From the NCBI GenBank assembly GCA_015233015.1, contig JADFYO010000012.1, forward strand, positions 1-64,000: a stretch of DNA of 64,000 nt, in the 5' to 3' direction. The notes below the pieces were generated by a model. The model had not been told where the DNA came from and did not search any database. It saw nothing but the letters and a program-made list of their open reading frames with translations. Below, one piece after another: positions 1-64,000 of the stretch; position 1 is the stretch's first letter; each line of letters starts with the position of its first letter. The translations under genes were made by a program, and so were the position numbers. The DNA comes from Nitrospirota bacterium (lineage in GTDB: Bacteria > Nitrospirota > Thermodesulfovibrionia > Thermodesulfovibrionales > Magnetobacteriaceae).

Positions 1-310
1 AAGAAAAAAGTCTCATATTTCCTTAGGTCATTACAGAAACTGCCAGACATAATTCGTAGCTTTTTCATGCACCATAAATTGCAATATGCTGCATAATTAT
101 GTCTATTTACTTATGTTCTTATTAGTAACTTAAATTCGCGATCTTCGCTACTCATCTTTACCTTATCCCCACTACTCATCTTTACCCTCCGTTTTATCAG
201 ACAGGTTCCTCAATTTCTATACCCCTCGCGATTTCGGCGCATTCCATGTATCCATTGCCCATATCCATAATCACATAGCAACATGTAACACAAACATCCC
301 CATCCAGCCC

Positions 311-336
311 AACGCAAACTATTCATAGTTTGCGTT
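311..336. repeat. Perfect 11-bp inverted repeat (hairpin)
   Basis: AACGCAAACTA at 311-321 pairs exactly with TAGTTTGCGTT at 326-336 across a 4-nt loop (TTCA). There is no T-run on either side, so an intrinsic terminator is not clear. It could be an operator or a structured end of a mobile element. Confidence 0.6.
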
Positions 337-399
337 CTATAATAAACGCATAGTATCTTATTTGTCAACTATTATTATCAAATAATCAAGAATATAATA

Positions 400-465
400 T
401 GTTACGCAAAAGTAACACTATAATGTTACGAGCATGTAACGCCCGAATGTTACGGAGTTGTAACA
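400..465. promoter_or_regulatory. Phased array of three TGTTAC-N6-GTAAC dyads
   Basis: Six half-sites lie exactly 12 bp apart in alternating orientation: TGTTAC at 400, 424 and 448, and GTAAC(A/G) at 412, 436 and 460. Each dyad is TGTTAC, six variable bases, GTAAC; the six-base spacers differ in sequence, so only the half-sites are conserved. A TATAAT hexamer (393-398) sits immediately upstream, which would place a transcription start inside the first dyad. This is the layout of a cooperative operator array; the binding protein is unknown. Confidence 0.65.
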
Positions 466-540
466 ATGATTATAAATAATACGAGATAGCATGATTATTT
501 ATCATGCCAAAGTATTTGCTAAGCAGTATCACATCGGACT

Positions 541-668
541 GGGTCAGGTCTTGCAATGACACAATTGCCTTTTCATTTCGTCGCACTTTTCTGCTCACGG
601 TAGAATAATGAATGGTTAACTCAGTAGAGTAGGGCATTATCATTTATGTCATTGCAAGACCTGACCCC
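541..668. mobile_element. MITE/REP-like element with palindromic ends, copy 1
   Basis: The left end contains GGTCAGGTCTTGCAATGACA (542-561) and the right end (647-668) is its reverse complement, giving a 128-bp element with ends of about 21 bp. The interior shares long identical stretches with the copy at 1466-1638. No transposase is encoded. Ends of this kind are, from memory, often seen around REP-associated (Y1-type) transposase genes, so a non-autonomous element is the likely nature. Confidence 0.7.
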
Positions 669-930
669 GCGGTTGTTGCGCATAGCGACTGGCTGCACGG
701 TAATACGCCTTTTATCGCAAATGTACGTACTGAGGCCGTTCCAGCATGACGGCGGCAACTGAAAAACTGCTGGAAAAGGCATCGAGGGCAGTATCTGCTG
801 CACTGTCACTATTAAAAAGCGGTGATGTTCTTGACAATCCATTTTTGTTTATTTTAGACTGAGGAAAGTGAGAGATTAAAGAAGTGCTGAGCGGCAGACC
901 GTTATCAGATTTTACATCAAAGCTGGTGAT

Positions 931-1122
931 ATGAAGTTTAGTGAACTTGTTAGATTATTAGAAGAACATGGATTTAAAATTTATAAAGAGAAGGGTTCGA
1001 TAAGATATTATGGGAAAATGGGTTTTGATAAACTCATCAGGGTAGATTACCATGGTGCTAAAGAAGTTCCCAAAGGAACATGCGAAGCCATATTGAAGGT
1101 ATCAGGCGTTAAGTACAAATGA
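931..1122 (+). CDS. hicA: HicA-like toxin (mRNA interferase family)
   Basis: A 63-residue protein with the small dsRBD-like HicA layout: an N-terminal helix (MKFSELVRLLEEHGF), a KGS motif, and the C-terminal strand-helix segment HGAKEVPKGTCEAILKVSGV. HicA toxins cleave mRNA and are neutralised by HicB. The residue after the KGS motif, usually the catalytic His (GSH), is Ile here (KGSIRYYG, near residue 24), so catalytic competence is doubtful. The hicB-like gene follows after 12 bp, giving the usual toxin-then-antitoxin order. The start has only a weak ribosome site (GGTGAT). The pair lies between two copies of a palindrome-ended repeat, which suggests acquisition by transfer. Confidence 0.72.
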   Translation: MKFSELVRLLEEHGFKIYKEKGSIRYYGKMGFDKLIRVDYHGAKEVPKGTCEAILKVSGVKYK

Positions 1123-1134
1123 AACGAGGGGAAA

Positions 1135-1380
1135 ATGATCGAATTAGAATATACGCTAATCATAGAAGCGACTGACGAGCCGGATTATTTCGGTTTTTAT
1201 TCACCTGAGTTAGAAGGCTTTACGGGGATTGGTCATTCTGTAGAGGATTGTATATATAAAGCAAAGTGGGGAATGAAAGAACATCTGAGATTATTAAAAG
1301 AGCATGGTCTTACGCCCCCGCTGAGAAACCAAAATCCCAAAATTATTATACAAAATGAGCAAGAAATGTCAGTTGTTTAG
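1135..1380 (+). CDS. hicB: HicB-like antitoxin
   Basis: An 81-residue protein with the partially degraded RNase H-like HicB fold: an N-terminal strand (LEYTLIIEATDEPDYFGFYS), the P-E-L-E-G-F turn, the segment SVEDCIYKAKWGMKEHLRLL, and a C-terminal tail (NPKIIIQNE) common to short HicB proteins. It has no added DNA-binding helix-turn-helix, so it probably acts mainly by blocking HicA. It lies 12 bp downstream of the HicA-like gene with a GAGGGGAAA ribosome site just before the ATG. Confidence is good for the family; activity depends on the partner, which lacks its usual His. Confidence 0.75.
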   Translation: MIELEYTLIIEATDEPDYFGFYSPELEGFTGIGHSVEDCIYKAKWGMKEHLRLLKEHGLTPPLRNQNPKIIIQNEQEMSVV

Positions 1381-1465
1381 CGCAGGGAAAAAGTAATCAG
1401 GAAGAAATGGCAAATCAAATTACTGAGGTGACGAGAAGTCACGTCTTTAATTAGGGCAGAAGAAT

Positions 1466-1638
1466 GGGGTCAGGTCTTGCAATGACACAATTGCCTTTTC
1501 ATATCGTAGCCCTGCCCTGCTCACGGTAGAATAATTATGTTTAACTCTTAGGATATTTGTCGCCAAATTTCGCAGAAGCCCCGTATATTCTTCGGTCAGT
1601 AGAGCATTATCATTTATGTCATTGCAAGACCTGACCCC
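1466..1638. mobile_element. MITE/REP-like element with palindromic ends, copy 2
   Basis: The left end (1466-1487) and right end (1617-1638) are inverted copies of the same ~22-bp end found at 541-668. The copy is in the same orientation but 45 bp longer, because extra sequence (roughly 1549-1595) separates the shared left and right interior parts. With copy 1 it brackets the hicAB-like pair. No transposase reading frame is present. Confidence 0.7.
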
Positions 1639-1897
1639 GTCCTTTAAAAAGTGTTAGCTTCCGGTAATAGGTAATTTATTTATCGTGTCCTAAAATATCT
1701 ATATAGATATCTGCCCTTTACGGATTGACTATCAAATTTATTCATGTAATAATAAACCAGTAAGGAGTATATTAGTAAGGGAATATCGCCAACCTCACAA
1801 AGCGTGCCGTAAAGCCATGTTTCCTTTCATATGTACTTCTTGCGTAACTGTGTCTGAAGCACCGGCAGTTAAGTCTATGTGTAAAAGGTGAAACGTT
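1639..1897. other. Non-coding stretch upstream of the small membrane peptide gene
   Basis: No coding sequence is supported here. AT-rich segments such as TATAGATATC occur, but no clear promoter pair was found. It probably contains the promoter of the 1898-2326 genes. Confidence 0.35.
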
Positions 1898-1981
1898 ATG
1901 GATACCTTACTTTTAATCGTTGTCTTGCTTTTGATCTTTGGTGGTGGTGGATTCTACTGGAGAAGGGGATGGCGCCGTTAG
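1898..1981 (+). CDS. 27-residue hydrophobic membrane peptide
   Basis: A 27-codon reading frame beginning MDTLLLIVVLLLIFGGGG, followed by an aromatic and arginine-rich tail (FYWRRGWRR). One transmembrane helix is followed by a Gly-rich turn and a positive end, so the tail should face the cytoplasm. The pattern resembles small DUF3309-type membrane peptides, many of which start M-x-T-L-L-L-I. AAAGGTG lies about 7 bp before the ATG. A BON-domain gene starts 27 bp downstream, so the two may be co-expressed under envelope or osmotic stress; that link is inference. Confidence 0.6.
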   Translation: MDTLLLIVVLLLIFGGGGFYWRRGWRR

Positions 1982-2008
1982 GCAGCCATAAAAATAGGAG
2001 GAGATAAA

Positions 2009-2326
2009 ATGAAGAGACTATTTTTGATGTCATTAGTAATGGTCATTGGGCTATCGTTGTTTTCAGTCCGCATCTCTACGGCAGGCGAAACAGTAGGTGA
2101 ATATATCGACGACTCAACGATCACTACAGAGGTCAAGTCGATAATCATTAATGAGCCGGATGTTCGTTCTCTGAAGATCGAAGTGACGACAACGCAGGGC
2201 AATGTTGTTCTCCAGGGTGTTATCAATAACAGAGAGACTGAAGCTCAGCTCGTGTCAAAGATCGGAGAAATCAAGGGTGTGAAATCTGTGCAGAGCCTCC
2301 TGAGGTCGGAAACGACAGGAAGCTAG
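2009..2326 (+). CDS. BON-domain periplasmic protein (OsmY-like)
   Basis: A 105-residue protein with an N-terminal signal peptide (MKRLFLMSLVMVIGLSLF, cleavage near STAG) and a single BON domain over about residues 35-100. The domain shows the typical pattern of a strand carrying V-T-T-T-Q-G-N-V-V-L-Q-G-V, then a helix, then G-V-K-S-V-Q-S-L. BON domains bind phospholipid and occur in osmotic-shock proteins such as OsmY, which has two; this one has one. A strong ribosome site (AGGAGG) precedes the ATG. The 27-residue membrane peptide gene lies just upstream in the same direction. Confidence 0.85.
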   Translation: MKRLFLMSLVMVIGLSLFSVRISTAGETVGEYIDDSTITTEVKSIIINEPDVRSLKIEVTTTQGNVVLQGVINNRETEAQLVSKIGEIKGVKSVQSLLRSETTGS

Positions 2327-2394
2327 CCGCTCATTCAGCGCCTTATTAACCCGCTTAACCGCGGTTGGAGTACCAGCCGCGTACGTGGTCATGT

Positions 2395-2411
2395 GGTCAG
2401 GTCTTGCAATG
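2395..2411 (+). repeat. Solo end of the MITE/REP-like element
   Basis: GGTCAGGTCTTGCAATG matches the left end of the elements at 541 and 1466. No matching right end follows, so this is an isolated remnant or target-like site. Confidence 0.55.
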
Positions 2412-2496
2412 CCGGCGTATGGTCTTGTCCTCAAGTAACAGCCGAATAGATTCGTTATGTGAAAATTTTGGCAGACCGCTTTTTCTTTCGGGATTG

Positions 2497-2516
2497 TGAT
2501 ATACTATCATATAGTA
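2497..2516 (+). promoter_or_regulatory. Extended -10 overlapping an inverted repeat, upstream of the Bro-N gene
   Basis: TG-A-TATACT (2497-2505) is an extended -10 pattern. It overlaps the dyad TACTAT-cat-ATAGTA (2502-2516). An operator sitting on the -10 of a gene for a DNA-binding-type protein suggests autoregulation; this is inference. Confidence 0.4.
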
Positions 2517-2560
2517 AGGAAGGGCAGAGAATATTCACAACGGTATAACAGGAGCGGCTT

Positions 2561-3409
2561 ATGACTGAAAAATCTTTAGCTGTTTTTGAGGGGAAACAAA
2601 TCCGGCGCCATTATGATGAGGCGACTGAAACATGGTTCTTTTCTGTAGTGGATATTATTCAGGTGCTTATCCAGCAGCCCGACTATCAGGCCGCGAGAAA
2701 TTACTGGAAGGTATTGAAAAACCGCTTGAATAAAGAAGGCAGTCAGTCGGTTACAAAATGTAACCGGCTGAAAATGAAAGCGGCCGACGGTAAAAACTAT
2801 CTTACCGATGTTGCAGACCCTGAAACTCTTCTGCGTCTTATTCAGTCTGTTCCCAGCCCCAAGGCCGAGCCTATTAAGCTATGGCTTGCAAAGGTCGGCT
2901 ACGAGAGAATGCAGGACATGGCGGACCCCGCACGCTCGCTTGACAGGGCGCGCGAATATTGGCAGCAGCACGGCAGGAGCGAAAAGTGGATTCAACAGCG
3001 CATGATGGGGCAGGAAACCCGCAACAAACTCACCGACTACTGGCAGGAACACGAGATAAAAAAGGAAGAGGAATACGCCATTCTGACAAATATCATTCAT
3101 CGGGAATGGACAGGGTTATCGGTAAAAAGACACAAGGATTTAAAAGGGCTTAAAACACAAAATCTCAGAGATCATATGAACGAGGCCGAGCTTATATTTA
3201 CCGCCCTTGCTGAACTTTCAACCCGTCAAATAGCAGAAAGCATTAACGCAACCGGTATGGATGAAAATAAAGAAGCAGGTATAAAAGGCGGTGAAATTGC
3301 GAAAAAAGCAAGGAAAGCACTGGAAGCAAAAACAGGGAGAAAGGTAATTACCGGAGAAAACTTCCTCCCCCCAGCCTCGCCAACACTGGGACGCGGGGGA
3401 GGCAAATAG
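2561..3409 (+). CDS. Bro-N domain protein, DinD/antirepressor-like
   Basis: A 282-residue protein. Residues about 5-110 match the BRO family N-terminal (Bro-N) DNA-binding domain: F-E-G-K-Q-I-R-R-H, W-F-F-S-V-V-D-I-I-Q-V-L, and Y-W-K-V-L-K-N-R-L-N-K-E-G. The remainder resembles the C-terminal half of DinD/antirepressor-like proteins, with helices around LRDHMNEAELIFTALAELS, then ESINATGMDENK and a Gly-Lys-rich segment ending KVITGENFLPP. Such proteins occur in prophages and genomic islands. The ATG is preceded by AGGAGC. The last ~12 residues are encoded inside a C/G-rich hairpin repeat, so the natural C-terminus may have been altered by repeat insertion. Confidence 0.75.
   Translation: MTEKSLAVFEGKQIRRHYDEATETWFFSVVDIIQVLIQQPDYQAARNYWKVLKNRLNKEGSQSVTKCNRLKMKAADGKNYLTDVADPETLLRLIQSVPSPKAEPIKLWLAKVGYERMQDMADPARSLDRAREYWQQHGRSEKWIQQRMMGQETRNKLTDYWQEHEIKKEEEYAILTNIIHREWTGLSVKRHKDLKGLKTQNLRDHMNEAELIFTALAELSTRQIAESINATGMDENKEAGIKGGEIAKKARKALEAKTGRKVITGENFLPPASPTLGRGGGK
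3364..3402. repeat. C/G-rich hairpin overlapping the 3' end of the Bro-N gene
   Basis: CCTCCCCC (3364-3371) pairs with GGGGGAGG (3395-3402). A similar motif (GCCAACCCGCCCAGCGTGGG) occurs near 21397. It is a dispersed REP-like hairpin that supplies the last codons of the Bro-N gene and may help end transcription. Confidence 0.45.
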
Positions 3410-3508
3410 GGACACCGGTGCAAGGGAAACGCGCAGGGCCTTGTAATCAGGGGATTTCCCTTAACTGCGTTTCCCTTCCGGAAAAGTTTTATTGTTCGTA
3501 TCCTTTAT

Positions 3509-6160
3509 TTATTGCCAGCTTACCCCTAATGATATTGCCGCACCGTTATAATAAACATACATATTGCCGTCTGTCCACGCTATAAGGGCGGCGCCATTGG
3601 AATACCACTGAATATAATATGTGGACGACCCGGATGTTCCAACAGAGATGCCTCCGGATTTTGAACCAAACCACGAGGCATATTGAGTGTAGATTGTTGT
3701 AATCTCCGTGGCCGCATTGCCTAATGACAGCCATGCCGCCCCTAAACTGTAGAACTGGCCGTTATAATAAGTGTACAGAGCTCCATCTGTGGCGGCAAAA
3801 AGGGCAGCACCGTTGGAATACCACTGGATATAATATGTGCCCCCGTTGTATGTACCGCTCTGTACGCTTCCGGATTTTGAACCAAACCATGAGGCATATT
3901 GAGTGTAGAACGCATCGAACGCCGCAGAGGCCAGCGTTGAATTGTCCTGTGCCGACACTATTTGATCGACATAAACTGATTTTGAGGCGTCATTTACCGA
4001 GTCCCCGACGTAAAACGCCATAAGTATGTGTTCGCCTATCGAGAGCGTTGTGGTGGTAAAAGTAGCCTGACCGCTTGAGTTGAGTGCGGCTGAGCCAAGT
4101 ATATTGTATCCGCTCCTGAATGTAACGCTGCCGGTTGGATTACTGCCGGTAACTGTGGCAGTCAGTGTTACCGACCTGCCGTATGTCGAGGGATTCAGCG
4201 ACGAAGTGAGTGTCGTTGCCGATGTGGATGCCGTGCCTATAACGAACTTCCCTATCTTGCGTATTGTGCCGGATTCGGAAAACCAGAGATTGCCGTCCGG
4301 CCCGGTTGTGATATTAGTCGGCATGCTTTGCGACGTAGGGATGGGATACTCGGTAATAACCCCTGAAGACGTTATCCTGCCAACCATGTTACCATACGGT
4401 TCAGAACCGTCGCCGCCGCTCTCGGTAAACCAGATATTGCCGTCCGGCCCCAGCGTTATTCCCCATGGAGAACTCCCTGAGGTGAGGGCATACTCGGTAA
4501 CGGCACCAGCCGTCGTAATCTTGCCTATCTTGTTTCCAAGTATTTCGGTAAACCAGAGATTGCCGTCCGACCCGGCTGCAATCCTTTTAGGAAAACTGCC
4601 CGATGTAACGGAATACTCCGTAATAGAACCCGATGTGGTAATCTTGCCTATCTTGCCTGACCACGATTCGGTAAACCAGAGATTTCCGTCCGGTCCTAAT
4701 GCAATATCATCGGGATAACTGTTCGTAGTAAGGGAATACTCAGTAATAACGCCAGCCGTGGTAATCTTGCCTATCTTGCTGGCACCGGATTCGACAAACC
4801 AGAGATTTCCGTCCGGCCCCTGTGTTATACCGTTAGGAGAGGTACTGTTCGCACCTGCGACATGCGATACGTTGGGAATGGGATATTCGGTAACAACGCC
4901 GCCCGTAGTGATCTTAGCTATGTTGGCAACATCCGATTCGGTAAACCAGAGATTGCCATCCGGCCCTTTCGTTATACCCCAGGGGAAGGTCTCTCCCGTG
5001 ATTGGGGTATATTCTGTAATAGTGCCGCCTGGAGTAATTTTGCCTACTTTATTGCCATTTGTCTCGACAAACCACACATTACCATCAGGTCCTTTTGTTA
5101 TATCATACGGCACCGCGGCCATGTACGGTAAGAGATACTCGGTAATAGAACCCGACGTGGTAATCTTGCCTATCTTGTTACCCCTTTTTTCGGTAAACCA
5201 GACGCCGTCCGTCCCCGTTGTGATACGTATAGGGCTGCCGTTTGACGTGGGAACCGCAAACTCGGTAATAACGCCGGCGGTGGTTATCCTCCCTATTTTG
5301 TTAGTGTCTGTTTCTGTAAACCAGAGATTGCCGTCCGGCCCCGGTGTGATACCCTGCGGCATCGTACTGACAGTGCCGTAAGGTATTTGATATTTTGTAA
5401 AAAGGCCCGATGTCGTTAACTTCCATATCGCATTGTTATTAGCGTCTGCGACCCAGAGGTTGCCGTCGGAACCCAATGCAATAGCATATGGAGTTCCATA
5501 AGAAGGCAGGGAATATTCGGTAATAGAACCTGCTGTGGTTATCTTGCCTACCTTGCTGGAAAGCGCTTCGACAAACCAGAGGTTGCCGTCCGGCCCTGAT
5601 GTTATATCGATAGGCCCACTAGACGAAGAAGGCAGGTTATACTCGACAACGGTGCCTGAGGTGGTTATTTTGCCTATAGTGCCGAGGTTTGTGGAGGTGA
5701 ACCAGAGATTGCCGTCCGGCCCCGATACGATGTTGGTAAGCTTGTGCAGACCTCCTGAATTACCGAGCACATATTCGGTCATAGTACCCGATGTAGTTAT
5801 CTTCACTATCCTGTCGCTATCGTTTTCTGTAAACCATATATTACCGTCCGGGCCCGATGTTATCCCATAAGGGCCGCTATTTGGTATAGGCAGGGAATAC
5901 TCGGTAACAGTGCCAGTCGGGGTCATCTTCGCTACCTTATTCCCATAGTATTCCGTGTACCAGAGATTACCGTCCGGGCCCTTTACTATACCAACAGGCT
6001 GGCTGGTTGACGTATTGGGTATGTTATACTCGGAAATAGTGGCGGCCTCCATGTCCGCGGAGAACAAAACCAGGCAAACTAACAACGTGAATATTGCGGC
6101 AAGAGCAATTTCTCTGGCTCTTACAGCCGTCCACTTACATAGTGCATTTTTCTGCGGCAT
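3509..6160 (-). CDS. Secreted Vgb/NHL-type propeller protein with Ig-like domain and tandem C-terminal module
   Basis: An 883-residue exported protein. An N-terminal signal-anchor (about residues 10-38, ending D-M-E-A-A) is followed by about 14 streptogramin-lyase (Vgb)-like repeats of ~43 residues, each with a core like GPDGNLWFTE, K-I-T-T-x-G and EY-[SP]-L. Around 655-735 lies a Big_3-type Ig-like domain (TTLTSSLNPSTYGRSVTLTA). The last ~145 residues are two copies of a module with Y-A-S-W-F-G, Y-Y-I-Q-W-Y-S-N-G-A-A and T-D-G-x-x-Y-x-Y-Y. Vgb enzymes linearise streptogramins, but multi-repeat forms are more often structural or surface proteins and no catalytic claim is made. The same C-terminal module ends the RCC1 protein at 56780-59116. 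Confidence 0.85.
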   Translation of the reverse strand: MPQKNALCKWTAVRAREIALAAIFTLLVCLVLFSADMEAATISEYNIPNTSTSQPVGIVKGPDGNLWYTEYYGNKVAKMTPTGTVTEYSLPIPNSGPYGITSGPDGNIWFTENDSDRIVKITTSGTMTEYVLGNSGGLHKLTNIVSGPDGNLWFTSTNLGTIGKITTSGTVVEYNLPSSSSGPIDITSGPDGNLWFVEALSSKVGKITTAGSITEYSLPSYGTPYAIALGSDGNLWVADANNNAIWKLTTSGLFTKYQIPYGTVSTMPQGITPGPDGNLWFTETDTNKIGRITTAGVITEFAVPTSNGSPIRITTGTDGVWFTEKRGNKIGKITTSGSITEYLLPYMAAVPYDITKGPDGNVWFVETNGNKVGKITPGGTITEYTPITGETFPWGITKGPDGNLWFTESDVANIAKITTGGVVTEYPIPNVSHVAGANSTSPNGITQGPDGNLWFVESGASKIGKITTAGVITEYSLTTNSYPDDIALGPDGNLWFTESWSGKIGKITTSGSITEYSVTSGSFPKRIAAGSDGNLWFTEILGNKIGKITTAGAVTEYALTSGSSPWGITLGPDGNIWFTESGGDGSEPYGNMVGRITSSGVITEYPIPTSQSMPTNITTGPDGNLWFSESGTIRKIGKFVIGTASTSATTLTSSLNPSTYGRSVTLTATVTGSNPTGSVTFRSGYNILGSAALNSSGQATFTTTTLSIGEHILMAFYVGDSVNDASKSVYVDQIVSAQDNSTLASAAFDAFYTQYASWFGSKSGSVQSGTYNGGTYYIQWYSNGAALFAATDGALYTYYNGQFYSLGAAWLSLGNAATEITTIYTQYASWFGSKSGGISVGTSGSSTYYIQWYSNGAALIAWTDGNMYVYYNGAAISLGVSWQ

Positions 6161-6332
6161 TATAAATCCTCCCTTTTCTTCTATAATTTTTTAATGGCCC
6201 ATGCCCTTTACTATCCAAGGTTACCGATGTCGCCATCCAATTTCTATTATAATCGACTTTTCTCATAAAATCAACATGTACACAGTTCCCAATAAAAATG
6301 CGCCATACCCCCTCTGCACCCTCGCGATTATT

Positions 6333-7139
6333 TCACTCCGTCCGCTGGTCTTTGCAGTCCTTCGATTTAACGCATATGATAAGCGGGCAGTTTTTGCATA
6401 CGTCGGCCCCGGGAAATTGATCGCCGGGTCTTGTTATCGATGAGCTGCCGTGCAGTTTTTTCCTTTCCAACAGTCTTTGAGTTGTCAGCGCTATGTGCCC
6501 TCCGGGTATCATCACATTTATCTCGCCGCGCTCGGTCTTTCCTGAGTTATAACTTCCGCTGCACGCCGTTAACATATTCAATGTGTTCTCATTATAAGAA
6601 AACACGCACCCCCCGCAGGCGGATGAATTCATCGTCAGCGCAGGTCTCAAAGGATGAACGTCTAAAGCTGCCATATAGTCGACAATCAGATGGTACGCCT
6701 GCATTGTGTCACAGTAAAAATGAACGGCATCCGGCGCGAAATATGAATCGGCAAGGGGTGAAACGATAAATGTCTTCAACTGCCCCTCCGGCAGCCGGGA
6801 CTTTGTCTTTACAAATCTTTCGGCCTGTTCCATGTCCTTGGTATATCTCAGATGAGCCTTGACTTCGGCGTCATCCAGAGGTTTCCACCCAAATACATAA
6901 TCCGCGTTAGCACAGGCTAAGGTCTCCCTTGTCCCCAGAATAGTCTGCCCCTTCATCCTCGGGCCAATTTCAAATTGACAAAACGTTATAGGATGAACCG
7001 GCACGTGATAAGTACAATTGTTTTTAAAATCCTCTAGTTCCGAATCGCTGAAAATAAATTTAACGGCAACAGGCATGTGCATAAGCCTCAGCTCTTCCAT
7101 GAGTACATGTTGAATATCTTTGTAGTCAGGAGAGCTCAT
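6333..7139 (-). CDS. DUF169 family protein
   Basis: A 268-residue protein matching DUF169: an N-terminal helix, P-V-A-V-K-F (residues 23-28), the T-F-C-Q-F segment, an N-S-S-A-C-G-G-C motif near 190, and a Cys-rich C-terminus (C-K-N-C-P-L-I-I-C-V-K-S-K-D-C). The clustered cysteines suggest metal or iron-sulfur binding; the function of DUF169 is not established. The start overlaps the argC stop by 4 bp (ATGA), so the two are translationally coupled at the end of the rplM-rpsI-argC direction. Membership in arginine synthesis is not implied by the family. Confidence 0.8.
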   Translation of the reverse strand: MSSPDYKDIQHVLMEELRLMHMPVAVKFIFSDSELEDFKNNCTYHVPVHPITFCQFEIGPRMKGQTILGTRETLACANADYVFGWKPLDDAEVKAHLRYTKDMEQAERFVKTKSRLPEGQLKTFIVSPLADSYFAPDAVHFYCDTMQAYHLIVDYMAALDVHPLRPALTMNSSACGGCVFSYNENTLNMLTACSGSYNSGKTERGEINVMIPGGHIALTTQRLLERKKLHGSSSITRPGDQFPGADVCKNCPLIICVKSKDCKDQRTE

Positions 7140-8182
7140 GGCACTACGGGCAATTGCCCCAGTCCGGTGGTTTCGTCAAGTCCAAACATAATATTCATGT
7201 TTTGAACGGCCTGCCCTGCGGCACCCTTAACGAGGTTATCTATGGCGCTTATGACAATCAGCGTACCGTTTTCAGCAGCCGCCATGCCTATCTGGCAGAG
7301 GTTTGTACCGCGGACGTTTCTTATATCCGGGTATTTTCCCAAAGGCAGCACATCGGCAAAGGGTTCGTCCTGATATGCGTCCCGATAAATTGAATGGACT
7401 TCGTCCAGGCTCATCCCTGGGTCTTTCAGCGGCGCATATACGGTGCTTAACATCCCGCGCGCTATGGGGAGCAAGTGGGGTGTGAAGGTTACACTTATGG
7501 GGCTGCCGGCTATTGCCGAGAGTTCCTGGTCTATCTCCGGCGTGTGCCTGTGTGCTGCTACGCCATAGGCCTTAAAGCCGCCGGCAATTTCGCAAAATGA
7601 ATACGCCACGTCGCTTTTTCTGCCCGCGCCGGAAACTCCCGACTTCGAGTCTATAACGATATGCTCAGTAGTTATGATTTTCTGTTTCAGTGCGGGATAG
7701 AGCGCAAGTATCGCCGTCGTGGGGTAACATCCCGGATTAGCGATTAACGACGCGTTTCTTATTTTATCGCGGTAAAGCTCCGGCAGGCCATAAACCGCCT
7801 GCTTCAGCGCATCGGGAAATCTATGGTTTATCTTATACCACAGCTCATAGACGAGCGGGTTTCTGAGCCGGTAATCGGCAGAGAGATCAATTACCTTTTT
7901 GCCGCGGCTGTGGAAAAACTCTACCGCCTCCTGCGAGGCCGAATGAGGCAGGGCAAGAAAGAATACATCCCCCTTATCAAGCAGCGCTTCCTTTATGAGC
8001 GGTTCAAAGCGTACGCCTTTATATGTGTGAAGATGCGGAAATAGCGCTGTAACTTCTTTACCGGCTGATTGTTCGGACGTAAGGGCTGTAACATCTACCG
8101 CTGGTATGGGTGCAAGTATCCTCAGAAGCTCGCTTCCGGTATAGCCGCTTGCCCCGCAAATAACCGCTTTAATATTCTTCAT
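7136..8182 (-). CDS. argC: N-acetyl-gamma-glutamyl-phosphate reductase
   Basis: A 348-residue enzyme of normal family length that reduces N-acetylglutamyl phosphate to the semialdehyde in arginine synthesis, in the cytosol. The dinucleotide-binding motif GASGYTGSELL lies at 10-20, the catalytic Cys152 in NPGCYPTT, and the SGVSGAGRK segment (about 184-192) and the C-terminal G-x-x-N-L-V-K-G-A-A-G-Q motif are present. It lies 55 bp downstream of rpsI on the same strand and its stop overlaps the DUF169 start. No other arginine gene is in the window, so arg genes seem dispersed. Confidence 0.95.
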   Translation of the reverse strand: MKNIKAVICGASGYTGSELLRILAPIPAVDVTALTSEQSAGKEVTALFPHLHTYKGVRFEPLIKEALLDKGDVFFLALPHSASQEAVEFFHSRGKKVIDLSADYRLRNPLVYELWYKINHRFPDALKQAVYGLPELYRDKIRNASLIANPGCYPTTAILALYPALKQKIITTEHIVIDSKSGVSGAGRKSDVAYSFCEIAGGFKAYGVAAHRHTPEIDQELSAIAGSPISVTFTPHLLPIARGMLSTVYAPLKDPGMSLDEVHSIYRDAYQDEPFADVLPLGKYPDIRNVRGTNLCQIGMAAAENGTLIVISAIDNLVKGAAGQAVQNMNIMFGLDETTGLGQLPVVP

Positions 8183-8237
8183 AATCTATCGCGGCTCTCG
8201 CCCGCCTTACATCAGAGGCAGAGAGCTAAAGCGCGTA

Positions 8238-8630
8238 TTATCTCTTGGAGAACTGGAAGCGTTTTCTAGCGCCTTTCTGACCGTATTTCTTACGCTCTTT
8301 CTCTCTTGGGTCGCGCGTCAGAAGCCCCTCTTTCTTGAGCTTTGGCCTGAGGTCTGAGTCTGAGTTGATAAGCGCTATGGAGATACCGTGCCTTACCGCC
8401 CCAGCCTGCCCGGCCGGGCCGCCGCCGTGTACGCTTGCCGTAACATCGAGTTTTCCTACCATGCCGGTCACTTCCAGCGGCTGATTTATCATCATCCTAA
8501 GGGTCTCCCGCGGGAAATACGTATCGATAGGTTTACTATTAACGATTATGTCGCCTTTGCCTTTTTTTAATATTATACGGGCTACCGAGGTTTTTCTCTT
8601 GCCGGTTGCCGTGTATCTGATCTCTGCCAT
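8238..8630 (-). CDS. rpsI: 30S ribosomal protein S9
   Basis: A 130-residue protein with the standard S9 start ([14 protein letters not shown]), the middle G-G-G-x-x-G-Q-A-G-A-x-R-H-G segment and the conserved basic tail ending KRFQFSKR, which reaches the P-site tRNA. It lies 50 bp downstream of rplM in the usual rplM-rpsI order, with a GAGGAG ribosome site before the ATG. Confidence 0.98.
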
Positions 8631-8680
8631 TTAAAATCTCCTCACATTATCAGTGATGTCTCATTTAATATCGGGTAATA

Positions 8681-9112
8681 TCATTTTATGTCCAGGGCCA
8701 CCGGCATTTGAGCCGCGTGCGGATGCTGCCCCCCCTTGTATATCTTGAGCTTTTTAATCATAGCCCTGCCGAGCCTGTTCTTCGGCAGCATTCCCCAGAC
8801 GGCAGCCCTGACTATCTTGTCGGGGTGGCTCTTGAGCCTGTCCTTTGCCGTTTCCTGTTTTATGCCGCCAATGTAGCCGCTATGGTGGTAATATATCTTG
8901 TCTTGCAGCTTATTGCCCGTCAGTTTTACCTTTTCCGCGTTGACAACGATAATAAAATCGCCGGTGTCAACGTTCGGCGTAAATACTGCCTTGTTTTTGC
9001 CCCTTAGGTATATGGCAATCCTCGTGGCCAGCCTTCCCAGTACCTTGCTGTTAGCATCTACTACGTACCATTTCCTCTCGACTTCATCCTTCTTCATAAA
9101 CCTTGTCTTCAT
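8681..9112 (-). CDS. rplM: 50S ribosomal protein L13
   Basis: A 143-residue protein of normal length. It shows W-Y-V-V-D-A near residue 15, the segment [26 protein letters not shown], and the C-terminal [10 protein letters not shown] and Y-K-G-G-x-H-P-H motifs. It is the first gene of the minus-strand run rplM-rpsI-argC-DUF169, with a candidate promoter at 9238-9267. Confidence 0.98.
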
Positions 9113-9167
9113 CTGCCGCTCACCTTCTTCCTTAGCTCATTTCTTCCTAAATCATGGGCACTTCACC

Positions 9168-9227
9168 GGTTATAACCCCGGTTGTGACACCAGCTATGAC
9201 ACCGGCTATGACACCGGCTATGACCCC
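9168..9227. repeat. 12-bp tandem repeat, five units
   Basis: Five consecutive 12-bp units related to GGCTATGACACC (9168-9179, 9180-9191, 9192-9203, 9204-9215, 9216-9227), the first most diverged. They lie in the rplM leader on the minus strand and probably arose by slippage. Confidence 0.8.
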
Positions 9228-9237
9228 ACACTTAGAT

Positions 9238-9267
9238 AAAATAAAATAAATACGGTGTTCTTGTCAA
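9238..9267 (-). promoter_or_regulatory. Candidate sigma70 promoter for rplM-rpsI
   Basis: On the minus strand TTGACA (9267-9262) is followed 18 bp later by TATTTT (9243-9238). It fires away from the tRNA-Gln promoter, giving a divergent pair with -35 boxes only 7 bp apart. Confidence 0.5.
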
Positions 9268-9274
9268 TATACTT

Positions 9275-9304
9275 TTGACAAGTGAGCAAAATTTATTTTA
9301 CAAT
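9275..9304 (+). promoter_or_regulatory. Candidate sigma70 promoter for tRNA-Gln and prs
   Basis: TTGACA (9275-9280), an 18-bp spacer and TACAAT (9299-9304). Transcription would start about 20 bp before the mature tRNA 5' end. Confidence 0.65.
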
Positions 9305-9331
9305 ACTATCTTTAATTTCGCAATTGAGCGA

Positions 9332-9406
9332 TGGGGTGTCGACAAATGGCAAGTCAGGAGACTTTGGATCTCCCATCTGGAGGTTCGAATCCTCCCACCC
9401 CAGCCA
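9332..9406 (+). tRNA. tRNA-Gln (anticodon TTG)
   Basis: A full cloverleaf can be drawn. The acceptor arm TGGGGTG (9332-9338) pairs with CACCCCA (9396-9402), followed by discriminator G and an encoded CCA (9404-9406). The anticodon stem GGAGA/TCTCC encloses loop CTTTGGA with anticodon TTG, reading CAA Gln codons. The T arm GGAGG-TTCGAAT-CCTCC is canonical. A promoter lies just upstream and prs begins 128 bp downstream. Confidence 0.96.
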
Positions 9407-9422
9407 GCAAGTGTGACCAAGC

Positions 9423-9467
9423 GGTGGCCAGTGTGCCGGTGGCCGGTTTGCCGGTGGCCGTTGAGCC
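9423..9467 (+). repeat. 15-bp tandem repeat, three units
   Basis: Three 15-bp units beginning GGTGGCC and ending GCC (9423-9437, 9438-9452, 9453-9467) lie between tRNA-Gln and prs. Confidence 0.7.
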
Positions 9468-9533
9468 GGATTCGCCTGTTCACAGACATGCGGCAGCTGG
9501 CTGGCTAATGGATTACTAAGGAGAACTTAAATT

Positions 9534-10475
9534 ATGAAGGGTATTAAGCTTATAACTGGAAACTCAAACATCTCGCTTGCAGAGGAAGTATCCCAGTACC
9601 TGAATCTTAAACTGGTTGACACCGTTATCAAGAGATTTGGCGACGGGGAGATTTCCATTCAGGTCGATGACAATGTCAGAGGTTCTGACATCTTTGTCAT
9701 TCAATCCACATGCGCTCCGGTCAATGACAATATAATGGAGTATTTGTTGTTGGTAGATGCCCTTAAGAGGGCCTCCGCAGGAAGGATAACCGCCGTAATT
9801 CCATACTATGGTTATGCGCGACAAGACAGAAAGGTACAGCCGAGGGTGCCGATTTCAGCGAAACTGCTGGCCGATTTAATTGCCGTTGCCGGCACACACA
9901 GGGTATTGACTATCGATTTACACGCGGGGCAGATACAGGGATTCTTTAACATCCCTGTCGATCATCTCTATGCGGTCTTACTGCTTCTGGATTATATAAA
10001 GCTCACATATCCTGTCGATAATCTGGTAATCGTTGCCCCTGACGCCGGGGCGGTGGAGAGATCGAGGTCGGTTGCGAGGAGGTTAAACTGCTCTATGGCC
10101 ATCATAGATAAGCGCAGAGAACAGGCAAACGAATGTAAGGCTGAAAACGTCATCGGCGATGTTAACGGCAAAGACGTCCTGATCCTCGACGACATGATAG
10201 ACACGGCGGGCACCACCGTGCAGGCCGCCCAAATCCTCAAAGAAAACGGCGCCCTCAAGGTATATGCGGCGTGTACGCACCCGGTGCTTTCCGGCCCTGC
10301 CATCGAAAGAATAAATGACTCGGTAATTGAGCAGGTCATTGTTACAAATACTATTCCGCTTGGCGATAAAAAGAGCAGATGTGAAAAACTTGTCGTCCTA
10401 AGCGTGGCCTCTTTGCTTGGCGAGGCTATTAAGAGAATACATGAGGAATCGTCGATTAGCTCGCTATTTAAATAA
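9534..10475 (+). CDS. prs: Ribose-phosphate pyrophosphokinase (PRPP synthase)
   Basis: A 313-residue cytosolic enzyme making PRPP from ribose 5-phosphate and ATP for nucleotide, His and Trp synthesis. Visible motifs are FGDGEISIQ (near 36-44), the flexible-loop Y-Y-G-Y-A-R-Q-D-R-K, TIDLHAGQIQGFF, VAPDAGAVERSR and the PRPP-binding loop LILDDMIDTAGTT (about 218-230). AAGGAG lies before the ATG. It is followed after 21 bp by rplY and then pth, a common bacterial order. Confidence 0.97.
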   Translation: MKGIKLITGNSNISLAEEVSQYLNLKLVDTVIKRFGDGEISIQVDDNVRGSDIFVIQSTCAPVNDNIMEYLLLVDALKRASAGRITAVIPYYGYARQDRKVQPRVPISAKLLADLIAVAGTHRVLTIDLHAGQIQGFFNIPVDHLYAVLLLLDYIKLTYPVDNLVIVAPDAGAVERSRSVARRLNCSMAIIDKRREQANECKAENVIGDVNGKDVLILDDMIDTAGTTVQAAQILKENGALKVYAACTHPVLSGPAIERINDSVIEQVIVTNTIPLGDKKSRCEKLVVLSVASLLGEAIKRIHEESSISSLFK

Positions 10476-10496
10476 TAACTGTTGGAGGAAACATAA

Positions 10497-11147
10497 ATGG
10501 AAAAAGCTACGTTAACAGCAGAAGTAAGAGAAACAAGGGGTAAGGGTGCGGCAAGAACTCTCAGAAGGGCGGACTTCATCCCTTCGGTCATATACCGCAA
10601 GGGTGTGGCACAGCCCATTTCCCTGCCGCGCAAGGAGCTGGTGAATTTTATTAACTCACTCGCCGGCGAGCAGGTACTCGTTAATCTATCGTTTGGCGAC
10701 GGCACGGCCAAGCTCGCGATTATGAGGGACTATCAGACAGACCCTATTAAAGGCGAGTTGCTGCATGTGGATTTCTACGAGGTATCGCTTAAGGAAAATA
10801 TCAGGGTAAACGTTGCCGTCGTTCTTACCGGCACACCGGTAGGCGTAAAACGCGACGGCGGTATATTACAGGCCGGCCTCAGGGAAATAGAGATAGAGTG
10901 CCTGCCAGACGACATCCCTGCCCACATAGAGCTTGACGTCAGAGAGCTTCAACTAGGGCATTCCTATCACGTCAGAGACATAAAGGTTGGCGAAGGGATA
11001 AAAATATTGTCCGAACCGGAAGAGGTGGTGGCATCGATTATCGTCTCGGCAAGCGCCGTATCCGAACACACCGCCGAGGAAGAAGCAGCGGCCGTTAAGG
11101 AGCCGGAGGTCATGAAGAAGGGCAAGCAGGAAGACAAAGATAAGTAG
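10497..11147 (+). CDS. rplY: 50S ribosomal protein L25/Ctc, long form
   Basis: A 216-residue member of the Ctc form of L25. An N-terminal 5S-rRNA-binding domain (LTAEVRETRGKGAARTLRR, then F-I-P-S-V-I-Y) is followed by the TL5/Ctc C-terminal beta domain (G-V-K-R-D-G-G-I-L-Q) and an acidic/Lys-rich tail. It sits between prs and pth. Its last codons overlap the proposed pth start at 11140, which suggests coupled translation. Confidence 0.95.
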   Translation: MEKATLTAEVRETRGKGAARTLRRADFIPSVIYRKGVAQPISLPRKELVNFINSLAGEQVLVNLSFGDGTAKLAIMRDYQTDPIKGELLHVDFYEVSLKENIRVNVAVVLTGTPVGVKRDGGILQAGLREIEIECLPDDIPAHIELDVRELQLGHSYHVRDIKVGEGIKILSEPEEVVASIIVSASAVSEHTAEEEAAAVKEPEVMKKGKQEDKDK

Positions 11148-11721
11148 CGGCTGGTGCATAATCGGACTGGGAAATCCCGGCGCTAAATACAAAAACACGC
11201 GTCACAACGCAGGCTTCGCCGTCATAGATGAGATTGCCCGCGTGTATGGGATAGAGTTGAAGGTGCGCGGCAGCATGGAAAAAGGCGAAGGCGTAATCGA
11301 AGATGCGGGTGTCACACTAATCAAGCCCCTTACGTATATGAACAGAAGCGGTTCAGCCGTTTATTCGCAGGTTAGAATGAACAGTTCGCAGTCGATAGTA
11401 GTACAGGACGATATCGATATGCCGGTAGGAAAATTGAAGATTAAGACCGGCGGCGGTGCCGGCGGCCATAAAGGTGTGCTTTCGATAATCGAGGCCTCGG
11501 GGACAAGGGATTTTATAAGAATTAAGATCGGCATTGGAAAAGATCCCCTAATGCCGGTCGATGAGTATGTCCTGAGGAGGTTTCCCCCCGGAGAGGCGCG
11601 GCTCATTAATGCCGCGGTCTCGGAAGCGGCAGCGGCAGCGGCGTATATCGTTACCGCAGGCATTGCCGGGGCTATGAATAAATTTAACACACGTCTGAAT
11701 AATGAGGAAACAGCTCCCTGA
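11140..11721 (+). CDS. pth: Peptidyl-tRNA hydrolase, apparent AUA start
   Basis: Pth releases tRNA from peptidyl-tRNA dropped by ribosomes. The frame read from 11140 encodes the essential N-terminus WCIIGLGNPG, then Y-K-N-T-R-H-N-A-G-F, and later L-I-K-P-L-T-Y-M-N-R-S-G and D-D-I-D-M-P. Asn of GLGNPG and His of TRHN are catalytic-site residues in the family. No ATG, GTG or TTG exists in this frame after the in-frame stop at 11113-11115 until GTG at 11242, which would delete the active site. ATA at 11140 has AGGA 8 bp upstream and overlaps the rplY stop; it gives 193 residues, the usual Pth length. ATA at 11158 is a less likely alternative, and a sequencing error cannot be excluded. Confidence 0.85.
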   Translation: MSSGWCIIGLGNPGAKYKNTRHNAGFAVIDEIARVYGIELKVRGSMEKGEGVIEDAGVTLIKPLTYMNRSGSAVYSQVRMNSSQSIVVQDDIDMPVGKLKIKTGGGAGGHKGVLSIIEASGTRDFIRIKIGIGKDPLMPVDEYVLRRFPPGEARLINAAVSEAAAAAAYIVTAGIAGAMNKFNTRLNNEETAP

Positions 11722-11744
11722 AAGATTCAGACTAAGGAAGGGCC

Positions 11745-12323
11745 ATGATAGAGAAAAAGACATATTATTTTGAAAAACCCGGCAAGGCCAACACCAGCGA
11801 CTGCCTCTCGATAGTCGCGGCCGCCGTGGTGGGATTCGGTTACAAACACATCGTAGTGGCCACAACCGGAGGCGAGACAGGCGCGTTGTTTTCGGAGGCA
11901 TTTAAGGACACGGGCGTAAAATTAGTTGCGGTAAGCCATTCGTATGGTTTTAAGGAGCCAAATACGATAGAGCTTGACCCTGATTTGGCGAGTGAAATAA
12001 GGGCAAACGGCGCGGTTTTATATACGGGCACAATGGTAACGCATTCGCTTGAGAGCGCGTTTGCAAAACAATTCAACGGCCTTTATCCAACCCTGATAGT
12101 GGCGCAGTCATTGAGGCGTTTTGGCGAAGGCGCGAAGGTGTGCTGCGAGATAGCCATGATGGCGGTAGATGCGGGATTAGTCCCCGAGGGTGTGGATGTC
12201 ATAGCAGTAGCGGGTACTGGCAGGGGGGCGGACACAGTTATGGTAATACGCTCTGCTGCGTCGAAGAGATTTTTTGATTTGAAGGTACAGGAGATCCTCG
12301 CAAAACCGCTCTTTGGTATATAA
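11745..12323 (+). CDS. Stand-alone pyruvate kinase alpha/beta (C-terminal) domain protein
   Basis: A 192-residue protein matching the C-terminal PK_C domain of pyruvate kinase without the catalytic barrel: H-I-V-V-A-T-T-G-G-E-T-G near 35, V-K-L-V-A-V-S-H-S-Y-G-F, and a C-terminal V-I-A-V-A-G-T-G-R-G-A-D-T segment. Such stand-alone domains occur in several bacterial phyla; their role is not known. Pyruvate kinase activity is not expected. It follows pth after 23 bp. Confidence 0.8.
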   Translation: MIEKKTYYFEKPGKANTSDCLSIVAAAVVGFGYKHIVVATTGGETGALFSEAFKDTGVKLVAVSHSYGFKEPNTIELDPDLASEIRANGAVLYTGTMVTHSLESAFAKQFNGLYPTLIVAQSLRRFGEGAKVCCEIAMMAVDAGLVPEGVDVIAVAGTGRGADTVMVIRSAASKRFFDLKVQEILAKPLFGI

Positions 12324-12398
12324 AACATTTTAGCACTTTCTTGACAGAGGCCAGACCGGCCAGACTGAATATATTGGTAAAAGGTGAACAGGAAAAAA

Positions 12399-14213
12399 AT
12401 GAAGAGACAAGATTTAAGAAATATCGCGATAATTGCCCACGTTGACCATGGGAAAACTACATTAGTGGACGCCATGTTCAGACAATCGGGCATATTTCGC
12501 TCGAATGAAAAGATACAGGAGCGCGCCATGGACAGCATCGACCTCGAAAGAGAGCGCGGGATAACCATCATGGCAAAAAACACGGCCGTGTTCTTTGAGG
12601 GCGTGAAGATAAATATAGTCGATACCCCTGGACATGCCGACTTTGGCGGCGAGGTCGAGAGGACGCTTAAAATGGTTGACGGCGTGCTGTTATTGGTAGA
12701 TGCCTCGGAAGGCCCGCTGCCCCAGACGCGGTTTGTGCTGAAGAAGGCGCTTGAGCTGGACCTGCCCCAAATCGTTGTGATAAACAAAATCGACCGCCCC
12801 GACGCAAGAATTCAGGCCGTTGTGAACGAGGTCTATGATCTGTTTATAGATTTGGACGCCGTAGAGGAACAGCTGGACTTTCCCGTTATATACACAAATG
12901 CAAAGGCAGGCACTGCAGCCCTTAAACCGGAGGATAAGACCGGCGACCTTAAAGCACTTTTTGAGGCCATATTAGGGAGGATTCCCCCTCCGGAGGATAA
13001 AAGAGACGACATCCTTCAAATGCTTGTCGCAAACATTGACTACAGCGACTATGTCGGGCGCCTCGCGATAGGAAAGATATTCTCAGGAACTGTGCGTGTT
13101 GGAGATATGGTCACGGTCTTACTGGACAAAGATCAGTTATCAAAGACAAAAGTAACGTCGATGTTTACGTTTGAGGGACTTGGGCGGACAGAGTCAAAAG
13201 AGGCATTCTCCGGCGACATCATAGCCCTGTCAGGCATAGAGGGAATAAACATAGGCGACACGGTATCCAACTATGAAAACCCGCGGGCACTGCCGCGCAT
13301 AAAGGTGGATGAACCGACGATTTCTATGGTATTTTCTGTAAACACGTCCCCGTTTGCAGGGAAGGAAGGGAAATTCGTAACGTCGAGGCAGCTGCGCGAA
13401 CGGCTCGAGAAGGAACTCCTCTATAACGTATCTATCAGGGTTGACTTCTCACAGATGGACAGCTTTGAAGTAATGGGCAGAGGGGAGCTGCAGCTTGCGA
13501 TACTAATTGAGATGATGCGCCGCGAAGGCTATGAACTTTCGGTGTCGATGCCTACGACGATTACAAAGGAAATTGACGGCGTGCTTCACGAACCGATGGA
13601 AATACTTGTTATAGACATCCCCGAAGATTATGTCGGCGTAATTACAAAGCAGATAGGGATGAGAAAGGGCCGGATGACGAAGATGCACAACAATGGATTT
13701 GGTCGTGTGAGGCTGGAATTCAGAATACCGTCGAGGGGTCTGATAGGTTTCCGGTCACAGTTTTTGACCGACACAAGGGGTACGGGGCTGCTAAACCACC
13801 TGTTTGACGGCTATGAGGCGTGGCAGGGTACTTTGACAAGACGACAGACCGGCGCTCTGATTGCAGACCGTGCGGGCAGGGCTACGGCATACGCCATATT
13901 TCACCTGCAGCCGCGCGGCACGATGTTCAGCCCTGAAAACACACAGGTCTATGAGGGCATGATAGTCGGAGAAAACTCGAGGGAAAACGACATCGACGTA
14001 AATATAGTCAAAGAGAAGAAGCTGACCAATATGAGGGCTTCCGGGGCAGACGACGCCCTGCTTCTTGTCCCCCCGCGCCCAATGAACCTTGATTTAGCCC
14101 TTGAGTTTATAAAAGAAGACGAACTCGTAGAGGTTACGCCTAACTCCATACGCCTGAGGAAAAAGATACTTCAGTCAAATAAACGCCCGAAACCAAGGCA
14201 GGCGAAGGAGTAA
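12399..14213 (+). CDS. typA: Ribosome-associated GTPase TypA/BipA
   Basis: A 604-residue translational GTPase of normal length that binds the 70S ribosome and helps 50S assembly and stress growth. G1 is [10 protein letters not shown], switch regions include RERGITI, G3 is [11 protein letters not shown] and G4 is NKIDR. EF-G-like domains III and V and the BipA-specific C-terminal domain follow ([15 protein letters not shown]). I chose ATG 12399, which has AGGA six bases upstream, over the GTG at 12384. A solo GGCAAACGCACTATG motif shared with the element at 50148 follows the stop. Confidence 0.95.
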
Positions 14214-14266
14214 CCCAAGGCAAACGCACTATGTATTTTATTGTCAACGTTGGTGGCAACAGGGGT

Positions 14267-14287
14267 GAAGGGGGATTATCCCCCTTC
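14267..14287. terminator. Hairpin-A repeat, copy 1 (minimal)
   Basis: GAAGGGGG (14267-14274) pairs perfectly with CCCCCTTC (14280-14287) around a 5-nt ATTAT loop, followed by a T-rich run on the plus strand. It lies between the convergent typA and a minus-strand small ORF and could act as a terminator. The same hairpin recurs at 17828, 29048, 33519 and 47292. Confidence 0.7.
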
Positions 14288-14308
14288 GTCTTTAATCTTT
14301 AGCGGTGT

Positions 14309-14542
14309 TCAGCAGGATTTCTGTTTTGACTTGAGCCATAAGGGAATCGGAATCCCTTTAGATTCCAGAGCCTCGATCATTACGTCCCTTGTCGAGGGCC
14401 TTACGCCGCCGCAAAACATCTTGCCGTAACCTTTGCTCATATTAACAGCCGCTAAAATGTAAACCAGCGCTATGGGCAGAAATAATGGCAAGAGCGGAAA
14501 CGCGAATAATATGACCGCTAATATTATAATTGTTTTCTTCAT
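14309..14542 (-). CDS. Small membrane protein, unknown
   Basis: A 77-residue frame beginning MKKTIIILAVILFAFPLLPL, with one long or two short hydrophobic helices in the first 40 residues, then a polar C-terminus (G-V-R-P-S-T-R-D-V-M-I-E-A-L-E). I do not recognise a family. No good ribosome site precedes the ATG, and a TTG 36 bp upstream is possible. It is convergent to typA, with hairpin-A between them. The well-formed hydrophobic-then-amphipathic pattern favours a real gene, but this is uncertain. Confidence 0.45.
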   Translation of the reverse strand: MKKTIIILAVILFAFPLLPLFLPIALVYILAAVNMSKGYGKMFCGGVRPSTRDVMIEALESKGIPIPLWLKSKQKSC

Positions 14543-14754
14543 GGAGATAGTATATTCCAATGCTATGAGTATTTTCAAGCCCCGGCGAAAAGAAACAGGC
14601 CATGCAGGGGGACACGGCCTGTCTTACGAGGGGGTTGTGAAGTATAGGAGAGTCTTTTCATGTTAGCATAAAATAATGTCGATGTCAAGAAATAATTTCA
14701 GTCACAGAAGAGATTTTCACATTTACCCTATAAGCGGGATAAATGTATGAGAAA

Positions 14755-14785
14755 ACGGCGGAAACAGCGACATTGTCTCCGCCGT
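14755..14785 (-). terminator. Intrinsic terminator of the thiolase gene
   Basis: ACGGCGGA (14755-14762) pairs with TCCGCCGT (14778-14785). On the minus strand the stem is followed by TTTTCTC. It lies 12 bp past the thiolase stop. Confidence 0.75.
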
Positions 14786-14796
14786 GACAAATAAAA

Positions 14797-16083
14797 TTAT
14801 CTCTCTACTAACATCGCAAAGCCCATACCACCGCCGATGCACATGGTGATTATGGCATTTTTATGACCCTTGCGTTTCATCTGCCTCATGCAGGTTACGA
14901 GCTGTCTGGCGCCCGTGCAGCCGATAGGGTGGCCAAGCGATATGCCGCTGCCAAGCTCATTAGGCTTATCGTTTGAAAGCCCTATTTCCCTCATGCAGGC
15001 GATGGCCTGCGAGGCAAAGGCCTCGTTGAGTTCCCAGCAGTCAATGTCTTTGGCTGTCATTTTGTTGTCCTTCAGGAGTTTTCTAACGGCAGGAATTGGA
15101 CCTAATCCCATATAGGCAGGGTCAACGCCGCCGGTGGCAACGCCCTTTATTTTTACGAATGGCTCAAGGCCGTATTCCTTTGCCTTTTCCGCGGTCATCA
15201 GAAGAACCGAGGCGGCGCCGTCGTTTATTCCCGAGGCGTTTCCGGCGGTCACCGAGCCGTCTTTTTTGAAGGCCGGCCTCATTTTCGCCAGTTTCTCCAT
15301 AGAGGTATCCATAGGTCTTTCGTCTGTATCGATAATGGTGTCTTCCTTGCGGCCTTTGATTACTACGGGGATTATCTCTTCTGCAAATGTACCGTCTTTT
15401 ATGGCCGCACGTGCCCTTTGATGGCTGAGAAGGCTCAGTTCGTCTTGTTCCTGCCTGCTTATGCCGTATAAATCCACGATGTTCTCCGCGGTTATCCCCA
15501 TGTGATAGCCATAAAATATCTCATACAGACCGTCAAATACCATGAGATCATGTATCTCGCCAATACCGGTCATGGCCATGCGATAGCCCCATCTGGCTTG
15601 CAGCAGGGCAAAGGGAATATTGCTCATACTCTCCATTCCACCTGCGATAACTACATCCGCCTGACCGCTCATTATCGAGGCAGCGCCAAGTGCGACGGAT
15701 TTCAGCCCCGAAGAGCATACCTTGTTTATCGTATAGGCAGGGGTTTCTTTTGGAATTCCAGCCCTGATCATTGCCTGCCTGCCTGGGTTCTGGCCTTGTC
15801 CGGCCTGGACTACATTGCCCATAATCACTTCATCTACGGCGATAGGTCTAAGGGAATCGCCGTAGTCGTGATATTTTTTTTCAAGCTCCGTCATACCCTT
15901 GCCTTTCAGCTTATCGGGGGCGAGGTCCTTTGCAGAATCACTCTCAACAGGCCTGAGGCCCACCTTTCTCAAGGTCTCTTTCATCACAAGTGCACCAAGG
16001 TCGATTGCCGGGACGTCTTTCAACGTACCGCCGAATGCCCCTACAGGGGTCCTAACTCCGCTTACCACAACAACTTCTCTCAT
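14797..16083 (-). CDS. Acetyl-CoA acetyltransferase (thiolase)
   Basis: A 428-residue thiolase that condenses or cleaves acyl-CoA with acetyl-CoA. The N-terminal REVVVVSGVRTPVGAFGG, the catalytic Cys in NKVCSSGLKSV (near 122), the NEAFASQA motif, the active-site His in SLGHPIGCTGAR and the second Cys in the C-terminal C-I-G-G-G-M-G-F are all present. A polar insertion of about 35 residues (roughly 44-78, Lys/Asp-rich) makes it longer than the ~392-residue norm. It has a good ribosome site (AAGGAGG) and a terminator and appears monocistronic. Whether it serves synthesis or degradation cannot be told from this window. Confidence 0.93.
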   Translation of the reverse strand: MREVVVVSGVRTPVGAFGGTLKDVPAIDLGALVMKETLRKVGLRPVESDSAKDLAPDKLKGKGMTELEKKYHDYGDSLRPIAVDEVIMGNVVQAGQGQNPGRQAMIRAGIPKETPAYTINKVCSSGLKSVALGAASIMSGQADVVIAGGMESMSNIPFALLQARWGYRMAMTGIGEIHDLMVFDGLYEIFYGYHMGITAENIVDLYGISRQEQDELSLLSHQRARAAIKDGTFAEEIIPVVIKGRKEDTIIDTDERPMDTSMEKLAKMRPAFKKDGSVTAGNASGINDGAASVLLMTAEKAKEYGLEPFVKIKGVATGGVDPAYMGLGPIPAVRKLLKDNKMTAKDIDCWELNEAFASQAIACMREIGLSNDKPNELGSGISLGHPIGCTGARQLVTCMRQMKRKGHKNAIITMCIGGGMGFAMLVER

Positions 16084-16261
16084 AATACCTTTCCTCCTTA
16101 TTTAATGGCGGCATGTGTTCATGCCGCAAATCCAGGCCCGCGGCTAATGGCGAGGAAACTCCCCCAATATGCGAGCAGCCGTACTCTTAAAGTCATAATA
16201 TCATCTATTATTGAGCTGTCTAATGTCAAGTGCGCCCCCCTATAAACAAAGTGGAAATATA

Positions 16262-16291
16262 TTGACAATGCGTTGCCACCTGATTTAGTAT
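16262..16291 (+). promoter_or_regulatory. Candidate promoter giving a leaderless transcript
   Basis: TTGACA (16262-16267), an 18-bp spacer and TAGTAT (16286-16291). The expected start site is at or next to the ATG at 16298, and no Shine-Dalgarno sequence precedes that ATG. Confidence 0.5.
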
Positions 16292-16297
16292 TAATAT

Positions 16298-17179
16298 ATG
16301 AGCGAGAAGAATTTACGAATACTTATACTGCACTTCGACCAGAAGAGCATCGATGCCACGAAGGGTACTTTGCAGTATCTGGGGTACGGGAGCATCATGG
16401 GGGTTTCTCTGCCGACTCGCGTGTTTAATATACTTAAAACCGATAAGTTCGATCTCCTTTTTGCCGATTACAAGACTATTAACATGTATGCCGAGGGATT
16501 TCTCGAAACCTTGAGGGAAAACCACGGTCAGGCTCCCATCAAGGTAATACTCCTGATAGACTGCGAGATTGCCGTCCAAGACCTCAAAAAGATGTACAGA
16601 GAGGGCGTTACCGCGATAATAAAATATCCATTCCAGCTCCACGAGATGGAAAAGGCCATAGAAGACTCCATCAGGAGCGTTCCTCTGGCCGTTAGTAAGA
16701 CAATCAGAAAAATAAGAGAACTGGACTTCTTTTCTTTTTTAACGGACGAAGAGCTGATAACGCTCCTGAAAATCAGCAAGTGCCGCAACTACAAGGAAAA
16801 CGAAATCATCTTCGAGGACGGCCAGCCGGGCGACAGATTCTATGTCATCGTGGATGGCATTATTGTCATATCGCAGTTGGTTAACAAGAAACGTGAACAG
16901 GTGCTGGCGCGGCTGAAACGCGGCAGCTGCTTCGGCGAGATGTCCATACTTGACGGCTCACCGCGAACGGCAAGGGCCAAGGCCTACGACGATACCGTAT
17001 TGCTGGAGTTCGACAAGAGAATAATGGAAGGATACGACGACATTGTTACCCTTAAACTCTTCAAAAAACTGACGCATATCTTCAGCAGACGCCTGCGCGG
17101 CGCCAACGCAAAAATTAAGCAAATGATGGCCGAACAGGCAAAATCAACAGCCCAATACAAGAATACGCCTGTAACATAA
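16298..17179 (+). CDS. Receiver-like plus cyclic-nucleotide-binding domain protein
   Basis: A 293-residue cytosolic protein. Residues about 5-125 form a receiver-like fold with Asp57 (LLFADYK) and Lys109 (IIKYPF), but only one acidic residue (D14) where two are usual, and no clear Thr/Ser after strand 4, so phosphorylation is uncertain. Residues about 145-265 form a cNMP-binding domain (FEDGQPGDRFYVIVDG, then G-E-M-S-I-L-D-G-S-P-R-T-A-R-A). No DNA-binding domain follows, only a helical, Lys-rich end. It probably acts by protein interaction. Confidence 0.85.
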   Translation: MSEKNLRILILHFDQKSIDATKGTLQYLGYGSIMGVSLPTRVFNILKTDKFDLLFADYKTINMYAEGFLETLRENHGQAPIKVILLIDCEIAVQDLKKMYREGVTAIIKYPFQLHEMEKAIEDSIRSVPLAVSKTIRKIRELDFFSFLTDEELITLLKISKCRNYKENEIIFEDGQPGDRFYVIVDGIIVISQLVNKKREQVLARLKRGSCFGEMSILDGSPRTARAKAYDDTVLLEFDKRIMEGYDDIVTLKLFKKLTHIFSRRLRGANAKIKQMMAEQAKSTAQYKNTPVT

Positions 17180-17206
17180 TCCCAAATTAAAGGAGGTAAT
17201 GGAAGC

Positions 17207-17785
17207 ATGAAAAAAGCGCTTTTAGTTTCGGTTGTAGTGTTGATGCTGTCACTATGTTACACACAGTCTTACGCCGCGGTAACACTCTCATCAACGTCGG
17301 GTGCAATGTTCTCTACCTTTAGCGGCCAATATTATTTAACGAATGACAATATGATGATCAACGGCACCCGATACTGGCTGCAATGGAAGTATAATCAAAA
17401 CACCTATAGCTGGGATTTAGTTGCCGGCGGGCAGTCTCCATCAACCGCTACTGGTTCTCTGTATGGAACATACTTTTACGATGCTACAGCCCAGATATTA
17501 GTCCTCAAGCTCACCTATGGTACGCCGTCAGTTATGGGCCTCCAATGCGGACCGAGCTTAGGTAAGATGGTCTATTACGTTACCAATGTAAGCGCAACGA
17601 GCGCTTCAATCAGGGAAATAGGCTCGGCCAGTAACGGCACGAGTACAATTACGAGAACGAGCGGCACGGCAGGTGATGTAACCGGCACATGGACAGCTAC
17701 CAGTAACAACGGCTCTGTAATGATGCAATTAAACTCCGACGGCTCTGCCGTAGCCTACAGCAATTTCACATCCTGCCCTCAATAG
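17207..17785 (+). CDS. Secreted protein of unknown function
   Basis: A 192-residue protein with a clear Sec signal peptide (MKKALLVSVVVLMLSLCYTQSYAA) and a strong AGGAGG ribosome site. The mature part is rich in Ser, Thr, Gly and Asn and looks all-beta; two Cys (near 110 and 190) could form a disulfide. I recognise no family. It starts 27 bp after the receiver/cNMP gene, so the two may share a transcript. A composite palindromic repeat follows it. Confidence 0.8.
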   Translation: MKKALLVSVVVLMLSLCYTQSYAAVTLSSTSGAMFSTFSGQYYLTNDNMMINGTRYWLQWKYNQNTYSWDLVAGGQSPSTATGSLYGTYFYDATAQILVLKLTYGTPSVMGLQCGPSLGKMVYYVTNVSATSASIREIGSASNGTSTITRTSGTAGDVTGTWTATSNNGSVMMQLNSDGSAVAYSNFTSCPQ

Positions 17786-17827
17786 ATTAAACGTACCTAA
17801 CACTGACACATCATAAGGATTAACGAC

Positions 17828-17923
17828 GAAGGGGGATAATCCCCCTTCACCCCTGTTCTCGCACATGCGCTACTATTGATTTTGGGCCGCCGCCCGCTGG
17901 CGGCTTCGGCACTCCGGCCAGCA
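17828..17923. repeat. Composite palindromic repeat (hairpins A and B), copy 2
   Basis: Hairpin A (17828-17848; GAAGGGGG stem) is followed by shared linker sequence (CCCCTGTTCTCGCACATG) and hairpin B, in which GCCGCC at 17886-17891 pairs with GGCGGC at 17899-17904 and is followed by TTCGGCACTCCGG. This is the reverse orientation of the copy at 28982-29068. Confidence 0.75.
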
Positions 17924-17978
17924 TTTCTACATACAACTCCATGAAGCATAATATTTATATTGATATAACACATAGCGC

Positions 17979-18007
17979 TTGACAAATAATTCTATATGTG
18001 TTATATT
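17979..18007 (+). promoter_or_regulatory. Strong sigma70-like promoter upstream of the 631-residue protein
   Basis: A perfect TTGACA (17979-17984), a 17-bp spacer and TATATT (18002-18007). The start site would be near 18014, about 66 bp before the ATG at 18080. Confidence 0.75.
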
Positions 18008-18061
18008 ATATTGTCGGTTGTGTTGTTTGCCGGCTGCGGGCTGCTGCCCGATTCATTATGA
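17996..18061 (+). other. Lipobox-like short reading frame in frame with the next gene
   Basis: A 21-codon frame, MCYIILSVVLFAGCGLLPDSL, written here only up to its features: a hydrophobic run, an L-F-A-G-C lipobox-like motif, then TGA at 18059-18061. It is in the same frame as the gene at 18080, with only six codons between the stop and that ATG. It lacks the basic n-region of a normal signal peptide, and the predicted transcript starts after its ATG. It is either a signal-peptide relic cut off by a nonsense codon or a chance match. Confidence 0.4.
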
Positions 18062-18079
18062 TACATCAGGGAGGTATTT

Positions 18080-19975
18080 ATGGATGACTTAGCAAACGAG
18101 AACAATCCGTTGAGGCTCGACATCGAGGGCGGCGAGGTGTATCTGCCGTTTGCCCAACACAAGCTCAGAGAAATGAAGTCTCTCATGGCCATGAGAGGTA
18201 TCACCGTTGACAATCGCAGGATAGACGCCGACGATGCCGCGATATTTGTCCAATCAATCCCCGGCATGGATTATATTCGAATCACCGGAACACCCCCGAT
18301 AGGCCGCATCATGCTCATATTCATAAGAGACACGTCTAAGGAGCAAAAAGGCGATAAATATAGGTTAGTCTATAACACATCGGGGGATAACAACGGGAAG
18401 GACTACAGGGCATTGCGATACAGGCTCGATGGCAGCGGCAACGCGGTTGACTTAAATCCCGATGGAATGATGGGAGACGAACTGACCATCTCAGACACCG
18501 GCCTTACGCTGAATGTTCAATCCGGCGATGGGGTCTATGCGGCCGAGCTGCCTTCCATCTTTGTCTATAACGAAATGATAGACTACGCGGAGTTTGAGCC
18601 GACATCATGGAGTTCCATTTTATTGGTACTAAACCAGCTGAGAATTGTTGGCAGCCGCTATGTCGGCAGCTGGGCTAAAACGCAATCGGACAACCAGTAT
18701 ACACAATCCGACAACCAGTATAAATATACTGAAGACACGACACAGTTCACGCCTATGCCGGGAAGCAGACATCCCTTTACAAGCGGCAGTGACGGCTATA
18801 TAACCGCCTGCATGTTTAAGAATCAACAAACATCGCTTGGCACCGGCGTTATGTACAGGGAATTAAGCGTCGTCCCTGAGGATAAGTTGTATTCGCTATG
18901 GAAAAACGAGATAGCATATAAGGCAGCGCCGGAGGATAGCGGCTATATTACCGGCATGCTAATCGGCAACGATTATATAACTGGTACGCCCTGGCAGACA
19001 GGGTATAACTGGATGACCTATCAGGTAATAGACGTCTTCGACAAAGACAACGCGCTCGTCAAAATAGTAAGCAATGTTATACCCATGGGTGAAACTATCC
19101 AACGGCCATTTACCCTGACCTTAGTCGTTTCCAACAGGTGGTACCTCGACAGAACGCCCCCTGTCTTTTACACTACTACGGACACATGGGTATATAATGG
19201 TAAGACGGCTATCAATGAAACCGCCTGCAAAAGGATAGAAAAGCTGGTAGTTGGGGGTCTGGAAATCGAAACTACCGACTATGAGGAATCGGTATCTGAC
19301 AGCAGCGGGTTTTACTGGGTACCGGGCGCAATTCCGGCGATGACCCTGCAAAGTCAGTCAGGAGATGCGCACGGCGGTTATGGCGACGGCGCAATTGCCG
19401 CAACCGGCAGCATATCCGGCCCCGGCAAGTTCAATGCCTCGCTGAAGGTCGAAACCTTCTTCAACACCGCAACCGGGCGCGAAAACGTTCGCTGGCTGCC
19501 AATTTCCATTGGAGAACAGCACGACGTGAAGAAAACAGGTTACAGAGATATTCATGTAACGGCCTTCGATAACAGCAACGGCGCAGATTACTTTATTATC
19601 ATATACAAGAAGAGCTACGTTTATTACACGGCCTCGAGCGATACTCCAAACGCAAACGACGGGACAATTCCTGCACCGGTAACGGAAGAAAAAACTGAGC
19701 CTACAGTTATAACGTACTCTATTGCTTATAAAATAAAGGGTGGCTTCGTTATTAAGACAAACTTAACGGGGGACATCCGCGCTACCTCGTGTCAGATAAA
19801 CAACGGCTATATGGCCTATACATATTGTACCTTTGAAGGCGGAGCGTTCTCAAAGAGAACGATAGGGACGATTGACATGGCAACTGGTACTAAAACCGAA
19901 TGGGAAACCGACGACATCGATGACCGCCTGAGTGGTTTTAAACACTTCCACTATGCGGCGATAGGGGTGTTGTGA
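18080..19975 (+). CDS. Large protein of unknown function (631 residues)
   Basis: I do not recognise a family. The protein is polar, rich in Tyr, Thr, Asp and Gly, and looks mainly beta. Features are a near-perfect 7-residue duplication (TQSDNQY twice, near 205-218, coded by a 21-bp repeat), many I-T-G/D-Y-I-T-G-T segments, and a region near 365-385 resembling a beta-sandwich linker (Y-L-D-R-T-P-P-V-F-Y). No signal peptide is present at the chosen ATG, which has a strong GGGAGG ribosome site. A lipobox-like frame lies in frame upstream behind a TGA. It could be a surface or phage-tail-like protein; I cannot say which. Confidence 0.75.
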   Translation: MDDLANENNPLRLDIEGGEVYLPFAQHKLREMKSLMAMRGITVDNRRIDADDAAIFVQSIPGMDYIRITGTPPIGRIMLIFIRDTSKEQKGDKYRLVYNTSGDNNGKDYRALRYRLDGSGNAVDLNPDGMMGDELTISDTGLTLNVQSGDGVYAAELPSIFVYNEMIDYAEFEPTSWSSILLVLNQLRIVGSRYVGSWAKTQSDNQYTQSDNQYKYTEDTTQFTPMPGSRHPFTSGSDGYITACMFKNQQTSLGTGVMYRELSVVPEDKLYSLWKNEIAYKAAPEDSGYITGMLIGNDYITGTPWQTGYNWMTYQVIDVFDKDNALVKIVSNVIPMGETIQRPFTLTLVVSNRWYLDRTPPVFYTTTDTWVYNGKTAINETACKRIEKLVVGGLEIETTDYEESVSDSSGFYWVPGAIPAMTLQSQSGDAHGGYGDGAIAATGSISGPGKFNASLKVETFFNTATGRENVRWLPISIGEQHDVKKTGYRDIHVTAFDNSNGADYFIIIYKKSYVYYTASSDTPNANDGTIPAPVTEEKTEPTVITYSIAYKIKGGFVIKTNLTGDIRATSCQINNGYMAYTYCTFEGGAFSKRTIGTIDMATGTKTEWETDDIDDRLSGFKHFHYAAIGVL

Positions 19976-20000
19976 AGATGCGGGAGCGGGGCTGCCGGGG

Positions 20001-20696
20001 CTATCTCTTCTGTTTTCTTCTTTCTATTTCACCGGCGGCTTTGTTAGGGCCGAATTTGTTCGCGACCTTATCTATAATAGAAAAAGACGCCTTCAGAAAC
20101 GTGTCGTACATGCTTATGCCTACTAAAAACAGCGCACACATGAACACGAAGGCCAGGATGAAAAACCAGTGGTTGAAAACTAAAAATATCTCAGGAAACG
20201 TAACCCTTCCCAAGTCTATAAACGACACTATCCTGTCCAGCTTCGAACCATCGTATGTCTCCGCATACAGCATTGACCCGCCGACTATTCCCGCCATTGT
20301 GACAAAGGCATCGAGTGCGCCCTCGCCCAGGGCACCCGCCGCAATCGCCGGACAATATCCAGCTATTGCAAGCCCCGCGCCAAACAACACACCGCCAAAC
20401 AGTTGGGCAAATATCACAGTCTTTGGCAGGTAAAGCTCTATAGCCCCAATGTCTTTAAAAAAATATATAAGCACCATTCCAAACATCAGAAGCGGCGTCC
20501 CCACTCTCCAAAACGTGAAGTCCTGCAGTCTGAACATCCCGGATATGACGTCGAACTTGCAAAGCCTCCCCTTTTGCAGGATAACGCCAAGGATAAATCC
20601 TACAATCAGGCCGCCATAAAGGCTTGCCGGCCCCCTTATCGCCTCTATTGTGCCGGCGTCAAACGTATCTTTTAATCTCATTAATATCGCGTCCAC
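20001..20696 (-). CDS. YeeE/YedE-type sulfur-compound transporter, half 2
   Basis: A 231-residue membrane protein with about 6-7 helices and the family signatures G-R-L-C-K-F-D-V near 45 and A-G-Y-C-P-A-I-A-A-G-A-L-G-E-G near 115-130. YeeE/YedE proteins (DUF395) carry conserved Cys in the pore and import thiosulfate or related sulfur species in characterised members. It lies 3 bp after a second YeeE-like gene, so the two halves probably form one transporter. The C-terminus is long and basic (ERRKQKR). No sulfur-enzyme gene is adjacent. Confidence 0.85.
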   Translation of the reverse strand: MDAILMRLKDTFDAGTIEAIRGPASLYGGLIVGFILGVILQKGRLCKFDVISGMFRLQDFTFWRVGTPLLMFGMVLIYFFKDIGAIELYLPKTVIFAQLFGGVLFGAGLAIAGYCPAIAAGALGEGALDAFVTMAGIVGGSMLYAETYDGSKLDRIVSFIDLGRVTFPEIFLVFNHWFFILAFVFMCALFLVGISMYDTFLKASFSIIDKVANKFGPNKAAGEIERRKQKR

Positions 20697-20699
20697 GCC

Positions 20700-21248
20700 C
20701 TATCCCCTGTGCAATGTTATCGTTCTGACATGATAAAACAACACCGTCATCAGCATCCCGCCCATCCACAGCGACATCATGAATATAAACCCCGCCGGCG
20801 CTAACTGTACCACTCCAGATATGAGCATCCCCAATGTGCACCCCATAGCGAGCCTCGATCCAAAACCCACCATCATTCCGCCTACAAAGGCCCAAAACAA
20901 TCTCTTCGTCACAGACGGCCCCTTAGAGGTCTTCCACATCTGCGGTACCACGCTCAGCTTGAACTCCCCCGAGTACACAGACGAAAACATGCTCCCACTC
21001 ACTATCCCAACAATCACAGCCATCGTCCACTCTATTACCGGCTCATAGGCGTTCCAATATTGCACAGTCTTTGCGTGCTCAGGAAAAAACACATACTCTA
21101 TAATCGAACCAACAACCGCATATCCCCTCGATGATCCCAGAGGACGTTTAGACAGCAAAAACGACAGCAGCTCTACCAGAGCGAACAATACTCCCACAGA
21201 AAACAGCCGCCAATGTTTCCTCTTAAAAGTTACCATCATGCCCATCAC
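20700..21248 (-). CDS. YeeE/YedE-type sulfur-compound transporter, half 1
   Basis: A 182-residue membrane protein with about 5 helices and the signature R-L-A-M-G-C-T-L-G-M-L-I-S-G near 135-148, the Cys-containing loop of YeeE/YedE proteins. Its start is ambiguous: GTG 21248 and ATGs at 21245, 21239 and 21236 are clustered, with GAAAGGCGG just upstream. It is the first gene of the two-gene unit with 20001-20696. Confidence 0.82.
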   Translation of the reverse strand: MMGMMVTFKRKHWRLFSVGVLFALVELLSFLLSKRPLGSSRGYAVVGSIIEYVFFPEHAKTVQYWNAYEPVIEWTMAVIVGIVSGSMFSSVYSGEFKLSVVPQMWKTSKGPSVTKRLFWAFVGGMMVGFGSRLAMGCTLGMLISGVVQLAPAGFIFMMSLWMGGMLMTVLFYHVRTITLHRG

Positions 21249-21485
21249 CGCCTTTCGCCGCTTTCAGCGGCCATTATATAAATCCTCTACTCAGCTACCA
21301 GTTACATTATATACAAAATCGCCTGTAAAATAATATATACGATATATACGCAAATAATATATATGATATATTCAGGTGTTATTGCGCCACCTGCCAACCC
21401 GCCCAGCGTGGGGGAAGCCGGTAGCAGGATATGAGCCAGACATGCCTGGTAAGTAATCTGGCCTCGCATGTTCCTTCCACAATAA
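21249..21485. other. AT-rich gap with REP-like motif
   Basis: An alternating A/T tract (about 21318-21372) is followed by GCCAACCCGCCCAGCGTGGG (21397-21416), a REP-like motif similar to that at 3364-3402. No gene is seen. It marks the border between the YeeE genes and the lower-GC PRTase/DprA cassette. Confidence 0.45.
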
Positions 21486-22406
21486 TTACTTGTCAAATAA
21501 TAATTCTACAACCTTACTCATATGTGCCTTTCCAGTTGTTTTACTCTTCATTATACTTAAGGCACCCTCTTCTAACAAAAGTCTATTTCCAACGGCTGAT
21601 TCCGGCATACCATAATATACTGGAGCAAACAAGGGACGTCCCATTTTGAGACATGCTTTCCCAGCATTAAAACTACCGCCTTGTTCTTGCGCCTCAATTA
21701 AAATAGTAAGGTTTGATAAGCCGCATAATGTCGAATTTCTTTTCATAGCATTCCTTACACTCCAGGGAAGTCCAGGAATGAACTCACTTATAATCAAGGT
21801 TCTTTGTTGGTCATACACATTTTGAATATCTCTTTTTAACTTAAAATTCAATATTCCCTCTGCCAGAATTATAGTAGTGGTGCCGCCTGCTTCAAGAGCT
21901 GCAATGTGCACTGCCATGTCCACGCCATGGGCGTAGCCTGAAATAATGTTTACGCCTTCACGTGCCAATTGGCCCGCGCAATCCCTTGCTGTCTCTAAGC
22001 CTTTTATGCTTGGTCTTCTAGAACCGCAAAAACCTGCGGAAGGTTTGTTTAATATATCCAAGTTCCCTTTATAAAAGAGAACTAATGGTGCTTTTTCTCC
22101 TAAAGCGTCTAATAACCTTTCAGGGTATTCTTTTTCGTCGAAACTAACTGAATTTACTTGTTTATCTAACAGGCTCTTCCATTGCTGATCAAGCTCAGTT
22201 TCGTTGATTCTTAATGCCTCTGAATATTTCATAATAAATTGCGGTAGAAGACTATTCGCTTCCACACTTCTAAATAATTCATCTAAGGGAATATCATTGT
22301 CCCTGCAAGCCTTCATAATCTGCCTGGATTTGGAATTTCCTATTCCATTGGCAGTTAACAAACGAAGCAGATGATATGAGTGGTTTGTTATCTGATTAGT
22401 AAGCAT
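21486..22406 (-). CDS. dprA: DprA/Smf-family protein (SLOG-type Rossmann fold)
   Basis: A 306-residue protein. Residues about 90-290 match the DprA Rossmann core: Y-P-E-R-L-L, P-L-V-L-F-Y-K-G-N, G-S-R-R-P-S near 130, V-N-I-I-S-G-Y-A-H-G-V-D near 155, and S-E-F-I-P-G. Canonical DprA loads RecA on incoming ssDNA. The N-terminus has a helix-hairpin-helix-like A-N-G-I-G-N-S segment. It directly abuts a PRTase gene (TAAATG junction) and is more AT-rich than its neighbours. That pairing, rather than a competence setting, suggests a nucleotide- or DNA-sensing conflict role; this is inference. It may be a paralogue of a chromosomal dprA elsewhere. Confidence 0.85.
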   Translation of the reverse strand: MLTNQITNHSYHLLRLLTANGIGNSKSRQIMKACRDNDIPLDELFRSVEANSLLPQFIMKYSEALRINETELDQQWKSLLDKQVNSVSFDEKEYPERLLDALGEKAPLVLFYKGNLDILNKPSAGFCGSRRPSIKGLETARDCAGQLAREGVNIISGYAHGVDMAVHIAALEAGGTTTIILAEGILNFKLKRDIQNVYDQQRTLIISEFIPGLPWSVRNAMKRNSTLCGLSNLTILIEAQEQGGSFNAGKACLKMGRPLFAPVYYGMPESAVGNRLLLEEGALSIMKSKTTGKAHMSKVVELLFDK

Positions 22407-23294
22407 TTACTGATTCCCTTGTATATTGTCGTCATTTTTACAAGTCTTTTCACATGAAAGACTATATACTTTTGCTGCTCCTTGCTCCAATAATAACATC
22501 GCCACATAATTTGTCGTTATGCCGGACTGATAGAGGTCGTCAAGCAGCAATATTTTTTGTCCATCCACGTCTGCTGAAACAGAAATGGAGCCTCTGATAC
22601 TATTAAGTTTTTTATTTAAAGGTAAATTTTTCGTTTCGCCAGTGCGATATTTCTTTTTAACTAAGTTAGATAAGTCTTCCATCTTTAGTACTTTTGATAC
22701 TTTACTCGCTAAGTATTCAGTCAATATAAAGTCCTTATTAGGGTCAGACGGCGGCATTCCGACTATCGAAACGAGTTCATTGTAAAACCTTACTCTTTTG
22801 ATAAATTCAACTACCTTATTTACAAGTTCGTCTGCTGCTTTATAATGTGAATCGTTCACTGGCTGACCACCATAAGGTTTCGCCTTTCTCCTGATTTCGC
22901 CTATTTCTGTCGGGTCATTAGTAGGATTGCCAGTATAACGGTCAAAGTCAATAGCAAAAGATATTGGTAAACAGTCCCTAATAGCAACGCAGCCTACGAT
23001 TTTTTTGAAATAAGCTTCTATAGCATTAAGTTCACCTTCAGTCACTTCATTTAAATATGTATAATAAGTATGATTAGTTCCGTCTCTCCACCCTGTTTGT
23101 TTTATATTGGGAAATGCTTCATCAAACGCCATCTTAAGAGGGGGGAATGGTACAGTTAAACAATGGTCTTGCCCTTCTCTCATTGGGCTTCTTATATATT
23201 CCCATTCATTAGTTATCTGCCTTCTCCCCGGAGGCTCAAGCATTTCTTCTATATCGTCCTCTGAGAATCCCTTATGACCAAAGTTAATGAACAT
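22407..23294 (-). CDS. Phosphoribosyltransferase-domain protein paired with DprA-like gene
   Basis: A 295-residue protein. The C-terminal ~130 residues form a type I PRTase with the PRPP loop ILLLDDLYQSGITTNYVA (about 250-267), like ComF. The N-terminal half (residues 1-150) is unrecognised, rich in Tyr/Asp/Asn, with G-W-R-D-G-T-N-H-T-Y-Y-T-Y-L-N-E. No ComF zinc-finger cysteines are visible, so it is not ordinary ComF. The stop directly abuts the DprA-like ATG, implying coupling. The start lacks a clear Shine-Dalgarno. Base composition is AT-rich relative to the flanking oxidase and YeeE genes, consistent with transfer. Confidence 0.75.
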   Translation of the reverse strand: MFINFGHKGFSEDDIEEMLEPPGRRQITNEWEYIRSPMREGQDHCLTVPFPPLKMAFDEAFPNIKQTGWRDGTNHTYYTYLNEVTEGELNAIEAYFKKIVGCVAIRDCLPISFAIDFDRYTGNPTNDPTEIGEIRRKAKPYGGQPVNDSHYKAADELVNKVVEFIKRVRFYNELVSIVGMPPSDPNKDFILTEYLASKVSKVLKMEDLSNLVKKKYRTGETKNLPLNKKLNSIRGSISVSADVDGQKILLLDDLYQSGITTNYVAMLLLEQGAAKVYSLSCEKTCKNDDNIQGNQ

Positions 23295-23448
23295 CCTGAT
23301 ATACTTTCAACCTCCCACTTGAAACCTTTGACTTGAGTAATACTACCACGATTCAATCCTAAAACTCAACTCAAGCCAGGGTATCCGCCCAGATATGGTC
23401 AGCACAATGGCCTCCACCATTTTTTTTACACCTAATAAAAAATAATAC

Positions 23449-23486
23449 TTGACAACGTTAGTCCTGTTTATTTAACATTTAAATAA
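23449..23486 (+). promoter_or_regulatory. Rrf2 gene promoter with overlapping palindrome
   Basis: TTGACA (23449-23454) and TAACAT (23473-23478, 18-bp spacer) form a candidate promoter. The perfect dyad TTATTTAA-cat-TTAAATAA (23468-23486) covers the -10 region, a layout fitting autorepression by the adjacent Rrf2 regulator. Confidence 0.55.
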
Positions 23487-23576
23487 CGTGACCATCGTTG
23501 CAGTGCAGCGGTAACGGCAGCGATAACAAATATCCATTCAGGGGGTGACATTAGAGGCAATGCAGATGGGTGAGCT

Positions 23577-24014
23577 ATGGTAATTAACAGGGATACGGAC
23601 TACGCGGTCAGGTGTATGCTGTTTATGTCGGGGAACCCCGAAAAGACCTTTGTCATTGGCGAAATAGCCCGGGAGAAGCTCATACCGGAGAGTTTTCTGG
23701 CAAAGATACTGCAAAAACTGGCAAAGGCCGGCATTATTAGGTCAATCAGAGGGGCAAAAGGCGGGTTTGTCCTGATAAAACACCCGCGGGATATCACTCT
23801 GCTTGACATAATTGAAGCTATAACCGGAAAGGTCGTTATTAACCGTTGCTCGACAGAGGAGGGCAGATGTGTCCTGATAAACAATTGTCCTACATTCCCC
23901 ATCTGGCATGAGATAAAACAGATGGTGGAAGAACGGTTAAAACACTACGACTTCCAAACGCTGGCAAAAAAATATAATAACAGTGTCACGGGCAAGCCGT
24001 CGTCCGGAGTATAA
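23577..24014 (+). CDS. Rrf2-family Fe-S regulator
   Basis: A 145-residue transcription factor with an N-terminal winged helix (D-Y-A-V-R-C-M-L-F-M, I-P-E-S-F-L-A-K-I-L-Q-K-L, R-G-A-K-G-G-F) and three Cys ligands (C91, C98, C104) in the pattern of [2Fe-2S] Rrf2 members such as IscR and NsrR. Position 32 bp upstream of coxC suggests it controls the oxidase operon in response to iron-sulfur state, NO or O2; the signal is not deducible. It lacks neighbouring isc genes, which argues against IscR. Confidence 0.88.
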   Translation: MVINRDTDYAVRCMLFMSGNPEKTFVIGEIAREKLIPESFLAKILQKLAKAGIIRSIRGAKGGFVLIKHPRDITLLDIIEAITGKVVINRCSTEEGRCVLINNCPTFPIWHEIKQMVEERLKHYDFQTLAKKYNNSVTGKPSSGV

Positions 24015-24045
24015 AACAAAACCTAACAACAGGAGGAGCTAAGAA

Positions 24046-24852
24046 ATGGAAAATGTCATGCACGGTGGAAAAAGCGAAGTACACCACCACGAAGTAGAAC
24101 TCAGCGTATGGCCGCTGATAACGGCGGTAGGGGCATTTCTGCTGCCCATATCTTTTATGACATCCTTTTCATGGGGGCTGTCCTCGGTAGGGATTATCCT
24201 TGCCGGTGTGGCAGTAGTGATATTGATTGTGGGTCTTTTTGGGTGGCTTAACGAGGTACACGCTAAAAAGGAGGATGCAGGGTTAAGCAAAATAGCGATA
24301 CTGGTGTTCATCGCGTCTGAAGTTGCGCTGTTTGGCGGGCTTTTCGCAGGGTATTTATATGCCATGCTGTTTACCGGCACATGGCCGCCGGCTAACACCC
24401 CCGAAGGTGTGCCGCCTGTTATGCTTGCAATACCGATGACGATTTTCCTTCTTTCGTCAAGTTTTACCATCCATACCGCCGAGGATAAGTTAGCTCACGG
24501 CGACATGGGGGGATTTAAAGGCTGGCTTACGTTCACCACGATTTTAGGCGCCCTCTTCATAGCGTTTATGGTCTATGAGTGGCATCACCTGATCGCCGTC
24601 GAAAATTTTACCGTCCGTACGAACGAATACGGGACATTTTTCTACACCATCACAGGTTTTCACGGTTCGCACGTAATCGTCGGCCTTGTGATGCAGATAT
24701 TTTGTATGATTCTCGCGGCTGGGGCTAAAATCGGCAAGAACCGCCAGACACTGATGAAGGTGACCGGGCTTTATTGGCACTTCGTAGATTTAGTCTGGCT
24801 CCTGGTCGTGTCGTTGATATACGTGGTTCCATTTCTTAAGGCAGGGCAATGA
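24046..24852 (+). CDS. coxC: Cytochrome c oxidase subunit III
   Basis: A 268-residue membrane protein. A His-rich start (H-H-H-E-V-E-L-S-V-W-P) is followed by seven helices with the family motifs F-I-A-S-E-V-A-L-F-G-G-L-F, T-G-F-H-G-S-H-V-I-V-G and Y-W-H-F-V-D-L-V-W. Subunit III stabilises the oxidase core in the inner membrane. A strong AGGAGG site precedes the ATG. Its stop overlaps the sco start (ATGA). Having subunit III before II and I is less common than II-I-III. Confidence 0.95.
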   Translation: MENVMHGGKSEVHHHEVELSVWPLITAVGAFLLPISFMTSFSWGLSSVGIILAGVAVVILIVGLFGWLNEVHAKKEDAGLSKIAILVFIASEVALFGGLFAGYLYAMLFTGTWPPANTPEGVPPVMLAIPMTIFLLSSSFTIHTAEDKLAHGDMGGFKGWLTFTTILGALFIAFMVYEWHHLIAVENFTVRTNEYGTFFYTITGFHGSHVIVGLVMQIFCMILAAGAKIGKNRQTLMKVTGLYWHFVDLVWLLVVSLIYVVPFLKAGQ

Positions 24853-25688
24853 AGGCCGCAGGGTTGCTGATACTCATATGCCTGACGATGTGCGCTCAGG
24901 CGTGGGGTTTTGGGCCGTCGGCCAGCTCTACTGAGTTCGACCCGTCCGTGCTGAAGATAAAAGAGGACGATTATCTTGGTAAGACGGTGCCGAATATCAG
25001 CATGTCAGACGATATGGGCAACGCCGTAACCCTGAGTAAATACGCGGGGAAGCCGTTCATCCTGTCCATGATATACTACAGATGCGCCCAGTCGTGCCCT
25101 GTGCTGAACGAGGGACTTGCAGCCGCTCTGAAGGACGTTAACCTGAGGCTTGGCGAGGATTATAACGTTATAACGCTGAGTTTCGACGGAAGGGAAACAC
25201 CCGCCGACGCGCAGAAATTCCGTAAGGACCTGCAGATTAAAATGAAGTCGGCCATGCCAGCGTCTTTTGACAAATGGGTGTTTGCCACAACTACTGACGC
25301 GGAGGCAAAAAGATTTGCGGACGCCCTCGGTTACAGGTATTTTTATTCTCAACTGGACAAGGTCTTCGTGCATCCGAACGTGTATATATTTCTGTCGCCA
25401 GAGGGTAAGGTTATGAGATACCTGTTTGGCCTATACCCGCTTTCAATGGACGTCAGGCTTGCGCTAATTGAGGCGGCAAACGGCAAAGTCGGCAAGTTCC
25501 CTGTGGCACAAAAAATCGCGCTCGCGTGTTATTCGTATGACGCCAAAATTGGCGGTTACAAAATAAACATGATCTTTATCCTTGAAACGATAGGGTTCAT
25601 GTTCGCCATTTTGACGGCTGTAATCGTTTTTTTATACTCAAGGAAGTTGAAAAGGAAAAGACGGGTTGAGAGCTTCTCAGCCTTATAA
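24849..25688 (+). CDS. SCO1/SenC copper chaperone
   Basis: A 279-residue protein with a signal peptide (residues 1-20), a thioredoxin-like domain with the copper-binding pair C79/C83 (Y-R-C-A-Q-S-C-P) and H175 (FVHPNVY), and a C-terminal transmembrane helix (about 238-262), so it faces the periplasm. SCO proteins deliver copper to the CuA site of subunit II. It is embedded between coxC and coxB, with a 4-bp overlap upstream. The C-terminal anchor, in addition to the N-terminal signal, is a recurring variant. Confidence 0.93.
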   Translation: MKAAGLLILICLTMCAQAWGFGPSASSTEFDPSVLKIKEDDYLGKTVPNISMSDDMGNAVTLSKYAGKPFILSMIYYRCAQSCPVLNEGLAAALKDVNLRLGEDYNVITLSFDGRETPADAQKFRKDLQIKMKSAMPASFDKWVFATTTDAEAKRFADALGYRYFYSQLDKVFVHPNVYIFLSPEGKVMRYLFGLYPLSMDVRLALIEAANGKVGKFPVAQKIALACYSYDAKIGGYKINMIFILETIGFMFAILTAVIVFLYSRKLKRKRRVESFSAL

Positions 25689-25704
25689 ATTCAGGAGGTA
25701 GAAA

Positions 25705-26688
25705 ATGCTAAAGCAAGTGGTAAGATTATTAATGGCTGCATTGTTCGTATCAATACCTTACGCGGCAGCGGCAGCCGAAAGACTGCCTGACCCGGTCAAG
25801 GCGTGGAACAATCACTTTAAGACATGGGCGGTGGTATCTATAGTAGTTTATCTGGTTGTAACCGTTCCGCTTATATACTTCGTCTTTAAATACAAGAGAA
25901 GGAAAAAGGACGAAAACGGAGCGTATATAGAAGGAAACACCGCACTTGAAATCCTGTGGACTATAGTTCCGATGATCATAATCATCATGCTTGGGGTTCA
26001 GTCGTGGGCGGTCTTTAACGATTTAAGAGACGTGCCAAAAGACCATATCGAGGTCAAGGCGGTCGGTTTTATGTACGGCTTCGAGATGTACTCCCCTGAG
26101 GGAATTATGACTTTAAACGAACTTCGTGTGCCCGTGGGCAACATAAAAGTGAATCTTTCAAGTAAGGACGTTATACACGACTTTGCCTTACCGGCTTTCA
26201 GAACCCGCGAGGACATGGTTCCCGGCGAGAATACATATCTCTGGTTTTCGGCAAAGGAACCGGGGGAGTATCCGGTTTATTGCGCCGAGTTTTGCGGCTC
26301 GGGACATTCGTCGATGCTTGCAAAGGTAATAGTTATGAAGAAAGAGGACTACGAGGCATGGGTTAAGTCGAAACAGGCCGCAAGCTCCACCACTGCTGCC
26401 CTCACGCCTGATGTAAAAGGTAAGGAACTGGTCGAGAAACTTGGCTGCCTCGGCTGCCACGGCATCGCCGGTGAGACAAAGGCAGGCCCAGCCCTAAACG
26501 GCTTAATCGGGAAGTCAGAAGAACTGGAAGACGGCAAGAAAGTCGTCATAGACGAGGCTTTCGTCATGGAGAAAATTGCTGACCCAAAGGCAAAACCAGT
26601 GAAGGGATTCAGTCACATCATGCCCCCGAATGCGCTTGCTAAAGAAGATTATGAAGCCATCGCGGCTTACTTAAAGACTATAAAATAG
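25705..26688 (+). CDS. coxB: Cytochrome c oxidase subunit II with fused cytochrome c domain
   Basis: A 327-residue protein. A signal peptide and two helices (about 35-55 and 75-100) are followed by the periplasmic CuA cupredoxin domain with D-V-I-H-D-F and C-A-E-F-C-G-S-G-H-S-S-M, which supplies the Cys, His and Met ligands. Residues about 235-327 are a class I cytochrome c with C-L-G-C-H and a distal Met (H-I-M-P-P-N). The caa3-type fusion means electrons can enter directly from soluble cytochrome c or a complex III equivalent. Confidence 0.95.
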   Translation: MLKQVVRLLMAALFVSIPYAAAAAERLPDPVKAWNNHFKTWAVVSIVVYLVVTVPLIYFVFKYKRRKKDENGAYIEGNTALEILWTIVPMIIIIMLGVQSWAVFNDLRDVPKDHIEVKAVGFMYGFEMYSPEGIMTLNELRVPVGNIKVNLSSKDVIHDFALPAFRTREDMVPGENTYLWFSAKEPGEYPVYCAEFCGSGHSSMLAKVIVMKKEDYEAWVKSKQAASSTTAALTPDVKGKELVEKLGCLGCHGIAGETKAGPALNGLIGKSEELEDGKKVVIDEAFVMEKIADPKAKPVKGFSHIMPPNALAKEDYEAIAAYLKTIK

Positions 26689-26703
26689 AGGAGGTTTAAA
26701 AAC

Positions 26704-28299
26704 ATGAGCACACAACCGGCTGGATTTAAGTCGTGGCTTTTTACAACAGACCACAAGAAGATTGGGGTTATGTATCTGGTTACGTCTCTGGTGTTTTTCG
26801 TAGTGGGACTGCTCCTTGCATTAATAATGAGGACGGAGCAGCTTGATCTTACCAAAAAAGTGATAATAGACGCCGATCTCTTTAACACGGCATTTACTAT
26901 CCACGGCGCGGCAATGGTGCTGTTCTGGATGATACCGGTGCTGCTGGGGTTTCTTGCCAATTATATGATACCCCTTATGATCGGTGCGCATGATGTCGCC
27001 TTTCCACGCCTGAACGCCCTCAGCTTCTGGTTATATGTAGGGGCGGGGTTGATAGCGGTTTGTGCCCTTATCCTGCCGGGAAGGCTTGACACCGGCTGGA
27101 CGGGTTATCCGCCGTATTCAATCGTAGGGCCGGCCAACACCGCTTTTTATGTATTTGCGGTTCACCTTCTCGGTGCGTCAAGTATCGCGGGTGCGGTTAA
27201 TTTCATCACGACAATCATCACACTCAGGGCGCCGGGGATGACATGGGGAAGGCTGAATCTCACCGTTTGGGGGCTTTTCGGGGCGTTTATTATCCAGATA
27301 GTAGGTGTGCCCGTCCTGGCCGCCGCGGTTACTCTCCTGCTCTTTGACAAGTACCTTGGGACGAGTTTTTATGACGGCACTAAGGGTGGCAGTCCTATCC
27401 TCTATGAGCATCTGTTCTGGTTTTACGCCCATCCGGCCGTTTACGTGGTAGCGCTTCCGGTGTTTGGCGTAGTGTCGGATATAATCTCAACCTTCTCGAG
27501 AAAGAAGGTATACGGCTACACCAGTATGGCTATAGCTATTATGATAATCACAGTCGTGGGGTTTGAGACATGGGTGCATCACCTGTATGTCGCAGGGACT
27601 CTGAACTGGACAAGGGTAGTGTTTATGTGGGGTACGATAGCAATCGGAGTTCCAACAGGCATCAAGACATTTAACTGGCTGGCAACGCTCCACAAGGGTT
27701 CAATCGAATTAACCACGCCAATGCTGCACGCCCTCGGGTTTATATCCCTGTTTACGATTGGCGGCGTTACGGGCATAGCAAACGGGCTGCTTGGCTTCGA
27801 CATTCAGGTTCACGACACGCACTGGGTTGTGGCTCATTTCCACTATGTGCTGGCGATAAGCATGTCCATGCTGTGTATGGGCGCTATTTACTACTGGTTC
27901 CCCAAGTTTACGGGCAAGATGTATAACGAAAGCCTCGGCAAGACTGCCTTTTGGATAACCCTTATTGGTGCTATGATAGCCTTCCTGCCGCAGTTTCACC
28001 TCGGCTATGACGGCATTCCAAGAAGGTACTGGAAACTCCCGGCGAAGTATGGTCCTGAGATGAAAGTTGCCGTCATCTTTTCCTATATCACTATCGTAGG
28101 ATTTCTCATGACCTTGTACAACTTCGTCCACTCGGCAATTAAGGGAAAGAAGGCGCCGGCCAATCCGTGGAACTCACTCTCGCTCGAGTGGCAGATTCCA
28201 TCGCCGCCGCCGTTCTATAATTTCGAGAATATTCCCACAATTACCGACGGACCTTATGAATACGGCAAACCGGCGGATAATACCGTAAAGGCACATTAG
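26704..28299 (+). CDS. coxA: Cytochrome c oxidase subunit I
   Basis: A 531-residue membrane protein, the catalytic O2-reducing subunit, with about 12 helices. Visible ligands are His in T-I-H-G-A-A-M (heme a), His and Tyr in the Y-A-H-P-A-V-Y motif (CuB and cross-linked Tyr), H-H in W-V-H-H-L-Y (CuB), and H-F-H-Y (hemes a3 and a). The usual Glu of G-H-P-E-V-Y is Ala here, so the classic D-channel gating Glu is missing, as in several non-A1 oxidases. The cross-link Tyr argues against a nitric oxide reductase. AGGAGG precedes the ATG. Confidence 0.95.
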   Translation: MSTQPAGFKSWLFTTDHKKIGVMYLVTSLVFFVVGLLLALIMRTEQLDLTKKVIIDADLFNTAFTIHGAAMVLFWMIPVLLGFLANYMIPLMIGAHDVAFPRLNALSFWLYVGAGLIAVCALILPGRLDTGWTGYPPYSIVGPANTAFYVFAVHLLGASSIAGAVNFITTIITLRAPGMTWGRLNLTVWGLFGAFIIQIVGVPVLAAAVTLLLFDKYLGTSFYDGTKGGSPILYEHLFWFYAHPAVYVVALPVFGVVSDIISTFSRKKVYGYTSMAIAIMIITVVGFETWVHHLYVAGTLNWTRVVFMWGTIAIGVPTGIKTFNWLATLHKGSIELTTPMLHALGFISLFTIGGVTGIANGLLGFDIQVHDTHWVVAHFHYVLAISMSMLCMGAIYYWFPKFTGKMYNESLGKTAFWITLIGAMIAFLPQFHLGYDGIPRRYWKLPAKYGPEMKVAVIFSYITIVGFLMTLYNFVHSAIKGKKAPANPWNSLSLEWQIPSPPPFYNFENIPTITDGPYEYGKPADNTVKAH

Positions 28300-28318
28300 T
28301 TAGTACACTCCTTCAACT

Positions 28319-28358
28319 GAAGGGATTCCTTTTGGCTAACCCCCGGAGGGATCCCTTC
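28319..28358 (+). terminator. Terminator after coxA
   Basis: GAAGGGAT (28319-28326) pairs with ATCCCTTC (28351-28358), followed by TT. It lies 20 bp past the coxA stop. Confidence 0.65.
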
Positions 28359-28377
28359 TTATACCAATTGGTATAAG
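28358..28377. promoter_or_regulatory. Perfect 20-bp palindrome
   Basis: CTTATACCAATTGGTATAAG reads the same on both strands. Its ATACCAAT half-site also occurs in a near-dyad at 35005-35031. Operator-like. Confidence 0.5.
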
Positions 28378-28514
28378 ACAGACATCCCGCACAAAATTGA
28401 TTGCTTTTTTTATCCCCGATATGGCATCATTAATTAGTTCACGAGCTTACCGTCGGGCTGCCGGTATTCGGGCTGCCGAGATAAAGTATTAACAGTCTTA
28501 CAGGAGGACATTTA

Positions 28515-28958
28515 ATGATGGACAAGAAAATGACGGAAACATTTGATCGGCTGCTAAAGCTGTCCAGCGATTTCGTAGAGCGCCAAAAGGGCATGTGGGA
28601 TCATGCGACATGGCTTGGCTTCCTTGAGGAGGTGCAGAAAAAAGGCATCGAATTGACAAGCGATATGGAGCGTTATATCGGTTTAGTGCTTGAGACGCTG
28701 AAAAAGGTTTACAATGCCTCTACAAGCATGGACGGCATCAGGAACGTCATGATAGAAATGTCATCTCAAACGGCAGATTTTGTAAAGAAGACCAGAGGGG
28801 TTTGGAATCAATCCGATGGAGAGGTCTTCCTGAAAGAACTTCGCCAAAAGGGGATTAACCTCAACGAAGATATGATGTCTTACTTTGGAGGAGTTCTCGA
28901 AGCTGTAAAAGGGATATACGCCTCTATCAGCAAGAGCTCCGGCAAAGATAAAAAATAA
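28515..28958 (+). CDS. Small helical protein with internal domain duplication
   Basis: A 147-residue soluble protein made of two similar ~60-residue halves. Half 1 (about 13-70) has S-S-D-F-V-E-R-Q-K-G-M-W-D, F-L-E-E-V-Q-K-K-G-I-E-L and G-L-V-L-E-T-L-K. Half 2 (about 82-140) has A-D-F-V-K-K-T-R-G-V-W-N, F-L-K-E-L-R-Q-K-G-I-N-L and G-G-V-L-E-A-V-K. Each is a helix-turn-helix-type alpha hairpin. I recognise no family. AGGAGG lies upstream. A composite palindromic repeat follows, shared with the convergent MFS gene. Confidence 0.75.
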   Translation: MMDKKMTETFDRLLKLSSDFVERQKGMWDHATWLGFLEEVQKKGIELTSDMERYIGLVLETLKKVYNASTSMDGIRNVMIEMSSQTADFVKKTRGVWNQSDGEVFLKELRQKGINLNEDMMSYFGGVLEAVKGIYASISKSSGKDKK

Positions 28959-28981
28959 TACTGAACAGGCCATTAGCTGGA

Positions 28982-29068
28982 GTGCCGAAGCCGCCAACGA
29001 GCGGCAGCCGGAATTCAGCAGATAAAACATGTGCGAGAAACAGGGGTGAAGGGGGATTATCCCCCTTC
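28982..29068. repeat. Composite palindromic repeat (hairpins B and A), copy 3
   Basis: Hairpin B (GCCGC at 28990-28994 with GCGGC at 29001-29005) is followed by a linker and hairpin A (29048-29068). It lies between convergent genes, 10 bp from the MFS stop, so it could be a bidirectional terminator. Confidence 0.75.
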
Positions 29069-29077
29069 GTCTCTGAG

Positions 29078-30292
29078 TTACTTCCACTTCTGCCGAAATA
29101 TAGTAAACCCTGTTAAACAGGCTATTGCCGTAGAGAGTATCGTAGTTTTAATTCCGATGATCTCGCCCAGTGTGCCCAAAAGAGCGGCCCCGAAAGGCGC
29201 CATTCCTAAAAACATCACCGCATATACGCTCATTACGCGCCCTCTGAATTTATCCGGCACCTCCAGTTGGATATAACTGTTGGCAGTTGCCAGAAAACCA
29301 ACGACGTTAAATCCTATTACCGCGAGAAACAGGAGGGCTAAATAAAAATTGTCTATAATCGTAAACGCTAAAAGCGATAAAGGAAATAAAAAACCCGTCA
29401 CAGACATAAACGGCAGCTTATTTTTCATGTCTCTTCTGAATGCTATTATAATCCCGGCAAGCACAGAACCGGCTCCAATGCTTGACATCATATATCCCAG
29501 CCCTGCCGGACCGGCGCCATAAATCTTGTCCGCAAACACCGGCAGAAGCTGCGCAAAGGGAATCCCAAAGAGACTGAATATGCTGATTGTAAGTATTATA
29601 AATAGGATACGCCTTTCACCTAAGATAAACTCTATGCCCCCTTTTATCCCGGCGAAGATGCCATCGTGAGGCCCATCCTTTGGTTTGCCCCTGTTGGAAA
29701 TACGAAAAAGCAGATAAATCACAGGCAGGAAACTAACGGCGTTCAGGTAAAAACACGCGGTCATGCCATACAGGCTGATAATCGCACCCGCTATCGAAGG
29801 GCCAAAGACCCTTGCCCCGTGAAAGGCCGTTGAGTTAAGGGCCACCGCGTTAAGCAGGTTTTCCCTGCCGGATATTTCTATCATATACGATTGCCTCACC
29901 GGAATATCGAGGGAGTTTACCGTCCCCAGGAGAGCCGCGACAATGAGTATCGTCCATACGTTAATATCATGAACGTTTGTCATAAAGGCAAGCATAAGCG
30001 CCGGTATGATGGACAGGGCCTGTGTGGTTATCAGGATGTTACGTTTATTAAACCGGTCGGCAAAGACACCTCCAAACAGGGAAAAAAATAATACCGGAAG
30101 CGAAAGCGCCATCCCCAGAAGCCCTAAATAAAAAGACGACCTCGTAATCGAATACACAAGCCACCCTAATGCCGTCTGCTGCATCCACGTCCCAACCAGG
30201 GAAATCGACTGGCCAATAAAAAAAAGCCTGTAGTTCCTTTCGTAAAGAGCGGGGAAACGCCGTCCCTGTTCCTCTGCTGCTCTTTTTTCCAT
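29078..30292 (-). CDS. MFS exporter (EntS/MFS_3-like)
   Basis: A 404-residue 12-helix transporter. It shows the MFS_3 start (Y-R-L-F-F-I-G-Q-S-I-S-L-V-G-T-W-M-Q-Q), the loop 2-3 motif G-G-V-F-A-D-R-F-N-K-R, and a proline-containing D-I-P-V-R-Q-S segment. Related proteins export siderophores or drugs; the substrate here is unknown. It is the last gene of the VWA/coiled-coil/MFS direction, 26 bp after the coiled-coil gene. It ends at a composite palindromic repeat. Confidence 0.88.
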   Translation of the reverse strand: MEKRAAEEQGRRFPALYERNYRLFFIGQSISLVGTWMQQTALGWLVYSITRSSFYLGLLGMALSLPVLFFSLFGGVFADRFNKRNILITTQALSIIPALMLAFMTNVHDINVWTILIVAALLGTVNSLDIPVRQSYMIEISGRENLLNAVALNSTAFHGARVFGPSIAGAIISLYGMTACFYLNAVSFLPVIYLLFRISNRGKPKDGPHDGIFAGIKGGIEFILGERRILFIILTISIFSLFGIPFAQLLPVFADKIYGAGPAGLGYMMSSIGAGSVLAGIIIAFRRDMKNKLPFMSVTGFLFPLSLLAFTIIDNFYLALLFLAVIGFNVVGFLATANSYIQLEVPDKFRGRVMSVYAVMFLGMAPFGAALLGTLGEIIGIKTTILSTAIACLTGFTIFRQKWK

Positions 30293-30318
30293 TTTGGTGT
30301 GGGCTGATGGTCCCAGGG

Positions 30319-31062
30319 CTAGGCCTGAGGCTCTTTTGCGGAGGCGGAGGCCTTCTCATAATACTGCATCTGGCGGTTGAGCGATTCGCTGCCCTTGTTG
30401 ACAACGGTTACGCATTTGTCAATTTTCTTGTTCACCTTCTCGAATTCCATAAGCACCTGCTGGAGTACCTCCGAATCTACGGCCTGTTCCTCGATTGTAA
30501 GCATTATATTGTCGTTGAATGTCTTTATTCTGGAGAACTCTTCATTCATCTCCTGAAACATCTCTCTGTAGCCGAGCAGTTCGATTATTTGCCGTTTCTG
30601 GAGGGCTGAGACTGCCTGGGCCTGCTTAGCGGCATCTTCTTTTTTGTTCACAGCCGGGGAGGGGGACATAGTCTCTCTCGTCACTTCCATTAGCTCAGTA
30701 AAGTGTTTGCCGAGTATTTTATCGAAATCGTTGTAGAAATAATTCCAGAACTCGGCCTCGTCTCCCTTTATCCCTTTTAGTACCTCTATGGAGGTTTTCA
30801 CCGATTGAAGTTTTGTGCTTATGATCTCTTTTTTAATAATGATCTCTTCCGAAACCATGGCGTCATGGCCTATGGCGTCGTTTTCAGTTTCAAGTCTCGA
30901 CGCTTCATCCTCCAGCGCAGCAATTAAGGTATCAGGACTGTAATCAACCGCCGTGGCCGCGGCCTTTTTCCTGCCTTTCAGGAAAAGATATACACTCAGC
31001 CCTATAAGGACCGCCATAGCCTCCAGCATAAATAGCAATAAGAGTGTATTAATCCTGGTCAT
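30319..31062 (-). CDS. Single-pass membrane coiled-coil protein, unknown
   Basis: A 247-residue protein with one N-terminal helix (about 7-30) followed by K-G-R-K-K, so the long remainder is cytoplasmic. The rest is helical, with heptad-like stretches around 45-75, 80-95 and 185-225. I recognise no family. The start overlaps the VWA gene by 14 bp, which implies coupled translation and a shared complex. It could be a scaffold bound to the VWA protein. Confidence 0.72.
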   Translation of the reverse strand: MTRINTLLLLFMLEAMAVLIGLSVYLFLKGRKKAAATAVDYSPDTLIAALEDEASRLETENDAIGHDAMVSEEIIIKKEIISTKLQSVKTSIEVLKGIKGDEAEFWNYFYNDFDKILGKHFTELMEVTRETMSPSPAVNKKEDAAKQAQAVSALQKRQIIELLGYREMFQEMNEEFSRIKTFNDNIMLTIEEQAVDSEVLQQVLMEFEKVNKKIDKCVTVVNKGSESLNRQMQYYEKASASAKEPQA

Positions 31063-32764
31063 GTGTCTCTTTAGACTTTCTAAAGTATTTTGTAAACAAC
31101 TTCATATCCGGCAATTTCACCTTAGGCAGCCTGATCTCAGATAATTTTATCTTAGGCAGCCTGATCTCAGACAATTTCACCTTTGGCAAATTATCCCTCT
31201 TAATATACAACAAAATGGATAAAAATAAAACTATGTTAATGGCAACAAACCATATAAGTGCCCTGTTTAAGGCTGATGCGGACTGAGTTACATATTTATT
31301 ATTAAGCCATGGCGTGACCTTAGACGGTTTTTCTATGTCAATTGATTTTTCTATGTTGACCGGCTGTCCTTTTTGGAAAGCACCCTCCTCTATGACCGGC
31401 AGAAGGAAGGATTTACTTCTTTCAATGGTCTTGCTTTTAACGGAAATTGTTAATCTGTAAGTACCCGTGGCCTTTGGCGTGAAATAGCCGTAGAATACGC
31501 CCCCCGCCTGGGCGCTGACCTTTTTATCTTTCCCCTTTTTATCGATGCCCTCTGCCTTGAGGTCAACTTTCGTTTCCAGAGCGCCATCCGGCCCGGTTAT
31601 GCTGCCCGTAAGGGCAATCGTATCGGCAAGTTCTCCTATATCGATGATAATATCATCCATAGCCAGCCACGCGTCTATCTTCATTTTCTGAGATACCTGT
31701 CGATAGGAACTCCTCATATTCGTGCGGACTTTCAGGTGCGTTGACACATATATGTGGTTGTTGGTGTCGTCGATGTTCATAAATATCCATTTACCGGGCA
31801 TGGGGGCAGAAATAGTTACAATGTCAAAGTTAAAGAACTGCGTCCAGCTTATGCCGGCAGAGGTCTTCTCCACATTGAAATTATATCCTTCGGGGTCCTG
31901 CAGGTATAAAACTAAACCTGGAGTTTTTTTGGTAAGAACCAATGTGAGCTGTTCTATCGATTCATCCACTACAAACCGGCCTGATTCCTCGGGAAGTATA
32001 TCGGGGGATTTTATAGTCTCGTAAATCAGGGCAGCCGTGGCATTCAAAGAGGCCGCCTGAGGGCAGTGAATGGACAACCCGCCGGTATTTCCTGCGAGTT
32101 CCTCCATGAAATTATTATCCGGCCCGGCACCAAGGGACACCGTAAAGAGTCTTACCCCCTTATCTTTAAACTTTGGGACAAGTTCGTCCAGTATTGCCGA
32201 GCGTATCCTTTTATCTTCCTGAGAGGAGCCCCCGTAAGTTTGCGAGGCGCTGAAAAAAACTACGTTACGGTTTTCCGGCGCTGAAACGCTGACCTGTGAA
32301 ATTTCACTGAGGGCATATGACAGGGCGTCATACGGATTTGGAGACACACCGGACACACTGATATTGTCGGAAGAGGACTTGCCAACTTCCTCTATGGCCT
32401 TATATATGGCAGCCCTTTGATCGGCAGGGGTTATTTTCGCCGCCACGGCGGCAGCCTTTTCGTTAAACGTAATCAATCCGAGCGCATCGTCCCGCATGAA
32501 TAAGGCGGCGGCTAATTTGAGCGCATGTACGGTCAGGCCCTGAGGGTCTGTCCTTGCTAAGGCCGCCGACGTCTCAACGACAAATACGACACCTCCGGCA
32601 GCGCCCGGAGGCGGCTCACCAAAGGCGTTATGCCAGGGGTAGAGCCATAGGACAACCGCAAGTAACAGCGCTGTCAGCCCCGGCGCCTTATAATTTTCTT
32701 TCGGCAGTATCAATTTTAATCTCTTCGCGTCTATTATACCTTTTTTTGCCAAATAATATACCAA
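31049..32764 (-). CDS. VWA-domain membrane protein with C-terminal LPK repeats
   Basis: A 571-residue protein. A first hydrophobic segment (about 28-48) is followed by a von Willebrand A domain (about 58-240), then beta-rich Ig-like regions and a second helix (about 508-530) that leaves a short basic cytoplasmic end. The metal site motif DxSxS reads E-T-S-A-A, so the MIDAS looks degenerate. The tail has three 10-residue repeats of the type LPKVKLSEIR (31100-31189). It resembles the exported VWA proteins often seen in envelope or gliding-type complexes, but no specific system is identified. It overlaps the coiled-coil gene. Confidence 0.78.
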   Translation of the reverse strand: MVYYLAKKGIIDAKRLKLILPKENYKAPGLTALLLAVVLWLYPWHNAFGEPPPGAAGGVVFVVETSAALARTDPQGLTVHALKLAAALFMRDDALGLITFNEKAAAVAAKITPADQRAAIYKAIEEVGKSSSDNISVSGVSPNPYDALSYALSEISQVSVSAPENRNVVFFSASQTYGGSSQEDKRIRSAILDELVPKFKDKGVRLFTVSLGAGPDNNFMEELAGNTGGLSIHCPQAASLNATAALIYETIKSPDILPEESGRFVVDESIEQLTLVLTKKTPGLVLYLQDPEGYNFNVEKTSAGISWTQFFNFDIVTISAPMPGKWIFMNIDDTNNHIYVSTHLKVRTNMRSSYRQVSQKMKIDAWLAMDDIIIDIGELADTIALTGSITGPDGALETKVDLKAEGIDKKGKDKKVSAQAGGVFYGYFTPKATGTYRLTISVKSKTIERSKSFLLPVIEEGAFQKGQPVNIEKSIDIEKPSKVTPWLNNKYVTQSASALNRALIWFVAINIVLFLSILLYIKRDNLPKVKLSEIRLPKIKLSEIRLPKVKLPDMKLFTKYFRKSKETHDQD

Positions 32765-32781
32765 AACTAGTCCACTAATTG

Positions 32782-32790
32782 TGATATAAT
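32782..32790 (+). promoter_or_regulatory. Extended -10 promoter for the Crp/Fnr gene
   Basis: TG-A-TATAAT (32782-32790) is an extended -10 box, with no clear -35 element. The ATG follows 31 bp later. Confidence 0.5.
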
Positions 32791-32821
32791 ATCGTAAAAG
32801 GGAGATTTGCCAGCGTAATAA

Positions 32822-33514
32822 ATGTCTGAATTAGAGTTTTTTATAGAAAGCAACAGGCTTTTTTCTCAAATAGGCCGCGCAGAGGTCGAGGCGTTGTGTG
32901 CCAGACGCCATCCGTTTAAACATCGAAAGGACGAGATTATCTATATGCACGGAGACCCCTCCGATACCATGTTTTTCCTTGGACGCGGCCTTGTCAGGTT
33001 GTCTAAACTAAGTCATGACGGCAGGAAATTTACTCTGGATGTCGTCGAACCCGGGGGATTTTTTGGCGAGCTTTGTCTGGCCGGCGAAACAGAGCGGCGC
33101 TCAATTGCCGAAGCCATGGACGATGTCTCGGGTTTTGAGATCAAAAAGGCCGTATTCGAAGCCTATCTCGTCAAAAGACCGGCAATTGCCATCAAACTTC
33201 TTCAGATAATAGGCGACAAGCGTATCGAAATGGAAAGTATGCTCGAGGACATGATATTTATGGACGTAGAGAGCCGCATAGTCTCTCTGCTTCTGAAGTA
33301 CTCGGAAAATGGAACAGTTAAACTGCCCATGACACATCAGGAAATAGCCGACATGACAGGCGCAACAAGGGTCTCCGCCTCCAGAACCATAGTTGCACTA
33401 AGAAATAAGGGTCTGATAGAGACACAGGGCCAACGAATAGTGCTCACTAACGAGAAGCAACTTCGCGAAATACTTGGGCATTCGACTAACGGCAAAAAGA
33501 TCAAGTTCTCTTAA
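32822..33514 (+). CDS. Crp/Fnr-family transcription regulator
   Basis: A 230-residue protein with an N-terminal cNMP-binding-type domain (about 10-130; Y-M-H-G-D-P-S-D-T-M-F-F-L-G-R-G, G-E-L-C-L-A-G-E) and a C-terminal Crp winged helix (M-T-H-Q-E-I-A-D-M-T-G-A-T-R-V-S-A-S-R). Few Cys are present and no Fnr N-terminal Fe-S cluster motif, so a Crp-like or heme/other sensor is more likely. It is divergent from the VWA operon with only 57 bp between, so it may regulate it. The Shine-Dalgarno is weak. Confidence 0.9.
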   Translation: MSELEFFIESNRLFSQIGRAEVEALCARRHPFKHRKDEIIYMHGDPSDTMFFLGRGLVRLSKLSHDGRKFTLDVVEPGGFFGELCLAGETERRSIAEAMDDVSGFEIKKAVFEAYLVKRPAIAIKLLQIIGDKRIEMESMLEDMIFMDVESRIVSLLLKYSENGTVKLPMTHQEIADMTGATRVSASRTIVALRNKGLIETQGQRIVLTNEKQLREILGHSTNGKKIKFS

Positions 33515-33518
33515 AGAC

Positions 33519-33612
33519 GAAGGGGGATAATCCCCCTTCACCCCTAATCTCGCATATGCTTTATCGCTTGAATTTGGGCTGCCGCCCGTTGGCGGCTTCC
33601 GAACTCCGTCTA
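33519..33612. repeat. Composite palindromic repeat (hairpins A and B), copy 4
   Basis: Hairpin A (33519-33539) begins just after the Crp/Fnr stop, with hairpin B (GCCGCC 33581-33586, GGCGGC 33591-33596) toward the convergent Nudix gene. Confidence 0.75.
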
Positions 33613-33619
33613 AAGGCTA

Positions 33620-34165
33620 TTATAAAATATATCTTTTTGCAAGTTCGAGCAGGCCGTAGAGTTTTAAATCTATATAGGTGTCTTCATTTTGCAGCGCGTA
33701 CACGTGTTCATAGAAATTGTCGAGCGGTAGTTTAATTACCTCTATGTCTTCATTGTGGTCAAGTGCCTGCTCAGATGAGAAGACGACATCCAGAGCCGCA
33801 TAGACTGTCAGTACCTCTGTCGAAGCCCCCGATGAGAGCGGCCCTGTGGCAATCGGAAATAACTGGCCGGCCGAGCAGCCCGTTTCCTCGAGGAGTTCCC
33901 TGCGTGCCGCCTCAGCCAATTCCTCCCCTTTGTCGTTTAGACCGGCGGGAAATTCGATTACATATTTTCCGACAGGCGGCCTGAATTGCTTTATCACTAT
34001 GACGCTGCCGTCACTGGTAATAGGGACGATGGCAGCTATCCCGACGCAGTTTTGCCGTTCAAACGCCTCCCATTTGAACCTCGCCCCCCTTGAGTTTTCA
34101 ACTTCAAACTCTACCGCCCTCAGAAACCTGCCGCTCCAGTTTATCTGTTTGCCGAGTATTGACAT
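33620..34165 (-). CDS. Nudix hydrolase, ADP-ribose pyrophosphatase-like
   Basis: A 181-residue cytosolic enzyme from ATG 34165, which has AGGCGGGG upstream; an upstream start at 34240 is possible but lies deep inside mqnB. The Nudix box fits G-x5-E-x7-R-E-L-x-E-E-x-G (G-L-N-D-K-G-E through R-R-E-L-L-E-E-T-G). Upstream P-V-G-K-Y-V-I-E-F-P-A-G is typical of ADP-ribose pyrophosphatases, which remove ADP-ribose. It overlaps mqnB by about 25 bp. Confidence 0.9.
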   Translation of the reverse strand: MSILGKQINWSGRFLRAVEFEVENSRGARFKWEAFERQNCVGIAAIVPITSDGSVIVIKQFRPPVGKYVIEFPAGLNDKGEELAEAARRELLEETGCSAGQLFPIATGPLSSGASTEVLTVYAALDVVFSSEQALDHNEDIEVIKLPLDNFYEHVYALQNEDTYIDLKLYGLLELAKRYIL

Positions 34166-34893
34166 CTGACCCCGCCTAACGTTTTTATGAACATTATAAC
34201 AGCGTGTTGAGCAATTTTGGAAGCCCTTAAACACTCCCAACTGCCCCTGCCCCTGTCCGCAGCTATGTTGCTTATACCACGAAGCTCCACCACCGGTGTG
34301 CCAAACACCTTACAGGTGTGGACAATCGCCGCCCCTTCCATGTTTTCACATATGCCGCTATAACGTTTCGTTAACTCATCCGCCCTGTTTCTCGTCCCCG
34401 TACATGAGGAAACCGTCACAAACGCGCCGGCCTTTGTGTTCTTATACTGCTGCGAAACGGTATCGTATAACTGCAACGTTAATTTGGCATGGAGAGGAAA
34501 TGTATTAAATAGTTTAGTCTTGCCTTTTTTATAAAATGGGATGCCAACTGCCTCGAGCGTCAGGAAATCGCCCTCTAATATAACGCCCTCGTCGCCATAA
34601 ACCTCACACTCTGCAACCGCAATATCTCCTACGTTCAGACCCGCATCGGGATATGCCCCGCCAATGCCCATCGAGATAACTAAATCCGGATGATATTTAA
34701 AAAGGGCGAGAGACGCCGTCATGGCCGCGTTTACCTTGCCCACCCCCGTCTCCATACAGATGACATCCGCATTGCCTAACTCCCCGCGGACCACCACCCT
34801 GGCGGTGCGCTCTTTAAAACGAACAGGTCGTGACAGGTGCTTTATGACTAAACCGGCCTCCATCGCAACGGCATGAAACAGCGCTATTACCAT
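34141..34893 (-). CDS. mqnB: Futalosine hydrolase
   Basis: A 250-residue nucleosidase of the PNP/UDP family. The G-I-G-G-A-Y segment near 77 and the active-site E-N-M-E-G-A-A near 185, followed by V-E-L-R-G-I-S-N with its catalytic Asn, fit MqnB, which splits futalosine or aminofutalosine in the futalosine menaquinone pathway. A plain MTA/SAH nucleosidase is the alternative, but the MEGAA and RGISN context favours MqnB. No other mqn gene is in the window. The start codon lies in the first unit of a 20-bp tandem triplication. Confidence 0.82.
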   Translation of the reverse strand: MVIALFHAVAMEAGLVIKHLSRPVRFKERTARVVVRGELGNADVICMETGVGKVNAAMTASLALFKYHPDLVISMGIGGAYPDAGLNVGDIAVAECEVYGDEGVILEGDFLTLEAVGIPFYKKGKTKLFNTFPLHAKLTLQLYDTVSQQYKNTKAGAFVTVSSCTGTRNRADELTKRYSGICENMEGAAIVHTCKVFGTPVVELRGISNIAADRGRGSWECLRASKIAQHAVIMFIKTLGGVRCQYSANR

Positions 34894-34942
34894 AACGGAT
34901 ATGCTATTACCATAACGGATTTATTATTACCATAACGGATAT
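34883..34942 (-). repeat. 20-bp tandem triplication of the mqnB initiation region
   Basis: Units at 34883-34902, 34903-34922 and 34923-34942 each contain CCATAACGGAT, that is ATCCGTTATGG on the minus strand. The three ATGs (34893, 34913, 34933) are in different frames. The two upstream ones open 8-codon frames that end in TAA overlapping the next ATG. Confidence 0.85.
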
Positions 34943-35004
34943 ATTAACATGCTTCCGGGATAAATGTTTTTTTTGTTTTGTTATTTTACCAGAAATATAG
35001 TATG

Positions 35005-35031
35005 ATAATACCAATGAATAATTGGCATTAT
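35005..35031. promoter_or_regulatory. Near-perfect dyad between mqnB and the WD40 gene
   Basis: ATAATACCAAT (35005-35015) and ATTGGCATTAT (35021-35031) match in 10 of 11 positions. The half-site ATACCAAT is the same as in the palindrome at 28358-28377. Confidence 0.4.
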
Positions 35032-35081
35032 TGCCATGCAAAGACAAAGGCCGGGCGGGTAAAGGCAACGACGGGGCGGAT

Positions 35082-36629
35082 ATGGAACTATTAAGCAAGA
35101 TAGCGATAGCCGTAATCTTACTGGGCGTTTTAACTATAATAATCGAATTAATCCTGTTTTTAACCAACAGGGCTACGCTTAGAATCCAATGTGATCAGGC
35201 AGACGCGCCGGTTTACATAAATGGACTGCTGCATGGAGACAGCAACATAGAGGCCAGAGTAGCGCCGGGCACCCACAGCGTTTCGGTACGTAAAGAAATG
35301 AACGATGGCAGCTACTATTCATTTGACGGCGTGGTAAATATAGGCAAGGGCGCCACAAAAGATATACATATAAAACTTGAGAGAAAATTTACAGAGCTGT
35401 ATTTCTGGGGAAAGGCTAAATACAGCAATAACCCGGACGACTACGACGACTATCTGGAAAGATATCCCGAAGGTAAATTCGAGGCAGAAGCAAAGGCGGC
35501 CATCGAAGAGATTTTCCATAACAACATCTCCGGCCTTCAATCGTGCGCCGAATACCTGAAGCGTTACCCGTTTGGGAAATACGCCAAGGAGATAAAGGCA
35601 AAACAGGAAGACCTCACCTTTGCCCTTTGTGATACAGTAGCCGGATGCAAGAAATATATCGAGAAATATCCAAACGGCATATACGGCAGCGACCCAAAAA
35701 TCAAGCGGGTCAAAAAACTGCTGTCTATGGTCAGATTCAACCCGGCAAGAACTATCGAGGGCCATAAGGGCGGCATAAACTGCATAGTCTCTACCGGCGA
35801 CAAGTTTTACTCCTGCTCGGACGACAAGACAATTATTGTCTGGGATGGGACGTATTATAATAAGCTGAGAGTGCTGGAAGGCCACACAGACACCGTCTCC
35901 TCGCTGTATATATCAGGGAATATTATGGCCTCGGCCTCTGAAGACAGGACTGTTATCCTGTGGAATATTGGGGAAAGTCCCCCCGTGCCCTTGCATACGC
36001 TTACAGGACACACGGGCTGGGTGTCTAAAGTTGTCATTTACGATGACTTTGTCATCTCCGGGGCCGAAGACAAGACCGTTAAGGTCTGGGATATTCAAAC
36101 CGGCGAATTAATAAGGACACTTCATGGGCACCACGCGGGCGTTTGGTCAGTTGCCGCCGCCGATGGGAAGATTTTCTCCGGCTCGGAGGACAAGACCATT
36201 AAGGTATGGGATATGCAAACCGGCGGCCTGATAAGGACACTTGAAGGCCATTCGGACAACGTATGGGCGTTGACTGTGTCAGACGGCCGCCTCTTGTCCG
36301 CATCATGGGACGACACGGCAATCGTTTGGGATATTAAAACTTTGGCACCATTGCTTTCTATAAGGGCCAACTCGACCAGAATTTACACTATTAAGGTCTA
36401 TCAGGAGAAGATATTTGCTGGTTCGTGGGACAAAAAAATACGTATTTTTGACTTGGCGAGCGGCGCCCTCTTAACGGAGCTTGACGGGCACCGTGAAAGC
36501 GTTTATACCATCGAGGCACACGGCGAAAAAATACTATCCGGGTCACTGGATAAGAGCATGATAGTTTGGGAACTTCCAGTCCACCAGAATTCCGAAACAA
36601 AACAACAGGAGACATCGTCCGATTACTGA
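35082..36629 (+). CDS. Membrane-anchored PEGA-like plus WD40 propeller protein
   Basis: A 515-residue protein from ATG 35082. One N-terminal helix (about 7-27) is followed by a PEGA-like beta domain (about 32-100; V-Y-I-N-G-L-L-H-G, V-A-P-G-T-H-S-V-S-V), then three helical TPR-like or Y-L-x-R-Y-P-x-G-x-[FY] motifs (about 115-215), and seven WD40 repeats (about 220-510, each with G-H-x-x-x-V and K-V-W-D-like ends). It is a protein-interaction scaffold, with the propeller probably outside the membrane by topology. A TTG 60 bp upstream is also in frame. Confidence 0.85.
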   Translation: MELLSKIAIAVILLGVLTIIIELILFLTNRATLRIQCDQADAPVYINGLLHGDSNIEARVAPGTHSVSVRKEMNDGSYYSFDGVVNIGKGATKDIHIKLERKFTELYFWGKAKYSNNPDDYDDYLERYPEGKFEAEAKAAIEEIFHNNISGLQSCAEYLKRYPFGKYAKEIKAKQEDLTFALCDTVAGCKKYIEKYPNGIYGSDPKIKRVKKLLSMVRFNPARTIEGHKGGINCIVSTGDKFYSCSDDKTIIVWDGTYYNKLRVLEGHTDTVSSLYISGNIMASASEDRTVILWNIGESPPVPLHTLTGHTGWVSKVVIYDDFVISGAEDKTVKVWDIQTGELIRTLHGHHAGVWSVAAADGKIFSGSEDKTIKVWDMQTGGLIRTLEGHSDNVWALTVSDGRLLSASWDDTAIVWDIKTLAPLLSIRANSTRIYTIKVYQEKIFAGSWDKKIRIFDLASGALLTELDGHRESVYTIEAHGEKILSGSLDKSMIVWELPVHQNSETKQQETSSDY

Positions 36630-36679
36630 CGGGATTAACTACTTAATTGTTTAACAAATTAATTGCTTAACAGGAGGAA

Positions 36680-37084
36680 ATGATGAGAATACTGATAGCC
36701 GATGATGATTTTAACAATCGTACTGTACTGCAGGGGATGTTGACGGGTTATGGAGATTGCGACGTAGTAGTAACCGGCAAAGAGGCGCTCGAGGCATTTA
36801 TTCTGGCACATGAAGAGAAGAATCCCTACGATCTGATTTGTCTGGATATAATGATGCCAGTAATGGACGGCAACGAAGCGCTTGTGAAAATGCGTGCATA
36901 TGAAGAACACATGGGGCTCTTGGTGCCTTCAGAACAGGCAAAAATTGTGATGACTACCGCACTGGACCATCCAAAGGACATCATTAAGGCATTCTACAAG
37001 GGCGGCTGCACGGCGTATCTGACAAAGCCCATAACTAAAAAGGCGCTTGTGGAGCAGTTAAAAGATATAGGCTTGCTGAATTGA
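36680..37084 (+). CDS. Single-domain response regulator (CheY-like)
   Basis: A 134-residue receiver domain only, with the acidic pair in I-A-D-D-D (near 8-10), phospho-acceptor D56 (ICLDIMMP), Thr in M-T-T-A and Lys in L-T-K-P. AGGAGG precedes the ATG. It lies just upstream of a histidine kinase that probably phosphorylates it. With no output domain, it must act by binding another protein. Confidence 0.93.
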   Translation: MMRILIADDDFNNRTVLQGMLTGYGDCDVVVTGKEALEAFILAHEEKNPYDLICLDIMMPVMDGNEALVKMRAYEEHMGLLVPSEQAKIVMTTALDHPKDIIKAFYKGGCTAYLTKPITKKALVEQLKDIGLLN

Positions 37085-37092
37085 CAATCATG

Positions 37093-37155
37093 GGGTTATA
37101 CCGGCTCTCAAAGAGGTTATACCGGCTCTCAAAGAGGTTATGCCGGCTCTCAAAT
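37093..37155 (+). repeat. 21-bp tandem triplication at the kinase start
   Basis: Three 21-bp units based on AGGTTATACCGGCTCTCAAA (37093-37113, 37114-37134, 37135-37155). Each carries AGAGG or GGGG followed by ATA, ATA or ATG; only the third is ATG. All three are in frame with the kinase. Confidence 0.85.
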
Positions 37156-39047
37156 GGAATTCATGGTGTCCCGTGAAAGTCAGGACAACATTAACGATTC
37201 AGACTATAATCCCTCTTATCGTAATTTGTCTCCTTTTTTTGATTACAGTCCGGTTTGTTATTCTGCCTGCAATGAAAGCGGGCGGCGAGCAGAGCAATGA
37301 CATAACTACGGTGCTCTCTGTACATTCAGACATAGACTCATTAGTTTCCTCTGGAAACTCATATGTTGTCCACGGGACTATCGAGGAAAAAGAAAAATTT
37401 TATGATATATATATAAGGTTAATCGTGAAAATATCAAAATTTAAGACTGACATAATGTCAGGACAAAGCGGCGGGCACACAAAATCTGGACTAAAAATCG
37501 GGTTACTGGATTCGCTTCTTACTCTTGTGACCAGGCTAAAGTTGAAAGCAGACGTGATGTTTAATAACTATGAAAGCACTGGCATTCTGAATAACAGGGA
37601 TTATGCCGAATATGAAAAACTTCATAACAACCTCGATGATAACCACCATAGGCTGTTGCAGCTTGAAGAGGCAAATATCGGCATGTTTTATAATGATTCC
37701 AAAGCAATATTTGATAAATACCTTTACGTCACAGAGGTATTTTTTGTTTTCTCCGTTATTTACTCGGCAATAGTGTGGCTTTATGCGACAAGGACAATAT
37801 ACCGGCCAATATTGGAACTTAAGAGGCTCACGGGTTTAATGGTGGAGGGCAGCCTGGACCAGCCTGTTAACATTAAATCCAACGATGAAATAGGAGAGCT
37901 GTCCATATTTATCGACGATCTGAGAAAAACAGTAAAAAAGACGTTAAGCGACAAGGAAATGGAGATAGCAGCGCGTGATAAGGCTAACGCGCAGCTGACT
38001 ACCTTGTTGAATTCTGTCCCCGATCTGATATATATTAAGGATATTTACAGGCAGTATGTGTTGATTAATAATGCCTTTAAGGAGTTTTTGGGCTTAGATG
38101 AGGATGAGATTATAGGCAAGACGGACGAAAAATTCTTCCCTGGCGCCTTATCGGAAAAAATAAAAGAGAACGAAGACGAACTGTTAACGTCACACAAATC
38201 GGTTAAAGTCGAACATAAATTCACCAGCAGCTCAGGGGATCTTTATTTAGATACGATAAAGACTCCAATATTTTCAGAAACCGGAGGCATTCTAGGATTT
38301 GTCGCCGTATCCAGGGACATTACAAATCGTAAGTTAACCGAACGCATACTTCAGGAAATTAACGGGCAGCTGCATATGGAGATTCAAAGACGCGAGCAAT
38401 TCGGGGAAAAGATATTATCGTCATTGAAGGAAAAGGAAATCCTTCTGAAAGAGGTACACCACAGGGTAAAGAACAACTTGCAGATTATCTCAAGTCTGCT
38501 CTATCTGCAATCGATAAATCTAAAAAACGTCGATCCACAGGAGGTACTCTCCGTAAGCCGCAATCGCATCCGCTCTATGGCGTTGGTACATGAAAAACTG
38601 TATAAGTCCGGGAATTTTGCCACAATCGACTTCGGGCAATATATCAGAGAACTTGCGTCGGATATTATGTATTCCTATGGTGTACAAGAGGATAAGATTA
38701 CCCTTAATATGAAATGTGACAATATCCTGCTCGATGTGGAGACATCTATTCCCTGCGGTTTAATCGCAAACGAACTTGTGTCAAACGCGGTTAAATATGC
38801 CTTCCCCGGCAATGCCACGGGAACAATATGTATAAGCCTTAATGAGACTGCAAGCGGTGCTCTGCATCTGGTTATAGGCGACAATGGCGTGGGAATCCCA
38901 AAAGGTCCGGGAAACAAGGACATTTTTAATTCTGATTCGTTAGGGCTAAAGCTCGTCAACAACCTCGTAAAGCAGATTAAGGGGACGCTTGAGTTCAGCG
39001 GTGACGGCGGGACTGAGTTTAAGATAACATTTCAAAAGCGGCCATGA
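37140..39047 (+). CDS. Membrane histidine kinase with HAMP, PAS and HisKA_2 domains
   Basis: A 635-residue sensor kinase. A first helix (about 16-42), a periplasmic helical sensor (about 43-200), a second helix (about 203-222) and HAMP (223-275) are followed by a PAS domain (about 285-400, F-L-G-L-D-E-D-E-I-I-G-K) and a HisKA_2-type transmitter with phospho-acceptor H440 (H-H-R-V-K-N-N-L-Q). The HATPase domain has N-E-L-V-S-N-A-V-K and D-N-G-V-G-I-P. It lies between two response regulators. Its start codon lies in the third copy of a 21-bp repeat. Confidence 0.93.
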   Translation: MPALKWNSWCPVKVRTTLTIQTIIPLIVICLLFLITVRFVILPAMKAGGEQSNDITTVLSVHSDIDSLVSSGNSYVVHGTIEEKEKFYDIYIRLIVKISKFKTDIMSGQSGGHTKSGLKIGLLDSLLTLVTRLKLKADVMFNNYESTGILNNRDYAEYEKLHNNLDDNHHRLLQLEEANIGMFYNDSKAIFDKYLYVTEVFFVFSVIYSAIVWLYATRTIYRPILELKRLTGLMVEGSLDQPVNIKSNDEIGELSIFIDDLRKTVKKTLSDKEMEIAARDKANAQLTTLLNSVPDLIYIKDIYRQYVLINNAFKEFLGLDEDEIIGKTDEKFFPGALSEKIKENEDELLTSHKSVKVEHKFTSSSGDLYLDTIKTPIFSETGGILGFVAVSRDITNRKLTERILQEINGQLHMEIQRREQFGEKILSSLKEKEILLKEVHHRVKNNLQIISSLLYLQSINLKNVDPQEVLSVSRNRIRSMALVHEKLYKSGNFATIDFGQYIRELASDIMYSYGVQEDKITLNMKCDNILLDVETSIPCGLIANELVSNAVKYAFPGNATGTICISLNETASGALHLVIGDNGVGIPKGPGNKDIFNSDSLGLKLVNNLVKQIKGTLEFSGDGGTEFKITFQKRP

Positions 39048-39077
39048 ATAAGCCGCCGCGCATGGAGGAATCTGAAA

Positions 39078-39974
39078 ATGGATGATAATGATAATGTTTA
39101 TCCCAATAGTTTTAAAGATGCATTCGATAAGTTTCACGACGCAACCGAACAAATTCATAAGAAGGCAGGACCTAAGTGCTGGGAGTTCATCAATTGTCCA
39201 CAGGAGACGATGCGCAGCTGTCCGGCTGTGCTGCAAAACGCCGAAAGGGTATGCTGGCTTGTAGCCGGGACGTTAAGCGGGCGGAAAGATTTAGCCCCGC
39301 ACTGTGCTCAATTAGGCTCATGTAAGCAATGTGACTTCTACAAGTCCGTAAAACACATTACAGATGAGGAAACCAGCAAGGTTGCAATCCTGATTGTCGA
39401 GGATGAAATAATTGTGTCGATGGAGATACAGGAAAGGGTACAAAGACTTGGCTACCGGGTATGCGACGCCGTGTCAACTGGTGAGCTGGCTATCGAAATT
39501 GCAGGCGAAAAGCACCCTGACCTCGTGCTTATGGATATCAGGTTAGAGGGGGAAATGGACGGGATAGAGGCCGCGTCGGTCATTCAGAAGCAGTTTAGAA
39601 TCCCTGTGGTTTACCTTACCGCTAACTCGGACGATAAGACCCTGTTGAGGGCCAAACTAACAGAACCATTCGGGTTCATTCTAAAACCCTTCCACGAGAG
39701 GGACTTGCGTACAAACATCGAAATGGCCCTGTATAAGCACAAAATGGCTGAGGCGTCCTCTATGGAGAGGCAGCTGACCGACAGACTTATGAACAGGACT
39801 ATAGAAGAGGCAAATCAGGAAAATATGAAGCTCGCCGACGATATAATCAGGAACACCAGGCTGGCCATGAAAGAGACCTCTCCCGAGGCACAAAAAGAGT
39901 ACCTCATGAAACTCAGCCAGTATGCGGAAAGCCTGAACGCGCGGTTACAAAATAAACCCGGAGGCAGTGTCTGA
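39078..39974 (+). CDS. Two-CW Cys-rich domain plus receiver response regulator
   Basis: A 298-residue protein. Residues about 33-95 form a Cys-rich two-CW-type domain ([26 protein letters not shown]), probably metal binding. A receiver domain follows (about 105-220) with V-E-D-E, phospho-acceptor near D153 (VLMDIRLEG), T-A and K-P. The C-terminal ~70 residues are helical and unrecognised. It follows the kinase in the same direction after 30 bp. The output is not DNA binding, so protein or RNA interaction is likely. Confidence 0.88.
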
Positions 39975-40412
39975 CAGCAGCTATTTATACCGAGATGCGT
40001 TCAAAGAAATAAGAAGATTTGAATCATCCTGAGCCTGTCGAAGGATGCTCCTATATACCACATTGCGTTCATATGAGTATTTTTGTCATTCCTGCGAAAG
40101 CAGGAATCCAGAGTTTCGGAAAACAGCGTAATGACTGGATTCCAGCTCGTAGGCTGGAATGACAGACATGGAAAAATCTCGTTATTCCATTTCTAATTCA
40201 TAAGAGCATTAATAATCAGTGCTTAGCATATTTATTAAATATCTTAGTCCGTCATTCCGGCTTGTCTGGAATCGGTCTCTATACTTCCTCAAGCCGAATA
40301 AGATTCCAGACAAGCCGGAATGACGACAAGACAAGAAAGGTGGTGATAATTTTTTGTCGTGGAGTGAGATAAAATATATTATTACACGTATGATTTAGAA
40401 ATGGAATTACTT
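39975..40412. repeat. Gap filled with dispersed palindromic repeats
   Basis: This 438-bp gene-free stretch holds three repeat types. One is a hairpin near 40024-40045 (ATCCTGAGCC ... GAAGGAT). The second is GTCATTCC at 40085-40092 and GGAATGAC at 40156-40163, bounding an 80-bp inverted repeat. The third is a ~74-bp inverted repeat with arms GTCATTCCGGCTTGTCTGGA (40251) and its complement (to 40324), shared with 50196-50272. No gene is supported. Confidence 0.75.
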
Positions 40413-42056
40413 CTATGGTTGCACCTTAGTATTATTCTCATTTGAGACCTTAATATCATTGAATTTTTTATATCTTTCGTATGCCTGGGGGTCGTCCGTT
40501 ACTTTGTAAATATTGTAGTCGGCAATCCTGTAGCCCTGCGGTTTGATTTTTAGTACATACCTCCAGTTGGACAGCAACTCTGGATAATCGTGGATTGTGA
40601 CAATTGTAGTGAACTTATGCTCTTTGAAGAATGTCAGCTGCCTTCTGCCATAGTCGTGGTCTTTGTCTATCATAAAACCCTTGCGCCGGCAGTAGTAGAG
40701 GATGCTTGGATTCCACATGTGGTCTGTAATAATAATGTACTCATCGGGGGGGGTTATAACCTTTAAGAAATCGCCAATCGTGCTTGCGCTATAGTTATTT
40801 ATTATCAAAGGGTACGTCAGGTATTCCCTGGCAGTGCCAATATAAAAATATACGAGGAGTCCAAGAGAAGCGGCAGCAATACATCCCTTCAGGTGTAAAG
40901 CCTTTGTGCCTTTTTTGTCTTTCAGTAAAACGAAAAGAATGTGGTAAATGGCAAAACCAGCCGTTATCGCTAAAAACGGCGTAGCCGCCATCGAGTAATA
41001 ATTGTGCACCAGATACAGATTAAAAAAAATAAGGACAGTCATGAGCGTTCCAAAAAGGCTTGAGTAAATGAATTCCATATATCTTCCCGGATGTTTGATT
41101 ACAAACACAAGGCCGGCAGGAACAAGAAAAAAAGTAAAGGGTATAAACGGCTTTAAGTAGCCGAATATGGCCATCCAGCTGCTCCATTGCCCTCTCTGCT
41201 GCCATGTGCCATAGTTCCAGCCCTCCAGATGTTCAGATGTGAGCCATTCGGTAAATAAAGAAGCCCTTTTAACATTATCCGCGTGTATCGTCCAGAGGTA
41301 ACCGGCGGCAAACGGCAGGACAATTGCTATCAGGAGCTTTATGAGAACAATTTTTTCCCGTAACACGTAACACAATAGGCCGCCGCCTGTCTTGTTGTAA
41401 TTATTCCACAGTTGTTTTACGATGAAATAAGACAGAGGAAACACAACTGTGGGCATAGTGGTAATCTTTATCAGATATCCAAGGGTGCCAGAGATAAGCG
41501 CACCGGCCAATGTGAAGAGACCGCCATCTTCTTCGAGCACCTGTAAAAAGAAATAAAAATAACCCAGAGCAAAGGCAAGAGAGGCATAGTCTATCATGCT
41601 GGCACGGCTCCAGAATATCGTATATGGCGACAATACATAACACAACACAATCGTAAAAGTTATCCCCCGCTCTCTGAAAAAACGCCCGCATAACATAAAT
41701 AAAAAAAACGCGGAGAGATAGAAGAAAAATATATTTGTCAGTCTTGCCGCTATGTCTATATTGGGAATCCCCGCTTTAACTATTAAGGCCGCTGCCGCCT
41801 GAAACAGAGGGAACTCAAAAGGCGCCTGCCACGGCGGACCAAATACAGGGGTCTGATATGAAAAAAAGCTGATTCCCTCTTCCACAAATGTCCATATGGT
41901 TATGGCGGTCTGCGTCTGGCGAAAGGCGTGTTCTTCCAATATCGGAGAGGCGATGTTAACCGCCCTTACTAATAGCGAACACAGGAGCAGCGCGGAAAAC
42001 ACAACCTCCGCAAGCAGACCGGGCCTGTTTTGGGCGGTATCGTCCATCTTAATCAT
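40413..42056 (-). CDS. Membrane glycosyltransferase (GT39/ArnT-like)
   Basis: A 547-residue polytopic protein with about 11-12 helices. The first loop has E-E-H-A-F-R-Q-T-Q-T-A, a feature of GT-C enzymes with an acidic catalytic residue before the second helix, followed by the large soluble C-terminal portion (about 420-545). GT-C enzymes move sugars from polyprenyl-phosphate carriers to proteins or lipids at the outer face of the membrane. Donor and acceptor are unknown. It stands alone, flanked by repeats on one side and the OYE gene 33 bp upstream on the same strand. Confidence 0.8.
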   Translation of the reverse strand: MIKMDDTAQNRPGLLAEVVFSALLLCSLLVRAVNIASPILEEHAFRQTQTAITIWTFVEEGISFFSYQTPVFGPPWQAPFEFPLFQAAAALIVKAGIPNIDIAARLTNIFFFYLSAFFLFMLCGRFFRERGITFTIVLCYVLSPYTIFWSRASMIDYASLAFALGYFYFFLQVLEEDGGLFTLAGALISGTLGYLIKITTMPTVVFPLSYFIVKQLWNNYNKTGGGLLCYVLREKIVLIKLLIAIVLPFAAGYLWTIHADNVKRASLFTEWLTSEHLEGWNYGTWQQRGQWSSWMAIFGYLKPFIPFTFFLVPAGLVFVIKHPGRYMEFIYSSLFGTLMTVLIFFNLYLVHNYYSMAATPFLAITAGFAIYHILFVLLKDKKGTKALHLKGCIAAASLGLLVYFYIGTAREYLTYPLIINNYSASTIGDFLKVITPPDEYIIITDHMWNPSILYYCRRKGFMIDKDHDYGRRQLTFFKEHKFTTIVTIHDYPELLSNWRYVLKIKPQGYRIADYNIYKVTDDPQAYERYKKFNDIKVSNENNTKVQP

Positions 42057-42089
42057 ATCTTATAAGCCACGGCGTCTGCCGGGCGGCCG

Positions 42090-43211
42090 TTATTGCCGCG
42101 GCGGTGGCAACACCTGCTCTTTAAGTTTATGAAGCACAACACACTTCACCGTATCGAGCCTCCGGAAATTCATACAGCCGTTACACGATTCGCAGTCGGC
42201 CTTGTCCTTGCCTGCCCTGAATTTGTTCGGCAGGTCAGGCTCCCTTATCAGCGGCCTTGACATCGAGACAAGGTCGGCATATCCTTTTACAAGCATTTCC
42301 TCTGCAATACTGCGGGTTCTTATGCCTCCAACGAGGATTACGGGAATGTTCAGCGACATTTTAAACAATGCCGCAGATTCCTTAAAGTATGCCTCGTCCG
42401 TGGGATGCAGTATCTTTGTGCGTGCCGGCTTCAGGCTGGATTCATACATGCCGCCGCTTACTTCTACCGCGTCCAGGCCAAGGGCCTCAAGCCGCTCTGC
42501 TATCCTCAGAGAGGCATCGGGCATTAGTCCGTTGCAGCAGAGGTGGTCGCTGGCGTTAATCTTAATAAGGACGAGGTAATCGCCGCCGACTGCCTTTCTT
42601 ATGGCCTTATACACCTCCCCGAGGAACCTGAATCTCCCGTCTTCATCGCCGCCCCAATTATCAGTGCGCCTGTTTGTATGAGGGGACAGGAATTGGCTTA
42701 CCAGATAGCCGTGAGCGCCGTGTATCTGAACGCCGTGGAAGCCGGCGGCCTTCGCGCGCCTTGCCGCCTCGCCAAAGGCGTGTATCATCGTCCAAATCTC
42801 CTCCTCCGTCATTTCGCGCGGCGTTACATTTAATACAGGCTCAAGGACTGCGGACGGGGCAATTGGCAGTTCGCCGTTTAGAAGCTCAGGGTAGCACTGC
42901 CTCCCACCGTGGGCGATTTGGAGGACTATCTTGCCGCCAAGCGCTGAGACAGCGCCCGCCATCCTGCTCAGGCCGTCAATATATTTATCGTCGTAGGCGG
43001 CCACCATCTGAGGGACAAACCTCCCTGTGGGATGCACCGGGGCACCCCCCGTTATTATCAGGCCAACGCCGCCTCTTGCGAGGTTCTCGTAGCGGTCAAT
43101 CAGCAGAGGTGTGACAAAGCCTTCGGCGTCGGCGCCCTTTTCGTATGTAGCTGAGCGGACTATCCTGTTAGCCAGCGTTATATTTTTTAAGACGTATGGT
43201 TCAAACAGCAT
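42090..43211 (-). CDS. NADH:flavin oxidoreductase, old-yellow-enzyme family
   Basis: A 373-residue flavoprotein from ATG 43211, which has AGGAGG upstream; an upstream start would add 18 unlikely residues. FMN-barrel motifs are visible: L-A-N-R-I-V-R-S-A-T near the start, H-G-G-R-Q-C, V-Q-I-H-G-A-H-G-Y-L-V-S-Q-F-L-S-P and N-R-R-T-D-x-W-G-G. The C-terminus has C-E-S-C-N-G-C but the remaining dienoyl-CoA-reductase domains are absent. It reduces C=C bonds of an unknown enone or enoyl substrate. Confidence 0.9.
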   Translation of the reverse strand: MLFEPYVLKNITLANRIVRSATYEKGADAEGFVTPLLIDRYENLARGGVGLIITGGAPVHPTGRFVPQMVAAYDDKYIDGLSRMAGAVSALGGKIVLQIAHGGRQCYPELLNGELPIAPSAVLEPVLNVTPREMTEEEIWTMIHAFGEAARRAKAAGFHGVQIHGAHGYLVSQFLSPHTNRRTDNWGGDEDGRFRFLGEVYKAIRKAVGGDYLVLIKINASDHLCCNGLMPDASLRIAERLEALGLDAVEVSGGMYESSLKPARTKILHPTDEAYFKESAALFKMSLNIPVILVGGIRTRSIAEEMLVKGYADLVSMSRPLIREPDLPNKFRAGKDKADCESCNGCMNFRRLDTVKCVVLHKLKEQVLPPPRQ

Positions 43212-43225
43212 ATCTGACCTCCTTA

Positions 43226-43276
43226 CTCTGAATAGTATCTCTGAATAGTATATAATTGTTGGCATATATTTGCCAA
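43226..43276. promoter_or_regulatory. 13-bp duplication and palindromic operator between divergent genes
   Basis: CTCTGAATAGTAT is repeated at 43226-43238 and 43239-43251. TTGGCA (43259-43264) and TGCCAA (43271-43276) form a perfect dyad with a 6-bp A/T centre, between the divergent OYE and DUF218 genes. It looks like a shared operator. Confidence 0.6.
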
Positions 43277-43296
43277 ATCATATATAATTGCGGAGA

Positions 43297-44172
43297 ATGC
43301 TAAAGACTACTCTATTTAAGATGGTTCTGTTGACTTTATTCAACCCGTTGATGCTTTTCTTTATCGGAATGCTCTTTCTGGTCTTTACAAAGAAGAGCAG
43401 GAAGCTTCTTACAATTTTACTGACGCTGTTTTTTTATACCTTCAGCATACCTTTTACATCTCACATGATTTCCGGCTGGTGGGGGGTTGCGGATACATAT
43501 AAACCTAAAGAAAAATATGATGCCGCCGTCGTCCTTGCAGGGGTAGTGGATGTTGAATGGTACATAAAGAAGGATTCACTTTTTTATGTGCCAAATAACT
43601 ACGTACAAACAACCGCCCAAACCGAGAGGCTGCTGGCGGGACTTTACTTTGTAACATCAGGCCAGGCAAACGAGCTGCTGCTTGGCGAATGGATATACAC
43701 TCCCGGCAATAAGACTGAGAAATCAGGCAATAAGACTGAGAAATCCATTAATAAGACTGATAAGTCCTTTAACGAGGCAGAGGAGTCCGTTAACGAGGAA
43801 GAGAAGTCCGTTAACGAGGCAGAGAAGGTGAGGATGTTTCTGGCGTCTCAGGGGATTAGTCAAAACAAGCTCGTTCTTTACGCACAGGTATCGCGGACAT
43901 TAGACGAGGCCAGAGGCGTAAAGGCTTACGTGCGTAAAACGCAGAAAAAGAAGATCCTCCTCGTAACCTCGTGGATGCATATGAGGAGAGCAATTGCCAT
44001 GTTCAGAAACCTCGACCTTTATCCGGATATATTTTCCACGAACAAGCCGCGGCGGAAACTCAAATTTGCGATGTTCGTCCCCTCGCTGCCTGGTTTCACA
44101 GATATGTTTGACTGTATTTATGAGTTAGTGGCGTATAGTTTTTATTTCGCTAAGGGCGACTTGAGGCCCTGA
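43297..44172 (+). CDS. DUF218 (YdcF/ElyC-like) membrane protein with VNTR insertion
   Basis: A 291-residue protein with two N-terminal helices (about 8-35 and 43-60) and a periplasmic DUF218 domain (from about D-A-A-V-V-L-A-G-V near 75, S-R-T-L-D-E-A, L-L-V-T-S-W-M-H-M-R-R-A). ElyC-type proteins act in envelope or undecaprenyl-carrier metabolism; the precise role is open. A 42-residue insertion of six 7-residue units (about 137-178, like N-K-T-E-K-S) splits the domain. ATG 43297 is chosen; a TTG nine bases upstream is also in frame. Confidence 0.82.
   Translation: MLKTTLFKMVLLTLFNPLMLFFIGMLFLVFTKKSRKLLTILLTLFFYTFSIPFTSHMISGWWGVADTYKPKEKYDAAVVLAGVVDVEWYIKKDSLFYVPNNYVQTTAQTERLLAGLYFVTSGQANELLLGEWIYTPGNKTEKSGNKTEKSINKTDKSFNEAEESVNEEEKSVNEAEKVRMFLASQGISQNKLVLYAQVSRTLDEARGVKAYVRKTQKKKILLVTSWMHMRRAIAMFRNLDLYPDIFSTNKPRRKLKFAMFVPSLPGFTDMFDCIYELVAYSFYFAKGDLRP
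43705..43830 (+). repeat. 21-bp tandem repeat inside DUF218 gene, six units
   Basis: Six 21-bp units (43705, 43726, 43747, 43768, 43789, 43810). The first two are almost identical; the rest drift to Asn-Glu-rich forms. All keep the frame. Confidence 0.9.
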
Positions 44173-44188
44173 TGGAGGTTACTAAGTC

Positions 44189-45364
44189 ATGAAAGGAGTA
44201 TGGGTAACAGCCATTGGACTGGTAACGCCGCTCAGGCCGTTTGACACTATAGATGCCTTTTGGGGTGCGCTCACCGGCGGTGAAAACGCGATCAGACTTC
44301 AGCCCCCGCCGCTACTCGATACAGACAGGAAATGGCTTACAGCGGCCATCGAAACAGAGCCGGGGCTGCGTCCCGAGGACAAGTTTCTTTACATAGCGGA
44401 GGCGGCCCTGAAAATGGCAATCGCAGACTCTGGACTAAGCTCCGATGCGCTTAAGAATACAGGGCTAATTGTAGGCAGCATTCTGGGCAATGTCCTTGCG
44501 CGTGAAAGGCAGCTCATAGACGGCAATGGTCAAGCAAGAACTCCTGAAGCCTCTCTGTCGTATCCCGTAGGGTATCTTGGGCAGCGCCTTAAAATTGGAG
44601 GCCAACTGAGCGCCATATCGACGGCTTGCGCCTCCGGCACTGACGCCGTTGGGATTGCGGCAAGAAGAATTGCCGCCGGAGACGCCGATGTAGTCATCGC
44701 CGGAGGAGTTGACGTACTAAGTGACTTTGCCCTTGCGGGGTTTAATATGCTTCAGGCGCTTACGGAGGACATGGTGCGCCCGTTTGACAAGAAAAGGAGC
44801 GGGCTGGCGCTTGGCGAGGGGGCAGCGTTTTTAGTCCTTGAAAATGAGAGCCATGCCCGTGCCCGCGGCGCGAAGTGCTATGGACATGTACTTGGTTATT
44901 CATCATGCGCTGACGCCTCGCACCTCACCGCGCCTCATCGTGAGGGCCGGGGGCTTGCAACCGCCATTACCCATGCCATATCACAAAGCGGCCTTAAACC
45001 TAAAGACATAACTTACATAAATGCCCACGGCACGGCAACCGTGTATAACGACGCAATGGAGACAAAGGCGATAAAAGCGGCCCTGGGCGCGGCGGCCTAT
45101 GCCACACACGTGTCCTCGACGAAGTCAATGCTCGGGCATGCCTTTGGCGCCTCAGGGGCGATTGAGGCCCTGTGTGCCCTGATGGCTATGAAAACAAGCG
45201 TTATCCCTCCGACGATAAATTATCGTTACCCTGACCCGCAGTGCGACCTAAACTATGTACCAAACACGGCGATAACAACGCCCGTGGGGGCGGCGATGTC
45301 CCTTTCGGCAGGATTTGGCGGCCAGAATGCGGCTGTGCTTTTTGGAAGGCCACATGCCCTCTGA
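44189..45364 (+). CDS. fabF: Beta-ketoacyl-ACP synthase (FabF-like)
   Basis: A 391-residue condensing enzyme. The triad is visible: C147 (S-T-A-C-A-S-G), H280 (N-A-H-G-T-A-T) and H317 (K-S-M-L-G-H). K312 is also conserved. It elongates acyl-ACP chains. Its C-terminus overlaps a second, cysteine-less ketosynthase-like gene (ATG 45357), then an AMP-ligase. That context, away from fab genes, suggests a special pathway rather than bulk fatty-acid synthesis. GGAGG lies upstream of the ATG. Confidence 0.9.
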   Translation: MKGVWVTAIGLVTPLRPFDTIDAFWGALTGGENAIRLQPPPLLDTDRKWLTAAIETEPGLRPEDKFLYIAEAALKMAIADSGLSSDALKNTGLIVGSILGNVLARERQLIDGNGQARTPEASLSYPVGYLGQRLKIGGQLSAISTACASGTDAVGIAARRIAAGDADVVIAGGVDVLSDFALAGFNMLQALTEDMVRPFDKKRSGLALGEGAAFLVLENESHARARGAKCYGHVLGYSSCADASHLTAPHREGRGLATAITHAISQSGLKPKDITYINAHGTATVYNDAMETKAIKAALGAAAYATHVSSTKSMLGHAFGASGAIEALCALMAMKTSVIPPTINYRYPDPQCDLNYVPNTAITTPVGAAMSLSAGFGGQNAAVLFGRPHAL

Positions 45365-45944
45365 AACTATGGAAATAGTTGTAACCGGCATAGGATACTC
45401 CTCCTCCTTTGACCACAAGATGGTTGAAGAGACGCTGAATTCAATCCGGCAGCGCACGGGTAAGACAAGGTTTATCCATGACATAGAAAAAAGTGCCGTA
45501 ACAGCCGTCAGCCTTGCCCTCAATGACGCGGGCATTACCTTTCCGTTATTAGAATCAGGCAGAGACGATACCGGCCTCTACATGGGGATTGACGACGCGG
45601 TTGAAGACATAAAAGACGATTTCTTCAGGGGCGTTTTAGGCGATGGAATACTCGGCGCAAGCCCGCTGATGTTTCCCTTCACATCGCCAAACGCATTTTC
45701 CGCCCAGATTACGATAGTGTTTGATATGCGCGGAGAGTGCATATTAATGCCTGTTAACAATTCCTTCGAAGATGTGATAGAATACGCAGTTGCATGTATA
45801 AGAAACGGCTACACAAAGACGGCGGTATCGGGAGGTGTGCGCTGCAAGGGGAACAATATCTATGAGGCGGAGTTCTTTGTCCTTGAAAACGCTCATGCCG
45901 CAAAGGACAGAGGGGCGAAGGCGTATTGCCGCCGGGTTTATTAA
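45357..45944 (+). CDS. Ketosynthase-like protein lacking the active Cys
   Basis: A 195-residue protein starting inside the FabF end (ATG CCC TCT GA overlap). It shares the N-terminal ketosynthase half (I-V-V-T-G-I-G, D-T-G-L-Y-M-G, then F-V-L-E-N) but where the C-A-S-G motif is expected it has G-E-C-I-L-M-P-V-N-N, so the nucleophile is not in place and the C-terminal half is missing. A chain-length-factor-like or decoy partner of the FabF-type protein is possible; family assignment is weaker. Confidence 0.7.
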   Translation, partial: PSETMEIVVTGIGYSSSFDHKMVEETLNSIRQRTGKTRFIHDIEKSAVTAVSLALNDAGITFPLLESGRDDTGLYMGIDDAVEDIKDDFFRGVLGDGILGASPLMFPFTSPNAFSAQITIVFDMRGECILMPVNNSFEDVIEYAVACIRNGYTKTAVSGGVRCKGNNIYEAEFFVLENAHAAKDRGAKAYCRRVY

Positions 45945-45967
45945 ATGATTATTATAATGATTATCAA

Positions 45968-47293
45968 ATGATAGAATTTGACTTGATAGATTTCTCATCC
46001 CCAGGCGATATTAAAACTGTTCAGGACAGGCTGCTCACAGACCTGATTGGACACGTAAGCGGCACAAGCCAGTATTATAAAAACATATTCCGTCAGAACC
46101 ATCTCACCCCTGACGATATAAAGGGTGTAGATGACCTGCATAAGATACCCTTCACAACGAGAGATGACCTTCAGCGTTATAACTGGGATTTCCTTTCCGC
46201 CCCGCGCCACGCTGTCAGGGAGATTGTATCAACCACGGGTACAACGGGCGAGCCGCAGTTCATCGCTATGACCGGCAGCGACATAGACAGGCTCGCCTAT
46301 AACGAACAGCGAAGTTTTACCTATGCCGGTGCAAATCCGGGGGACCTGTTTCACATTGCTGTCACAGGAGATAATCTGTTCATAGCCGGGGCTGCATACT
46401 ATAGGGGGCTGATAAGACTTGGGGCGGCGGTTGCAAGGGTAGGCCCGCAAAACACTATAAGGCAATTTGACCTTATTAAAAAACTACAACCGTTCGGCAT
46501 AGTAGCCGTGCCGTCTTTCATGCTTCACATGGCGCGTGCTGCCCGCGAGTTGAAAATAAATCCACGCGACCTGGGCTTGCAAAAGGCCGTACTGATAGGG
46601 GAGAGCATAAGGGACGCGTCGTTGCGGTCAAACCCGCTTGGGGAACTTGTGGAGGAGGCATTTGGCGAGATATGTTACTCAACGTATGGGATAACCGAGG
46701 GGCAGGTGTCGTTTTGCGAATGCGTCCAAAAAAACGGCCTCCATAGTCATCCCGACCTTGTGATTGCCGAGGTGGTTGACGAAGAGGGTAAGCCCCTTGG
46801 CGACGGTGAAACGGGGGAACTCGTCCTCACAACGCTGCAAATCGAGGGAATGCCGCTAATCAGATACAAAACGGGCGACATCACATTTAAAACAACCAAT
46901 ACCTGCAAATGTGGCCGTAATTCCCTTCGCATAGGCCCGATTATAGGCAGGAAACAGCAGCGCCTAAAGATAAAGGGAGTTACCCTGTATCCCAAAACAA
47001 TAGAAAACGCCATACTTGGAATAAAAGACGTAGTTAACTACCAGATAGAGGCGGTAACAGGGGAAAACCAGTCGGACAGGGTTATCCTGAGAGTAGGCTC
47101 ATTGAGGACAGAAGCTGAATTGCGTCCCGAACTAACAGAGCACCTGCGAGCGAAGGCACGCGTTACCCCGGAGCTGGTAATCGAAAGCCCGGAGGCCGTT
47201 AATGAAAGGTTAACCGAAGGAGGAAGCCGTAAGGCGGTCACCTTCAAAGACAGACGGAGTACCGAAGCCGCCAATGAGCGGCTACAGGGGTGA
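45968..47293 (+). CDS. Phenylacetate-CoA ligase-like AMP-forming ligase
   Basis: A 441-residue adenylate-forming enzyme (from ATG 45968; TTG 45926 is an alternative with GAAGG upstream). Motifs include S-T-T-G-T-T-G-E-P (near 82) and Y-S-T-Y-G-I-T-E-G, then Y-K-T-G-D and a C-terminal subdomain with R-K-Q-Q-R-L-K-I-K-G. Family members activate aryl or acyl acids to CoA or ACP thioesters. It follows the two KS genes and could load their starter or product. The last ~11 codons lie within a palindromic repeat (T-E-A-A-N-E-R-L-Q-G), so the C-terminus has been extended by repeat insertion. Confidence 0.85.
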   Translation: MIEFDLIDFSSPGDIKTVQDRLLTDLIGHVSGTSQYYKNIFRQNHLTPDDIKGVDDLHKIPFTTRDDLQRYNWDFLSAPRHAVREIVSTTGTTGEPQFIAMTGSDIDRLAYNEQRSFTYAGANPGDLFHIAVTGDNLFIAGAAYYRGLIRLGAAVARVGPQNTIRQFDLIKKLQPFGIVAVPSFMLHMARAARELKINPRDLGLQKAVLIGESIRDASLRSNPLGELVEEAFGEICYSTYGITEGQVSFCECVQKNGLHSHPDLVIAEVVDEEGKPLGDGETGELVLTTLQIEGMPLIRYKTGDITFKTTNTCKCGRNSLRIGPIIGRKQQRLKIKGVTLYPKTIENAILGIKDVVNYQIEAVTGENQSDRVILRVGSLRTEAELRPELTEHLRAKARVTPELVIESPEAVNERLTEGGSRKAVTFKDRRSTEAANERLQG

Positions 47294-47312
47294 AGGGGGA
47301 TTATCCCCCTTC
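47259..47312. repeat. Composite palindromic repeat (hairpins B and A), copy 5, inside a gene end
   Basis: Hairpin B (GCCGC 47267-47271, GCGGC 47278-47282) directly joins hairpin A (47292-47312) without the usual linker. The ligase stop lies inside it. Confidence 0.7.
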
Positions 47313-47375
47313 GTCTTTAATCATTTTCCTGTTCTCTATCTTTATGTTATTATATCATTCTATAAGGAGGCCGCC

Positions 47376-48254
47376 ATAGACCTTAAAACCTATTTAAGTG
47401 GAAAGAAGGTGCTTGTCGAGGATTTCGTCAGCAGGTATTTTGAACAACCGATAGCCCCTGAAATCCTCCACAATTCCATGAAATACTCCCTTTTGGCCGG
47501 CGGCAAGAGGATACGCCCGGCGCTCTGCCTGACCGCCTATGAGACGTGCGGCGGCAATGGAGAGGACATCATGCCTCAGGCGGCGGCTATTGAGCTTATA
47601 CACACATATTCCCTTATTCACGACGACCTTCCCGCAATGGACGACGATGACCTGAGACGCGGCAAGCCCACCAACCATGTCATCTATGGCGAAGCAATGG
47701 CTATATTGGCCGGTGACGGCCTGTTGACCGAGGCGTTCAGAATGTTTTCCAGCAATGACAAAATAGCACCGGCAATGCTTCTTAACGCCATACACGAGCT
47801 ATCTTCGGCTGCCGGACTATTTGGGATGGTTGCCGGCCAGGCGATGGATATAATCTCCGAAGGTAAATCGCATGACACCAAAATCCTTGAATTTATCCAC
47901 CGCAACAAGACGGCCGCCCTGTTGAAGGCGTCTGTGCGGCTAGGGGGGATTTTATATAACGCCGAAGATGCGGCAATGTCCTCGCTTACCGGCTATGGCG
48001 AGGCAATAGGTCTGGCGTTTCAGATAGTGGACGATATATTGGACGTGACCGGCACTACGGAGGAACTTGGCAAGCCGCAAGGCTCGGATGAAAATAAAAA
48101 CAAGCTGACCTACCCTGCCGTATATGGCGTGGAGCGGTCAAGGACAATGGCAAAGGAGCAAATTGACAGGGCGCTTCAGTCGGCCGAATTCTTCGGCCCA
48201 AAGGCGCACTGGTTTAAGGAAATCGCGAATTATCTTTTAGAGAGGTCAAATTAA
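47376..48254 (+). CDS. ispA: Polyprenyl synthase (IspA/FPP-GGPP type), apparent AUA start
   Basis: A 292-residue prenyltransferase making FPP or GGPP from IPP and DMAPP. The first Asp motif is in D-D-L-P-A-M-D-D-D-D and the second in Q-I-V-D-D-I-L-D; L-L-A-G-G-K-R-I-R-P and a C-terminal K-A-x-W-F-K-E are present. Family members begin M-D-L-K-x-Y-L. Here the codons are ATA GAC CTT AAA ACC TAT TTA, with AAGGAGG (47364-47370) five bases before ATA 47376. No ATG or GTG fits; the nearest upstream ATG would add about 34 residues from repeat and leader DNA. dxs follows after 6 bp. Confidence 0.88.
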   Translation: MDLKTYLSGKKVLVEDFVSRYFEQPIAPEILHNSMKYSLLAGGKRIRPALCLTAYETCGGNGEDIMPQAAAIELIHTYSLIHDDLPAMDDDDLRRGKPTNHVIYGEAMAILAGDGLLTEAFRMFSSNDKIAPAMLLNAIHELSSAAGLFGMVAGQAMDIISEGKSHDTKILEFIHRNKTAALLKASVRLGGILYNAEDAAMSSLTGYGEAIGLAFQIVDDILDVTGTTEELGKPQGSDENKNKLTYPAVYGVERSRTMAKEQIDRALQSAEFFGPKAHWFKEIANYLLERSN

Positions 48255-48260
48255 AACCCT

Positions 48261-50141
48261 ATGATATTAAAAGATATTAAATCCCCAATGGACATAAAAC
48301 AACTCGAAATAGCGGAACTCGAAGAGCTTGCGCAGGAAATCAGAGACTGCATAATCAACCGTGTCTCGATAAACGGCGGACATCTGGCCTCGAGCCTCGG
48401 CGTCATCGAACTGACAATAGCGATGCACTACGTATTTAAGTCCCCTCACGACAAGATAATCTGGGACGTAGGCCACCAATGTTACCCGCATAAACTTCTA
48501 ACTGGCCGGTACGACGCATTTGATACATTAAGGCAATACGGCGGTATATCGGGCTTCCCGCGCCGGTCTGAAAGTCCCCACGACGCCTTTGGAGCCGGTC
48601 ACAGCTCGACAAGCATCTCGGCGGCCCTGGGTATAGCCGAAGGACGCGAACTGACATCCAGACATTTTAAGGTTATCGCGGTAATTGGAGACGGCGCAAT
48701 GACCGGAGGGCTGGCCTTCGAGGGTCTCAACAACGCAGGCCACCTTAAAAGAGACCTCATTGTTATCTTAAACGACAACGAAATGTCTATCTCTAAAAAT
48801 GTCGGTGCCCTCTCGTCCTATTTAACGAAGATAATGGCTGGAAATCTATATAAAAAACTCAAGCAAGAGACAAAAAACATAATCGAAACCATACCAAAAG
48901 TAGGCGGTCATTTCTCCAAACTTGCTCAAAAGACTGAGGACACGCTGAAGTATTTCATCCTTCCCGGAATGCTTTTCGAGGAGTTAGGGTTTTCCTATAC
49001 CGGTCCGGTCGATGGTCACGACATAACCAAACTCATCGACACGTTTCAGTTTATCAGGCAATCGACAACGCCCATGCTCGTACACGTAGTGACGACTAAG
49101 GGGAAGGGCTATGAATTTTCAGAAAAGAACCCCGCGACATTTCATGGCGTAGGGCCGTTTGAGCTGGATACCGGCGAGCTGAGAACATCTCCGGGAAAAC
49201 CGTCGTTCAGCGCCGTATTTGGCCGGCACCTTACAGATATGGCCGAGAAAGACCCGCGTATAGTGGCAGTTACGGCCGCAATGAAAGAAGGCACCGGGCT
49301 TAGGGAATTTTCTGTACGTTTCCCTGAGAGATTTTACGACGTAGGGATAGCCGAACCCCATGCCGTTACCTTTGCCGCAGGGATGGCCACACAGGGGCTT
49401 CGTCCTGTGGTTGCCATATATTCCACGTTTTTACAGAGGGCATACGACGAAATCATTCACGATGTGTGCCTGCAGAACCTGCCCGTAGTGTTTGCGGTTG
49501 ACAGGTCGGGCATTGTCGGGGAGGACGGCCCGACGCACCACGGCGTTTATGACATATCGTTTTTAAGGCATATCCCGAATCTCACAATTATGTCCCCTAA
49601 GAACTCCATAGAGATGAAAGAAATGCTCAAGCTCGCAGTTGCCCATGAAGGCCCCTCTGTTATCCGCTACTCGAGGGACACTATGAATGAAGAAATCGAG
49701 GCGTCCACTACCCATGTCGAAATGGGGAAGGCCGAGGTCATAGAGGAAGGCGGGGATGTTGCGATACTTGCGGTTGGAAGCTGCGTGCCGGCGGCCGTTG
49801 CCGCTGCCCGCCGCCTGAGAGAAGACGGTATCTCCGCGATGGTAGTAAACATGAGGTTTATAAAACCCCTCGATACGGCGCTCATCATTGAGATTGCCGG
49901 TAGAGTCCGGAAAATCGTCACCGTGGAGGAAAACGTATTGGCAGGGGGCTTTGGCAGTTCAGTTCTGGAATTGCTTAACACGGGTACAGACACTAAAGAT
50001 GTCGATGTTAAAATAGTCGCCCTTCCCGACCGCTTCATCGAGCACGGGAAACAGTCGCTGCTAAGACACCTCTATGCCATAGATGACGACGGTATTTATA
50101 TAGCAGCCCTGTCTCTGATGAAACAACTCAACGAGGTGTAA
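48261..50141 (+). CDS. dxs: 1-deoxy-D-xylulose-5-phosphate synthase
   Basis: A 626-residue TPP-dependent enzyme that makes DXP from pyruvate and glyceraldehyde 3-phosphate, the first step of the MEP pathway. Motifs are G-H-Q-C-Y-P-H-K-L-L-T-G, the TPP site V-I-G-D-G-A-M-T-G-G and N-D-N-E-M-S-I, and R-P-V-V-A-I-Y-S-T-F in the second domain, with V-D-R-S-G-I-V-G-E-D-G-P-T-H-H-G. Length and order are normal. It is six bases downstream of ispA in a common isoprenoid pair. Confidence 0.98.
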   Translation: MILKDIKSPMDIKQLEIAELEELAQEIRDCIINRVSINGGHLASSLGVIELTIAMHYVFKSPHDKIIWDVGHQCYPHKLLTGRYDAFDTLRQYGGISGFPRRSESPHDAFGAGHSSTSISAALGIAEGRELTSRHFKVIAVIGDGAMTGGLAFEGLNNAGHLKRDLIVILNDNEMSISKNVGALSSYLTKIMAGNLYKKLKQETKNIIETIPKVGGHFSKLAQKTEDTLKYFILPGMLFEELGFSYTGPVDGHDITKLIDTFQFIRQSTTPMLVHVVTTKGKGYEFSEKNPATFHGVGPFELDTGELRTSPGKPSFSAVFGRHLTDMAEKDPRIVAVTAAMKEGTGLREFSVRFPERFYDVGIAEPHAVTFAAGMATQGLRPVVAIYSTFLQRAYDEIIHDVCLQNLPVVFAVDRSGIVGEDGPTHHGVYDISFLRHIPNLTIMSPKNSIEMKEMLKLAVAHEGPSVIRYSRDTMNEEIEASTTHVEMGKAEVIEEGGDVAILAVGSCVPAAVAAARRLREDGISAMVVNMRFIKPLDTALIIEIAGRVRKIVTVEENVLAGGFGSSVLELLNTGTDTKDVDVKIVALPDRFIEHGKQSLLRHLYAIDDDGIYIAALSLMKQLNEV

Positions 50142-50147
50142 GAGCAG

Positions 50148-50360
50148 GGCAAACGCACTATATGCGAATTGTTATCATGCCAATGCAATAAATTTGTCAT
50201 TCCGGCTTGTCTGGAATCTGTCTCTCCACTACGTCCGCAAGCCAAATAAGATTCCGGACAAGCCGGAATGACGACAAGGCAAGCCGGGTGGAGACAATTT
50301 TTCTGTCGTGGCTACACTTCTTCCGCGGAGTGAGAGCAAATCTATCATAGTGCGTTTGCC
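50148..50360. mobile_element. Nested palindromic element with GGCAAACGCACTAT ends
   Basis: The 14-bp end GGCAAACGCACTAT (50148-50161) is inverted at 50347-50360, giving a 213-bp element. Nested inside is an inverted repeat, arms at 50196-50218 and 50250-50272, shared with 40251-40324. The outer end also occurs alone at 14219 just past typA. No transposase is coded. Confidence 0.65.
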
Positions 50361-50496
50361 TTGGGGGTTGAGAATAAATATTTGATTTATTTTTTCGTTT
50401 GTGTTAATATGCCCGAAAGGTTACCTGTATGGTATCCTTAAAAGGACTAAATGGAAGAGCAGCTTTCGCTGCTTGATAAAAAATAAGGGGGTCTAT

Positions 50497-51054
50497 ATGA
50501 AAAACAGAGGTTTTTCTACAATTTTGTTACTACTTTTTGTCGTATTAATGGCTTCTACGGCATATGCAGGGCCAAAAATATGGTTAGACAAGACCAACTT
50601 TGGACCTGGGGAAAATATCACCGTACACTTTACGGCTAGCTCTTCTTATGACTCTGACGCGTGGATAGGTATAATTCCTTCTGAAATACCTCACGGTGAA
50701 GAGGAAGTCAATGACAAGTACGATGTTGCATATCAGTACCTGAACAAACGCAGCTCTGGAACGCTCGTATTTGCTGCTCCGGTGAAGACCGGTTCATGGG
50801 ATTTCCGCATGAATGATACTGACAAAAATGGTAAAGAGGTTGCTTCCGTGACCTTTACTGTAGGCTCCGCATCACAAGGACCTGGTTCTTCAGGTAACAG
50901 AGAAGGTGACCCTGTTAGCGTTAAGTGGAAAGGAACATGGTATCCAGCACATGTGCTTAAGGCTAAGGGTGACCAAACTTATATCCATTACGACGGGTAC
51001 GACAATTCATGGGATGAGTGGGTAGGGCCGGACCGTATAAAATCTGCAAGATAA
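50497..51054 (+). CDS. Secreted protein with Tudor-knot-like C-terminal domain
   Basis: A 185-residue exported protein from ATG 50497 (AAGGGGG upstream) with a signal peptide ending T-A-Y-A-G. Residues about 27-125 are an Ig-like beta domain (F-G-P-G-E-N-I-T-V-H-F, D-A-W-I-G-I-I-P, W-D-F-R-M-N-D). Residues about 140-185 (V-K-W-K-G-T-W-Y-P-A-H-V, H-Y-D-G-Y-D, W-D-E-W-V) match the chromo/Tudor-knot fold, which is more often met in eukaryotic chromatin proteins. Function unknown; a binding role at the cell surface is plausible. Confidence 0.75.
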   Translation: MKNRGFSTILLLLFVVLMASTAYAGPKIWLDKTNFGPGENITVHFTASSSYDSDAWIGIIPSEIPHGEEEVNDKYDVAYQYLNKRSSGTLVFAAPVKTGSWDFRMNDTDKNGKEVASVTFTVGSASQGPGSSGNREGDPVSVKWKGTWYPAHVLKAKGDQTYIHYDGYDNSWDEWVGPDRIKSAR

Positions 51055-51356
51055 CGAACGCGTCAATAGTCATGTTGTTTTTGACTTATAGTTAATTATA
51101 ACCTATACTATACACGTTTTCAAACAATGTGTATAGTATAGCCCTATAAAGGCTTGATGTGGGCATGGTTTTTATCCCAATTGCTTATTTCCTCCATCCA
51201 AACGTCAGGGATATTATGAGTTTGCCATACGTATTTGGCCTTAGAGGTAACCCATCATATAAAGATGCCTTATCACTATATCAATCTACCTGAACATTCT
51301 CCTCTGCTTACACCTCGGAAGCGATAAAGTCAGGAGGTATAAGGGTTGTTTGTGCG
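51055..51356. other. Gap with a 13-bp perfect hairpin
   Basis: CTATACTATACAC (51103-51115) pairs exactly with GTGTATAGTATAG (51129-51141). It lies about 50 bp past the Tudor-like gene and may serve as its terminator, though no T-run follows. No gene is seen in the rest. Confidence 0.5.
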
Positions 51357-51749
51357 TTATTTGGGTCTGAGATAAGAAAACGGCTCTACGGGGATGTTCC
51401 TTAGTATCCAGAAAAGGACGACAGCGGCTATAAGTATCTTAATATATCGGGGAGACGGCCTTTTTTGAGAGGTGAGCACCCCTGTTTCGGCGAGCATCCC
51501 AAATATCAGAAAAGGCAGTGCGGTTACCGTCAGTGGATTTAGTTTAAACGCGGCGGCAATATGGCCGTGAAGCAGCTGGTGCATAGCGCGGGTACTGCCG
51601 CAGCCCGGGCAATAGAGGCCGGTCAGCTTGTGAAACAAGCACTCAGGGTAAAATTCGTTTAAGGATGGGTCATAGATATAAACTACTGCTGCTGCCACTA
51701 TCAGAATCGATAAAAAAACTGGTCTCACTATTGGGGGCCGCCAATGCAA
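51357..51749 (-). CDS. DUF2752 membrane protein
   Basis: A 130-residue protein with about three helices and the DUF2752 signature C-P-G-C-G-S-T-R-A-M-H-Q-L-L-H-G near 47-62, followed by A-F-K-L-N-P-L. The function is unknown. It starts one base after the CD225 gene stop region on the same strand, so they are co-translated; DUF2752 and CD225-type proteins are often adjacent in bacteria. Confidence 0.88.
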   Translation of the reverse strand: MHWRPPIVRPVFLSILIVAAAVVYIYDPSLNEFYPECLFHKLTGLYCPGCGSTRAMHQLLHGHIAAAFKLNPLTVTALPFLIFGMLAETGVLTSQKRPSPRYIKILIAAVVLFWILRNIPVEPFSYLRPK

Positions 51750-51750
51750 T

Positions 51751-52104
51751 TCAGTGCGATAACGAGCTTACGACACCTATAAGCACGCCTATCAATGCAA
51801 TACCCACCCATGAGGCAAGGGAAATCCAGCACCACATTTTGGCCTTTTTTGAGCTGTCGCGAGCGCCGGCTATGTCGCCAGCGGTGATTTTGGTGCCAAC
51901 CCGCGCCGAATATACTATGGCGACAATTCCCACAGGCAGACAGCAAAATAAGGTTGTCAAAATAGACCACACGAGATAGTCCGGAATGCGCTCTTCCGCG
52001 GGATTGCCCCTGCCGCCCGGCGCCTCGTGAAGCAACGCCTCGCATTTGACGCACTTGTAGTAGTTGTCTTCGTTCTGAGTCCCGCATCTGCAACAGTAAA
52101 TCAT
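51751..52104 (-). CDS. Zinc-ribbon plus CD225/dispanin protein
   Basis: A 117-residue protein. The N-terminus holds a C-C-R-C-G-T ... C-V-K-C zinc ribbon. It is followed by a CD225/dispanin module: I-P-D-Y-L-V-W-S-I-L-T-T-L-F-C-C-L-P-V-G-I-V-A-I-V-Y-S-A-R-V, with its conserved loop and a second helix. In animals the same fold is the IFITM antiviral family; bacterial members have no known role. It precedes the DUF2752 gene. Confidence 0.85.
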   Translation of the reverse strand: MIYCCRCGTQNEDNYYKCVKCEALLHEAPGGRGNPAEERIPDYLVWSILTTLFCCLPVGIVAIVYSARVGTKITAGDIAGARDSSKKAKMWCWISLASWVGIALIGVLIGVVSSLSH

Positions 52105-52231
52105 GTCAGTATATTATACTAACGCCCATATTAAAATCTACATGGTAAGACAACTGATTTAGGTCTGGGGGGTGACATTTCCCGATACCTTCTGCTATAA
52201 TACCCCGATGTTCCATACACGGAGGTAACCT

Positions 52232-53491
52232 ATGACTATTACGGAGAAGATACTCGCAGCGGCCGCCGGTAAGCAATTCGTCGAACCGGGTGAATTAATA
52301 GACGCCGGGGTTGACCTGGTTCTGGCAAACGACATTACCGCCCCGATTGCAATACAGGAATTCAAAAAAATAGGCGCTAAAGGCGTATTTGATAAGAATA
52401 AGATTGCCCTCATCCCCGACCACTTTGTCCCTCAAAAGGACATCAAGGCGGCTGAGCAGTGTAAGGTGCTCAAGGAATTCGCGCATGAACATGAGCTGTC
52501 GCTGTATTTTGAAGTAGGCAGGATGGGTGTCGAACATGCCCTGCTGCCGGAACAGGGGCTGGTCGTGCCCGGTGACTGCATTATCGGCGCTGACAGCCAC
52601 ACCTGCACATATGGCGCGCTCGGGGCGTTTTCAACCGGCGTAGGCTCAACCGACGCCGCCTCGGCTATGGCAACCGGGCGCTGCTGGTTTAAAGTCCCCG
52701 AATCAATGAAATTCATATATTACGGCAAATTAAATAAATGGGTAGGCGGAAAAGACCTTATCCTCCACACAATAGGCGCCATCGGCGTCGACGGGGCACT
52801 ATACAGGGCAATGGAGTTCGCCGGAGAGGCAATCGCCGCACTGCCGATGTACGGACGCCTCACTATGTGTAATATGGCCATAGAGGCCGGCGGCAAGAGC
52901 GGCATCGTTGTCCCTGATGACATAACAATGGAATATATCCGCGGCAGGGTCAAAAGGCCCGCCGTGTTTTATGCCTCAGACGAAGACGCGCGTTACGCAG
53001 AGGTGCGCGAGTACGACTGCTCAAAGATTGAGCCAACGGTTGCCTGCCCTCACCTGCCGTCAAACACCAGGCCGGCTAAAGAACTGTCATCGATTTCGAT
53101 AGATCAGGTGGTAGTAGGTTCATGCACTAACGGCCGCCTCGAGGACCTGAGAGAGGCTGCCGCCGTGATTAAAGGACGCAAGGTAAACTCAAATGTCAGA
53201 ATGATAGTAATCCCCGCTACTCAGGAGATATATAAAAACGCTATGAAAGAGGGCCTTCTCGAGATATTCATAGACGCAGAGGCCGTCGTCTCCACCCCTA
53301 CATGCGGCCCATGCCTGGGCGGCTATATGGGCATATTGGCCGAGGGCGAAAGGGCATTAGCCACGACAAACAGGAATTTCGTAGGCAGAATGGGACACAC
53401 CGGCTCAGAGGTATATCTGGCGAACCCCGCGGTAGCAGCGGCAACCGCCGTGCTTGGCAGGATAGCGGTGCCGGAGGAACTAGGCATTTGA
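52232..53491 (+). CDS. leuC: 3-isopropylmalate dehydratase large subunit (homoaconitase family)
   Basis: A 419-residue Fe-S hydro-lyase of the short LeuC/HacA type that isomerises isopropylmalate in leucine synthesis. Cluster ligands are C in S-C-T-N-G-R and the pair in C-G-P-C-L-G-G. Substrate motifs [10 protein letters not shown] and F-S-T-G-V-G-S-T-D are present. The small subunit leuD is not adjacent. It could act on homoaconitate-type substrates. A RidA-like gene overlaps its stop by translational coupling (TTG at 53488). Confidence 0.9.
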
Positions 53492-53979
53492 AGGGTTCTG
53501 TAAGTTCTGTAAATTTAAACATAGAAGAGCGTTTAAAGGAAAAGGGGATGGCGCTGCCTGACGCCCCTAAGCCGCTTGGCGCCTACGTACCGGCGGTTAT
53601 CAGCGGGAATTTATTATTTCTGAGCGGGATACTGCCCCTAAGAGACGGCAAACTCATAAGGACGGGCAGGGCAGGGCTTGACGTTACGCTTGAAGAGCTC
53701 AGAGAAGACGCGGCGCAGGTTGTGTTAAACGCCCTCGCAGTAGTTAAACAGGCCATTGGGGATTTAAACCGTTTGGAGCGGTGTGTTAAGCTCACGGGCT
53801 ATGTGGCCAGCGCGGAGGGTTTTATCGAACAGCCGCAGGGGATTAACGGGGCCTCGGAACTGCTATTTGAACTCATGGGAGAGCGTGGTCAGCACTGCCG
53901 CAGCGCCGTTGGAGTAAGCATACTGCCGCTTAACAGCCCCGTAGAGATAGACTTTATATTTGAGATAGATAAATGTTAA
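53488..53979 (+). CDS. RidA/YjgF-family enamine deaminase-like protein
   Basis: A 163-residue protein from TTG 53488, which overlaps the leuC TGA and has GGAGG ten bases upstream. The family core is [10 protein letters not shown] near the start, [18 protein letters not shown], and a C-terminal [11 protein letters not shown]. RidA hydrolyses reactive enamine/imine intermediates from PLP enzymes. It is followed after 7 bp by der. The long N-terminus matches the YjgF variant found in many genomes. Confidence 0.88.
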
Positions 53980-53986
53980 AGGAGTT

Positions 53987-55297
53987 ATGTCCAAACCGAT
54001 AGTCGTAATAGTAGGCAGACAAAATGTTGGGAAATCAACCCTTTTTAACCGGATTACCGGCACAAGAAAGGCAATCGTCAAAGATGAACCCGGCGTTACC
54101 AGAGACAGAATATACGGCGAGGCCGTATGGGAAGACCGCGGCTTTATCGTTATCGATACCGGAGGATTTTTCACCGGCTCTGACGACGAACTTTTGGCCG
54201 ATGTCAGAAGACACGCCCTGATGGGCATCGATGAGGCCGATGTGGTAATTCAGGTCTTTGACGCCAAAGATGGGTTGACCCCCGGCGACCTTGAGCTTGC
54301 CTCGCTCATAAGAAAATACAACAAGGAATGCCTCTGGGTAGTGAACAAGATAGATAACCTGAAGACCGAGCAAAAGATGGCGGATTTCTATCGCCTGGGA
54401 GGCACGGTGCTGGGCGTCTCGGCAGAGGGAGGCCTCGGATTTGACGAACTGATGGACGAGGTGGTAAGCCGGTTCAGGCCTGCCAGCGACGGCGACACAT
54501 TCATCGCCGAGCTTCCCAAAATAGCAATCGTTGGCCGCCCTAACGTAGGGAAATCTACGCTGGTTAACACGCTGCTTGGAAAAGAGAAGATGCTCGTCAG
54601 CCCAATGAGCGGCACAACAAGGGACTCAGTTGACAGCATATGCACATACTACGGTAAGAAATACATCCTCATAGATACCGCAGGAATAAGAAAAAAACCG
54701 AACGTTGTCGAAGACCTCGAACGGTACTCAGTGGTGCGCGCCATAAGAAGTATCGAGAGGGCTGATGTGGTGGTGTTTTTGATAGACGCCACAGAGGGAA
54801 TAGTAGAGCAGGACAAGAAGATTATAAGCCTTATTGACCGCGCGGGAAAGGGCCTCATTCTTGCGATAAACAAATGGGACGCCATAGAGGCCCCCGATGA
54901 GGCATACCGCCAGTTCATGGATTCAGTGGACAGGCAGCTTGCCTTTGCGTACTATGCCCCTATGGTTACTATATCGGGGTTGATGAAAAAAAGGGTTACT
55001 AAGATTTTCCCAATGGTCAGCGAGATAGTGAAAGAGAGAAAGAAGCGCATTACCACAGGCGTACTAAACAGGTACGTAGAGACGCTCAACAAACAGCTGC
55101 CGACATATAAGGGTAAGCAGGCAAAGGTGTTTTATATGTCTCAGGTGGAGATAGCCCCGCCGCAGTTCGCGGTATTTTTAAACTATCCGGAGGCCATAAA
55201 GGCCAATCACATGAGATATATCGAAAAGCTGATAAGGCAGGGATATCCATTTAACGGTACGCCCATACGGGTGTATATAAAAAAGAGAAACCGGTGA
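53987..55297 (+). CDS. der: Ribosome biogenesis GTPase Der (EngA)
   Basis: A 436-residue double GTPase for 50S assembly. It has two G1 motifs, G-R-Q-N-V-G-K-S-T and G-R-P-N-V-G-K-S-T, with D-T-G-G and D-T-A-G-I switch segments, N-K-I-D and N-K-W-D G4 motifs, and a KH-like C-terminal domain. Normal length. AAAGGAG precedes the ATG. Confidence 0.97.
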   Translation: MSKPIVVIVGRQNVGKSTLFNRITGTRKAIVKDEPGVTRDRIYGEAVWEDRGFIVIDTGGFFTGSDDELLADVRRHALMGIDEADVVIQVFDAKDGLTPGDLELASLIRKYNKECLWVVNKIDNLKTEQKMADFYRLGGTVLGVSAEGGLGFDELMDEVVSRFRPASDGDTFIAELPKIAIVGRPNVGKSTLVNTLLGKEKMLVSPMSGTTRDSVDSICTYYGKKYILIDTAGIRKKPNVVEDLERYSVVRAIRSIERADVVVFLIDATEGIVEQDKKIISLIDRAGKGLILAINKWDAIEAPDEAYRQFMDSVDRQLAFAYYAPMVTISGLMKKRVTKIFPMVSEIVKERKKRITTGVLNRYVETLNKQLPTYKGKQAKVFYMSQVEIAPPQFAVFLNYPEAIKANHMRYIEKLIRQGYPFNGTPIRVYIKKRNR

Positions 55298-55315
55298 GAC
55301 GGGGAGTTTAACAAT

Positions 55316-55678
55316 ATGGGCAAGCAAGCACTAAGGGTTCTGTTTCATGTCAACGAAATGGAAAAGTGGGATACCGCATTGGGCAACATAACCAATCTGA
55401 TAAAAGATGTTGGGCATGGCGCAGTGGAGATAAAGGTTGTAGCTAACGGCCCGTCGGTGGCCGCTTTCAGTGATTCTTCGCGGCTTCAGGCGATGAGTGC
55501 CCTTGCCAGCGAATGGGTGGTGTTTTTAGCGTGCCGCAATTCATTAAAGAACATGTGTACCGGCACGAACACATGCCTTACAGAGGAGGCACTGCCGTCA
55601 TTTATTCAGATAGTCCCCGCCGGTATAACCGAGATAGTAAGGAGCCAAAGCGAAGGCTTTGCGTACGTAAAACCATGA
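55316..55678 (+). CDS. DsrE-like sulfur-relay family protein
   Basis: A 120-residue soluble protein with the DsrE-type alpha/beta pattern: R-V-L-F-H-V-N-E, K-D-V-G-H-G-A-V-E-I-K-V-V-A-N-G-P-S-V, and C-R-N-S-L near 92. The family binds or transfers sulfur or acts as a small dimer. It follows der in the same direction and overlaps the S66 peptidase start by 4 bp. The YeeE-type transporter is elsewhere, so no sulfur operon is implied. Confidence 0.75.
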   Translation: MGKQALRVLFHVNEMEKWDTALGNITNLIKDVGHGAVEIKVVANGPSVAAFSDSSRLQAMSALASEWVVFLACRNSLKNMCTGTNTCLTEEALPSFIQIVPAGITEIVRSQSEGFAYVKP

Positions 55679-56616
55679 CCAAGCCCGTGCTGCCGGAAAG
55701 GCTGAGGCATGGAGATACAATAGGGCTTGTCTCCCCATCTGACCCTGTTACAGGGAAAATGCACCTCGAGGAGTTGGAAAAAGGGATACAGTTTTTGAAG
55801 AATATGGGGTTTAAGGTAGAGGCGGGAAAAAACATCTGCTCCCCCGACCCGTGGGCGAGGGCGATGGATATAAATGAGTTCTTTGTGAATAAAAAAATAA
55901 ACGCTATTATCTCGACACAGGGCGGCGACAGCGCCCAGCACCTGCTTCCTTATCTCAAATGGGACGACATCGCAGAAAATCCTAAGATATTCATGGGGCT
56001 AAGCGACGCAACCGTAACATTAAACGCCATTGCTCAGAAGACCTCTATGGTGGTGTTTCACGGCAGCGACGTGAGGTATTGTTTCGGCAAGTATCCTATG
56101 CTTGAGGTTCAGTCGCCTGCCGATTATGGGAAAAAGGAGTTTCTTGACAGGTTTGTCAGCCGCAAAATTGGTGAAATTCGCAAGTCGCGGCAGCGTCAGA
56201 CCATAAGGAGCGGAAAGGCCGAGGGGCGTCTTGTGGGTGGAAACATTCGCTGCCTGCTAAAAGTTATGAAGACGGAGTACTGTCCGGATTGGGATGACGC
56301 CATATTAATCCTCGAGGCGCTTCGCATAACCGAGGACCAGTGCGCGGCCTATTTCAGCGAATTAAAATCATTCGGCGTATTTAATAAGATAAAGGGCGTA
56401 GTGGTGGGATTCGTCTATAGTATGCAGGTGGAGTTCCCCGACGAGCCGCAAATGGAAGATATACTCTGCGAATTTACGGACATGTATGGTTTTCCTATAC
56501 TAAAGACCAACGATTTCGGGCATAACACGCCAAACACCGTGCTTCCAATAGGAATTCGTGCATCGATGGACGCAGACGAAAAGAAATTTGCCATACTTGA
56601 CCAGTGCCTTAAGTAA
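55675..56616 (+). CDS. LD-carboxypeptidase (S66 family)
   Basis: A 313-residue S66 peptidase that trims L,D bonds of recycled cell-wall peptide. The nucleophile motif is G-L-S-D (near 116), the charge relay includes Glu in L-E-A-L and His in F-G-H-N-T-P-N. N-terminal G-L-V-S-P-S-D-P fits. ATG 55675 overlaps the DsrE-like stop (ATGA). No signal peptide is seen, so it is cytosolic. Confidence 0.9.
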   Translation: MTKPVLPERLRHGDTIGLVSPSDPVTGKMHLEELEKGIQFLKNMGFKVEAGKNICSPDPWARAMDINEFFVNKKINAIISTQGGDSAQHLLPYLKWDDIAENPKIFMGLSDATVTLNAIAQKTSMVVFHGSDVRYCFGKYPMLEVQSPADYGKKEFLDRFVSRKIGEIRKSRQRQTIRSGKAEGRLVGGNIRCLLKVMKTEYCPDWDDAILILEALRITEDQCAAYFSELKSFGVFNKIKGVVVGFVYSMQVEFPDEPQMEDILCEFTDMYGFPILKTNDFGHNTPNTVLPIGIRASMDADEKKFAILDQCLK

Positions 56617-56779
56617 ATAAATGCCTGTCCTGGCTTATATACTTTAAGATTCTTGCCGGTACAGATTTGACAAAAAAGTTTTGCACTTAGTAAACTTATC
56701 TTAGAAAGCGAAACGGAGACAGTCTCTGACAGGGAGCATTCTGTAAGCAGGGCGTGAACGAATTTTTTTAAAGGGGGTA

Positions 56780-59116
56780 GTGGAAATGAGGTTTTTGAAA
56801 CCGAAATTAGTAGTTTTAACGGCAGTTATGTTATTGGCTGTATTTTGCCTTAGTTCTTCAGCCTCCGCGGGCAGCACTTCCGAACACACGGCAGCGATAA
56901 AAACCGACGGCACCCTTTGGGCATGGGGGTATAACGGGGATGGTGAATTAGGCGACGGCACAACTACAAACAGTACCGCACCCGTTCAGATTGGCACATC
57001 TACGAATTGGGCGGCAGTATCCACGGGCGCTTCCCACACGGCAGCGATAAAAACCGACGGCACTATTTGGGCCTGGGGCAATAACGGGTTTGGCCAGTTA
57101 GGCGACAACACAACTACAAACAGGAACGCGCCCGTTCAGATTGGCACATACGCCTGGGCAGCAATATCCGCAGGCGATAGCCACACGGCAGCGATAAAAA
57201 ATGACGGCACCCTCTGGGCCTGGGGTTATAACGGGGATGGCGCATTAGGCGACGGCACAACTACAAACAGGGCCGCGCCCGTTCAGATTGGCACATCCAC
57301 CTGGGTGGTGGTATCTTCAGGCAGTCGTCATACAGTCGGGATAATGTATGACGGCACCCTTTGGGCATGGGGGTATAACGGGGATGGTGAATTAGGCGAC
57401 AACACATCTGCAAACAGGACCGCGCCAGTTCAGATTGGTACATCTACGAATTGGGCTGCCGTATCTGCGGGTACTTCTCACACAGTGGGGGTAAAAAATG
57501 ACGGCACCCTTTGGGCATGGGGTTATAACGGGGATGGTGAATTAGGCGACGGTACAACCGTAAATAAGGGCGAACCCACTCAGATTACCAGAGCTACGAA
57601 CTGGGTTGCCGTATCTGCGGGTAACAGCCATACCGCAGGGATAAAAAATAATGGCTCCATGTGGGCCTGGGGTTATAATTCTTATGGTCAAGTAGGCGAC
57701 AACACAACTACAGTCCGAACCGCGCCAGTTCAAGCCGGTATATCTATGAATTGGGCAGCCGTATCTGCAGGACACGATCATACAGTGGGGATAAAAAATG
57801 ACGGCACCCTTTGGGCATGGGGTTATAATTCTTATGGTCAATTAGGCGACAACACAACTACAACCAGGACCGTGCCGGTTCAAACCGGGACATCCACGAA
57901 TTGGGTTTATAGTCAGCAGCAAGGCTATACCCTGACCATAACGAAGGCCGGCACGGGTTCGGGCACTGTAACACCATCGAGCGGTACTGTTTCGTGGAAC
58001 GGGAACACAGGTGTGGCCGTCTATACATCAGGGACATCTGTAACATTAACGGCAACGGCCTCCTCCGGCTCTACATTTACAAGATGGTCGGGATGTGATT
58101 CGGTAAGCGATTCTCAATGTACGGTAACAATGTCCTCGGCCAGGAGCGCAACCGCAACGTTTACGGCATCGGCACCATCTTCCTATACCCTTACTGTAAC
58201 GAAATCCGGTACGGGTTCAGGCTCAGTAACGGCATCGACCGGAACCCTCAGCTGGAGCGGGAACACAGGTACGGCCTCCTACACATCGGGGACGTCTGTA
58301 ACCTTAACGGCAACGGCCTCCTCAGGTTCAACATTTACGAGCTGGTCGGGCTGTGATTCGACAAGCGGTTCTCAATGTACGGTAGCGCTTGTCTCGGCTA
58401 AGAGCATAACCGCAACGTTTACGGCATCGACGCCAACTACTCATACCCTGAGCGTATCGAAATCCTTCACTGGCTCCGGAACAATAACAAGTTCACCTGC
58501 GGGGATAAGCTGCGGTGCCACATGTTCGGCGGCATTCACATCCGGCACATCGGTGGTACTGACGGCAGCAGCCACAACAGGCTCTACTTTTTCAAGCTGG
58601 AATAACTGTGACAATACAAGCGATACTCAGTGTACGGTTACACTGTCATCGGATAAGGCTGTAACGGCGGGATTTAGCCGGGACAATGATACCGCCGCGG
58701 CGGCAATTACCGCGGTCTATAATAACTATGTATGGTTCTTTGGGACGGCATCGGGAAGCGTTCAGACGGGAACATCCGGCACGTCCACATACTATTACCG
58801 GTATTTCACCAATTCCGCTGCGGTTTTAGCCGCTGCAGACGGCTATCTGTACACTTATTATGGCGGCACCTTTTATCCGTTACAGTTGCAATGGCAGCCG
58901 TTAGGTATGGCAGCCACGGGGATTGCCTCAGCCTATAGCCAATACTCATGGTTTTTTGTGACAACATCCGGAGGCATATCCGCGGGAACATACGGGTCGG
59001 CGGCATACTATCTCCAATGGTATACGAATGGTGCGGCCGTTGTAGCCTGGACAGATGGCTACCTATATACTTACAATAACGGTGTTTCGTATCCTTTGAA
59101 TATGCGCTGGAAATAA
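56780..59116 (+). CDS. Secreted RCC1-repeat protein with shared tandem C-terminal module
   Basis: A 778-residue exported protein (start [10 protein letters not shown] or the ATG two codons later; signal peptide to about A-S-A-G). About seven RCC1-type propeller repeats (residues about 38-390, core [17 protein letters not shown]) are followed by three bacterial beta repeats (about 400-630; G-S-x-F-T-x-W-S-G-C-D, Q-C-T-V) and then two copies of the module that also ends the Vgb-type protein at 3509. Its function is unknown; a surface adhesin or scaffold is likely. Confidence 0.85.
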
Positions 59117-59210
59117 GTAATGGACAATAACTCAGGATAGCGTCTGGCTCTGACGGTGGGCATATAGCAGGCGTCAAAGTCCGCGTGATAGTTGTATCCA
59201 TTGGGCTGAG

Positions 59211-59230
59211 ATTCCTGCGCAAGCAGGAAT
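59211..59230. repeat. Solo 20-bp hairpin repeat
   Basis: ATTCCTGC (59211-59218) pairs with GCAGGAAT (59223-59230) over a GCAA loop; related to the motif in 40085-40120. The 59117-59306 gap otherwise holds nothing recognisable. Confidence 0.6.
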
Positions 59231-59306
59231 GACAGACTTATTGATTGTTTTTTTCTAATCAACGTGTTATTATAGCAATAAGAAGTATATGACGAGGAGG
59301 ACTTGT

Positions 59307-59537
59307 ATGGCACAAATGACAGCTGCCGAAATGTTTAATGAGTTAGTTAATATGGGCTACGCAACACCTGCTACAACTGAACCTGCCTGGTGGATGGTTC
59401 CGACAGCGTATGTTAATGTACCTACGTCACTAGCTTTTTTCACACCTCCCATCACCATATCTTCTCCTAAGGAGCCGAAGAATGCCAAACTGGGATCACG
59501 TTCTAAAAGAGATACAAAAAGAAAAAAACGATCCTAA
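59307..59537 (+). CDS. Small protein overlapping a ClpP-fold protease gene
   Basis: A 76-residue protein from ATG 59307, which has AGGAGG upstream. The first half is hydrophobic and Trp/Pro/Thr-rich (A-W-W-M-V-P-T-A-Y-V) and the end is strongly basic (K-R-D-T-K-R-K-K-R-S). I recognise no family. It overlaps the protease gene by 56 bp in another frame, which implies coupled translation and perhaps a protease partner, substrate or adaptor. AT-rich relative to neighbours. Confidence 0.6.
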   Translation: MAQMTAAEMFNELVNMGYATPATTEPAWWMVPTAYVNVPTSLAFFTPPITISSPKEPKNAKLGSRSKRDTKRKKRS

Positions 59538-60441
59538 CGGTAACTCTGCTGTCGATAAGATTAGGCAAAAGTATTTGATGGAGATGCATGAACATGTCGG
59601 GCAACGCAATATTATATGCTACTATTCTGGTTTTTTATCAAAGCCTTCTAACATAGAAGGTCTCTCAATAAACGATGAAGATAAAAATGGATTCATGGCG
59701 TGTATCCACAACTTGGATAGAAGCAAAGGGCTTGATCTTTTTTTACATACACCAGGTGGAAGTGGCGCAGCGACAGAATCCCTCGTTTATTATTTGAAAG
59801 AAATGTTTGGAAATGATATTCGCGCATTTGTTCCTCAAATTACAATGTCAGCAGGCACAATCATCGCTTGTGCCTGTAAAGAAATCTATATGGGTAAGCA
59901 TTCAAACTTAGGCCCCGTTGATCCACAGATTAATGGTATTCCTGCATACGCAGTGATCAAAGAGCTTGAAAAAGCATATAACGAAATCAAAGAAGACAAC
60001 CTAAAGGCCTATGTTTGGAATCCCATTTTATCGAGATATACGCCAGGATTTATCCAGCAATGCGATTGGGCAATTCAGCGTGCAAAGGAGATGGTTGTAG
60101 ATTTTCTTAAGGATAACATGTTAAGCGCAAAATCAGACAAAGACATAATAGCTAATGACATAAGTAAACAACTTATTGATCTCAGTAGCGATAAAGGACA
60201 TGACAAACACATTCATTATCAAGAGTGTCGGAATATGGGGCTGGAAGTTCGCCCATTAGAAGACCCAAAAGATAAAAAACTTCAAGAGTTAGTTCTAACC
60301 ATACACCACTGTTATATGTACACGTTGAGCAATACCCCATGCTTTAAAGTAATAGAAAATCATATAGGTAAACGTTACGTGAAGATGTTGTTTCATAGCG
60401 CTCTCATGCCTGTCATTAACCCTATCAATCCATCTAATTGA
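59482..60441 (+). CDS. Serine dehydrogenase proteinase family (ClpP/SppA-like) protein
   Basis: A 319-residue protein matching the SDH_sah family of serine proteases with a ClpP/crotonase fold. The segment L-F-L-H-T-P-G-G-S-G near 90 and the catalytic Ser in T-M-S-A-G-T-I-I-A near 130 are visible, then G-P-V-D-P-Q near 155. No signal peptide or N-terminal helix is seen, so it is cytosolic. AAGGAG precedes the ATG, which lies inside the small gene before it. Flanks are cell-surface genes; the pair looks like a transferred cassette. Confidence 0.8.
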   Translation: MPNWDHVLKEIQKEKNDPNGNSAVDKIRQKYLMEMHEHVGQRNIICYYSGFLSKPSNIEGLSINDEDKNGFMACIHNLDRSKGLDLFLHTPGGSGAATESLVYYLKEMFGNDIRAFVPQITMSAGTIIACACKEIYMGKHSNLGPVDPQINGIPAYAVIKELEKAYNEIKEDNLKAYVWNPILSRYTPGFIQQCDWAIQRAKEMVVDFLKDNMLSAKSDKDIIANDISKQLIDLSSDKGHDKHIHYQECRNMGLEVRPLEDPKDKKLQELVLTIHHCYMYTLSNTPCFKVIENHIGKRYVKMLFHSALMPVINPINPSN

Positions 60442-60474
60442 AGCTATTTTTTTTTGGTAACTTGCTCTTTTAGC

Positions 60475-61968
60475 TTAGTATTTCCCGCCGTGCTTATTCG
60501 CTAAGAGCAGCGTGGAAAATAAAAAGCCGCCAAAGAGCCAGAAGATAGGATATGTATAGTCAAAATCGAAGCATCCTTGAAATATTACTGCCGCAAGTGT
60601 GGCAATAAAACACAAGGACATTCTCTGTATATATGTGTTCTGAAACTTAACCGCCTTCATACAGTATTTGACTATAACGTAAATAATCAGGAGAAACAGG
60701 GCAAACCCGATAAGCCCAAAATCAAATAAAAAAGAAAGCGGCAGGCTATGAGAATGAGGCGCCCTGTAAATATATTTATAGTTGCCGATGCCGAGGCCAA
60801 CCGGCAATTTACCGGTTAACCCGCCTAACCCGGAGAATCCTAAGCCCCAGATAGTCCTCCTCCCAGGCCCTGCCCCCTCCTTTTGCGCAATCCCCGGGTC
60901 TATGACATCACCGGAGGCAACAGCCTTTTCCCCAAGCATCAGAAGTCTCATTATTGTGTCCTCCTTGCCGGCGGCAACCGAAAAGGCCTTCTGCTCAACT
61001 ACGTAAAAAACTAAGACCGCCGCAAGAAATATTACGGTGCTTCGCACAAAGTATTTCGATGTCTTTTGATAGAAAAACAAAAAAAACAAGGCCATCGCGA
61101 TAAACGCCGCCGCTCCCGCCCGGCTCTCTGTCCCTATCAGCACGGACAGGCCGGCAATAAAACAAAAGGCCAGGAAAATCCTCCTCTTCACGGATTTCTC
61201 GGTCAGGAAAAGACCGGCCGCCGCTCCCATAAAAATATTCATCCACAAGGACGTCTCATGTGCCTCCTGAAGCCCGTGTGCCTGTATCGGAGAGTCGTCG
61301 TTGGACATGAGGCCGCCGTAATTGCGCACCCCAAATACAATATCTCCCAGAAACCTGTGCTCGATGATTGCCGTATCCACAAATCGAAAATAATATGACA
61401 ACAAGGTCTCAGCTAGTCCTGAAAATACCATACACCACATCATCGTTCTGTGCGTTTCCTCTGTGGCCATAGTGGAGACAATTAAGGTAAGCAGCATAAT
61501 ATTCGTAATCAGATAGTAATACTGAAACATGCCATGCGGAAGGTCATCAGACCACAACAGCGTAACCGCCGCATAACCCGCGATCAGAATAAAGAGCGCA
61601 TTCACAGGGTTCTTTACATCAGATACCCATAAAGACGCACCCTTGTGAAGCAGATACCCCGCATACGTAAATATAAAAACGGGGGTAAAAACCGGTATCA
61701 GATTTATATAAGAGTCGTTTATCTTGACATTCCACTGCCCGGCAAACGTGAGGTATGTGCTGTCTCTGGAGATTGGCACCAGAAATATCAGCAAATACAC
61801 CCCCCATACAGGCTTAATCGAAACAAGAAATAATAATATCAGGAGGACGTTAACGCCAAAGACTATATAAAATGGATACAGCACACATAGCACCGCGTTA
61901 GCGGCAAGATAAAGAAACAAGGCAACCCACGTGAGATAATCCTTACCGGCTATGGTCATACAGTGCAC
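60475..61968 (-). CDS. O-antigen ligase-like membrane protein
   Basis: A 497-residue polytopic protein with about 12 helices and the Wzy/WaaL pattern: E-S-R-A-G-A-A near 270, and a large periplasmic loop ending G-L-G-I-G-N-Y-K-Y-I-Y-R-A-P-H-S-H-S followed by helices. Such enzymes join or ligate surface polysaccharide. The 48-bp gap to the glycosidase-like gene on the same strand suggests a surface-polysaccharide locus. Whether it is a ligase or polymerase cannot be told. Confidence 0.82.
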   Translation of the reverse strand: MHCMTIAGKDYLTWVALFLYLAANAVLCVLYPFYIVFGVNVLLILLFLVSIKPVWGVYLLIFLVPISRDSTYLTFAGQWNVKINDSYINLIPVFTPVFIFTYAGYLLHKGASLWVSDVKNPVNALFILIAGYAAVTLLWSDDLPHGMFQYYYLITNIMLLTLIVSTMATEETHRTMMWCMVFSGLAETLLSYYFRFVDTAIIEHRFLGDIVFGVRNYGGLMSNDDSPIQAHGLQEAHETSLWMNIFMGAAAGLFLTEKSVKRRIFLAFCFIAGLSVLIGTESRAGAAAFIAMALFFLFFYQKTSKYFVRSTVIFLAAVLVFYVVEQKAFSVAAGKEDTIMRLLMLGEKAVASGDVIDPGIAQKEGAGPGRRTIWGLGFSGLGGLTGKLPVGLGIGNYKYIYRAPHSHSLPLSFLFDFGLIGFALFLLIIYVIVKYCMKAVKFQNTYIQRMSLCFIATLAAVIFQGCFDFDYTYPIFWLFGGFLFSTLLLANKHGGKY

Positions 61969-62014
61969 GCCCTGACACGCCGCCCTAACACGCCCATGAT
62001 GTCAGCGGCGAGAC

Positions 62015-63358
62015 TCATTGCTCTTCTACGTAAAATGGCACCTTACCTGCCACGACGTTAAAATGTCCACCATTAACGGCAATGGTTGTGGGTATAAATG
62101 AGCTGGAGTAGTCCGAAATCTGCCATCCCCAGGTGGCATTAGGCACGGACACCGTCACTTTTAAAGGTGAAAGGCTTGTTGAGGTAAGATTTACGGTACT
62201 TGCGGTCGGATTGTCGTTCCAAACTACCCATGTGTACTTGCCGTTTTTTGTAAACCTGCACACAAATACACCGCCTGAGTCCAGCACCGTCGTGATATTT
62301 TTCCAATCGGAGCCTTCGAGGGTTTCCACCATTTTCTTATAAGTATAGTATGAAAGTTTTTTAAATGAATAGCCGTCGTTATTCTTATTATTGACAAGGC
62401 CGTAGAAGTTAAAGGGGTCTTTCGGATTTCCTCCGAAATTATAAAGCTCCATGACATCATTCCAGAAGATTTTGTTAACGCCGATAGAAAGGGCATATAC
62501 ATAAGTCTTTACGACCCCAATGGCCTGGTCGTTATCTGTCTGAGGTGTAAGGGTATTTATCGATGACTGAGGGTTGCCACTGTACATGGCCGTCTCCAGA
62601 AAAACCGGTATTTTGGTGATATCAATACCATAATTGGAGAGTATCTTTTCGTATGTGTCCTTACGAGTCTTTATTATCCTGTAATCCTTCAGAGTGTGGA
62701 AGTGCTGTTTGAACTCGAAGACGTCAAAATACTTGCTTGCGTTATCGTTTAATATAGTTGTCAGAAACGTACTGTTTTGGTCATTTGACGAGACGTTAAT
62801 GCCGGCGCCGGGAAGGCCGCCAAGGACGACATAGCAATCCGAACACACGGACTTTATGATTGAATAGGATTGCTTCAGAAATTCCGCATATTTTACGGCG
62901 TTGCCGCTCCAGGGCGATAAGCCTCCCACAGGTTCAGTGTCGATTTCGTAATACTTTACCCTGTCTTTCAACGACGAGATTTGATTATTAAGAAGCGGAA
63001 CGTATCGGCTGTAATCAATGTTAGGCGGGGTTATGCCGCTGGTAGAGCCGACCCTTGTGTATGCGTTCATATCGCTCGTGAGATTTGGTAAATCAAACGG
63101 CAGTTCATCAACCCATTTGACGCCCAAATCGGTCATCAGGCTGTTTATATCTGCTTTGGAAATTACCTTGGGAGAGTTTGACCAGTACTCGTACGGGCCA
63201 AGTATTCCAAAAGGGGAACCGTTATATGTCTGATTGCCGGTAGTTGCGAGGGGGGAGACAGGACTGTCAGTATTGGTAACAGATTCTGCTGCCGTACCGG
63301 GTATATATGCAAAAGCTGTGACTGCTAATATTAGCAACGAACATAAGAGAATTTTCAT
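62015..63358 (-). CDS. Secreted glycosidase-like protein (TIM-barrel clan A type)
   Basis: A 447-residue exported protein from ATG 63358 with GGAGG upstream and a signal peptide (I-L-L-C-S-L-L-I-L-A-V-T-A-F-A). Residues about 50-350 look like a GH-A-type barrel: Y-Y-E-I-D-T-E-P-V-G-G (a Glu at the acid/base position) and F-L-E-T-A-M-Y-S-G (a second Glu at the nucleophile position). A C-terminal beta domain follows. No exact family is claimed. A partial paralogue lies at 63538-64000. Confidence 0.75.
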   Translation of the reverse strand: MKILLCSLLILAVTAFAYIPGTAAESVTNTDSPVSPLATTGNQTYNGSPFGILGPYEYWSNSPKVISKADINSLMTDLGVKWVDELPFDLPNLTSDMNAYTRVGSTSGITPPNIDYSRYVPLLNNQISSLKDRVKYYEIDTEPVGGLSPWSGNAVKYAEFLKQSYSIIKSVCSDCYVVLGGLPGAGINVSSNDQNSTFLTTILNDNASKYFDVFEFKQHFHTLKDYRIIKTRKDTYEKILSNYGIDITKIPVFLETAMYSGNPQSSINTLTPQTDNDQAIGVVKTYVYALSIGVNKIFWNDVMELYNFGGNPKDPFNFYGLVNNKNNDGYSFKKLSYYTYKKMVETLEGSDWKNITTVLDSGGVFVCRFTKNGKYTWVVWNDNPTASTVNLTSTSLSPLKVTVSVPNATWGWQISDYSSSFIPTTIAVNGGHFNVVAGKVPFYVEEQ

Positions 63359-63537
63359 GCTGCACCTCCATACTGCACTGCTTCTGAGCAAATTTCCCCA
63401 ACATACATTATACTACCAGATTTTACCGTTTTTGTCAAGCAAAATAATATACTTATTCAATAGATGATGTTTAGTGGCAATACTCATTGTGCGGCAAACA
63501 AACAGAATGCGGAATGATCAATAGTCTTTGGTTAGAC

Positions 63538-64000
63538 TTATCGGCCTTCTTCTATGTAAACCGGTGCCAGGCCTGCCCAAATAGTTAAATTGCCGCTTTC
63601 GTCTGTGACAGAGGTTGTGGTGACAAACGCACTGCCATAGTCCGATATCTTGTTCCCTGAGGATACCTTAGGGACAGACATGGTTATTTTTGCATTCGAT
63701 GGGCCGCCAAGGTTAAGTGTTACAGGCCTGACTTCCTGATTGTCGTTCCATGCTACCCATATACGTCTGCCGCTTTTCAGGAATTTGCAGACAAACACAC
63801 CGTCTGAGTCCGTTATCGTTTCGATATGCTTCCAATCCGACCCTTCGAGGGTTTCAACCATTTTCTTATATGTATAGTAGGCAAGTTTTTTATGCGAATT
63901 GCCGTCATTTTTCTTATTATTGACAAGGCCATAGAAGTTAAAAGGGTCGTTGGGGTTTCCACCAAATTTATAAAGCGCCATTACGCCGTTCCAGTAGATC
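63538..64000 (-). CDS. Partial paralogue of the glycosidase-like protein
   Basis: The C-terminal ~153 residues of a second copy; the frame stays open to the right edge, so the 5' end is outside the window. It aligns with residues about 295-447 of 62015-63358 (I-Y-W-N-G-V-M-A-L-Y against I-F-W-N-D-V-M-E-L-Y, then P-F-N-F-Y-G-L-V-N-N-K). About half of positions differ in the C-terminal beta domain, so the duplication is not recent. Confidence 0.8.
   Translation of the reverse strand, partial: IYWNGVMALYKFGGNPNDPFNFYGLVNNKKNDGNSHKKLAYYTYKKMVETLEGSDWKHIETITDSDGVFVCKFLKSGRRIWVAWNDNQEVRPVTLNLGGPSNAKITMSVPKVSSGNKISDYGSAFVTTTSVTDESGNLTIWAGLAPVYIEEGR

Follow-up and report, generated by a model that had tools for sequence, protein, structure and literature searches.

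In a Nitrospirota genome (GCA_015233015.1, contig JADFYO010000012.1), a gene for a phosphoribosyltransferase (PRTase) directly precedes a gene for a DprA-like protein within the 64,000-nucleotide stretch of DNA that was analysed here (the window). The two proteins recall ComF and DprA, which act on incoming DNA, and an earlier note made from the sequence had proposed the pair as a candidate conflict or defence cassette. This raises the question of whether the genes belong to the competence-type equipment of the host or form a defence module of their own.

An acquired gene pair

Both genes were found on the minus strand and at the places given before. The toxin candidate gene (22407..23294, read from 23294 to 22407) encodes a protein of 295 aa that matches the Pfam family Pribosyltran (PF00156; 2.6e-7), and the antitoxin candidate gene (21486..22406, read from 22406 to 21486) encodes a protein of 306 aa that matches DNA_processg_A (PF02481; 1.7e-43). 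The stop codon of the PRTase gene abuts the start codon of the DprA-like gene (...CAG TAA ATG CTT... on the minus strand), which confirms the TAAATG junction of the earlier note. Chance open reading frames can be excluded because shuffling the pair's own 1.8 kb 500 times gave stop-free runs of 199 codons at most, because both proteins match Pfam families and because they are conserved in other genomes with 52-65% identity. Moreover, dN/dS of both proteins is well below 1 according to a crude estimate with dS near saturation.

The pair is indeed AT-rich, as had been described: the GC content is 38.2% at the pair and the surrounding insert versus 47.6% in the window, and GC3 of the pair is 32-34% (~33%) versus 56-62% in the neighbouring genes. 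The AT-rich insert (approximately 21339..23435; ~2.1 kb) carries just the PRTase and DprA-like genes and is flanked by a YeeE/YedE-type sulfur transport gene (Sulf_transp) and by an Rrf2 regulator gene that heads cytochrome oxidase genes. In two congeners (G004 and G002), the starts of these flanking genes are only 246 and 387 bp apart, compared to about 2330 bp in the window. Homology to the congeners is lost at about 21338-21376, which places the left edge of the segment between ~21339 and ~21377, and it is back at 23436. The congeners thus have an empty site at this position, which together with the low GC and GC3 marks the segment with the pair alone as acquired; the pair has been obtained by horizontal transfer. 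Two further relatives (G001 and G006) have different genes upstream of the Rrf2 gene, and G001 carries the pair on another contig (C216). The left border contains two AT-rich 20-nt direct repeats that are 24 bp apart (21328..21371). The border had previously been called REP-like, but a REP element can be ruled out because the region 21300-21490 occurs only once in the genome; its outer part is also present at the empty sites of the relatives.

The host genome (3.78 Mb, 99% complete) possesses its own competence-type genes at other places. A canonical dprA gene, the second copy that the earlier note had proposed to look for, is located on contig C72, separate from the pair; its product of 365 aa reaches 270 bits with the TIGR00732 profile. 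A ComF/GntX protein is encoded on C73 and a ComEC/competence-type protein on C58. Thus, the observation that competence genes are lacking near the pair is correct, but com-type genes do exist elsewhere in the genome. Given these separate genes, the pair is an extra rather than a housekeeping copy. The earlier note's reading would have been contradicted by a pair that is fixed at this locus in all relatives with com genes and is the only dprA. This is not the case, as shown by the empty sites in two congeners, the different genes upstream of Rrf2 in others and the canonical dprA on C72. A third DprA candidate on C57 (L003:1540-1986) was rejected; it is a SLOG-family protein of 148 aa encoded directly after the glutamine synthetase gene, which matched the DprA profile and is unrelated to the pair.

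The candidate toxin and antitoxin

An AlphaFold model of the toxin candidate, which was built from 17 sequences, reached a pLDDT of 84 and a pTM of 0.83. The top structural match is ComF from Helicobacter pylori (7p0h; Z 14.2, rmsd 2.8, 163 residues), and ShosT with bound PRPP (8zvc) also matches well (Z 12.3, rmsd 3.2, 173 residues), whereas the remaining PRTases stay at Z values of at most 10.4. Foldseek ranked ShosT, of which the structures were released in 2025, in first place. The PRPP loop ILLLDDLYQSGIT is retained (D252, D253, G258). Within its motif DDLYQSG, D252, D253 and Y255-G258 are invariant among eight aligned toxins, the exception in the loop being an L253K-type change at the neighbouring position in G340. 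The DD of the loop is the counterpart of D663 of RqlH. By contrast, an alignment with 12 ComF proteins revealed that the zinc finger and the RGFNQ motif of ComF are missing from the toxin.

The structural matches span only residues ~100-290. Residues ~100-145 are part of the ComF-like PRTase unit, so the N-terminal half of 150 residues that had been described as unknown is in fact ~100 residues long; no match to it was found. In the model, residues ~1-100 form a small alpha/beta unit, which may have roughly a beta-alpha-beta-beta-alpha-beta topology. No family match was found for this part in the homologues scanned, no HAD domain was detected in eight toxin homologues with E values up to 5, the profile of the N-terminal part gave no significant alignment with ShosT, and no helicase domain matched the 295-aa toxin. 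The homologue scans and the profile comparison also gave no support for a degenerate HAD domain or a ComF zinc finger. The N-terminal part is absent from the VIA structural list, which says nothing for a new fold. The module occupies the place of the HAD domain in ShosT and of the helicase in PsyrT and RqlH, and it probably sets the target or the trigger of the toxin.

The antitoxin candidate shares the Rossmann domain with canonical DprA and is probably a DNA binder. It scores 126 bits with TIGR00732, which is below the cut-off of 191 bits of the dprA equivalog (NCBIfam). With the PsyrA profile, it reaches 153 bits, the canonical DprA 121 bits and PsyrA proper 400-470 bits. In an unrooted and small tree of 22 DprA-type proteins, nine compact antitoxins including that of the window form a clade of their own (99/97), which is the sister of PsyrA (98/93) and lies outside the PsyrA clade (100/100). 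Canonical DprA and the ShosA-type proteins form another group (98/93), apart from the compact antitoxins. PADLOC matches were dropped as proof of ShosTA or PsyrTA after control searches, because the canonical DprA matches the ShosA profile at 2.7e-70 and ComF also matches ShosT and PsyrT; these matches are therefore not diagnostic.

Relatives and their neighbourhoods

Among the 230 genomes of the class, four encode the full toxin with the same N-terminal part, as does one Deltaproteobacteria MAG, and the DprA-like gene follows in every case. The homologues are sporadic and reside at other places in their genomes. A search of the phylum with the PsyrA profile identified three additional pairs (G183, G217 and G120) with toxins of 270-275 aa and DprA-like partners of 347 aa, and also a divergent pair in G340; the genuine PsyrA genes of the phylum are preceded by helicase-type reading frames. 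The profiles of the whole toxins of the window group and of the G183/G217/G120 group align over 58-291 with a probability of 99.7%. No significant alignment was obtained with the profiles of the N-terminal parts alone (1.2%), so a common N-terminal module of both groups is unproven. Altogether, a PRTase gene is located directly before a DprA-like gene in the window and at eight related loci, two of which have a broken toxin and an apparently frameshifted toxin start, respectively. The order of toxin and then antitoxin was seen in the window, G001, G015, the Deltaproteobacteria MAG and the short-toxin pairs of G183, G217 and G120. The divergent pair of G340 has its toxin start in another frame (L063:5653-7100), where the N-terminal part continues; the cause is a frameshift or else an error in the assembly. 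The toxin of G007 has lost ~43 residues, is frameshifted and contains stops, and its antitoxin of 312 aa is intact. A dead toxin next to an intact antitoxin is the asymmetry that is expected of a toxin-antitoxin pair after toxin loss, here seen in one case. Among viral contigs, phages and plasmids, the toxin had no full-length relatives but only partial PRTase matches, and the antitoxin alignment had no matches among viral contigs.

By raw count, five of the nine related pairs adjoin defence-type genes. For instance, the pair of G001 is convergent with a type IX retron (HEPN_IX, 1.9e-43; HTH_IX, 4e-54; RT_IX, 1.6e-136), and this retron set looks complete on its contig of 5 kb (L024:328-2861; JADFXO010000295.1). 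In G183 (L076:5827-13004), the pair is flanked by an HmaA-like and an HmaB-like gene, after which comes a PLD/SNF2 helicase of 1067 aa. The HmaA-like gene on one side encodes a C-terminal part (NO VEIN C-domain) and the HmaB-like DUF1156 reading frame of 151 aa is probably truncated; possibly, this pair is an insertion into an Hma-type system. The pair of G217 adjoins GmrSD_N/NsnA and a type II methyltransferase, and that of G120 adjoins SIR2. A ResIII-type protein is encoded near the pair of the Deltaproteobacteria MAG, where a SocA/Panacea match was weak and below the cut-off. No convincing defence neighbours were found at the copies of the window, G015, G007 and G340. PADLOC also scored a DegP-like protease and a sigma-54 activator, which shows that such neighbour matches can be noise at the level of domains, and both were not counted.

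A putative toxin-antitoxin module and its alternatives

Pairs of PRTase and DprA-like proteins are already known, and the pair in the window is therefore not a wholly unknown system. Links between ComFC-like PRTases, helicases and DprA have been noted previously (PMC5512222). The DprA homologues of shosTA, syrTA and rqlHI are antitoxins, and a DprA and PRTase pair from a hotspot of P2-like phages, for which abortive infection has been proposed, protects E. coli from T7 and lambda (Rousset et al. 2022, PMC9122126). The latter pair consists of the same two kinds of genes, but it has another host and neighbourhood, and its likeness to the window pair is one of gene content. RqlI restrains RqlH, whose genotoxicity requires the PRTase (D663) but is not fully accounted for by it, and the PRTase of RqlH alone is non-toxic (PMC4670107). 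As summarised in a review, ShosT combines PRTase and pyrophosphatase activity and upsets purine pools, ShosA binds DNA and Gp0.7 of T7 is the trigger of ShosTA (Pu et al. 2025 via PMC12593503). The window pair resembles PsyrTA and RqlHI in having a PRTase toxin gene followed by a DprA-like gene and in its antitoxin, which has PsyrA as sister clade (98/93). However, the PsyrT profile has 689 positions and these toxins contain a helicase, whereas the window toxin comprises 295 aa without a helicase, and the window antitoxin falls outside the PsyrA clade. With ShosTA of the Pf phage PfAC02a, the pair shares the gene order, and ShosT (8zvd, 8zvc, 8zvb) is among the best structural matches of the toxin. 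Unlike ShosT, the window toxin has no detectable N-terminal HAD domain, and its antitoxin lies outside the clade in which ShosA groups with canonical DprA. The pair thus most likely belongs to a compact lineage that has PsyrTA as its sister and is separate from ShosTA. No description of a compact lineage with a short N-terminal part was found in the papers searched, which included few subscription papers.

Related arrangements also occur on plasmids. In Hymenobacter (pHB, L049) and Sinorhizobium (pHRB800, L053), PRTase and DprA pairs have a HAD as a third gene, which is unfused there and fused to the toxin in ShosT of the Pf phage; on pHB, a DUF3644 gene lies upstream of the pair. On the Xanthomonas plasmid pXAM48 (L051:2369-3801), a PRTase gene abuts a gene annotated as addiction module antidote protein with no DprA annotation, and it is possible that a PRTase toxin is combined with another type of antitoxin here.

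SLOG and PRTase folds are nucleotide binders, and the PRTase could make a messenger that is sensed by the SLOG-fold DprA-like protein. Such a signalling defence is highly improbable because a third component, cyclase or effector is lacking and because the relatives act as a toxin and a DNA-binding antitoxin. The earlier note had raised this alternative, but the making of a nucleotide signal finds no support; ShosT, the closest characterised relative, is described in the review as upsetting purine pools (PMC12593503). It is also quite unlikely that the pair serves DNA uptake or recombination by handing incoming single-stranded DNA to RecA. In favour of this reading, ComFC and DprA interact in two species and work on ssDNA that enters the cell (PMC9005727), the toxin has its best structural match in ComF, and the genome contains a comEC-type gene. 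However, the genome encodes a canonical DprA and a ComF/GntX protein elsewhere, the toxin lacks the zinc finger and the RGFNQ motif of ComF, and the pair sits in an acquired insert and is missing from most relatives. This mobile and sporadic distribution of a two-gene pair, with PRTase-DprA pairs on plasmids and in a Pf phage, would in turn fit a selfish addiction module that only stabilises its carrier DNA and confers no phage protection. We regard this as unlikely, since the window pair is chromosomal and has no adjoining plasmid or phage genes in the part examined, relatives often adjoin defence genes, and protection against T7 and lambda is known for a related pair (PMC9122126).

We therefore consider it likely that the pair is an acquired PRTase-DprA toxin-antitoxin module that provides an abortive-infection type of defence against phages or other invading DNA. 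The earlier proposal of a conflict cassette is thus largely borne out by the acquired state of the pair, the defence genes next to several relatives and the known defence activity of PRTase-DprA pairs. The toxin-antitoxin reading also rests on the gene order, the fold shared with ShosT and ComF, the intact PRPP loop, the sporadic distribution, the presence of a canonical dprA elsewhere and the broken toxin of G007. The toxicity of the first protein, its neutralisation by the second, the chemistry, the trigger and the defence itself are inferred by analogy with ShosTA and RqlHI. The product of the first gene would be a PRPP-binding toxin of the ComF type of PRTase, and the co-translated DprA-like protein would restrain the toxin or offset its damage. 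Infection may upset this balance through the DNA or a protein of the phage or because the antitoxin is lost, and it is plausible that the pair senses foreign DNA. The unleashed toxin might then alter the purine nucleotide or PRPP pool or modify a nucleotide-containing target, and growth would stop. The compact toxin may act differently from its relatives because it has neither a HAD domain nor a helicase and because the PRTase of RqlH alone is non-toxic (PMC4670107). More tentatively, the pair may represent a third PRTase-DprA defence lineage, in which a new module of ~100 N-terminal residues replaces the HAD domain and the helicase and brings a different target or trigger.

With the compact pairs, the PRTase-DprA kind now reaches into Nitrospirota and a Deltaproteobacteria MAG. 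In the small unrooted tree, ShosA-type antitoxins and the PsyrA and compact antitoxins lie on opposite sides of canonical DprA, a lead that competence-type proteins may have been recruited repeatedly into defence. The action of PRTase toxins and the signals sensed by their DprA-like partners are just beginning to be understood, and with a compact toxin that lacks HAD and helicase, the toxic part could be pinned down cleanly. If true, the third lineage would be a minimal system, in which neither a HAD domain nor a helicase is needed for killing.
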